Shown here one piece after another: positions 1 to 26,748 of a stretch of DNA of 26,748 bases. Both the position numbers and the translations under genes were made by a program. This DNA comes from a virus. The stretch covers positions 1 to 26,748 of IMG/VR virus record IMGVR_UViG_3300035670_001087; one strand, written 5' to 3'. Each line of letters opens with the position of its first letter. Within the stretch, counting starts at the first letter, position 1. The notes under the pieces were generated by a model that did no database searches, was not told where the DNA came from, and saw only the letters and a list, made by a program, of their open reading frames with translations.

Positions 1-51
1 TGGAAGGCCGTGCTGCGGTGGCTGGCTGAGCGCCTGCTGGCCGAGCGGTGA
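1..51 (+). CDS. C-terminal end of an unidentified protein (partial)
   Basis: An open frame enters from the left edge and ends at the TGA at 49-51, giving 16 visible residues (WKAVLRWLAERLLAER). The tail is basic and amphipathic. The stop overlaps the GTG of the next frame, as at most gene junctions in this window, which supports it being a real gene end. Nothing can be said about function from this fragment. Confidence 0.5.
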   Translation, partial: WKAVLRWLAERLLAER

Positions 52-155
52 CGACGCTGGTCTGTGCCTGCGGCCAGACGGTGTCGACCGACCGGCCAGG
101 CTATGTCTGGTGCGCCTGCGGGCGCGCATATGTGGCACTCGGAGGGACCGCATGA
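48..155 (+). CDS. Small zinc-ribbon-like protein (35 aa)
   Basis: A 35-residue frame starting at GTG 48 and ending at TGA 153-155. It contains two CxCG pairs, CACGQ near residues 6-10 and CACGR near residues 22-26, separated by about 14 residues, which is the layout of a tiny zinc ribbon. It overlaps the stop of the gene before it by 4 bases and the start of the gene after it by 4 bases, so it is well placed as a translationally coupled gene. No family is recognised. Zinc binding is inferred only from the cysteine pattern. Confidence 0.5.
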   Translation: MTTLVCACGQTVSTDRPGYVWCACGRAYVALGGTA

Positions 156-259
156 CTCTTGGACTGGTGGCCGTGGCGATCGTGGTCGTCGTCGCATATG
201 TGGCGCTGATTGTGGCGGCGATGGTGTACCTGCCCGATGATCTGGACGGGCCGCGCTGA
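152..259 (+). CDS. Small single-pass membrane protein (35 aa)
   Basis: The frame starts at ATG 152 inside the stop of the previous gene and ends at TGA 257-259, whose last base is the A of the next ATG. The product is almost entirely a hydrophobic helix (residues about 2-27, rich in V, A, I and L) followed by a short acidic-proline tail (YLPDDLDGPR). It looks like a single-spanning inner-membrane peptide. No function is recognisable. The tight overlaps on both sides are the main support for its being coded. Confidence 0.5.
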   Translation: MTLGLVAVAIVVVVAYVALIVAAMVYLPDDLDGPR

Positions 260-1344
260 TGGCGATGACGCCACGCGATCCGCGTGTGCTGGTCGACGCG
301 CTGCGCGCCTATCGTCAGCACGGCTCGCAGCGGCTGGCCGCGGCGGCGCTGGGCATCTCCGTCGGCTCCTACCAGCATCGGCTCGACGCGGCCAAGATGC
401 GGCCGGACATCGTTGCCCAGGTCGACGCCGAGCTGACCGGGGCGGCTGAGGTGTTCACCGTCGAGGCCCTGCCGGAAGGCGAGCTCACCGCCGAGGCGCT
501 GCTGGAGCGGCGACGGAGCGACTACGCGCGGCGGCAGGTCGCCCGCGAGGCCCGCGCGCTCATCCGCGTCGACGTCCGCATCGACGGGCCAATCGGCATC
601 CTGCACGGCGGCGATCCGCATCTGGACGATGACGGGACCGACATCGGACTGGTCGAGGAGCACGTCGCCCTGCTGCGGAAGACGGAAGGGCTGTTCGGTG
701 CGAATGTCGGCGACTACAGCAACAACTGGGTCGGCCGGTTGGCCCGGCTCTACGGCGAGCAGGGCACCAGCGCGCGCGAGGCGTGGACGCTGGTGGAGTG
801 GTATATCGGCGCCGTCCGCTGGCTGTATCTCATCGGCGGCAATCACGATGTCTGGTCCGGCGCAGGCGACCCGATCCGCTGGTTCGCGCGGCAGGCCAAC
901 GCGCTCTATGCCCATCATGGCGCGCGGCTGGCCCTGCACCTGCCGGGCGGGCGCGTCGTGCGTGTGCATGCGCGGCACGACTGGCCGGGGCATAGCCAGT
1001 GGAACAGCGCGCACGGGCCGGCCAAAGCGGCGATGATGGGCTGGCGGGACCACATCCTGACCTGCGGCCATCTGCATATCAGCGGCTATCAGGTCGTCAA
1101 GGACCCGTCGAACGGGCTCATTTCGCATGCGCTGCGGGTGGCGTCCTACAAGAAGGCCGACAGTTATGCCGAGGCGCGGGGCCTGAACAACGGGCATATA
1201 TTCTGCGCGCCGGTCACGATTCTCGACCCGCGCTTCGAGGATGACGACCCGCGGCTCGTGACGACCTTGTTTGACCCGGCCTCCGCGGCCGACTACCTGA
1301 CGTGGCTGCGGGCACGGTGGGCGCGTGGCAGCCGGAAGCGTTAA
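259..1344 (+). CDS. Calcineurin-like metallophosphoesterase with N-terminal helix-turn-helix
   Basis: The 361-residue product carries the metal-binding motifs of the metallophosphoesterase superfamily in order: DPH at residues 119-121, GD at 151-152, GNHD at 194-197, histidines near 238-245, and GHLH at 270-273. These proteins use a two-metal centre to hydrolyse phosphomono- or diesters, often in nucleic acids. Residues about 10-46 look like a helix-turn-helix (a QRLAAAALGIS-type first helix and turn, then GSYQHRLDAA), so the enzyme may be brought to DNA. It is the first gene of a chain whose members overlap by a few bases. Its substrate cannot be told; in phages such enzymes have been linked to DNA processing or nucleotide removal. 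The motif set makes the superfamily call secure, the DNA-binding role less so. Confidence 0.85.
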   Translation: MAMTPRDPRVLVDALRAYRQHGSQRLAAAALGISVGSYQHRLDAAKMRPDIVAQVDAELTGAAEVFTVEALPEGELTAEALLERRRSDYARRQVAREARALIRVDVRIDGPIGILHGGDPHLDDDGTDIGLVEEHVALLRKTEGLFGANVGDYSNNWVGRLARLYGEQGTSAREAWTLVEWYIGAVRWLYLIGGNHDVWSGAGDPIRWFARQANALYAHHGARLALHLPGGRVVRVHARHDWPGHSQWNSAHGPAKAAMMGWRDHILTCGHLHISGYQVVKDPSNGLISHALRVASYKKADSYAEARGLNNGHIFCAPVTILDPRFEDDDPRLVTTLFDPASAADYLTWLRARWARGSRKR

Positions 1345-1672
1345 GGCGCGGCTGGCCGTGCTGGCCGACGAGCTGCGGCGCGGGCAGATCGTCGAGGCCC
1401 GCCTGCGACAACCGGGGTATATTGTGCATGGCCTGTGCGACCGGGCGACCGGCGATATCCTGATCGACCCGGCCCCAGCGACCGTGTCGACGCTGCTGCA
1501 CGAGCTGCTGCACCGGCGCTATCCTGACTGGCCGGAGCGTCGCGTCCGGGCCGAGGAGCGGCGGCTGCTGCGGGCGATGTCAGACGCGGATATCGCGCGC
1601 TGGTATCGGGCCTATTCACGACGGAAACGACAAAGGCGGCCAGTGGCCGTCAGTGACCGCAAGGAGGGATGA
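1325..1672 (+). CDS. HExxH metalloprotease-like protein (minigluzincin-like)
   Basis: This 115-residue protein has HELLH at residues 59-63, followed by glutamates at about 71 and 78 (WPERRVRAEE), the arrangement of a small gluzincin-type zinc site. A beta-hairpin-like segment (GDILIDP) precedes the helix, as in minigluzincins and SprT/WSS1-type minimal proteases. The C-terminus is basic (SRRKRQRR), which could bind nucleic acid. The GTG start at 1325 overlaps the phosphoesterase gene by 20 bases; a later start cannot be excluded. Whether it is an active peptidase and what it cuts are unknown. Confidence 0.65.
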   Translation: MAAGSVKARLAVLADELRRGQIVEARLRQPGYIVHGLCDRATGDILIDPAPATVSTLLHELLHRRYPDWPERRVRAEERRLLRAMSDADIARWYRAYSRRKRQRRPVAVSDRKEG

Positions 1673-2106
1673 TGGCAGGCGATCCGATGTTTCTTGAGGG
1701 CCTCGAGCTGCTGCGGCAGCTGCACCTGAGCAAAGGCCACGACTATGCCGACGCGGGCGACCCGCTGCGGAACTACCAGACTTCGGCCGACGACAACGGC
1801 GTCCCGGCGTGGCGCGCGGCCCAGCTGCGGCTGAGCGAGAAGTATCACCGGCTGTGCAATCTGACGCGTGGCACCGAGCGCTGGCCGAACCACGAAAGCC
1901 TTGACGACACGCTGCTCGATCTGGCGGCGATGGCGCTGATTGTGCGGTCGCTCAGGGCACGAGAGCAGGCGCGGCTGCGGCCTGCGCGCGAGACGGTGCT
2001 GGTCACCAGTGACGGCATCGTGCATGACATCGTCGAGGTCGGCCCGCCGACCAGCGACGAGCACGCGACCCGCTGGCAGCACGCCGATCCGGGGGATGAG
2101 GCATGA
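1672..2106 (+). CDS. DUF1599/MazG-like nucleotide-associated protein
   Basis: The 144-residue product shows a pattern I associate with phage DUF1599-type (Nmad1) and related all-alpha NTP-pyrophosphohydrolase-like proteins: KGHDYADAGDPLRNY near residues 21-35, RLSEKYHRLCNL in the middle, and HESLDDTLLDLAAMALI. The acidic residues in ESLDDTLLD would be candidate metal ligands. I prefer ATG 1672 because AAGGAGG at 1661-1667 lies 4 bases upstream; ATG 1669 is in the same frame but too close. It sits between a protease-like gene and a nucleoside-transferase-like gene, which fits a nucleotide-pool or DNA-modification role. The family call is from motif memory only. Confidence 0.6.
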   Translation: MAGDPMFLEGLELLRQLHLSKGHDYADAGDPLRNYQTSADDNGVPAWRAAQLRLSEKYHRLCNLTRGTERWPNHESLDDTLLDLAAMALIVRSLRAREQARLRPARETVLVTSDGIVHDIVEVGPPTSDEHATRWQHADPGDEA

Positions 2107-2417
2107 GCAAGCCGCTGGTCTACGTCGCCGGGCCCATGACCGGCTATCCGCTGCTGAACTACACGGCGTTTGGCCTCGCGTCCGAGTGGGTTCGGTCGCA
2201 AGGCGGGACGCCGATTAACCCGGCCGAGCTCAACCCGGCGCGGCGCGCGTGGTGGCTGTGTATGGTGGTCGACCTGTGGCACCTGCGGCTCGCTGACCGG
2301 CTGCTGCTGTTGCCCGGCTGGCAGCGGTCACGCGGCGCAAGACTCGAGGTCGCCTGTGCCGTGCTGCTCGGCCTGCCGATTGACCTCTTCCGGGGCGGGG
2401 ACGTGCATGCATCGTGA
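2103..2417 (+). CDS. DUF4406 nucleoside 2-deoxyribosyltransferase-like protein
   Basis: The 104-residue protein begins YVAGPMTG (residues 7-14), has NPAE (39-42) and ends its core with LPGWQRSRGARLE (70-82) then a hydrophobic helix. These are the landmarks of DUF4406, a family related to nucleoside deoxyribosyltransferases; the late glutamate corresponds to the nucleophile position in that fold. The usual family length is about 100-130 residues, so it is intact. Start and stop overlap neighbours by 4 and 11 bases. The reaction is not established for the family; nucleotide scavenging or making a modified nucleotide are both possible. Confidence 0.75.
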   Translation: MSKPLVYVAGPMTGYPLLNYTAFGLASEWVRSQGGTPINPAELNPARRAWWLCMVVDLWHLRLADRLLLLPGWQRSRGARLEVACAVLLGLPIDLFRGGDVHAS

Positions 2418-2928
2418 GGTCCGCGACTGGCTGGCCGCGAAGTTTGCCGGTCTGCCGGACGGGCTGCGCGTGTTCGAGGTCGGCAGCAAGGCGATCAACG
2501 GCTCAGCGCGGGACGCGGCCCGGCCGGGGCAGGTCGCGGCGTGGTGGGGCTGTGACCTCGTGACCGGCGCCGGTGTCGACTTCGTCGGGCCCGGCGAGGA
2601 GGCGGTCCCGCCGTGGCCCGCCGATGTCGCGGTCTGCTGTGAGGTCGGCGAGCACACGCCACGGCTCTGGGCCATCATCGACAATTTGGTTCGCCAGGTG
2701 CGGCCCGGGGGCGTCCTGCTGCTGACGATGGCGACCGAGCCGCGCGTGCCGCATTCGGCCGTCGACGGCGGGCCGCTTCGGCAGGACGAGTATTACCGGA
2801 ATGTCGACCCGCAGGCGCTGCAGGCGTATCTGCTCGCTGCCGGGGCCGAGGACGTGCGGGTCTCGATCCACTTCGTGCGAGGCGACCTCTGGGCCAGTGC
2901 CAGACGACCGGAATTGTTAAGCCTGTAA
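2407..2928 (+). CDS. SAM-dependent methyltransferase-like protein
   Basis: From ATG 2407 the product is 173 residues. It has a class I methyltransferase layout: VFEVGSK at residues 22-28 as a degenerate motif I, an acidic residue D50 after a short strand (WWGCD), DVAVCCEVGEH around 73-83, and VRPGGVLLLTM at 98-108. The frame is open upstream to 2170, but that would run through the DUF4406 gene, so the later start is chosen. It is the last gene before an AT-rich promoter region. Target (DNA base, protein or small molecule) cannot be told; motif I lacks the usual GxGxG, so activity is uncertain. Confidence 0.65.
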   Translation: MHREVRDWLAAKFAGLPDGLRVFEVGSKAINGSARDAARPGQVAAWWGCDLVTGAGVDFVGPGEEAVPPWPADVAVCCEVGEHTPRLWAIIDNLVRQVRPGGVLLLTMATEPRVPHSAVDGGPLRQDEYYRNVDPQALQAYLLAAGAEDVRVSIHFVRGDLWASARRPELLSL

Positions 2929-2974
2929 AATGTTTGTGGAGCCTGCATTTTCTGCTTGACAGGATTTCAGGCTT
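2919..2974 (+). repeat. Operator-like repeats AGCCTG / CAGGCT around a promoter
   Basis: AAGCCTG lies at 2919-2925, AGCCTG again at 2940-2945 exactly 20 bases on, and the inverted form CAGGCTT at 2968-2974 inside the spacer of the promoter at 2956-2983. The first and last form a perfect 7-bp inverted repeat. The set is placed as repressor sites usually are. The ribbon-helix-helix protein at 3312 is a possible binder. Function is inferred from position only. Confidence 0.4.
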
Positions 2975-2983
2975 TGGTAATCT
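2956..2983 (+). promoter_or_regulatory. Candidate sigma-70-type promoter
   Basis: A perfect TTGACA -35 box is at 2956-2961, followed after 16 bases by TAATCT at 2978-2983 as a partial -10 box (3 of 6 matches). It lies in the AT-richer gap after 2928 and would start a transcript near 2990, feeding the operon from 3050. The -10 is weak, which would suit a regulated promoter. Confidence 0.5.
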
Positions 2984-2994
2984 CGCCACATGCA

Positions 2995-3034
2995 CGACGC
3001 ATTTACGCGTCGCGCACGCCGGCCCGAAACGGGC
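2995..3034 (+). promoter_or_regulatory. Two stem-loops at the 5' end of the 3050 operon leader
   Basis: CGACGC/GCGTCG at 2995-3000 and 3007-3012 form a perfect 6-bp stem with a 6-base loop, and GCCCG/CGGGC at 3022-3026 and 3030-3034 form a 5-bp stem with an AAA loop. Both fall between the predicted transcript start near 2990 and the ATG at 3050. They could protect the 5' end, act in antitermination, or the first could be a DNA operator. Confidence 0.4.
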
Positions 3035-3049
3035 AGAGAGCAGGCCACA

Positions 3050-3289
3050 ATGGTCCCCACCACCACAACCCTCGCCACCTCAATCTACGGTCTCTTCGGT
3101 GAGGCCCCAACCTGCGGATGCCGCGGGCGCGATTCGCAGTGCCCGCAGATGGTCTGCGAGGTGCGCGGCCGCTGGTTCATCCGCATGGAACACTGCGGAT
3201 TTAACCTCCGCGCGAACAACAGCGCGGGCTGGGGCACCGAGGCCGAGGCACGGCGCGCCAGTGTGCGGCTCATGGAGGCGGGCCGCTAG
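3050..3289 (+). CDS. Small cysteine-containing protein of unknown function
   Basis: From ATG 3050 the product is 79 residues. It has a cysteine cluster (CGCRGRDSQCPQMVC, residues about 19-33) and a later cysteine in MEHCGF, so a small metal site is possible. The C-terminal half reads like a compact alpha/beta domain (RWFIRMEHCGF then an alanine-rich helix). An upstream ATG at 2990 is in frame, but it coincides with the predicted transcript start, so 3050 is preferred. It is the first gene downstream of the promoter at 2956-2983. No family is recognised. Confidence 0.6.
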   Translation: MVPTTTTLATSIYGLFGEAPTCGCRGRDSQCPQMVCEVRGRWFIRMEHCGFNLRANNSAGWGTEAEARRASVRLMEAGR

Positions 3290-3311
3290 GCCCGTCTCAC
3301 ACGAGAATTCC

Positions 3312-3461
3312 ATGCCAACCATCGTATTACGCGGCCTCGACCCGGCACTGGTCGCGGCCGTCAAGGCCGAAGCCGACCGGCGCGGCCTGTCACTGCGAGC
3401 GATGACGATCGAACTACTGCGTGCCGGGCTGGTGCTGGCCGCGCGCGAGGGGAGGGCGTGA
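3312..3461 (+). CDS. Ribbon-helix-helix (CopG/Arc/FitA-like) DNA-binding protein
   Basis: This 49-residue protein has the shape of a ribbon-helix-helix repressor: a short strand (TIVLRGLD, residues 3-10), a first helix (PALVAAVKAEADRRG), and a second helix (SLRAMTIELLRAGLVLA). Such proteins bind DNA as dimers through the strand, and often repress their own operon. FitA-like antitoxins share the pattern, but the next gene is not a PIN-domain toxin, so a toxin-antitoxin pair is not supported. It lies in the operon downstream of operator-like repeats at 2919-2974, so autoregulation is a reasonable guess. Confidence 0.7.
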   Translation: MPTIVLRGLDPALVAAVKAEADRRGLSLRAMTIELLRAGLVLAAREGRA

Positions 3462-3709
3462 TGTGGGCGATGATTCTGTGGGACGCGGGTATTCGGTTTG
3501 TGGGCCTGCTGGTCGTGGCCGGCGCGGCGGTGCTGGTGTGGGCGGTCGTGCTGCCAGAACTGGCCCGGTGGCGGGCCGCGCGGCGGCGGCAGCGGCAGAT
3601 CGACGCCGAGGTCGACCGGTGGCTGGAGACGCAGCGGCAGCGCGCGTATAAGGCCGCGACGGATGAGCTCGAGCGGCAGCTGCGCCAGCGGCGGGAGGGT
3701 CGGTCATGA
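3461..3709 (+). CDS. Membrane-anchored coiled-coil protein (82 aa)
   Basis: The product has an N-terminal membrane helix (residues about 8-33, including GLLVVAGAAVLVWAVVL) followed by a long basic, charged helix rich in R, Q and E (ARRRQRQIDAEVDRWLETQ and on), typical of a membrane-anchored coiled coil. GGAGGG at 3451-3456 is 4 bases before ATG 3461; a GTG at 3458 is in the same frame. This architecture is seen in Rz-like spanins and in several unrelated phage membrane proteins, but there is no holin or endolysin nearby to support a lysis role. It overlaps both neighbours. Confidence 0.55.
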   Translation: MWAMILWDAGIRFVGLLVVAGAAVLVWAVVLPELARWRAARRRQRQIDAEVDRWLETQRQRAYKAATDELERQLRQRREGRS

Positions 3710-3882
3710 CGCTGCTGTGGTGCGGCGTGACCATCGCGGTCCTGAGCGCGACGGCGGCCGTGCTGCTGTTCCTCGTGCTGGTGCAGCGCGCGGCGCTGCT
3801 GGAGGCCCGTATCGAACTGGAGCAGGCGCAGTATGACGTGATACAGGCGATCGACATGATCGACGCGCGGGGGCGGCGATGA
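3706..3882 (+). CDS. Second small membrane/coiled-coil protein (58 aa)
   Basis: A 58-residue frame begins at ATG 3706 (overlapping the previous stop) and ends at TGA 3880-3882 (overlapping the next ATG). Residues about 7-26 form a hydrophobic helix (VTIAVLSATAAVLLFLVLV) and the rest is a charged helix (ARIELEQAQYDVIQAIDMID). It has the same one-helix-plus-coiled-coil plan as the gene before it, so the two may be partners or related. Function is not recognisable. Confidence 0.6.
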   Translation: MTLLWCGVTIAVLSATAAVLLFLVLVQRAALLEARIELEQAQYDVIQAIDMIDARGRR

Positions 3883-4112
3883 CCGGGCACGACGCCGACG
3901 CGATCCGTCGCATCGTCGCCCTGCAGCACGGCGTGCTGAAGGCCCTGCGCGCGGTGCCGGACGCCGGACCGGCCGAGGCCGCGACCGCGCTCTCGCTGGT
4001 GCTCGTGCAGATTTGGCAGCACGGCGAGATGGAGATCGGCGACCTGCATACCATCATTGACGAAGCGGCCGAGACGACGCGGTACTTTGCCCCGCCGGTG
4101 GCCGAGTGCTGA
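3879..4112 (+). CDS. Small helical protein of unknown function (77 aa)
   Basis: A soluble, mostly helical 77-residue protein. It has no cysteine pattern, membrane helix or motif that I recognise. It starts at an ATGA junction with the preceding membrane protein and is the last gene before the lower-GC helicase/methyltransferase block. Base composition here is still strongly GC-rich (15 of 60 bases are A or T at 3901-3960), which marks the left edge of that block sharply. Confidence 0.6.
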   Translation: MTGHDADAIRRIVALQHGVLKALRAVPDAGPAEAATALSLVLVQIWQHGEMEIGDLHTIIDEAAETTRYFAPPVAEC

Positions 4113-4150
4113 ACTGTGGAACATGAGAACTGTAGGCGAGGTGCAGACGC

Positions 4151-5530
4151 ATGGATGATTACTCGAAGTTTATCGAGCGCAAGGCGCAGCTAGGCGGGGA
4201 CTACGGGTTTGAGCCTGTCGAAATGCCGTCGTGGTTGTTTGATTTTCAGTCGTCGCTCGTAGCCTGGGCGCTTCGCAAGGGGCGGGCCGCGATTTTTGCG
4301 GATTGCGGCCTTGGCAAAACGGCAATGGAGCTGGCCTGGTCTGACAATGTCGTGAGACACACCGGCGGTCGTGTGCTGCTGCTGACCCCGCTGGCCGTGA
4401 CGCATCAGATTGCCGCCGATGCGGAAAAGTTTGGCATCGATGCCCACGTGTCACGAAACGGTGTCGCGCACCGCGGCATTACCATCACGAACTACGAGAA
4501 GCTGCATCTGTTCGATGCCTCGCAGTTTGTCGGCGTGGCCTGTGATGAGAGTAGCATCCTGAAAAGCTATAACGGAGCGACACGCGCGGCGATTACGACA
4601 TTTGCGCGGAAGCTGCCCTACAGGTTATTGGCGACAGCGACGGCGGCCCCGAACGACTTTACTGAGCTCGGCACATCCAGTGAAGCGTTGGGGTATCTCG
4701 GCCATATGGATATGTTGAACAGGTTTTTCAAGAACGACCTGAACAACAGCGCGAGCGGGCGGTTTGCGGGTGAGGTCATTAAGTGGCGGCTGAAAGGTCA
4801 TGCCGAGATTCCTTTCTGGCGATGGGTGTGTTCATGGGCACGTGCGGCGCGTCGGCCCTCTGACTTGGGGTTTGACGATACGCGGTTTATTCTGCCGCCG
4901 TTGGTCGAGGTAGAGCACGTCGTCACAGCGAATCGGCACGCAGACGGCATGCTATTTGCGCTGCCCGCGATTGGGCTGGATGAGCAGCGAGAAGAACGAC
5001 GGCGCACCATTGCCGAACGATGCGAGCAGGTCGCTTCGCTGGTCAACGGCACAGGCGAACCGGCGCTGGTGTGGTGCCATCTCAATGACGAGAGCACTTT
5101 GCTGTCGAAGCTGATTCCAGACGCCGTCGAGGTGAGCGGTTCTGATTCTGACGACAGGAAGGAATCGAAGCTGCTGGCCTTTGCCGAAGGGCGCGCGCGC
5201 GTGCTGGTCACGAAGCCGAAAATCGGCGCATGGGGGCTCAACTACCAGCACTGCAGTCACGTAACCTTTTTCCCGTCGCACTCGTTTGAGCAGTATTACC
5301 AAGGGATTCGAAGGTGCTGGCGTTTTGGTCAAAACCGGCCAGTCACTGTTGACATTGTCACGACAGAAGGCGAGCGCGGCGTCCTGCGTAATCTGCAGCG
5401 AAAGGCAGAACAGGCCAGTCAGATGTTTTCAAATCTTGTCGCGGAAATGAACTCCGCGCAGTCTATTGACCGATTGTTGGCATTCACAAAGAAGCAGGAG
5501 ACCCCGCGATGGCTGTCCACGACCAACTGA
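4151..5530 (+). CDS. SNF2/DEAD-type phage helicase
   Basis: The 459-residue protein is a superfamily 2 ATPase: Q-motif-like LFDFQ (29-33), Walker A DCGLGKT (51-57), motif Ia LLLTPLAV (76-83), DESS box (132-135), motif III-like ATATAAP (161-167), then in the second domain VWCHLNDES, VTKPKIGAWGLNYQ and a motif VI QGIRRCWRFGQ near the C-terminus. The sequence matches a compact helicase family often seen in phages next to a DNA methyltransferase, as here, where the methyltransferase gene overlaps its end by 22 bases. It probably remodels or translocates on DNA. Base composition is clearly more AT-rich than the flanks (33 of 60 at 4681-4740), a sign of separate origin. The weak SD is GGCGAGG around 4135-4141. 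Confidence 0.85.
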   Translation: MDDYSKFIERKAQLGGDYGFEPVEMPSWLFDFQSSLVAWALRKGRAAIFADCGLGKTAMELAWSDNVVRHTGGRVLLLTPLAVTHQIAADAEKFGIDAHVSRNGVAHRGITITNYEKLHLFDASQFVGVACDESSILKSYNGATRAAITTFARKLPYRLLATATAAPNDFTELGTSSEALGYLGHMDMLNRFFKNDLNNSASGRFAGEVIKWRLKGHAEIPFWRWVCSWARAARRPSDLGFDDTRFILPPLVEVEHVVTANRHADGMLFALPAIGLDEQREERRRTIAERCEQVASLVNGTGEPALVWCHLNDESTLLSKLIPDAVEVSGSDSDDRKESKLLAFAEGRARVLVTKPKIGAWGLNYQHCSHVTFFPSHSFEQYYQGIRRCWRFGQNRPVTVDIVTTEGERGVLRNLQRKAEQASQMFSNLVAEMNSAQSIDRLLAFTKKQETPRWLSTTN

Positions 5531-6492
5531 TTACTGACAAGTTTGCGCTGTATCATGGCGACTGCGTTGAAGTCATGCAGGCGCTGCCGGACGGATGCGT
5601 GCATTTGTCGATTTACTCTCCGCCATTTGGCGGGCTGTATCACTACAGCAGCAACGACCGCGACCTGTCCAACTGCGACGACTACGATACGTTTTTTGAG
5701 CAGTATGCCTTTGTGGTGAGGGAGCTGGCACGTATTACCATGCCTGGGCGTATCACGGCTGTGCATTGCATGGACGTGCCACGCAGCAACAGCGGGACCG
5801 ATAGTTATATCGACTTTCCCGGCGACATTATCCGGCTGCATGAGCGTGAGGGATGGCTGTTTACCGGTCGCCGGATGATTTGGAAAGAGCCGCTGGCGGT
5901 GCGTCTCCGAACCATGCAGAAAAATCTGGCGCATCAGTCACTGGTCGAGGATTCCATCGACTGCGGTGTCGCGGCTGGCGACCAGCTGCTGACGTTTCGG
6001 CGCAAAGGCGCCAATCCGGTAGCAGTGGCGCATCCGGTCGGCATGCTTGATTACGCGGGAGACCGCACACCTCCCGCGGACGTATTGTCGTATCGCGGAT
6101 GGACTGGTAAGCAGACCCAGAATCGATACTCGCACTGGATTTGGAGACAGTATGCGGATTGCATGTGGGATGACATCCGCATTGGTCGCGTGCTGCCGTT
6201 TCGTGAAGCGCGTGACGGCGAGGATGAGAAGCACGTGCATCCGCTGCAGCTTGATGTCATTGACCGATGCGTGCAACTGTTCAGCAATCCAGGAGAGACG
6301 GTATTTACGCCATTCATGGGCGTTGGCAGTGAGGTGTATAGCCCGGTTATGCTCGGTCGGCGTGGGATGGGGGCCGAGTTGAAGGCCAGCTACTACCGGC
6401 AGGCCTGCAGGAATGTATCAGCGGCTGCAAACGGCATTAAGTTTGGCGGCGAAACCGAGGAGCTCGTCTTCGACGAAACGGCTGATTTTTGA
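5509..6492 (+). CDS. DNA adenine-N6/cytosine-N4 methyltransferase
   Basis: The 327-residue product has catalytic motif IV SPPF at residues 37-40 and the SAM-binding motif I, FMGVGS, near 268-273, so the order IV then I is that of beta-class amino-methyltransferases, with the target-recognition region between them. SPPF rather than DPPY is compatible with N4-cytosine or N6-adenine methylation; the base cannot be decided. No restriction nuclease partner is visible. AGGAG at 5496-5500 lies 8 bases before the ATG, and the start overlaps the helicase gene. Like the helicase it is lower in GC. It could shield phage DNA from host restriction or act together with the helicase. Confidence 0.85.
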   Translation: MAVHDQLITDKFALYHGDCVEVMQALPDGCVHLSIYSPPFGGLYHYSSNDRDLSNCDDYDTFFEQYAFVVRELARITMPGRITAVHCMDVPRSNSGTDSYIDFPGDIIRLHEREGWLFTGRRMIWKEPLAVRLRTMQKNLAHQSLVEDSIDCGVAAGDQLLTFRRKGANPVAVAHPVGMLDYAGDRTPPADVLSYRGWTGKQTQNRYSHWIWRQYADCMWDDIRIGRVLPFREARDGEDEKHVHPLQLDVIDRCVQLFSNPGETVFTPFMGVGSEVYSPVMLGRRGMGAELKASYYRQACRNVSAAANGIKFGGETEELVFDETADF

Positions 6493-6547
6493 GATGAACT
6501 GAGATAGTGGCGAACATCAGTAGACAACCCAACAAGGAGTGACAGCA

Positions 6548-7120
6548 ATGGCGATTACAGTGAGTGCAAATGGCGGCGGCGATTACACACCGGCTCCGGC
6601 CGGGGTGCATCAGGCAGTGTGCTGCGACGTGGTCGACCTCGGCCTCGTCGAGACGGAGTGGCAGGGCCAGCGGAAGACCGCGCACAAGGTGCGGCTGGTG
6701 TGGCAGATTGACGCGCTCATGAACGACGGCCGACCCTACACGGTGTCGAGCCGCTACACGGCGTCGCTGCACGAGAAATCGCGGCTGCGGGCCGACCTGC
6801 AGTCGTGGCGCGGGCGTCCGTTTACCGCCGAGGAGCTGGCGGCGTTCGACCTTGAGAAGCTGCTCGGGGCCGGGTGCCTGCTCAACGTGGTGCATACCGC
6901 GCGCAACGGCAAGTCGTATGCCGACATCGTCGCCATCATGCCGCTGCCGAAGCAGACGCCGAAGCTGGCCGTCTCGCCTGACTACGTCCGGCAGCAGGAC
7001 CGGCAGCAGGACGGGCGCGGCGGTGGCCGTCAGGCAGACAGCTATGCGCCCGCGCAGTCGGTCGGGCATCAGCTGGCCGCACAGGTCGACGAGGTGAGCG
7101 TCGACGACATCCCGTTTTGA
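6548..7120 (+). CDS. Phage single-stranded-DNA-binding-like protein (DUF669-type)
   Basis: The 190-residue protein looks like an OB-fold ssDNA-binding protein of the kind found in phage recombination modules: a beta-rich N-terminal two thirds (including HKVRLVWQID and YTVSSRYTASL), a Gln/Gly/Arg-rich low-complexity linker around residues 140-170, and the acidic tip DDIPF at the very C-terminus, which in SSBs docks partner proteins. AAGGAG at 6534-6539 sits 8 bases before ATG 6548; a GTG at 6539 is in frame but overlaps that SD. The following exonuclease gene is consistent with a recombination or repair role. Confidence 0.7.
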   Translation: MAITVSANGGGDYTPAPAGVHQAVCCDVVDLGLVETEWQGQRKTAHKVRLVWQIDALMNDGRPYTVSSRYTASLHEKSRLRADLQSWRGRPFTAEELAAFDLEKLLGAGCLLNVVHTARNGKSYADIVAIMPLPKQTPKLAVSPDYVRQQDRQQDGRGGGRQADSYAPAQSVGHQLAAQVDEVSVDDIPF

Positions 7121-7129
7121 GGTGACGAC

Positions 7130-7786
7130 ATGGCGATCATCCTCGACATCGAAACCGTGGCGATTGACGGGGCGGCCGACCTGGCCGAGCCCGTCACCGC
7201 GCCCGCGAACTACAAGGACCCGGCGAAAATCGCGGCCTACGTGGCCGAGAAGCAGGCCGAGCAGACCAGCCGTGCCGCGCTCTACCCGTGGACGACTCGT
7301 GTGGTCGCTGTGGGCGTCATCGACGGCGACGACCGCGAGCACGTCCTGACGGCCGCGGACGAGGCGCGGGAGGCCGACCTGCTGCGGCAGGTGTGGCAAC
7401 TGGCCCTCGACCACAAAGAGGGCCTGACGGCGTCGATCATCGGGTTCAATCACCTGAGCTATGACCTGCCCGTGCTGCTGGCGCGGTCTGTGCTGCTCGG
7501 CGTGAAGGCCCCGGCCATCAGCCTCGACAAGTATCGGACGCCGAACATCGACCTCATGCTGCGGCTGACGTGGAACGGGGCGATTGCGGCGCGCAGCCTG
7601 AAGTGGTTCGCGCGGCGGTTCGGTCTGCCGGTCGACGACACCATCAGCGGGGCCGACATCGCCGGGCTGTATGCGGCCGGGGACTGGGTCGGCATTCAGT
7701 CGCACGTCCTGTCTGATATCCGGCTCACGCGCGAGCTGGCCGTCCGGCTCGGGCACTGGCGGCGGGCGACAGGCGGTGCGGCGTGA
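7130..7786 (+). CDS. DnaQ-like 3'-5' exonuclease (PolB-exonuclease type)
   Basis: The 218-residue protein has the three exonuclease motifs of the DEDD superfamily: DIET at residues 6-9 (Exo I), GFNHLSYDLP with D112 (Exo II), and HVLSD at 192-196 (Exo III, DEDDh-like). The spacing resembles stand-alone exonuclease domains related to PolB polymerases, which digest single-stranded DNA or 3' ends. GAGGTGA at 7119-7125 precedes the ATG. It follows the SSB-like gene and overlaps the coiled-coil gene, so the three probably act together in DNA processing. No polymerase domain is fused to it. Confidence 0.8.
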   Translation: MAIILDIETVAIDGAADLAEPVTAPANYKDPAKIAAYVAEKQAEQTSRAALYPWTTRVVAVGVIDGDDREHVLTAADEAREADLLRQVWQLALDHKEGLTASIIGFNHLSYDLPVLLARSVLLGVKAPAISLDKYRTPNIDLMLRLTWNGAIAARSLKWFARRFGLPVDDTISGADIAGLYAAGDWVGIQSHVLSDIRLTRELAVRLGHWRRATGGAA

Positions 7787-8778
7787 TCGTGGAACAGGAG
7801 AACACCACGGCGCTTGTGGTGCTCGGGGAGCCCCTGCCGGGGGCCCTTGAGCCGCTGCGGCCAGCGGCCCTCTACCGCGACCCGGCGCTGGTCGACGCGG
7901 TGCTGGCACAGGCCACGCAGCGCGCGCGGAATGTGGCGGCAGGCCTGACCGCCGACACGGCCAGCGGCCGGAAGGCGATCGCGTCGGTGGCCTACCGCGT
8001 GGCGCGGACCAAGACGGCGCTCGACGAGGCCGGGAAGCAGCTGGTCAGCGACATCAAGGCGCAGGCCGCGACCATCGACAGCGAGCGGCGGCGCATCCGC
8101 GAGGCCCTCGACCAGCTCAAGGCCGACATCGCGCGGCCGGTCACGCTGTGGGAAATCGAGGAGGAAGGGCGGAAAGTGCGAATTGAGAAGATTCTTTCTC
8201 GATTGCGCGCGCTGCCGCGGATGGGTCTGAGCGTGGCTGAAATTGACGCGGCGATCGCCGAGGCGCAAGCGGTCGAGCCATCGACATGCGACGAGCGCGC
8301 GGCCGACTGTCGCGCGCTGAAACTGCAGGTGCTCGACCTGCTGGCGACCGCACGACAGCAGGCCGTCGACGCCGAGGCGCTGGCGGCGGAACGGGCCCGG
8401 CTCGATGAGGAACGGCGGCGGCTCGACGCGGAGCAGGCCGCAGCTGAGGCGGCACGTCTGGCGGCCCAGCGGGCGCAGGACGACGCCGACCGGCGCGCGG
8501 CCGAGGCCGCAGCCGCAGCGGAGCGCGCGGCCCTGCAGGCGGCCGTGGCGCAGGCACAGCAGGAGGTCGCGCGGCTGACCGTGGCGTCGGTGCCTGAGCC
8601 GGTCCCGGCCGCTGTGCCGGCGCGCGTCGAGCCGACCGTGCCGACGTGGCGTGTCACGGACAAGCAGCTGCAGTATGCGCGCGCCTGGGCGGTGGCCCTT
8701 GAGAGTCGCAGCCCGATGCATGCCGCGCTGGTGCGCGCGCTGCTCGGCGAGATTGACGGCTGGCGCGCAGGCGTCTGA
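7783..8778 (+). CDS. Long coiled-coil protein of the recombination block
   Basis: The 331-residue product has a helical N-terminal half and, at about residues 195-265, a dense Ala/Arg/Glu/Gln heptad-like coiled coil (for example AAERARLDEERRRLDAE), then a Pro/Val-rich linker and a C-terminal helical domain of about 45 residues. No nuclease or ATPase motif is visible. It starts with a GTG inside the stop of the exonuclease gene, which suggests co-translation and partnership. Similar coiled-coil proteins are common beside phage SSB and recombinase genes, but I cannot place it in a named family with certainty. Confidence 0.7.
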   Translation: MIVEQENTTALVVLGEPLPGALEPLRPAALYRDPALVDAVLAQATQRARNVAAGLTADTASGRKAIASVAYRVARTKTALDEAGKQLVSDIKAQAATIDSERRRIREALDQLKADIARPVTLWEIEEEGRKVRIEKILSRLRALPRMGLSVAEIDAAIAEAQAVEPSTCDERAADCRALKLQVLDLLATARQQAVDAEALAAERARLDEERRRLDAEQAAAEAARLAAQRAQDDADRRAAEAAAAAERAALQAAVAQAQQEVARLTVASVPEPVPAAVPARVEPTVPTWRVTDKQLQYARAWAVALESRSPMHAALVRALLGEIDGWRAGV

Positions 8779-8802
8779 CCGTCACCGGATGGGCAGGGTC
8801 GA

Positions 8803-8956
8803 CCAGTCGGGCGGCTGCACTCAGCAGCATGAAAACGCGCCCGGCGGCCATGTGGCCGACGTTGGGAGACGTGGTCGGCCCTGCTCCCTCAGTGCAGCCG
8901 GCTCGCGTAGGGCGAGGCGCGACGGGAGAGCGCGTGGTTCGGCCGCAGGCGCGGCT
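8803..8956 (+). other. Structured intergenic segment, candidate RNA element
   Basis: The gap 8779-8990 has no supported gene. It can fold as follows: a perfect 10-bp outer stem CGGCTGCACT (8812-8821) with AGTGCAGCCG (8891-8900); inside it GCAG/CTGC (8824-8827 with 8881-8884) and a 7-bp hairpin GGCCGAC/GTCGGCC (8854-8860 with 8874-8880). Downstream are CTCGC/GCGAG (8902-8906 with 8912-8916) and GCCGC/GCGGC (8942-8946 with 8951-8955). A third copy of the CGGCTGCA motif with a following CAGCA lies at 8963-8978, just before the SD of the 8991 gene. This may be a cis-acting RNA or a small RNA; a DNA site is also possible. Confidence 0.4.
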
Positions 8957-8990
8957 AGGCCCCGGCTGCATTTCAGCAAGGAGAGATGAC

Positions 8991-9182
8991 ATGGCAGAAG
9001 TCTGGATCAGTCTGGGGATGGGCATCATTGTCGGGATTGGCGCAGGGTGGGCGGCGGCATGGCGCATGGCGCGGAAACTGGAGCGGGTCGGCGTCGGCCT
9101 GGCCGAATGGGACCACACCGACTGGCGGGAGCTCGACGAGCAGGCCGCGCGGGCGCGGTTTCTGCGGGAGGATCGGGCATGA
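8991..9182 (+). CDS. Small membrane-anchored protein (63 aa)
   Basis: From ATG 8991, preceded by AAGGAG at 8978-8983, the 63-residue product has one membrane helix (residues about 4-24, with GMGIIVGIGAGWAAAW) and a charged soluble tail containing WDHTDWRELDEQAARARF. An upstream in-frame ATG at 8829 would place the structured segment in coding sequence, and the strong SD argues for the later start. It opens the long run of small accessory genes that continues to 13867. Function is unknown. Confidence 0.65.
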   Translation: MAEVWISLGMGIIVGIGAGWAAAWRMARKLERVGVGLAEWDHTDWRELDEQAARARFLREDRA

Positions 9183-9421
9183 GGACGTATCGCTCGAAGG
9201 CCGTGCAGACCCCGGCCCTGTGCATCTGCGGCTGTGGGCGCCCGCTGCCCTGCCCGCGTCGGCCGGATCGGCAGTATGCCCGGCAGGCCTGCAAGTGTCG
9301 GACGGCGCACAAGGCCGCGCTGCCGCTGGCCGACGATCTGCCGGCCGAGCAGATCGAAGCGTTGATCGCGCAGGCCCGCCAGCAGCAGCGGTATGCGCGC
9401 GTGATGGGGGTGGGGCGATGA
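9179..9421 (+). CDS. Small zinc-finger-like phage protein (80 aa)
   Basis: The product has a cysteine pattern typical of small phage zinc fingers: CICGCGRPLPC near residues 15-25 and CKC near 39-41, followed by a basic segment (RTAHKAA) and a helical C-terminus rich in Gln and Ala. The motif resembles the treble-clef-like fingers found in many short phage proteins that bind nucleic acid. Start and stop overlap the neighbours by 4 bases. The specific role is unknown. Confidence 0.65.
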   Translation: MRTYRSKAVQTPALCICGCGRPLPCPRRPDRQYARQACKCRTAHKAALPLADDLPAEQIEALIAQARQQQRYARVMGVGR

Positions 9422-9654
9422 GCGACGCCTATACCAGGCTGCGGGCATATGCGGACGACCTGCAGGCCCGATTCGTCGCGCAGGCTGCATGGAAGGCGCG
9501 CCATCCTGACTGGCAGACGATGGACGACGAGACATGGGAGCAGGTCGAGAATGCGGATCCGTTTCCACGCACCGATGATGTCGTGACGGCCGCGCGGTTT
9601 CTGGACGTGCTGGCGGTGGGACTGGCCGCATACGAGCGAGGGGTGACGCGATGA
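9418..9654 (+). CDS. Small acidic helical protein of unknown function (78 aa)
   Basis: A 78-residue protein, mostly helical, with tryptophans in the middle (WKARHPDWQTMDDETWEQ) and an acidic stretch. It begins and ends with ATGA overlaps. No motif is recognised. Its place in a row of short coupled genes is typical of early accessory regions of phages. Confidence 0.6.
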   Translation: MSDAYTRLRAYADDLQARFVAQAAWKARHPDWQTMDDETWEQVENADPFPRTDDVVTAARFLDVLAVGLAAYERGVTR

Positions 9655-9890
9655 CTGACGAGACGACGAGTGTGGTGTATCTGTTCGGCGGCGCCGTAGT
9701 GGGCACGGCGGCGGCAACCCTGATTCTATCGGCGCTGACGATGATTGGCGCGGTGCGTCAGACCGACACGGAAGAGGCGGAGGGTCGCGCGCTGAAAGGC
9801 CTGATCGTCATTACGCTAGCCTTTGCGCTGTTCGCGTTTGTCGCGCTGACAGCGCAGACGCTGATGGGCTTCTGGGAGGCCGCGCGATGA
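9651..9890 (+). CDS. Two-helix small membrane protein (79 aa)
   Basis: Two hydrophobic segments, residues about 8-34 and 49-72, are separated by a short charged loop (RQTDTEEAEGRALKG). The product is predicted to sit in the inner membrane as a hairpin. It could be a holin-like or superinfection-type protein, but nothing else in the neighbourhood supports lysis or exclusion, so no function is assigned. ATGA overlaps link it to both neighbours. Confidence 0.6.
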   Translation: MTDETTSVVYLFGGAVVGTAAATLILSALTMIGAVRQTDTEEAEGRALKGLIVITLAFALFAFVALTAQTLMGFWEAAR

Positions 9891-10204
9891 CCCGCGACGA
9901 GCAGCGGCTGGCGTGGCGTGTCTATTCGGCTGGGGCGCTGTCAACGATTCGCAATGCGGAACTCACGCATGGCGATATCCAGAGCATTGAGGACGTGGCC
10001 GACCGGCTGTTGAAGGCCGAGCAGCAGCGCTTCGACGGGCCAGACCATTCTGCTGACGCCAGCAAAATGGTCGAGCCGCGTGAGTGGGTTGATCTGACTG
10101 AGGCAGAAATTAGGCAGATAGTAGCGACATGGTACCCGACTCAAGCCGAACTGGTGCGGTTCACGCAAGACCTGCTCCGTGAAAAGAACGGGGGGACGCG
10201 ATGA
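9887..10204 (+). CDS. Phage accessory protein with WxxLTEAEI motif (105 aa)
   Basis: A soluble 105-residue protein. Its C-terminal half carries EWVDLTEAEIRQI followed by ELVRFTQDLLREKN, a pattern I have seen at the ends of many short phage proteins (W..LT..EI then a LLREKN tail). The N-terminal half is a separate helical segment. The shared tail is probably a small helical module of unknown binding partner. It overlaps its neighbours by 4 bases. Confidence 0.6.
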   Translation: MTRDEQRLAWRVYSAGALSTIRNAELTHGDIQSIEDVADRLLKAEQQRFDGPDHSADASKMVEPREWVDLTEAEIRQIVATWYPTQAELVRFTQDLLREKNGGTR

Positions 10205-10518
10205 GCGCACACACGCCGGGGCCGTGGGAAGTCAAACCAGCCAGAGCGCGTGCAAGGAAAGGATGGGCCGTCGTCGCAAACGATGGCATGACGCCCGTGG
10301 CGGGCGCATGGCACCGTGCAGACGCACAGGCCATTTCCGCGACTCTTGATTTACTGGCCGTCGTCGAAGAAGCCATCCGGCTGTACGGCAAACCGGGCGG
10401 GCCGTGGAACATGCCGAGCGATCCGGGCGGGTGGATCGCACGAGCACAGGACGCGGTGGCGAAGGCGCGAGGCACCATGTCGAGCGCAGGCTCGAAAAGG
10501 TCGGAGGGGGAGCGATGA
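10201..10518 (+). CDS. TPGPW-type phage protein, copy 1 (105 aa)
   Basis: The protein opens with the TPGPW motif (HTPGPWE, residues 4-10) and has a helical segment DAQAISATLDLLAVVEEAI and a PGGWIARAQDAVAKARGT segment. The first and second segments are typical of a widespread family of short phage proteins of unknown function. The next gene has the same three blocks in the same order, so the two are tandem paralogues. Start and stop overlap neighbours by 4 bases. Confidence 0.7.
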   Translation: MSAHTPGPWEVKPARARARKGWAVVANDGMTPVAGAWHRADAQAISATLDLLAVVEEAIRLYGKPGGPWNMPSDPGGWIARAQDAVAKARGTMSSAGSKRSEGER

Positions 10519-10871
10519 GCGACAAGAAGCCGAACACGCCGGGGCCGTGGTGGTGGATTGAGCAGAACGGGGAACACCTCGTAATCGATCGGCAGCGGGT
10601 CATTGTGGATCTCAAGCAGCATACGGGGCCGACAAACTCGCACAGGGAAGAGGATGCCATCAACGCGCCACTGATTGCCGCTGCACCAGTCATGCTGGCC
10701 GCACTGGAACAGGCCATCGCGGAAGCGTGTGCGGCGCATGGAGGCTATCCGCACAACACGCCAGAAAATCGCCCTGGTGGATGGCTGTGGGAAGCGCGGG
10801 CGGCGGTGGCGCAGGCGCGATCCACGGTTCCCACGAAATATTGGGAGCTGGTGGCGTTGGGCGTGCTGTGA
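10515..10871 (+). CDS. TPGPW-type phage protein, copy 2 (118 aa)
   Basis: This is the paralogue of the preceding gene: TPGPW at residues 8-12, then DAINAPLIAAAPVMLAALEQ, a version of the common phage signature in which LIAAAP precedes a leucine-rich helix, and near the C-terminus PGGWLWEARAAVAQARST. The start at ATG 10515 follows GGAGGGGG and overlaps the previous stop. Its stop is followed by the first 20-bp repeat array. The family's function is not known. Confidence 0.7.
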   Translation: MSDKKPNTPGPWWWIEQNGEHLVIDRQRVIVDLKQHTGPTNSHREEDAINAPLIAAAPVMLAALEQAIAEACAAHGGYPHNTPENRPGGWLWEARAAVAQARSTVPTKYWELVALGVL

Positions 10872-10963
10872 CCGCCATCGGCGCAACAATTCGGCGCTCG
10901 ACGCAACAATCACCGCCTCTGCGCAGGAATGACGCGCTCGGCGCAAGAATGGAGGACAGATGA
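10868..10963 (+). CDS. Possible 31-aa peptide encoded across the 20-bp repeats
   Basis: A GTG at 10868 overlaps the previous stop and the frame ends at TGA 10961-10963, overlapping the next ATG, so both junctions match the style of this genome. The product is basic (RRSTQQ and LRRNDALG). It covers the whole repeat array. In the second array (11755-11814) a comparable frame from ATG 11743 runs on into the zinc-ribbon gene instead of stopping. The repeats have a 20-bp period, so gain or loss of a unit changes the frame, which argues that the DNA rather than the peptide is conserved. Confidence 0.3.
   Translation: MTAIGATIRRSTQQSPPLRRNDALGARMEDR
10881..10959 (+). repeat. Array of four 20-bp tandem repeats (copy 1)
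   Basis: Units begin at 10881, 10901, 10921 and 10941, each with a core like GCGCAACAAT (variants ACGCAACAAT, GCGCAGGAAT, GCGCAAGAAT) followed by a 10-base part that is usually like GACGCGCTCG. The last unit ends in the Shine-Dalgarno GGAGGACA of the gene at 10960. The period of 20 is exact across the four units. Confidence 0.8.
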
Positions 10964-11166
10964 CGGAGCAGGGCATACAGCGACGGATTGACGCGGCTGT
11001 GCAGGCCGAGCGCGACCGGATTCTCGCGTGCATCGATGATGAACTCAACGCGGTCGGCGAATGCCTCGAGAGGACAGACGAGGTCAAGGCCGGGCTGCGG
11101 ATGGCGCGTCGAATCGTGCGTGATGGCAAGCGCAAGGGCTTGGTGCAGATACGGGGGTGGCGCTAA
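10960..11166 (+). CDS. Small ERxRI-family helical protein (68 aa)
   Basis: The 68-residue protein carries AERDRILACIDDELNA (residues about 16-31), the same module (ERARI followed by a helix) seen in the proteins encoded at 11815, 12251 and 12459. The rest is a basic helix (RMARRIVRDGKRKG). It is preceded by the first 20-bp repeat array and the GGAGGACA SD. Function is unknown; a helical oligomerisation or nucleic-acid-binding role is possible. Confidence 0.6.
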   Translation: MTEQGIQRRIDAAVQAERDRILACIDDELNAVGECLERTDEVKAGLRMARRIVRDGKRKGLVQIRGWR

Positions 11167-11501
11167 TGTCCGTGGCACGGGAGCAACGATGGCGGCAGCG
11201 CCTAGAGGCCGAAAGCAACGCGATCACACGCCAGCAGCGCGAAGCCGAGGTTGCCGAGCGCGTGAGGAGGTTCGGCGTCGTGACACGACCAGCGCCTCCG
11301 CCGCCGTCACCGACGCGAGCGGATCGCTGCGCCGTGCGGCGATGGATGCGGCTGCACGCCGATGAGCACGAGGGCGCGACGGCGCTGGCTGAAGCGGCAA
11401 GCCTGGCGTTTGACCTGCCGGAAGACTGGCTGGACGACCCCACGCATTGGGTGTGGGACATGGCCGCAGAGGAGACAGAGGCGCGAGGGGGTGAGCGATG
11501 A
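11166..11501 (+). CDS. Small basic/proline-rich protein of unknown function (111 aa)
   Basis: From ATG 11166, in a TAATG junction with the previous gene, the product is 111 residues. Its N-terminal half is strongly basic and helical (REQRWRQRLEAES and on), then comes a proline stretch (APPPPSP), then an acidic C-terminal domain with tryptophans (DWLDDPTHWVWD). A GTG at 11157 is an alternative start. No family is recognised. Confidence 0.55.
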   Translation: MSVAREQRWRQRLEAESNAITRQQREAEVAERVRRFGVVTRPAPPPPSPTRADRCAVRRWMRLHADEHEGATALAEAASLAFDLPEDWLDDPTHWVWDMAAEETEARGGER

Positions 11502-11746
11502 CACAGGTCATGGCGGTGCCTGATGTGCTCATCCTGCTCGTGGCACTGATTGGGCTGGGGATCACCGGATGGGTGTGGGCGGGCCTGCTATGGGTCTCGG
11601 TCAGGATCGCCCGTGGGGAGCATTACAGCATCGAGCCTGGGATGGCCTCGGCACTGTTCATTTTTTTGGTGGCGGCGATGTTCGGTGGCTGGTGGCTGTC
11701 TGCGGCCGTGCGGCTGTTGGCATGGGCGCAGGAGGTGGTGCGATGA
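11498..11746 (+). CDS. Small two-pass membrane protein (82 aa)
   Basis: Two strongly hydrophobic segments, residues about 9-35 and 49-76, flank a short polar loop (RIARGEHYSIEPG). Predicted inner-membrane protein. The start lies in the previous stop, and its own stop precedes the second 20-bp repeat array. It is one of several small membrane proteins in the region with no recognisable family. Confidence 0.6.
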   Translation: MTQVMAVPDVLILLVALIGLGITGWVWAGLLWVSVRIARGEHYSIEPGMASALFIFLVAAMFGGWWLSAAVRLLAWAQEVVR

Positions 11747-11754
11747 CGGCATCC

Positions 11755-11814
11755 GCGCAACAATGCGACGCTCGACGCAACAATGACGCGCTCGGCGCAA
11801 GAATGGAGGACACG
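11755..11814 (+). repeat. Array of three 20-bp tandem repeats (copy 2)
   Basis: Units begin at 11755 (GCGCAACAAT), 11775 (ACGCAACAAT) and 11795 (GCGCAAGAAT), with the same 20-base period and similar spacer halves as the array at 10881. The last 31 bases of array 1 before its gene (10928-10958) are identical to 11782-11812 here. Copy 2 looks like copy 1 with one unit removed. Confidence 0.8.
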
Positions 11815-12258
11815 ATGGCCCTGTGTGATTACCGGCTGTGCGACCGCTGCGGCGGCAAAGCCTTCTACGATGCGAATCTGAACTACGGCGACCCCGGCGC
11901 AACTCGTGTGCGCGGGCAGCACTACACGCTTGACTTTGTAGGCGACTGGGCGGTGCTGTGCCAGACGTGCGCGGAGAAATACGCAGTCGTGATTGTGACG
12001 CAACAACGCGGCGCGCCGAGGATCGAAGACGGCTGGCGACGGTGCGCGGTTGGCCAGCGCGAGACGCAGCACTGCGGGCTGGTCGAGGAGGCGCGGGCGC
12101 AGGAGCGGGCGCGGATTGTGGCGCTCATCCGCGAGCATATCGTGCTGTGGGAAAGGGGCAAGTGGGAGACTCGTGAATGGGCCGATATCTACGACGACGA
12201 CGATGTGGTCGCGCTGAAGCGGCTGCTGCGGCAGGTGGAGGACACGCGCCATGAGTGA
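11815..12258 (+). CDS. Zinc-ribbon protein with ERARI module (147 aa)
   Basis: From ATG 11815, 5 bases after GGAGG at 11805-11809, the product is 147 residues. The N-terminal part has LCDRCGGKAF near residues 8-17 and VLCQTCAEKY later, two CxxC pairs that should form a zinc ribbon. The C-terminal part has QERARIVALIREHIVLWE, the module shared with three neighbouring small genes, and an acidic run YDDDDV. An ATG at 11743 is in frame and overlaps the previous stop, which would add 24 residues translated from the 20-bp repeats; I prefer 11815 because of its SD. Function is unknown. Confidence 0.65.
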   Translation: MALCDYRLCDRCGGKAFYDANLNYGDPGATRVRGQHYTLDFVGDWAVLCQTCAEKYAVVIVTQQRGAPRIEDGWRRCAVGQRETQHCGLVEEARAQERARIVALIREHIVLWERGKWETREWADIYDDDDVVALKRLLRQVEDTRHE

Positions 12259-12466
12259 CAAAGACAAAACCCCTACACAATGCGCGACAGTGCAGGAGAA
12301 AGATTCGCCGTGCGCGGTGCGGGAGCGGGCGCGGATTCGGGCGTTGGTGCAAAACGAAATCGAGTACTGGCAGAGTGACTTTGTGCTGCGCCAGTTTTTT
12401 GGTCACATCGCCGGACTTCGACGAGCGCTGACCATGATCGATGCGGAGGACACGACCAATGAGTGA
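12251..12466 (+). CDS. Small ERARI-family protein (71 aa)
   Basis: A 71-residue protein with RERARIRALVQNEIEYWQ in its middle and IDAEDTTNE at its end. The last codons (GAG GAC AC) also form the Shine-Dalgarno of the next gene. The same arrangement is seen at the ends of the genes before and after it. It starts MSD, as do four other genes in this region (10515, 12459, 12772 and 13146). Probably a member of a local set of tandem paralogues; function unknown. Confidence 0.6.
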   Translation: MSDKDKTPTQCATVQEKDSPCAVRERARIRALVQNEIEYWQSDFVLRQFFGHIAGLRRALTMIDAEDTTNE

Positions 12467-12779
12467 CGAGAAACTGACGGCAACAGCGACGTTCCACTTG
12501 AACGACGGGACGGCGAGCAAGGAGATCGCCAGAATCGGGTCAGACGGCGTGTGGGTCAATCCTGACCTGCCAGTGGATGAGGCCGCGCGGAAGTTTCTCG
12601 ACATCGTGAACGACATGTGGGGGGCACACTTCACGAAGCCAGCCGTCGAGGCCGAACGGGCGAGGATTCGGGCAGAAGTGAAAGACCTGTTTGATCGGCC
12701 CAGTACGTTGTTTGGTAAGTGGGCAAAGATTGATAACGTGCTTTGGATCATCGACGGGGAGGACACACGCCATGAGTGA
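12459..12779 (+). CDS. ERARI-family protein with extra N-terminal domain (106 aa)
   Basis: The product has a short beta-rich N-terminal domain (residues about 5-45, including TATATFHLNDGT and DGVWVNPDLP), a helix, and AERARIRAEVKDLFDRP, then ends IDGEDTRHE. The C-terminal half matches the gene before it in layout and in the final residues, so it looks like a fusion of the shared module to a different N-terminal part. GGAGGA at 12445-12450 precedes the ATG. Function is unknown. Confidence 0.6.
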   Translation: MSDEKLTATATFHLNDGTASKEIARIGSDGVWVNPDLPVDEAARKFLDIVNDMWGAHFTKPAVEAERARIRAEVKDLFDRPSTLFGKWAKIDNVLWIIDGEDTRHE

Positions 12780-13149
12780 CGCACAGACCCGCCCGACCTT
12801 CGCCGATCGCTACGTCTACGCGGCCCGGTGTGTGCAGGTGATCGACGGCGATACGCTCGACCTCGACATCGACCTCGGCTTTCACGTCACGCTCAGGCAG
12901 CGCGTCCGGCTGCGCGGCATTGACACGCCGGAGCTGCGTGGGAAGGACAAAGACCGTGCCGTGGCTGCACGGACAGAGGTCACGATCTGGACGGATGGCG
13001 TCGAACTGCTCGTGCGGACGGAGCGTGACGCGACCGACAAGTATGGCCGGATGCTGGCTGACGTGTGGGTCGACGGGCTGGCGACCAGTCTGTCGGATCA
13101 TCTCGTCGGGCGCGGGCTGGCGCGGCGGTATGACGGGGGGCGGCGGTGA
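12772..13149 (+). CDS. Staphylococcal nuclease-like (thermonuclease) protein
   Basis: The 125-residue protein matches the SNase domain: DGDT at residues 25-28, RLRGIDTPE at 46-54 and DKYGRMLADVW at 89-99, which supply the calcium-binding acids, the catalytic glutamate and the two arginines. Such enzymes hydrolyse DNA and RNA to 3'-phosphate products. There is no signal peptide, so it should act inside the cell, perhaps in host DNA breakdown or nucleotide recycling. GGAGGACAC at 12758-12766 precedes the ATG, the same SD cassette used by the genes upstream. Confidence 0.85.
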   Translation: MSDAQTRPTFADRYVYAARCVQVIDGDTLDLDIDLGFHVTLRQRVRLRGIDTPELRGKDKDRAVAARTEVTIWTDGVELLVRTERDATDKYGRMLADVWVDGLATSLSDHLVGRGLARRYDGGRR

Positions 13150-13304
13150 GCGACACACGACCGACTCACGCCGACCTGATCGCCCAGCTGGTCGAGGCGC
13201 TGGCCGACCTGCTCCGAGAAGCCGAGGACGGGCACGCCGTCTGTGCCTACACGCGGTTCAAGGCCCGCGAAGCGCTGCGGGTGGCGAAGGAGGGGACGGC
13301 ATGA
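13146..13304 (+). CDS. Small helical protein (52 aa)
   Basis: A 52-residue frame from GTG 13146 to TGA 13302-13304, joined to both neighbours by 4-base overlaps. It is almost all helix with leucine spacing (ADLIAQLVEALADLLREAE) and a basic C-terminal half (TRFKAREALRVAKEG), suggesting a helical hairpin. It starts MSD like several genes in this region. No function is recognisable. Confidence 0.55.
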   Translation: MSDTRPTHADLIAQLVEALADLLREAEDGHAVCAYTRFKAREALRVAKEGTA

Positions 13305-13867
13305 CCAAACCGCTGTTCCGCATCTGCCGCGTCTGCCGCGAGCGTAAACCCGCGACCGACCGGCCGCTGTGCAAGTCGTGCGCGGCGCAGGTGCGATGGC
13401 ACAAGCGCGAGGCCGAGGAAGACCGCCAGCTGGCCGCGCGGCCCATTGTGGCCCCGCCGACGCCGACCGCCGAGCCGCCACGCGCGACCGGGCAGGCGCG
13501 GCCCTACCGGCGACCGTCCGAGACGCCAGCGCCACGGCCGTCGATGCGGGAGCCGGACGTCGACGGGCTGCCGGAGCCTGAGCGCGTCTACTCGCCGGAG
13601 GAACGGCTCGCCATGACCGTGTTCCATCAGGCCGTCACCGACCTGTCGATTACCCATGTGCAGCCACGCGACAAAGACGGGGCCGCCCTGTTCCTGCTCG
13701 GCCGGGAGCCGTATACCGACATTCACGCCTTCTGGTGCGCGGTGCTGCACCTCGACCCGCGCGGGGCCATCGAGGCGGTCCTGCTGAAGCACGGCACGCA
13801 GATTGCCCGCGTCCGGTCGTGGGCGGTGCGCGAGGCGCTGACGGGGCGCGGGAAGGGGCGGCGGTGA
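13301..13867 (+). CDS. Zinc-finger and proline-rich linker protein (188 aa)
   Basis: The N-terminal 30 residues form a small zinc finger (CRVCRERKP followed by CKSC), as in proteins that bind nucleic acid. A basic, proline-rich linker covers about residues 45-90 (for example PTPTAEPPRATGQARPYRR). The C-terminal 90 residues look like a folded helical domain (EERLAMTVFHQAVTDLS and AFWCAVLHLDPRGAIEAVLL). It ends just before the promoter and leader of the replication genes. No named family is recognised for the C-terminal domain. Confidence 0.6.
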   Translation: MTKPLFRICRVCRERKPATDRPLCKSCAAQVRWHKREAEEDRQLAARPIVAPPTPTAEPPRATGQARPYRRPSETPAPRPSMREPDVDGLPEPERVYSPEERLAMTVFHQAVTDLSITHVQPRDKDGAALFLLGREPYTDIHAFWCAVLHLDPRGAIEAVLLKHGTQIARVRSWAVREALTGRGKGRR

Positions 13868-13882
13868 GGTTGTCGGTTTATT

Positions 13883-13912
13883 GTGACAAGGCCGCCGTCG
13901 GGCCGATAGAAT
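13883..13912 (+). promoter_or_regulatory. Candidate promoter for the replication operon, with operator palindrome
   Basis: A GTGACA -35 (13883-13888) and a TAGAAT -10 (13907-13912, 5 of 6 matches) are 18 bases apart in a gene-free stretch. A palindrome GCCGAT-AGA-ATCGGC at 13902-13916 overlaps the -10, an ideal repressor site. The -35 also holds TGTGACA, the reverse complement of the TGTCACA core of the iterons in the next gene, so the initiator might control its own promoter. Confidence 0.55.
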
Positions 13913-13917
13913 CGGCT

Positions 13918-14000
13918 CGCGGCCAGGTATGTGGCCTGACCGCGAACCTAACAACCGGCTGGAGGCGCAGCGCGGATGCTGACGATAGTCTATCGCAGCA
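13918..14000 (+). promoter_or_regulatory. Two-hairpin leader of the replication operon
   Basis: At the predicted transcript start (about 13919) a 9-bp stem with one mismatch pairs 13918-13927 with 13935-13944 (CGCGG/CCGCG and CAGG/CCTG). A second stem pairs TGCTG and CGATA (13977-13987, one bulged A) with TATCG and CAGCA (13991-14000) around a GTC loop. The strong SD AGGAGG at 14015-14020 follows. The layout resembles leader RNAs used for antitermination or translation control. Confidence 0.5.
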
Positions 14001-14026
14001 TGCACGTCTGCCGTAGGAGGTGAGAC

Positions 14027-15130
14027 GTGTATAACAAGCTCTTCACAAAGATTCTCGATTCGTCGATCTGGCTGCAGTCTGACCAGACCGTCCGCGTGTG
14101 GATTACCCTGCTGGCCGCGATGGATGAGGACGGCTTGACGCCGTTTGCCACGGTCGCCAACCTTGCGAACAGGTCGCATGTCAGCCTTGAGGCCACACGC
14201 GCGGCCGTCGCCTACCTCGAAGGCCCGGACGAGTGCAGCGGCAACCCGGCGAATGACGGCCGACGCATTGAACGGGTCGACGGCGGCTGGCTGGTGCTGA
14301 ATGCGGCCGCCCATCGCGAGATGGTGACCCGGTCGGAAATCAAGCGGCGGCAGCGCGAACGGGCGCAGGCATCACGCGATCGCAAGCGTCACAGCGAGCC
14401 TGTGACCGATGCGTTACAGATCGAGCAGTGTCACAGCTGTCACAGCAAAACGGCCATGTGTCACAGCAAAACGGGGGTGTGTCACAGGAAAACGGGCACC
14501 TGTCACAGCAAAACGGCGATCTGTCACGCATCTGTCACGGAATCAGAAGCAGTAGCAGTATCAGAAGCAGAAGCAGTAGCAACAGCAGAGAGATCAGTAC
14601 TTGCTCGGTCATCCGACCATGCCGAGACCGGTGGATCGCCTACCGGCGATCGCAAGTATGAGGAGGCCTTTAGGGCGTTCTGGGCCGTCTACCCACGCAA
14701 GACGGCCAAAGCCACAGCCGCCAAGGCCTACGCGGCCTTACGGCCATCGGCCGACCTGCAGGCGGTCATCCTTGCGGCCGTGCGGCAGCAGGCGGCCAGT
14801 CACGACTGGCAGAAGGACGGCGGGCGGTTCGTGCCACACGCGGCGACCTACCTTCGCGGTCGACGATGGGAGGACGTGCCGGTCGGCATGGTGCCCGCGT
14901 CGACGGCCAGCGCCAACCCGTCGGCCCCGGTCGAGTCGGCCGAGGACCGCGAACATCGACTGCTGCAGGAGCGCACGCAGGTCTACATCGCGGAACAGAA
15001 ACGGCTCGAGGCCGAGACGAAGGCCTGGCGGGAAAGCCCGGACTACGTGCCCCTGCGCGAGCTGTTCCGGCGTCAGCGTGAGGCGCAGGGCCTGCCGCCG
15101 CTGGCCTTTCTTGATGAGGCGAAGCCATGA
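14027..15130 (+). CDS. Phage replication initiator (lambda O-like)
   Basis: The 367-residue protein starts at GTG 14027 after the SD AGGAGG (14015-14020). The N-terminal 100 residues are a winged-helix-like domain (YNKLFTKILDSSIWLQ, then LANRSHVSLEATRAAVAYL) as in phage replisome organisers. A basic linker follows, then a heptad-like run of CHSKT repeats at about 138-166, encoded by the iterons, and an acidic-alanine stretch. The C-terminal part (FWAVYPRKTAKATAAKAY then GGRFVPHAATYLRGRRWEDVP) is the module common at the end of such initiators, thought to contact helicase or loader. The next gene is the DnaB-type helicase. The assignment by layout is strong; DNA binding to the iterons is inferred. 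Confidence 0.8.
   Translation: MYNKLFTKILDSSIWLQSDQTVRVWITLLAAMDEDGLTPFATVANLANRSHVSLEATRAAVAYLEGPDECSGNPANDGRRIERVDGGWLVLNAAAHREMVTRSEIKRRQRERAQASRDRKRHSEPVTDALQIEQCHSCHSKTAMCHSKTGVCHRKTGTCHSKTAICHASVTESEAVAVSEAEAVATAERSVLARSSDHAETGGSPTGDRKYEEAFRAFWAVYPRKTAKATAAKAYAALRPSADLQAVILAAVRQQAASHDWQKDGGRFVPHAATYLRGRRWEDVPVGMVPASTASANPSAPVESAEDREHRLLQERTQVYIAEQKRLEAETKAWRESPDYVPLRELFRRQREAQGLPPLAFLDEAKP
14388..14600 (+). other. Probable replication origin: iterons plus AT-rich purine-skewed segment
   Basis: TGTCAC occurs at 14429, 14438, 14459, 14480, 14501, 14522 and 14533; the five from 14438 to 14522 are exactly 21 bases apart, two helical turns, with a conserved extension like AGCAAAACGG. Upstream GTCACAG (14388-14394) faces CTGTGAC (14400-14406). 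Immediately downstream, 14540-14600 is lower in GC and purine-rich on the + strand with repeats of CAGAAGCAG and CAGTAGCA, as expected of an unwinding element. Iterons inside the initiator gene followed by such a segment are the plan of the lambda origin. Confidence 0.75.
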
Positions 15131-16461
15131 GCACGCCGACCGATACGCTGCACGAACAGGCCCTGCAGGCTGAACGGGCTTTGCTCGGGGCCGTGCTGGT
15201 CGACCCCACGCGGCTGGTCGACGCCGGGGCGACTGTCACCGAGGCGAGCTTCTACCGGGTGGCGCACCAGCTGCTGTGGCGTGTGATTACGACCAGAGCC
15301 GAGGCCCGGCAGCCCTGCGACCTCGTGACGGTCTGCGGCGCGCTGACGCCAACCGAGCTGGAGGCCGTGGGCGGTCCGGCCTATGTCGCCGGCCTGACAG
15401 ACGGCATGCCGCGCTCGGCCAACGCGGCCTACTACGCCGGACTGGTCCGTGACGCAGCCGCCCGGCGGCAGGTCGAAGCCTTTGCGCGGCAGCTGCTGGC
15501 TGAGGCGACCTCCGGCGAGTCAGACCCGGCCGCGCTCGTGACGACCGTAGAAACCGGCCTGGGACGGCTCAGGAGCGGACTTCCGGCCGTGGGCCTACTG
15601 GACCCGCCGACCCGTGCCACGCGTGCCATGCAGGCGATGGAACAGGCCGCCACGGGCGCGCTCCAGCGCACCATGAGCCGCGTCGCGGGCCTCGACCACA
15701 TCTGCCGGGGCTGGCGGGGCGGGCAGCTGGTCGTGCTCGGCGCGCGTCCGGCGATGGGGAAATCCGCGCTGGCAATGGCGCTGGCGGTCGCGGCCGGGGA
15801 GCAGGGCGCGGTGCTGTTCGTCAGTCTGGAGATGGGCGCGGACGAGCTCGGCCTGCGCGAGCTGGGCCTGCGGGCAGGCATCCCGCCGACGAGTATCGAG
15901 CATTACGCGACACGCGGCAGTGGGGCGCAGCGGGTGTCGGACGCGATGGGCGCGATGGGGAACGGCGGCGTGTATCTGCTCGACCAGGCGGGCGCGCGGG
16001 TGTCGCAGGTGTATCAGGCGGCGTCTCGACTGAAGGCGCAGCACAGCCGGGTGTCGCTGGTCGTCATCGACTACCTGCAGCTGATGCGCGCCGAGCCAGG
16101 GCAGCGCGCGGACAATCGGACCGTCGAAGTGGGCCAGCTGAGCGGCGGGCTCAAGCGGCTGGCGCGGGACCTCGACGTGCCGGTGCTGGCCCTGTCGCAG
16201 CTGTCACGGGCGAGCGAGGCGCGGGCCGACAAGCGGCCGCAGCTATCCGACCTGCGCGAGTCGGGCAGCATCGAGCAGGACGCGGACTGTGTGATGCTGC
16301 TGCATCGGCCGGGCTACTACTCGGGCGACCCGCTCGACTGTTCGGCCGACCTCGACGTGAAGAAACACCGAAGCGGGCCGACCGGCAGCGTCAAGCTGGT
16401 CTGGCGGCCGGAGACCATGCAGTTTGTCGACGCAGGAGGAACGACCTATGCCGACCAGTAG
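15127..16461 (+). CDS. DnaB-type replicative helicase
   Basis: The 444-residue product matches DnaB helicases in length and order: an N-terminal helical domain starting EQALQAERALLGAVL (residues 10-24), a linker around 150-185, then the RecA-like motor with Walker A GARPAMGKS (205-213), VSLEM (232-236), VVIDYLQLM (about 311-319), and SQLSR and LRESGSIEQDAD further on. It unwinds the fork 5' to 3' as a hexamer. The start overlaps the initiator gene, so initiator and helicase are made together. No separate helicase loader or primase gene is visible, so the host's are probably used or the initiator loads it directly. Confidence 0.9.
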   Translation: MSTPTDTLHEQALQAERALLGAVLVDPTRLVDAGATVTEASFYRVAHQLLWRVITTRAEARQPCDLVTVCGALTPTELEAVGGPAYVAGLTDGMPRSANAAYYAGLVRDAAARRQVEAFARQLLAEATSGESDPAALVTTVETGLGRLRSGLPAVGLLDPPTRATRAMQAMEQAATGALQRTMSRVAGLDHICRGWRGGQLVVLGARPAMGKSALAMALAVAAGEQGAVLFVSLEMGADELGLRELGLRAGIPPTSIEHYATRGSGAQRVSDAMGAMGNGGVYLLDQAGARVSQVYQAASRLKAQHSRVSLVVIDYLQLMRAEPGQRADNRTVEVGQLSGGLKRLARDLDVPVLALSQLSRASEARADKRPQLSDLRESGSIEQDADCVMLLHRPGYYSGDPLDCSADLDVKKHRSGPTGSVKLVWRPETMQFVDAGGTTYADQ

Positions 16462-16765
16462 CTGGAAGGCGTCAGAGCGGCGCATGGCGCGGGACGTCGG
16501 GACGGAGCGCATTCCGGTGACCGGCGAGCGGAACGGCTCAGACTTTACCGACACGCTGGCCTGCTACCAGCTGAAGGTGCGGCGCATGCTGCCCGCGTGG
16601 CTGTGGGCGTGGCTGGGCGGGATTCAGGGCACGGCGGCGAAGCAGGGCCGCATTGGCGTCCTGGTGCTGCGGGTGCCACGCATGCGGGACGAGGACGCGC
16701 TGGTCGTGCTGTCGTGGCGGGACTGGGTCGCCCTGCACGGCGACGCGCAGCGGGGGCAGGACTGA
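16448..16765 (+). CDS. PD-(D/E)XK nuclease, Holliday-junction-resolvase-like
   Basis: The 105-residue protein resembles small phage nucleases of the PD-(D/E)XK fold. An early glutamate in SWKASERRMARDVG (E10), an SDF aspartate (D32), and YQLKVR with the QxK pair (41-43) fit the active-site pattern, and TERIPVTGERNGSDF before it is typical. Such enzymes resolve branched DNA made in replication or packaging. AGGAGGA at 16434-16440 lies 7 bases before ATG 16448 inside the helicase gene's end. The family call is from motifs; a plain endonuclease is the alternative. Confidence 0.6.
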   Translation: MPTSSWKASERRMARDVGTERIPVTGERNGSDFTDTLACYQLKVRRMLPAWLWAWLGGIQGTAAKQGRIGVLVLRVPRMRDEDALVVLSWRDWVALHGDAQRGQD

Positions 16766-17124
16766 TGCCGACGGCACCGAAGCGGGCCTGTCTGGTGCCG
16801 GGGTGTCTCGGCTACGCGGAGACGCGCGGCCGGTGCGCGGAGCACGCCAAGCCGATTGTCGAGGCGCTGGCGCGGGCACGGCGGGACGAGCCAGGTCGTC
16901 AGTGGTATCACACGACCCGATGGCGCAAACTGCGGCAGACGCTGCTCAGTCGTCGGCCGCTGTGTGTGCGGTGCGAGGCCGAAGGCCGACCGACGCCAGC
17001 GACGGACATCGACCACATACAGCCGCACCGCGGCGACGCGAACCTGTTCTGGTCGAGCCGCAACATGCAGGGACTATGCCAAGCGCACCACATCCAGAAG
17101 ACGCGAGAGGAGCGGCGCGCGTGA
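16765..17124 (+). CDS. HNH endonuclease (packaging-associated)
   Basis: The 119-residue product has the HNH core: DIDHIQPHRGD (residues 81-91), N100, and CQAHHIQKT (105-113), with zinc ligands CVRC (67-70) pairing with a later cysteine. An extra small cysteine knot (CLVPGCLGYAETRGRC) sits at the N-terminus. HNH proteins directly upstream of terminase are common in cos phages and in several cases are needed for cutting packaged DNA (HK97 gp74 is the known example). Here terminase small subunit begins 288 bases downstream, fitting that role. It is shorter than homing-type HNH proteins. Confidence 0.85.
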   Translation: MPTAPKRACLVPGCLGYAETRGRCAEHAKPIVEALARARRDEPGRQWYHTTRWRKLRQTLLSRRPLCVRCEAEGRPTPATDIDHIQPHRGDANLFWSSRNMQGLCQAHHIQKTREERRA

Positions 17125-17351
17125 TTGTTGCGAAACGACACACATGCGGAATTGCTCGCTGTGTCAAAACGCCACAACCAATGCGCGATTGTGTCATTAC
17201 GCCACAGGGTATGGGGGGCGCAAAACCTGTGCCAATTCGCCTAGAAACCGGCGTGGGCGCTTCGCGTCGACGAGGGCGGTTTAAATTGGGTCAAAACGAC
17301 GCAACTTGCAATCGGTTTGCGTCGAATTGGAACAAATCAATCCCGAATTGA
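17121..17351 (+). CDS. Doubtful 76-aa frame in the pre-terminase segment
   Basis: A GTG at 17121 overlaps the HNH stop and the frame stays open to TGA at 17349-17351. The product is basic with no domain, and two of its segments (CVKTPQPMRD and CVITPQGMGG) merely reflect the DNA repeats beneath. The region is far more AT-rich than real genes nearby, so this is more likely noncoding. It is listed because its start junction matches the style of this genome. Confidence 0.25.
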   Translation: MIVAKRHTCGIARCVKTPQPMRDCVITPQGMGGAKPVPIRLETGVGASRRRGRFKLGQNDATCNRFASNWNKSIPN

Positions 17352-17411
17352 GACGAAACGGAACCGAAAGTAACGCAAAATGCGGTATCGTGTGACCAGA
17401 AAGGAACGCAA
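17125..17411 (+). other. AT-rich, repeat-bearing segment before terminase; candidate cos/pac site
   Basis: This 287-base stretch holds no convincing gene. In 17281-17400, 67 of 120 bases are A or T, against 14 of 60 at 18001-18060. It contains four degenerate copies of a 16-bp motif (17127, 17161, 17191, 17288) and repeated CGAATTG (17313 and 17344). It sits between the HNH and terminase small-subunit genes, the usual place for cos or pac. A promoter for the late operon may also be here (a weak TATCGT at 17386-17391). The SD AAGGA at 17401-17405 serves the terminase. Confidence 0.45.
17127..17303 (+). repeat. Four degenerate 16-bp direct repeats (GTGTCAAAACGCCACA type)
   Basis: Copies start at 17127 (GTTGCGAAACGACACA), 17161 (GTGTCAAAACGCCACA), 17191 (GTGTCATTACGCCACA) and 17288 (GGGTCAAAACGACGCA), matching the second copy at 12, 16, 14 and 13 of 16 positions. 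The second and third are 30 bases apart. All are on the same strand. Such sets act as terminase or regulator binding sites in other phages; here the role is inferred. Confidence 0.5.
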
Positions 17412-17909
17412 ATGCCATCAGGCGGACATGCGAGGGCTGGCCGTTTGCCGCAGCCAGGCAGCGGTCGATCATTGACACGACCCGGCGCACGGTCGGGCGC
17501 ACCGCGGCGACTGCCTGTGATGGCAGCTGCACCGGACCCGCCGCTGTATCTGAGCGCGGAAGAGCTCGAGGTCTGGCGCTACTATGCGCCGAAACTGGCC
17601 GCAGATGGGCGGCTGAGCGACAAATCCGTCGACGTGCTGGCCCGGTATTGTCTGGCGGTCGTGCAGGTGCGGCGGCTGACGCAGGTGGTCCGCGAGTCGG
17701 CCCCGGTCATCATCTCGACGCAGTATCAGCCGGACGGCACAACGCGCGAGATCGCAAAGACGAACCCGGCAGACGCCATGCTGCGGTCGTGGTTGGACAA
17801 GTGCCGAGCGCTGGAGAACGATCTGCTCCTGAACCCGGCCGCGCTGCTGCGTGTGCCGGCCGAACAACCGACCGAGGACGATCCGTTTGCCGACGAGCCG
17901 AGCGCGTAA
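17412..17909 (+). CDS. Terminase small subunit (P27-like)
   Basis: The 165-residue protein has a basic, glycine- and proline-rich N-terminus and a helical core (SAEELEVWRYYAPKL then DVLARYCLAVVQVRRL) with a C-terminal KTNPADAMLRSWLDKC segment, the pattern of P27-family small terminases. It recognises phage DNA and hands it to the large subunit. AAGGA at 17401-17405 precedes the ATG. It directly follows the candidate packaging site and overlaps the large-subunit gene. Confidence 0.8.
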   Translation: MPSGGHARAGRLPQPGSGRSLTRPGARSGAPRRLPVMAAAPDPPLYLSAEELEVWRYYAPKLAADGRLSDKSVDVLARYCLAVVQVRRLTQVVRESAPVIISTQYQPDGTTREIAKTNPADAMLRSWLDKCRALENDLLLNPAALLRVPAEQPTEDDPFADEPSA

Positions 17910-19587
17910 GCCATCGGCGAAGGCGATCGCGGCCGATCCGGTCAAGGCCTACGCGGCGGCGGTCGTCGACGGGCACGAACCAGCGGGCGAGCTGCTGCGT
18001 GCGGCGTGTGCGCGCCATCTGGCCGACCTCGAGGCCGCGACCAGCCGCGGATGGCGGTTCGACCGCGAGAAGGCCGCGCAGGCGATCGGCTTCTTTGCCA
18101 AGCTGAAACACTACAAAGGCGAATGGGCCGGACAGCCGATCCTGCTGGAGCCGTTTCAGCGGTTCATCGTGGGCAGTCTGTTCGGCTGGCTGCTCGACGA
18201 CGGCCGTCGACGCTACCGGCAGGCCTACTGTGAGCAGCCGCGCGGGCAGGGGAAGAGCACGACCGCGGCCGGGATCGCGCTGCGGCTGCTGGCCTTCGAC
18301 GGCGAGCCGGGGGCCGAGGTCTACTGCGCGGCCACGAAAAAGGACCAAGCGAAGATTACCTGGGAGACGGCGCGGCAGATTGTGCTGCGGGTGCCCGCGC
18401 TGGCGCAGCGCATTGAACCCTTGAAGACGCATCTGTGGCACGGCGCGTCAGCCTCGAAGCTGGTCCCCCTGGGCGGCGACGAGGATACGCTCGACGGGCT
18501 GCGCCCCAACGGGGTCATCCTCGATGAGATTCACGCCATGAAGTCGAGCGGCATTATCGACGTGCTGGCGACTGGCACGGGCACACGGCGTCAGCCGCTG
18601 CTGTTCGAGATCACGACGGCAGGCGTCGGCACGACGGGCGTGTGCCACGACCATCACCAATACAGCAGCCAGGTCGCGCGCGGCATCGTGGACGACCCGT
18701 CGTGGTTCGGCTGCATCATCGGGGCCGACCCGGCCGACGACTGGCGCGAGCCGTCGACGTGGCGCAAGGCGAACCCGAACCTCGGTGTGAGCGTGAAGGC
18801 CGACGACCTCGCGCGGAAGGCCCTGCAGGCGCAGCACATCCCCGCGTTCGAGTCAGAGTTTCGGCGGTTGCACCTCGGCCAGTGGGTGCAGGCGGCCGAG
18901 CGCTATCTGCCGATGCATCAATGGGACACGGCCGAGAATGCGGCCGCGATCGACCGGGCAAGTCTGCGCGGACAGCCGTGCGTCATCGGCATGGACGTCT
19001 CCGCGAAGTTTGACTTCACCGCAGCCGTGGCCGTGTTTCGCCGACCCGATGGCGGCGTGACGGTACTGCCGACCATCTGGGCCCCCGAGGCGGCGGTGCA
19101 GCAGTCGCGTCGCGCGCTGGTGCCCCTCGAGGCGTGGGTGAGAGCCGGTCACCTGCACGTCACGCCGGGCGACGTCATCGACCAGGCCTTTATCCGGGCC
19201 TCGCTGCTCGAGCTGGCCCGTGAGTTTGACGTGCGCGAAGTGGCCTATGACTCGTGGAATGCGACCTCGCTGGCGACCGAGCTACAGGCCGACGGGCTGC
19301 AGCCGGTCGAAGTGCGGCAGGGCTACCGCACATTGAGCGAGCCGACGAAGACGCTGGCCGCGCTCGTGGCGACCGGCCGTCTGCAGCACGGCGGGCATCC
19401 GGTGCTGCGGTGGATGGCGGACAACCTGATTGTGCGGTCGGACCCGAACGGCAACGTCGCCCCGGACAAGGCGCGCGCGGCGGAAAAGATCGACGGCATC
19501 GTGGCGCTGATTATGGCCCTGAGCCGTCTGCCCGCGCTGGCGGTGAAACCGAAAGGCCCGCGCGAGCGTGGGCTGATTATTCTCTGA
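17887..19587 (+). CDS. Terminase large subunit
   Basis: The protein, 566 residues from TTG 17887, is the packaging ATPase and nuclease. It has Walker A RGQGKST near residues 119-125, Walker B GVILDEIH near 215-222, and an RNase-H-like nuclease domain with D370 (GMDVSAKFDF), D454 (AYDSWN) and D535 (EKIDG). The best upstream alternative is GTG 17851, which adds 12 residues; TTG 17887 is preferred because GAGGA at 17874-17878 lies 8 bases before it and the start MPTSRARK is typical. Type: HK97-like Terminase_1. The gene is intact and follows the small subunit directly. Confidence 0.9.
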   Translation: MPTSRARKPSAKAIAADPVKAYAAAVVDGHEPAGELLRAACARHLADLEAATSRGWRFDREKAAQAIGFFAKLKHYKGEWAGQPILLEPFQRFIVGSLFGWLLDDGRRRYRQAYCEQPRGQGKSTTAAGIALRLLAFDGEPGAEVYCAATKKDQAKITWETARQIVLRVPALAQRIEPLKTHLWHGASASKLVPLGGDEDTLDGLRPNGVILDEIHAMKSSGIIDVLATGTGTRRQPLLFEITTAGVGTTGVCHDHHQYSSQVARGIVDDPSWFGCIIGADPADDWREPSTWRKANPNLGVSVKADDLARKALQAQHIPAFESEFRRLHLGQWVQAAERYLPMHQWDTAENAAAIDRASLRGQPCVIGMDVSAKFDFTAAVAVFRRPDGGVTVLPTIWAPEAAVQQSRRALVPLEAWVRAGHLHVTPGDVIDQAFIRASLLELAREFDVREVAYDSWNATSLATELQADGLQPVEVRQGYRTLSEPTKTLAALVATGRLQHGGHPVLRWMADNLIVRSDPNGNVAPDKARAAEKIDGIVALIMALSRLPALAVKPKGPRERGLIIL

Positions 19588-19596
19588 GGAGGACGT

Positions 19597-19788
19597 ATGC
19601 AGTGGATCACGATGCACGAGGCGGCTGAGCTGGCGCGCGTCACGACACGCACCATTCGCAATTGGATTGACAAGGGCGCGGTGCAGGCGGTGAAGGCGAG
19701 CCCGGCGGCGAGGCGTGTGCTGGTGCGTCGCAGCGATGTCGACCCGCAGCAACGCGCGGAAACGAGCCGCAACAGCGGCACCATCTGA
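19597..19788 (+). CDS. Excisionase/MerR-like helix-turn-helix protein (63 aa)
   Basis: The 63-residue product is a compact HTH of the excisionase family: MHEAAELARVTTRTIRNWIDKG (helix-turn-helix, residues 6-27, written here with one break: MHEAAELARVT and TRTIRNWIDKG) and then a wing VQAVKASPAARRVLVRRSDVD. GAGGAGG at 19586-19592 gives a strong SD. Such proteins bind DNA to control recombination or transcription. Its place between terminase and portal is unusual; a 28-base imperfect palindrome lies right after it at 19801-19828 and could be its target. Confidence 0.7.
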   Translation: MQWITMHEAAELARVTTRTIRNWIDKGAVQAVKASPAARRVLVRRSDVDPQQRAETSRNSGTI

Positions 19789-19800
19789 TAGCGGACGGCG

Positions 19801-19828
19801 CGCGCATTCGTCAGACTGACGACGCGCG
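19801..19828 (+). promoter_or_regulatory. Palindrome overlapping the portal start
   Basis: TCGTCAG-A-CTGACGA (19808-19822) has perfect 7-bp arms, flanked by CGCGC (19801-19805) and GCGCG (19824-19828). The portal GTG begins on the last base. No SD is visible before it. As RNA it would be a hairpin that could hide or position the start; as DNA it is a good operator for the HTH protein encoded just upstream. Confidence 0.55.
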
Positions 19829-21039
19829 TGCCCACTATCCTCGAGCGCCTCACCGGCGCATCGTCGGCCCCGCAGCGGGCAAAGTCGACGACCATTCAGC
19901 AGGTCGTGTCGGAGTTTCTGCGGTCAGGCACGACCGGCGAGGACTACGCGCTGCGCGTGGCGACCGTGCTGGCCTGCGTCAACGTGATCGCGCAGACCAT
20001 CGGCACGCTGCCGCTGCTGCTGTATCGGCGCACCGGCACCAGTAAGACGCGCGTCGACAGTGACCCGCTGGCCGAGCTGCTGCGCTGGAAACCGAACCCC
20101 TACCAAACCTCGACCGAGTGGCGCGAGCAGATGATCGCGCACGCACTGCTGCACGGCAATGCCTACAGCGAGGTGATCCGCGCGGCTGATGGCACGGTGC
20201 GTGAGCTGCTGGTGCTCGACCCGCGCGCGATGCAGGTCGAGCGCGGCGCGTATGGGCCGACGTATCGGTATCAGCCCGCCGAAGGCGCAAGCCGGACGTT
20301 CACCGTCGCGTCGCCGACTGACCCGCCGAAGATCCTGCACCTGCGCGGCCTGAGCACGTCAGGGCTCGTGGGCCGGTCGCTGGTCACGGATGCGTCGGAC
20401 ATCATCGACACGGCGCACAGCGCGCAGGTCTACGGCCGGACGCTGCTCGACAACGGCGCGACCCCGGCGCTGGTCCTGAGGCATCCGCAGGTGCTGGACG
20501 AGGAAGCGGCAGCCCGCCTCAAAGAATCATGGCGAGCGGCCTACGGCGGCGCGCGCAAGGCGGGCGGCATCGCGGTGCTTGAGGAAGGCATGAGCCTCGA
20601 CACGCTGTCGATGTCCAACGAAGACCTGCAGCTGCTCGAGACGCGGAAGTTTACGCGGTCGGAGATTGCGGCGCTCTTCCGTGTGCCCGCGCACATGATC
20701 GGCGACATGGAGCGGTCCACGTTCAGCAACATCGAACATCAGGCGATCGAGTTTGTGCAGCATTGCATCCGGCCCTGGGCGGTGCGGTTCGAGCAGGTTT
20801 TGCACGCCGCACTGCTGTCGGATACCCCGCAGCAGAAGCGCTCCTACTTTTTCGAGTTTCAACTCGACGGCCTGCTGCGCGGTGACATTCACAGCCGCTA
20901 TCAGGCCTACCAGGTCGGCCGGCAGGCCGGCTTCCTGAGCATTAACGACATCCGGCGTCTGGAGAACCTCGACCCAGTCGCAGGCGGGGACGACTACCTC
21001 GAGCCGCTGAACATGCAGCCGGTCGGAGCGTCTCGGTAA
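19828..21039 (+). CDS. HK97-type portal protein
   Basis: The 403-residue protein matches HK97-family portals: ATVLACVNVIAQTIGTLPL near residues 44-62, NPYQTSTEWREQMIAHALLHGNAYSEV, KILHLRG, LLETRKFTRSEIAALFRVPAHMIGD, and the end FLSINDIRRLENLDPV. It forms the dodecameric ring through which DNA enters the head. The GTG at 19828 is the only standard start after the in-frame stop at 19789, and it has no SD. The next gene starts in a TAATG junction with its stop. Confidence 0.9.
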   Translation: MPTILERLTGASSAPQRAKSTTIQQVVSEFLRSGTTGEDYALRVATVLACVNVIAQTIGTLPLLLYRRTGTSKTRVDSDPLAELLRWKPNPYQTSTEWREQMIAHALLHGNAYSEVIRAADGTVRELLVLDPRAMQVERGAYGPTYRYQPAEGASRTFTVASPTDPPKILHLRGLSTSGLVGRSLVTDASDIIDTAHSAQVYGRTLLDNGATPALVLRHPQVLDEEAAARLKESWRAAYGGARKAGGIAVLEEGMSLDTLSMSNEDLQLLETRKFTRSEIAALFRVPAHMIGDMERSTFSNIEHQAIEFVQHCIRPWAVRFEQVLHAALLSDTPQQKRSYFFEFQLDGLLRGDIHSRYQAYQVGRQAGFLSINDIRRLENLDPVAGGDDYLEPLNMQPVGASR

Positions 21040-22049
21040 TGGCGACCTATCGCGGCGAGCCGATCGATCTGGCCCCGACCGAGGGCATGCGCGAAGAGGC
21101 GCAGCGCGGGCTGGAGTGGCGCGAAGAATACGGCCGAGGCGGCACGGCGGTCGGCGTGGCAAAGGCGCGGGCGATTCTGACCGAGGACGAGCTCTCGCCG
21201 GACAAGGTCATCGACATGTATGCCTACTTCGCGCGGCATGAGGTCGACAAGCTGGGCGAAGGCTTCAGCCCTGACGAAGAGGGCTATCCCTCCGCGGGGC
21301 GTATCGCGTGGGCGCTGTGGGGCGGCGATCCGGGGCAGAGCTGGTCGACGAGGAAACGCGAGGAGATGATGCGAATCGACGAAGCACTCGACGAGGCGCG
21401 CAGCGCGCCATCAGTCGGCCGCGAAATTAAAGCGGTCGCCTGCAGCTACAAGGCCCTTGAGGCCGAGCGCACGTTTGAGGGCTACGGCTCGGTGTTCGGC
21501 GTGGTCGACAGCTACGGCGATGTCGTGATGCCGGGGGCGTTCGTCGACACGCTGCAGAAGGCCGAAACGACCGGCCGCATGCCCGCGATGCTCTGGCAGC
21601 ACGACCCGTCGCAGGTCGTCGGCGTGTGGCGCACGATGCGCGAGGATGCGCGCGGGCTGCACGTGGTCGGCGAGCTGGCCGACACGCAGCTGGGCCGCGA
21701 GGCTTACGCGCTGCTGAAGCTCGGCGCGCTGTCGGGCCTGTCGATCGGCTACAGCGTCACCGGCGACCGCTACGACCGCGAGCGTGACGTGCGGGAGCTG
21801 ACCGGTATTGATCTGTGGGAGACGTCGCTCGTGACGTTCCCCGCGAATACGGACGCGCGAGTCGCGGCCGTGAAAGACGCCCGGCGCGGTGGGTATCGCG
21901 GCCTCGAGCGGATCCTGCGTGAGGCAGGCTTCTCGCGGTCCGAGGCCAAGGCCATCGCGACGGCGGGTATGCGCGAGCTGCGCGAGGCAGACGATCGCGA
22001 TCTGACAGCAGACGAGGCCGCGGCATTGTGCCGACGGTTCATTCCGTAG
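21039..22049 (+). CDS. Prohead protease (HK97/S78 type) with extra N-terminal domain
   Basis: Residues about 140-265 form an HK97-type prohead protease: FEGYGSVFGVVDSYGDVV, catalytic H188 in LWQHDP, S235 in LSGLSIGY, and a late acidic residue in WETSLVTFPAN. It cleaves scaffold and capsid delta domains after assembly. Residues about 10-110 are a separate domain (GLEWREEYGRGG, MYAYFARHEVD, YPSAGRIAWALWGGDPG) that I have seen attached to phage head proteins but whose role I do not know. A C-terminal helical part of about 70 residues follows. The length (336) exceeds a usual prohead protease of roughly 180-230 residues. Confidence 0.85.
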   Translation: MATYRGEPIDLAPTEGMREEAQRGLEWREEYGRGGTAVGVAKARAILTEDELSPDKVIDMYAYFARHEVDKLGEGFSPDEEGYPSAGRIAWALWGGDPGQSWSTRKREEMMRIDEALDEARSAPSVGREIKAVACSYKALEAERTFEGYGSVFGVVDSYGDVVMPGAFVDTLQKAETTGRMPAMLWQHDPSQVVGVWRTMREDARGLHVVGELADTQLGREAYALLKLGALSGLSIGYSVTGDRYDRERDVRELTGIDLWETSLVTFPANTDARVAAVKDARRGGYRGLERILREAGFSRSEAKAIATAGMRELREADDRDLTADEAAALCRRFIP

Positions 22050-22060
22050 GAGAGACGAGC

Positions 22061-23254
22061 ATGGAGAACATCAAGTCAGTGCTCGACGCTCAGGCGGCCG
22101 CGTTCGAGGCCCTCAAGACCGCGAACGAAGCCCGCCTGAAGGCGATCGAGGAAAAGGCTGGTCAGGGTGACCACCTCGCCAAGATTGAGAAGATCAACGC
22201 CGACCTCGACCAGCTGGCCGACCGGCTGAAGTCGACCGAAGCGGCCCTGAGCCGGTCGGCCGTGGCCCCGGTTGCGGCGGGTGCCGACGAGCAGAAGGCG
22301 GCGTTCGGTCAGTGGCTGCGTCGCGGCGATCGGGCGATCGACGCCGTCAAGGGCATGCGCGTCAGCGACAACGAGAACGGCGGCTATCTGGTGCCGGAGT
22401 CGGTCGCTGGGCCGCTGATTCAGCGCCTGTTCGACGGTTCGCCGATGCGCCAGGTGGCGCGCATTGAGACGATTACTGGCAATGCCTTCGAGGGCGTGGT
22501 CAGCTACGGTCAGCTGGAAGTCGAGTGGCTGGACGAAGTCTCGGCCAGCAGCGACCCGACCACGCCGACTCTGAAGAAGTATCGTATCGAGGTCAACAAC
22601 CAGCGGTCGAGCCCGCGCATCGGGCCGAATATGCTGGAAGACGGCGCGGTCAATGTCGAACAGTGGCTGCAGAATGCGGCCGCGCGCGACTTCGCGCTGT
22701 CGGAGCAGACCGCATTCATCATCGGGTCTGGCGTCGGCCGTCCGCGTGGCATCACGACCTACACCACGGCCGCGACTGCTGACAGTTCGCGCGCCTGGGG
22801 CCAGCTGGAGCACGTCGCCACGGGCACGTCGGGCGGCTTCGGCTCCAACGCCAACGGCACCGACAAGCTCATCGAGCTCACCGGCAAGCTGAAGAGCGGC
22901 TACCGCGCGGGCGCGGTGTGGATGATGTCGAAGGCCACGCTCGCGTCGACCCGCGTGCTGAAGACCAGCGGCGGCGACTACATCTGGCAGCCGTCGACGC
23001 AGGCCGGCAATCCGTCGGTGCTCCTCGGCTATCCCGTCGTGGAAGCCGAAGACATGCCCACCATCGGCGCCGACTCGCTGTCGATTGCCTTCGGCAACTT
23101 CGGCAACGGCTACATGGTGGTCGACCGTCTCGGGCTGTCGGTGCTGCGCGATCCGTTCAGCAACAACCCCTACATCACGTTCCACACGACCCGGCGTGTC
23201 GGTGGCGGCGTGGTCGACTTCGACGCCATCAAGTTCCTGAAGTTCTCGGCCTAG
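22061..23254 (+). CDS. Major capsid protein (HK97 fold)
   Basis: The 397-residue protein has a coiled-coil N-terminal delta domain (residues about 1-70, rich in A, K and E), a linker, and the HK97 capsid core beginning near ENGGYLVPESVAGPLIQRL and running to VGGGVVDFDAIKFLKFSA. The N-terminal part would act as internal scaffold and be removed by the protease encoded just before. AGGAGAG at 22048-22054 lies 6 bases upstream of ATG 22061. Length and layout are normal for the family. No crosslinking lysine-asparagine pair can be assigned by eye. Confidence 0.92.
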   Translation: MENIKSVLDAQAAAFEALKTANEARLKAIEEKAGQGDHLAKIEKINADLDQLADRLKSTEAALSRSAVAPVAAGADEQKAAFGQWLRRGDRAIDAVKGMRVSDNENGGYLVPESVAGPLIQRLFDGSPMRQVARIETITGNAFEGVVSYGQLEVEWLDEVSASSDPTTPTLKKYRIEVNNQRSSPRIGPNMLEDGAVNVEQWLQNAAARDFALSEQTAFIIGSGVGRPRGITTYTTAATADSSRAWGQLEHVATGTSGGFGSNANGTDKLIELTGKLKSGYRAGAVWMMSKATLASTRVLKTSGGDYIWQPSTQAGNPSVLLGYPVVEAEDMPTIGADSLSIAFGNFGNGYMVVDRLGLSVLRDPFSNNPYITFHTTRRVGGGVVDFDAIKFLKFSA

Positions 23255-23267
23255 GAGGAATGAGATC

Positions 23268-23693
23268 ATGCGCGATTCACTGAACCAGACGAAGGTCACC
23301 TCGGCGTTCAATTATGCGTCGAACACCGCAACGGCCAACGGCACCAACATCATCGACATGCAGGGCTTTGACTCCTGCTTGTTCGTGATCCAGCTGGCGA
23401 CGGTCACGACGGCCGATGCGACCAACTTCTTCACCTTCACCATTCAGGCCGGCGATGCGTCCGACCTGAGTGATGGCGCGACGGTGACGGCAGCGACGGG
23501 GCTGCTCGGTAGCAACCTCGTCGTGAACGACACCGGGCTGAGCAACAAGGTCGGGACGATGGGCTATGCGGGCGGCAAGCGCTACGCACGGCTCGTGGCG
23601 ACCGAAACCCTGACGGCGTCGGCGGCGTGGTCTGCCGTGGCCGTGCAGGGTCTGCCGCATGTGGCCCCGGTGGGCGACTCGGCCTTCGCATAA
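23268..23693 (+). CDS. Probable minor head/decoration protein (141 aa)
   Basis: The product is a beta-rich protein with many Thr, Ala, Gly and Asp residues (FFTFTIQAGDASDLSDGATV), no cysteine cluster and no membrane helix. A strong AGGAGGA (23253-23259) suggests high expression, as for the capsid gene just before it. Small beta-rich proteins at this place are often capsid-decorating or head-stabilising proteins; that is inferred from position, as I do not recognise a family. Confidence 0.6.
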   Translation: MRDSLNQTKVTSAFNYASNTATANGTNIIDMQGFDSCLFVIQLATVTTADATNFFTFTIQAGDASDLSDGATVTAATGLLGSNLVVNDTGLSNKVGTMGYAGGKRYARLVATETLTASAAWSAVAVQGLPHVAPVGDSAFA

Positions 23694-23698
23694 GACTG

Positions 23699-23734
23699 CA
23701 GGCCGGGCTGCTCCGATGGGGGCGGCCCGGCCTG
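23699..23734 (+). terminator. 16-bp perfect stem-loop after the capsid genes
   Basis: CAGGCCGGGC (23699-23708) pairs with GCCCGGCCTG (23725-23734); the stem continues through a T-G pair and GCTCC/GGGGC to a GATG loop at 23715-23718, giving 16 consecutive pairs (two G-U). No T-run follows, so it is not a classical intrinsic terminator. It could be an attenuator, an RNA stabiliser for the capsid message, or a Rho-dependent pause. It separates highly expressed head genes from the neck genes. Confidence 0.6.
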
Positions 23735-23750
23735 ACTCCACGGGGCGACC

Positions 23751-23957
23751 ATGATCCGATTGCTGCAGGAAATCCGGCTGAGCGACACGGGGCGACTCGT
23801 GGCGGGCGAAGTCTGCACGCTGCCGTCAGGCCTCGAGGCCGCACTCATCGCGCAGGGCGTCGCGGAGCGCGTCGCGGAGGCACGTGAGGCGCCGTATCAG
23901 CAGGCCGTCCTCGCAGCCCCGCAGCGCAAGCGGCGCGCGCTACAGGTGGTCGCATGA
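23751..23957 (+). CDS. Small protein between capsid and connector (68 aa)
   Basis: The 68-residue product has an N-terminal beta-like segment (IRLLQEIRLSDTGRLVAGEV) and a basic C-terminus. Small proteins of this shape often lie between the capsid and the first head-tail connector gene in HK97-like phages. The SD is weak (GGGGCG) and it directly follows the 16-bp hairpin, so expression is probably lower than that of the capsid. No function is recognised. Confidence 0.6.
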   Translation: MIRLLQEIRLSDTGRLVAGEVCTLPSGLEAALIAQGVAERVAEAREAPYQQAVLAAPQRKRRALQVVA

Positions 23958-24568
23958 GCTGGCAACGGCAGCCGCTGGTCTCGCAGGTGACCGGCCCGAC
24001 GGTCGAGCCGCTGTCCCTGAGCGAGGCGAAGCTGTTCCTGCGCGTGGATCACACGAGCGACGACACGCTGATTGCCTCGATGCTGGCGTCGGCGCGGCTG
24101 TGGGTCGAAACCTACACGCGGCGGGCGCTGTGCACGCAGACGGTCGACCTCAAGTATGCGGGCTGGCCGGTGCAATACGTGCCGCTGGTCGTGCCGTATG
24201 CCCCGCTGCAGTCGGTCACGTCGATTACCTACGTCGACCAGGACGAAGCGACGCAGACGCTGGCGGCCAGCGAGTATGTCGTGCGGACGCAAAGCGGCCC
24301 GCGTGCGGGGCGGGGCACCATCGAAATTGCCGACGGGGTGACATTGCCGACACTGTCGACACAGCCCGACCGGCCGGTCACGGTGCGCGCGGTGTGCGGC
24401 TACGGCGTGGCGGCGCAGGTGCCGGACGGCATCAAGAGTGCGATCTATCTGCTGCTCGGCGATCTGTATGAGCAGCGACAGGAAACCATCACCGGCACTG
24501 TTGTCCAGCAGACTAAAACCACCATCGAACGACTGCTCGGGCCCTATCGGCTCGTGGAGGCGGCGTGA
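23954..24568 (+). CDS. Head-tail connector protein (gp6-like)
   Basis: The 204-residue protein has the pattern of the phage head-tail connector family (HK97 gp6-like, also called phiE125 gp8 type): PLSLSEAKLFLRVDHTSDDTLI near residues 19-40 (broken here as PLSLSEAKLFLRVD and HTSDDTLI), ARLWVETYTRRAL, then a beta-rich middle with SVTSITYVD and a C-terminal helix GIKSAIYLLLGDLYEQRQ. It forms a ring under the portal to seal the head and prepare for tail joining. Overlaps join it to both neighbours. Confidence 0.82.
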   Translation: MSWQRQPLVSQVTGPTVEPLSLSEAKLFLRVDHTSDDTLIASMLASARLWVETYTRRALCTQTVDLKYAGWPVQYVPLVVPYAPLQSVTSITYVDQDEATQTLAASEYVVRTQSGPRAGRGTIEIADGVTLPTLSTQPDRPVTVRAVCGYGVAAQVPDGIKSAIYLLLGDLYEQRQETITGTVVQQTKTTIERLLGPYRLVEAA

Positions 24569-24900
24569 GCCAGATCGGGCACCTGCGGCATCGGGTCGCG
24601 ATTGCGAACCCCACGCGCACGGCGGACGGTGACGGCGGCTATACCGACGCCTGGGTCGCGGCCGAGCCATCGCCGGTGTGGGCGCGCATTGATACAGCCA
24701 CGGCGAGCAACATCGAGCGGCTGGTTGGCAACACCGTCACGGCGCCGATTTCACACATTGTGACCATGCGCTGGCATGACGGCGTGACGACGCGCAGCCG
24801 CCTGACTTACGACGGCCGATACTTCAACGTGCGCGGCCTGCAGAATATCCAAGAGCGCGACCGCTGGCTGGTGCTGGCTTGCGAGGAGCAGACGGCATGA
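24565..24900 (+). CDS. Head-closure / head-tail adaptor protein (SPP1 gp16-like)
   Basis: The 111-residue protein resembles head-tail joining proteins: the start IGHLRHRVAIANPTRT, the segment VWARIDTATAS, then HIVTMRWHDGVTTRSRLTYDG and YFNVRGLQNIQERDRWLVLACEE. These form the gate that stops DNA leaking before the tail binds. GGAGG at 24556-24560 precedes the GTG start. Order after the connector gene is as expected. Confidence 0.85.
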   Translation: MSQIGHLRHRVAIANPTRTADGDGGYTDAWVAAEPSPVWARIDTATASNIERLVGNTVTAPISHIVTMRWHDGVTTRSRLTYDGRYFNVRGLQNIQERDRWLVLACEEQTA

Positions 24901-25298
24901 GTCAGGCCACCATGAAGCTGGACGGGCTCGACCAGCTGCGGACGCTGATCGGCGACTTCGGCGATGTCTGCACCGATCGCGGGCAGGCCCTCGCCGAGAA
25001 AGCCGCGCAGCAGGCCGCTGAGGAAATCCGCGCCGCCTATCCCGAAGGCCCGACGGGCAATCTGCGGAAGGGCGTGCGGCAGGTCCGCGGCGGCGCGCAG
25101 GGGCACCGCGTGCTGTCGCTCGTGAAGAGCATGGCCCCACACGCGCACCTCTACGAATACGGCACGCGGCGACAGCCGGCGAGACCGGTGGTCGGCGAAG
25201 TGGCGGCGCGCGTGCGGCGCGAGTTTTACGGCGACCTCGTGCAGATGGTGGGCGACGTCACCGGGGCCGACGTGCGCGGAGGGCTGATCGGTGAGTAG
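24897..25298 (+). CDS. HK97 gp10-like neck/tail-completion protein
   Basis: From ATG 24897 the product is 133 residues. LDGLDQLRTLIGDFG at the N-terminus, a helix with AAQQAAEEIRAAYPEGPTGNLRKGV, then HAHLYEYGTRRQPARPVV are the signs of the HK97 gp10-like family. It lies between head-closure and tail-terminator genes, as usual. It helps attach or finish the tail. The ORF is intact, with the start in the previous stop. Confidence 0.82.
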   Translation: MSQATMKLDGLDQLRTLIGDFGDVCTDRGQALAEKAAQQAAEEIRAAYPEGPTGNLRKGVRQVRGGAQGHRVLSLVKSMAPHAHLYEYGTRRQPARPVVGEVAARVRREFYGDLVQMVGDVTGADVRGGLIGE

Positions 25299-25713
25299 CC
25301 AAGCCATCGACACGGCCCTCATTGCCAAGCTCGCAGGCGATGCCACACTGACTGGGCTGGCCCCAGGGGGCGTGTTCCGCGAAGTGGCCCCGCAGGGGGT
25401 CGAAGAACCGTTTATCATTGTGCAGCAGATGACGCACGAAGATCAGTACCTGTTGCGGCGACAGGCGGCGTTCGAGTCGGTGCTGTATCTGGTGAAGGCC
25501 GTGCAGCAGAGCATGAGCGCATCGGGCGTGCAGGCAGCCGCCGATCGGATTCACACGCTGCTGCAGAACGGCAGTCTGACGATTACCGGCTACACGCTCA
25601 CGCTGCTGCAGCGCGAGGAGCGGATCGCGACGGTCGAGATTGACGAGGACCGCGACCTGCGGTATCAGCATCGCGGCGGTCTGTATCGGCTGATTGCGGA
25701 GCCGACGGCATGA
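25291..25713 (+). CDS. Tail terminator-like protein (DUF3168)
   Basis: The 140-residue product begins DTALIAKLAGDATLTGLAPG, has FIIVQQMTHEDQYLLRRQ with a beta strand, and a helix AADRIHTLLQNGSLT followed by YTLTLLQREERI and a C-terminal strand RYQHRGGLYRLI, as in DUF3168 tail-terminator proteins that cap the tail tube. GGAGGG at 25278-25283 precedes the GTG 25291. It is the last ordinary neck gene seen, which implies a siphovirus- or myovirus-like tail. Confidence 0.75.
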   Translation: MSSQAIDTALIAKLAGDATLTGLAPGGVFREVAPQGVEEPFIIVQQMTHEDQYLLRRQAAFESVLYLVKAVQQSMSASGVQAAADRIHTLLQNGSLTITGYTLTLLQREERIATVEIDEDRDLRYQHRGGLYRLIAEPTA

Positions 25714-26748
25714 AGGCGCTGGTCTGTCATCCCGGCGCGTCGTGGGCGACGCACGATGTTTATAAGGGCGTCGTCGAGGGCCTGCGGGCTGCTGACGGGC
25801 ACATCGTCGAATGGCGACTGGACGGCCGCATCGAGCGCTGGCATGCGTTTCTGCATTACCTCTGGCGCAAGCAGCGACGGGAGCAGAAGGGGCAGGCGTG
25901 GCCGAAGCCCTCGGCGGCCGACACGCTGCACATGGCGACGACCGGCCTGATTGAGCGAGCGCTCGAGAAGCACTGCACCGACGTGATCGTCGTGTCGGCC
26001 ATGTTCCTGCCGCCGGACAAGATCGAGCTCGCGAAGCGCGCCGGCCTGCGGGTGTGGCTGCTGACGACCGAAACCCCATACGACCTCGACGACGAGCTGC
26101 GGCTGGCGGCGATGGTCGACGGCGTCTGGACGAACGAGCGCTCGGCCGTCGAGATGTTCCGGCAGGTGAACCGCAATGTGGCGTATCTGGCCCACGCGTG
26201 GCGACCGGGCGTGCATGACGTGACCATGCCGGCGCAGGTGGCGCCGTGTGACGTCCTGTTCTGCGGCAGCTACTTCCCCGAACGGGTTGCGTGGTTCGAG
26301 GCCATCGACTGGACGGGCATCGACCTGCACCTTTACGGCACGACCGAGCTGATCGCGAAGGCGTCACCGCTGCGCGCCTACTGCAAGGGCGGCCTCGTGC
26401 CGAACGAGCAGCTGGCCGCGTTGGCGAAGACGGCCGCGATCACCATTAACTTTTTTCGCCGTCCGGCAGCGGGCCGCGTGGCAGAATCATGCAACCCGCG
26501 TGTGATCGAGATGGCCGCGGCGGGCTGCTGCGTCGTGACCGATGCGCGGCCCGAAGTGGTCGAGCGATTCGGTGACAGTATGCCGACGTTTTCCACGCCA
26601 GCGGAGGCGGAGGCCCTGATACGTGGGCTGCTGGCCGATCCGTCACGGCGTCGCGCGTGTGCGTATGGGGCGCGGGCCGCCGTGGCCGATGCGACCTGGA
26701 CGGCTCGCGGACAGCAGATGATGCACGATCTCGCGCGATGGACGCGCA
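25710..26748 (+). CDS. Glycosyltransferase, GT4/CgeB-like (partial, runs off window)
   Basis: The frame starts at ATG 25710 inside the previous stop and has no stop before the end; 346 codons are visible. The N-terminal half alternates strands and helices (KALVCHPGASWATHDVYKGV; VIVVSAMFLPPDKIELAKRA; VWLLTTETPYDLDDE), as in a GT-B fold. The C-terminal half has the nucleotide-sugar-binding pattern of family 1/GT4 and CgeB-like transferases: CNPRVIEMAAAGCCVVTDA, then EVVERFG, FSTPAEAEALIRGLLADP and the end ATWTARGQQM. It probably moves a sugar onto a virion protein or onto host surface or DNA; the place in the tail block favours a virion target. Catalytic residues were not checked. Confidence 0.75.
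   Translation, partial: MKALVCHPGASWATHDVYKGVVEGLRAADGHIVEWRLDGRIERWHAFLHYLWRKQRREQKGQAWPKPSAADTLHMATTGLIERALEKHCTDVIVVSAMFLPPDKIELAKRAGLRVWLLTTETPYDLDDELRLAAMVDGVWTNERSAVEMFRQVNRNVAYLAHAWRPGVHDVTMPAQVAPCDVLFCGSYFPERVAWFEAIDWTGIDLHLYGTTELIAKASPLRAYCKGGLVPNEQLAALAKTAAITINFFRRPAAGRVAESCNPRVIEMAAAGCCVVTDARPEVVERFGDSMPTFSTPAEAEALIRGLLADPSRRRACAYGARAAVADATWTARGQQMMHDLARWTR

Follow-up and report, generated by a model that had tools for sequence, protein, structure and literature searches.

How can a phage operon in which most genes overlap the next hold stretches of tandemly repeated DNA between its genes, and what would such repeats do there? The DNA studied, referred to here as the window, is the whole of a 26,748-bp virus record from IMG/VR. 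Between positions 9651 and 13304, it carries 12 small co-directional genes, and 9 of the 11 junctions between them overlap by 1 to 8 nucleotides (nt). The sole two gaps in this run, of 88 nt (array A) and 68 nt (array B), consist throughout of tandem repeats with a 20-bp unit. We give about an even chance to the reading that the arrays are an intercistronic repeat cassette, similar in kind to the mycobacterial interspersed repetitive units (MIRU), which was inserted at a stop/start junction and carries a mini-open reading frame (mini-ORF) that preserves translational coupling. The features of the locus are as follows.

10868 to 10958, plus strand: array A overall, 20-bp tandem repeats, with full units from 10881
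10868 to 10880, plus strand: head of array A, where a start codon overlaps the stop of gene 10515-10871 (GTGA), followed by the partial unit GTGACCGCCATCG
10868 to 10963, plus strand: candidate bridging mini-ORF of array A, VTAIGATIRRSTQQSPPLRRNDALGARMEDR-stop, with 4-nt overlaps at both ends
10881 to 10958, plus strand: full units of array A, four with the core GCGCAACAAT at 20-nt spacing, the final one continuing into GGAGGACA
10928 to 10958, plus strand: array A copy of the 31-nt identical stretch (equal to 11782-11812)
10960 to 11166, plus strand: downstream gene 1, 68 amino acids (aa), no assigned function; its homologue in a second phage (G018) has no array
11743 to 11812, plus strand: array B overall, 20-bp tandem repeats, with full units from 11755
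11743 to 11754, plus strand: head of array B, an ATGA overlap with the end of gene 11498-11746, with AGGAGGT before it and the partial unit ATGACGGCATCC after it
11743 to 11814, plus strand: predicted in-frame reading of array B, 24 codons (MTASAQQCDARRNNDALGARMEDT) open into gene 11815
11755 to 11812, plus strand: full units of array B, three with the core GCGCAACAAT at 20-nt spacing, the final one continuing into GGAGGACA
11782 to 11812, plus strand: array B copy of the 31-nt identical stretch (equal to 10928-10958)
11815 to 12258, plus strand: downstream gene 2, 147 aa; its N-terminal domain matches phrog_19621, a family without assigned function

Both arrays have a period of 20 according to TRF. 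At this period, array B matches itself at 29 of 40 positions (the shuffle maximum averages 22.7, with an extreme of 27), and array A, which alone is less extreme than B, at 26 of 40. The units begin exactly where an earlier, sequence-only reading of this DNA had placed them, at 10881, 10901, 10921, and 10941 in array A and at 11755, 11775, and 11795 in array B. Its account of how the arrays are related also holds: their last 31 nt are identical, and the second copy equals the first minus one unit, as is borne out by a comparison of unit halves, in which unit 2 of array B joins the first half of A unit 2 to the second half of A unit 3, a clean one-unit difference. No exact direct repeat in the window is longer than this 31-nt stretch; the corresponding value in dinucleotide shuffles has a mean of 15.8 and a maximum of 19. 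In each array, the partial leading unit begins at the upstream stop codon (GTGACCGCCATCG at 10868 and ATGACGGCATCC at 11743). Within the unit, the core CGCAA(C/G)AAT is the best-conserved part, which is common to the window and G018, and the second half is variable.

Both arrays end in the same Shine-Dalgarno (SD) sequence, GGAGGACA, as had been claimed, though this sequence also precedes three starts that have no array. It occurs exactly five times on the plus strand of the window, each time before a start (10960, 11815, 12251, 12459, and 12772), and at the three array-free starts (12251, 12459, and 12772) it lies within the last codons of the preceding gene (EDTRHE or EDTTNE plus stop). This SD is therefore a more widely start-associated sequence, and the array is an extra element placed upstream of it. 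Genes 10960, 11815, 12251, and 12459 (window 10960-12779) contain an (A)ER(A/D)RI module in common, with EDTRHE or EDTTNE as the C-terminal sequence in three of the four; judging from these shared segments, they appear to be a small local family of shuffled paralogues. By inspection, the N-terminal domain of gene 11815 is CxxC-type and zinc-ribbon-like. A search for relatives of gene 11166 found none.

Looking for the arrays in related phages, as the sequence-only reading had proposed, gave a divided outcome, with a three-unit cassette in G018 and none in G005. Searches with the terminase and exonuclease found near relatives, of which only G005 (33.6 kb, terminase 89% identical) covers the array region; it is the closest such relative, most of its small-gene region differs from that of the window, and it has few of the small genes. 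Separately, contigs of relatives L073, L074, L075, L076, and L077 all start approximately 690 to 730 bp ahead of the large terminase, which may point to a fixed end of the genome at about 17.3 kb in the window. A scan with a pattern permitting any second half of 9 to 13 nt brought up a second carrier, one phage represented by three contigs (G016 to G018) that are 100% identical, and its cassette reads ATGACTCC GCGCAACAAT GACCGCATCG GCGCAACAAT TAGACCCTAC GCGCAACACC GGAGACGACG ATG. Array B aligns with it end to end, from GCGATGAC to ACGATG (Smith-Waterman score of 54; shuffle maximum of 40, n = 1000), and array A aligns over TGACCGC(C)ATCGGCGCAACAATT (score of 46; shuffle maximum of 27), with the head of array A aligning with TGACCGCATCGGCGCAACAATT of G018. 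Bar one inserted base, approximately 22 consecutive nt are common to the cassettes of the two phages. The window thus holds two copies, of four and three units, and G018 one copy of three. None of 84,980 prokaryote species genomes contains the array pattern, BLAST of window positions 10000-14000 against phages gave no match, and short array queries against phages and plasmids gave weak, chance-level matches only. Matches to the exact pattern in viral contigs lay within coding DNA and were judged to be chance. The carriers found are two phages, with only one independent relative.

The sequence-only reading had called the arrays interchangeable leaders for different genes, and the comparison with other phages bears this out. 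In G018, the cassette stands before a 74-aa gene unrelated to 10960 or 11815, and the two phages clearly have only three small genes in common (58, 50, and 40% identity). All 60 homologues of gene 11815 in viral contigs start at Met 11815, and none has an array; for gene 10960, G018 encodes a homologue (40% identity over 57 aa) with the same start Met and a plain GGAGGACGCGATGAC leader. The arrays are therefore not a conserved part of either gene, and the idea that array B is an N-terminal coding part of gene 2 was dropped because the homologues begin at 11815. Across the two phages, one cassette thus precedes three genes that are unrelated to one another, and homologues of two of these genes lack it, which supports an interchangeable leader that is independent of the gene behind it.

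It had further been argued that a period of 20 nt, not being a multiple of 3, leaves selection on DNA or RNA only. This argument fails, as a frame is open through both arrays with coupled ends, and the period is therefore no proof that the arrays are untranslated. In array A, GTG at 10868 overlaps the upstream TGA and opens 31 codons, whose closing TGA overlaps the ATG of gene 10960. In array B, the ATG at 11743 has the SD AGGAGGT and overlaps the TGA of the gene before it; its frame continues into gene 11815. In G018, an ATG with the SD GGAGGGACGCG opens 23 codons ending in a TGA that overlaps the next ATG. The head-start frame is open in all three arrays, with the 3' end at -4 in A and G018 and in frame in B. 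The distance separating the head start from the final ATGGAGGACA measures 81 nt for array A and 60 nt for array B; one 20-nt unit and a 1-nt change in the head make up this difference of 7 codons.

As evidence for translation, the open frames are suggestive only. The consensus unit would place a TGA in one of three phases, array frames are still open 67 to 76% of the time in dinucleotide shuffles, and permuting the observed units leaves all three arrays open in 20% of permutations, so openness is not counted as proof by itself. A chance phase match contributes about one-third per array, and A and B, being related, are not independent. GC content by codon position gave no clear coding signal in the arrays, and the array peptides are not conserved in register. 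As a baseline from a crude gene caller, the window, G005, and G018 have approximately 32 gaps of 25 to 150 nt, and in only 3 of these is a mini-ORF coupled both to the gene before it and to the gene after it; they are array A and one gap each in G018 and G005. The gap in G005 (L155/L156, reverse complement 28160-28231) holds a mini-ORF of 23 codons that overlaps each neighboring gene by 4 nt and is built of short GTTGCAATG-like repeats (MTGHVAMLAMVAMLNSKANGGPR-stop); it matches array A in layout and differs in its repeat. A further mini-ORF with coupling at its two ends lies in G018 (L345/L346, reverse complement 23143-23214); its sequence, MWAWLPRWLRWRLARIAIRRMMR, is very rich in Trp and Arg.

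On the MIRU-like reading, the cassette would enter where the stop codon of one gene overlaps the start codon of the next. At its 5' end, the cassette would supply or retain a start codon that overlaps the stop of the gene before it (GTGA or ATGA). Its 20-nt units are open in the head-start frame, and its 3' end offers the SD GGAGGACA, together with a 4-nt ATGA overlap with the next start in A and G018 or, in array B, a frame that continues into the gene behind it. A ribosome ending the upstream gene would restart, traverse the array, and reach the next gene, so that insertion or expansion of the cassette would leave the coupled operon unbroken, and the unit number could shift via slippage or unequal exchange between units. 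Translational coupling requires overlap, and a spacing of approximately 20 nt nearly abolishes it (PMC10666635); in an operon whose genes all overlap, an insert of 68 to 88 nt would uncouple them if ribosomes did not traverse it. When the sequences on either side of the cassette are joined at the two start codons, ordinary SD-start sites result (AGGAGGTGGTGCG/ATGGCC for B and GGAGGGACGCG/ATGACC for G018), as expected if entry was at the start codon; the empty-site join for B would delete the upstream gene's stop. From this layout, we infer that the mini-ORF is translated and delivers ribosomes to the next gene and that the cassette is mobile and was inserted here rather than lost elsewhere; neither an empty-site allele of A or B nor movement was seen directly among the relatives examined. 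Counting against the MIRU-like reading, the 3' end of array B is a fusion and not a -4 coupling, the SD that closes the array could initiate the next gene with no need for coupling, and the nucleotide core is better conserved across phages than a constraint on openness alone would need.

A more elaborate version, which we consider distinctly improbable, is that a phage element inserting at start codons forms a chain of self-coupled mini-ORFs that would relay ribosomes from gene to gene. Placed head to tail, the consensus unit ATGACCGCATCGGCGCAACA reads MTASAQQ-stop, and each stop overlaps the next ATG by 4 nt, a unit of 20 nt corresponding to 8 codons less that overlap. Of the units actually present, B1 (MRRSTQQ-stop) is the only one with the exact self-coupled form. 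If true, such a chain would let phages swap genes with operon translation intact.

The claim that no described element has this form was too strong, since MIRU have the same layout (PMC12548453), the rnc-fpg repeats of Mycobacterium tuberculosis are another case (PMC2734929), and the SAS and ESAS sequences of mycobacteriophages are also start-associated (PMC3203893). As PMC12548453 and PMC4213456 describe them after Supply et al. 1997, MIRU are direct tandem repeats placed at a start codon between operon genes, whose internal ORF overlaps the downstream gene by 4 nt and is coupled to it; they vary in copy number and occupy several sites per genome. They insert at start codons in tuberculosis bacteria and let ribosomes continue from one gene into the next. 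The units of senX3-regX3 are 77 and 53 bp, and the unit size is 40 to 100 bp overall (PMC2734929). Our arrays are likewise tandem direct repeats between co-directional operon genes, and an ORF with a 4-nt downstream overlap is found in array A and G018, whereas B is fused in frame instead. The unit of 20 bp lies outside the MIRU range, the arrays here are in phages, and the likeness is one of layout. The cassette would work like a MIRU, but on these grounds we do not file it as one. At rnc-fpg (VNTR3239/ETR-F), complex direct repeats end at the next start codon, most relatives have a gap of just a few bp there, and array length correlates with downstream mRNA level, longer arrays being associated with more mRNA (PMC2734929). 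The likeness is a junction of a few bp filled with repeats up to the start codon; the differences are a bacterial chromosome, a region of 279 to 358 bp, and repeats that are not known to be translated. In Cluster K mycobacteriophages, repeats that include the SD core lie directly upstream of small nonstructural genes of different families, SAS as a single 13-bp GGGATAGGAGCCC and ESAS as 17-bp inverted repeats (PMC3203893, PMC12699233). Our arrays also lie directly upstream of nonstructural gene starts, and GGAGGACA is similarly start-associated. However, the leader in the window is GGAGGACA with direct repeats and not GGGATAGGAGCCC, and neither SAS nor ESAS combines direct units in tandem with an open frame. 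The gene-boundary sequences of the lambdoid nin region are short homologous sequences around the intergenic ribosome-binding site that are usable for gene exchange; they differ in not being tandem repeats. Searches of an open-access library turned up no phage element of the form seen here.

It seems unlikely that the units are instead binding sites for a phage DNA-binding protein that modulates transcription entering or traversing the next gene, as has been suggested for ESAS, with a 20-bp spacing of about two helical turns setting bound copies side by side on one face. Such an array would fit the conserved 10-nt core in both phages, the noncoding CGCAACAAT pairs at 20 to 21 bp in other phage contigs (such as L296, L297, L267, L271, and L289), and the FitA-like ribbon-helix-helix protein encoded in the window at 3312-3461. 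However, the gene for this protein is present also in array-free G005, the sites of the other phages resemble a different motif ((A/G)TTAC or TTGCG-flanked), the second half-unit is variable, and the arrays lie within a run of overlapping genes; no promoter-like site was found in 10000-13000, on which ground an internal promoter was also dropped. It is likewise doubtful that the arrays are nonfunctional, i.e., an accidental gene-boundary duplication expanded by slippage, copied once by intragenomic recombination, and tolerated with the SD intact. That B is A minus one unit with a 31-nt identical end fits slippage with recent copying or conversion, the different short repeat in a comparable gap of G005 indicates that repeats arise there repeatedly, and the lack of RNA structure was counted on the same side. 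Against slippage stand a homologous cassette, with approximately 22 nt in common, in another phage (no more than 40 to 58% identity between matching proteins), a position that is always stop-to-start, and three arrays that are all frame-open. An untranslated cis-acting RNA leader (a repeat-tuned enhancer or structured regulator) acting on the SD would fit an array ending in an SD, and leader B, when folded together with its start region, forms less structure than its shuffled versions (z = 2.66; 199 of 200 shuffles fold as well or better), a property that would favor an accessible ribosome-binding site. We nevertheless hold this to be very unlikely, as array A has no such folding bias (z = 0.59 and -0.76) and the predicted folds of A and B have no hairpin in common. 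Folding against shuffles gave no excess structure (z from -0.76 to 2.66) and no hairpin excess, and an Rfam search of the arrays gave no match; an RNA structure or Rfam family was dropped on these results. Replication iterons or a partition site are the least credible reading, one we all but dismiss: two clusters of 20-bp direct repeats and a replication initiator at 14027-15130 would favor it, and the spacing fits, but no initiator gene adjoins the arrays, no adjacent AT-rich tract was noted, the arrays sit at two gene starts and are absent from G005, and a better origin candidate is a 21-bp repeat within the initiator gene.

Several other sequences came up alongside these comparisons. The origin candidate consists of four to five 21-bp direct repeats (TGTCACAGCAAAACGGC) at 14437-14527, in frame as CHSKT(A/G) in the replication-initiation-like gene, and by analogy with lambda O, these are candidate origin repeats inside an initiator gene. 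Pairs or triples of CGCAACAAT at 20 to 22 bp, in L296, L297, L267, L271, L289, L322, and L290, lie mostly outside long genes, and some adjoin promoter-like sequence or lie near a helix-turn-helix (HTH)-like gene; they are possibly repressor operators or element ends. On reading, they were judged different from the cassette, as were the GACGCAA repeats of L238 (reverse complement 14451-14690), which alternate in spacing between 10 and 12 bp and flank an apparent tRNA gene on either side. The FitA-like protein has no adjacent toxin noted and is 73% identical in G005. A 63-aa HTH_17/MerR-like protein encoded at 19597-19788, between the large terminase and portal genes, is kept in near relatives.

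If the MIRU-like reading is right, start-codon repeats of this kind occur in phages too, beyond mycobacterial chromosomes, and gapless phage operons can take up new DNA at their junctions with coupling kept. The arrays of three and four units form a natural series for asking whether ribosomes cross them, and a cassette that is independent of the gene behind it would be a testable case for the exchange of small phage genes.
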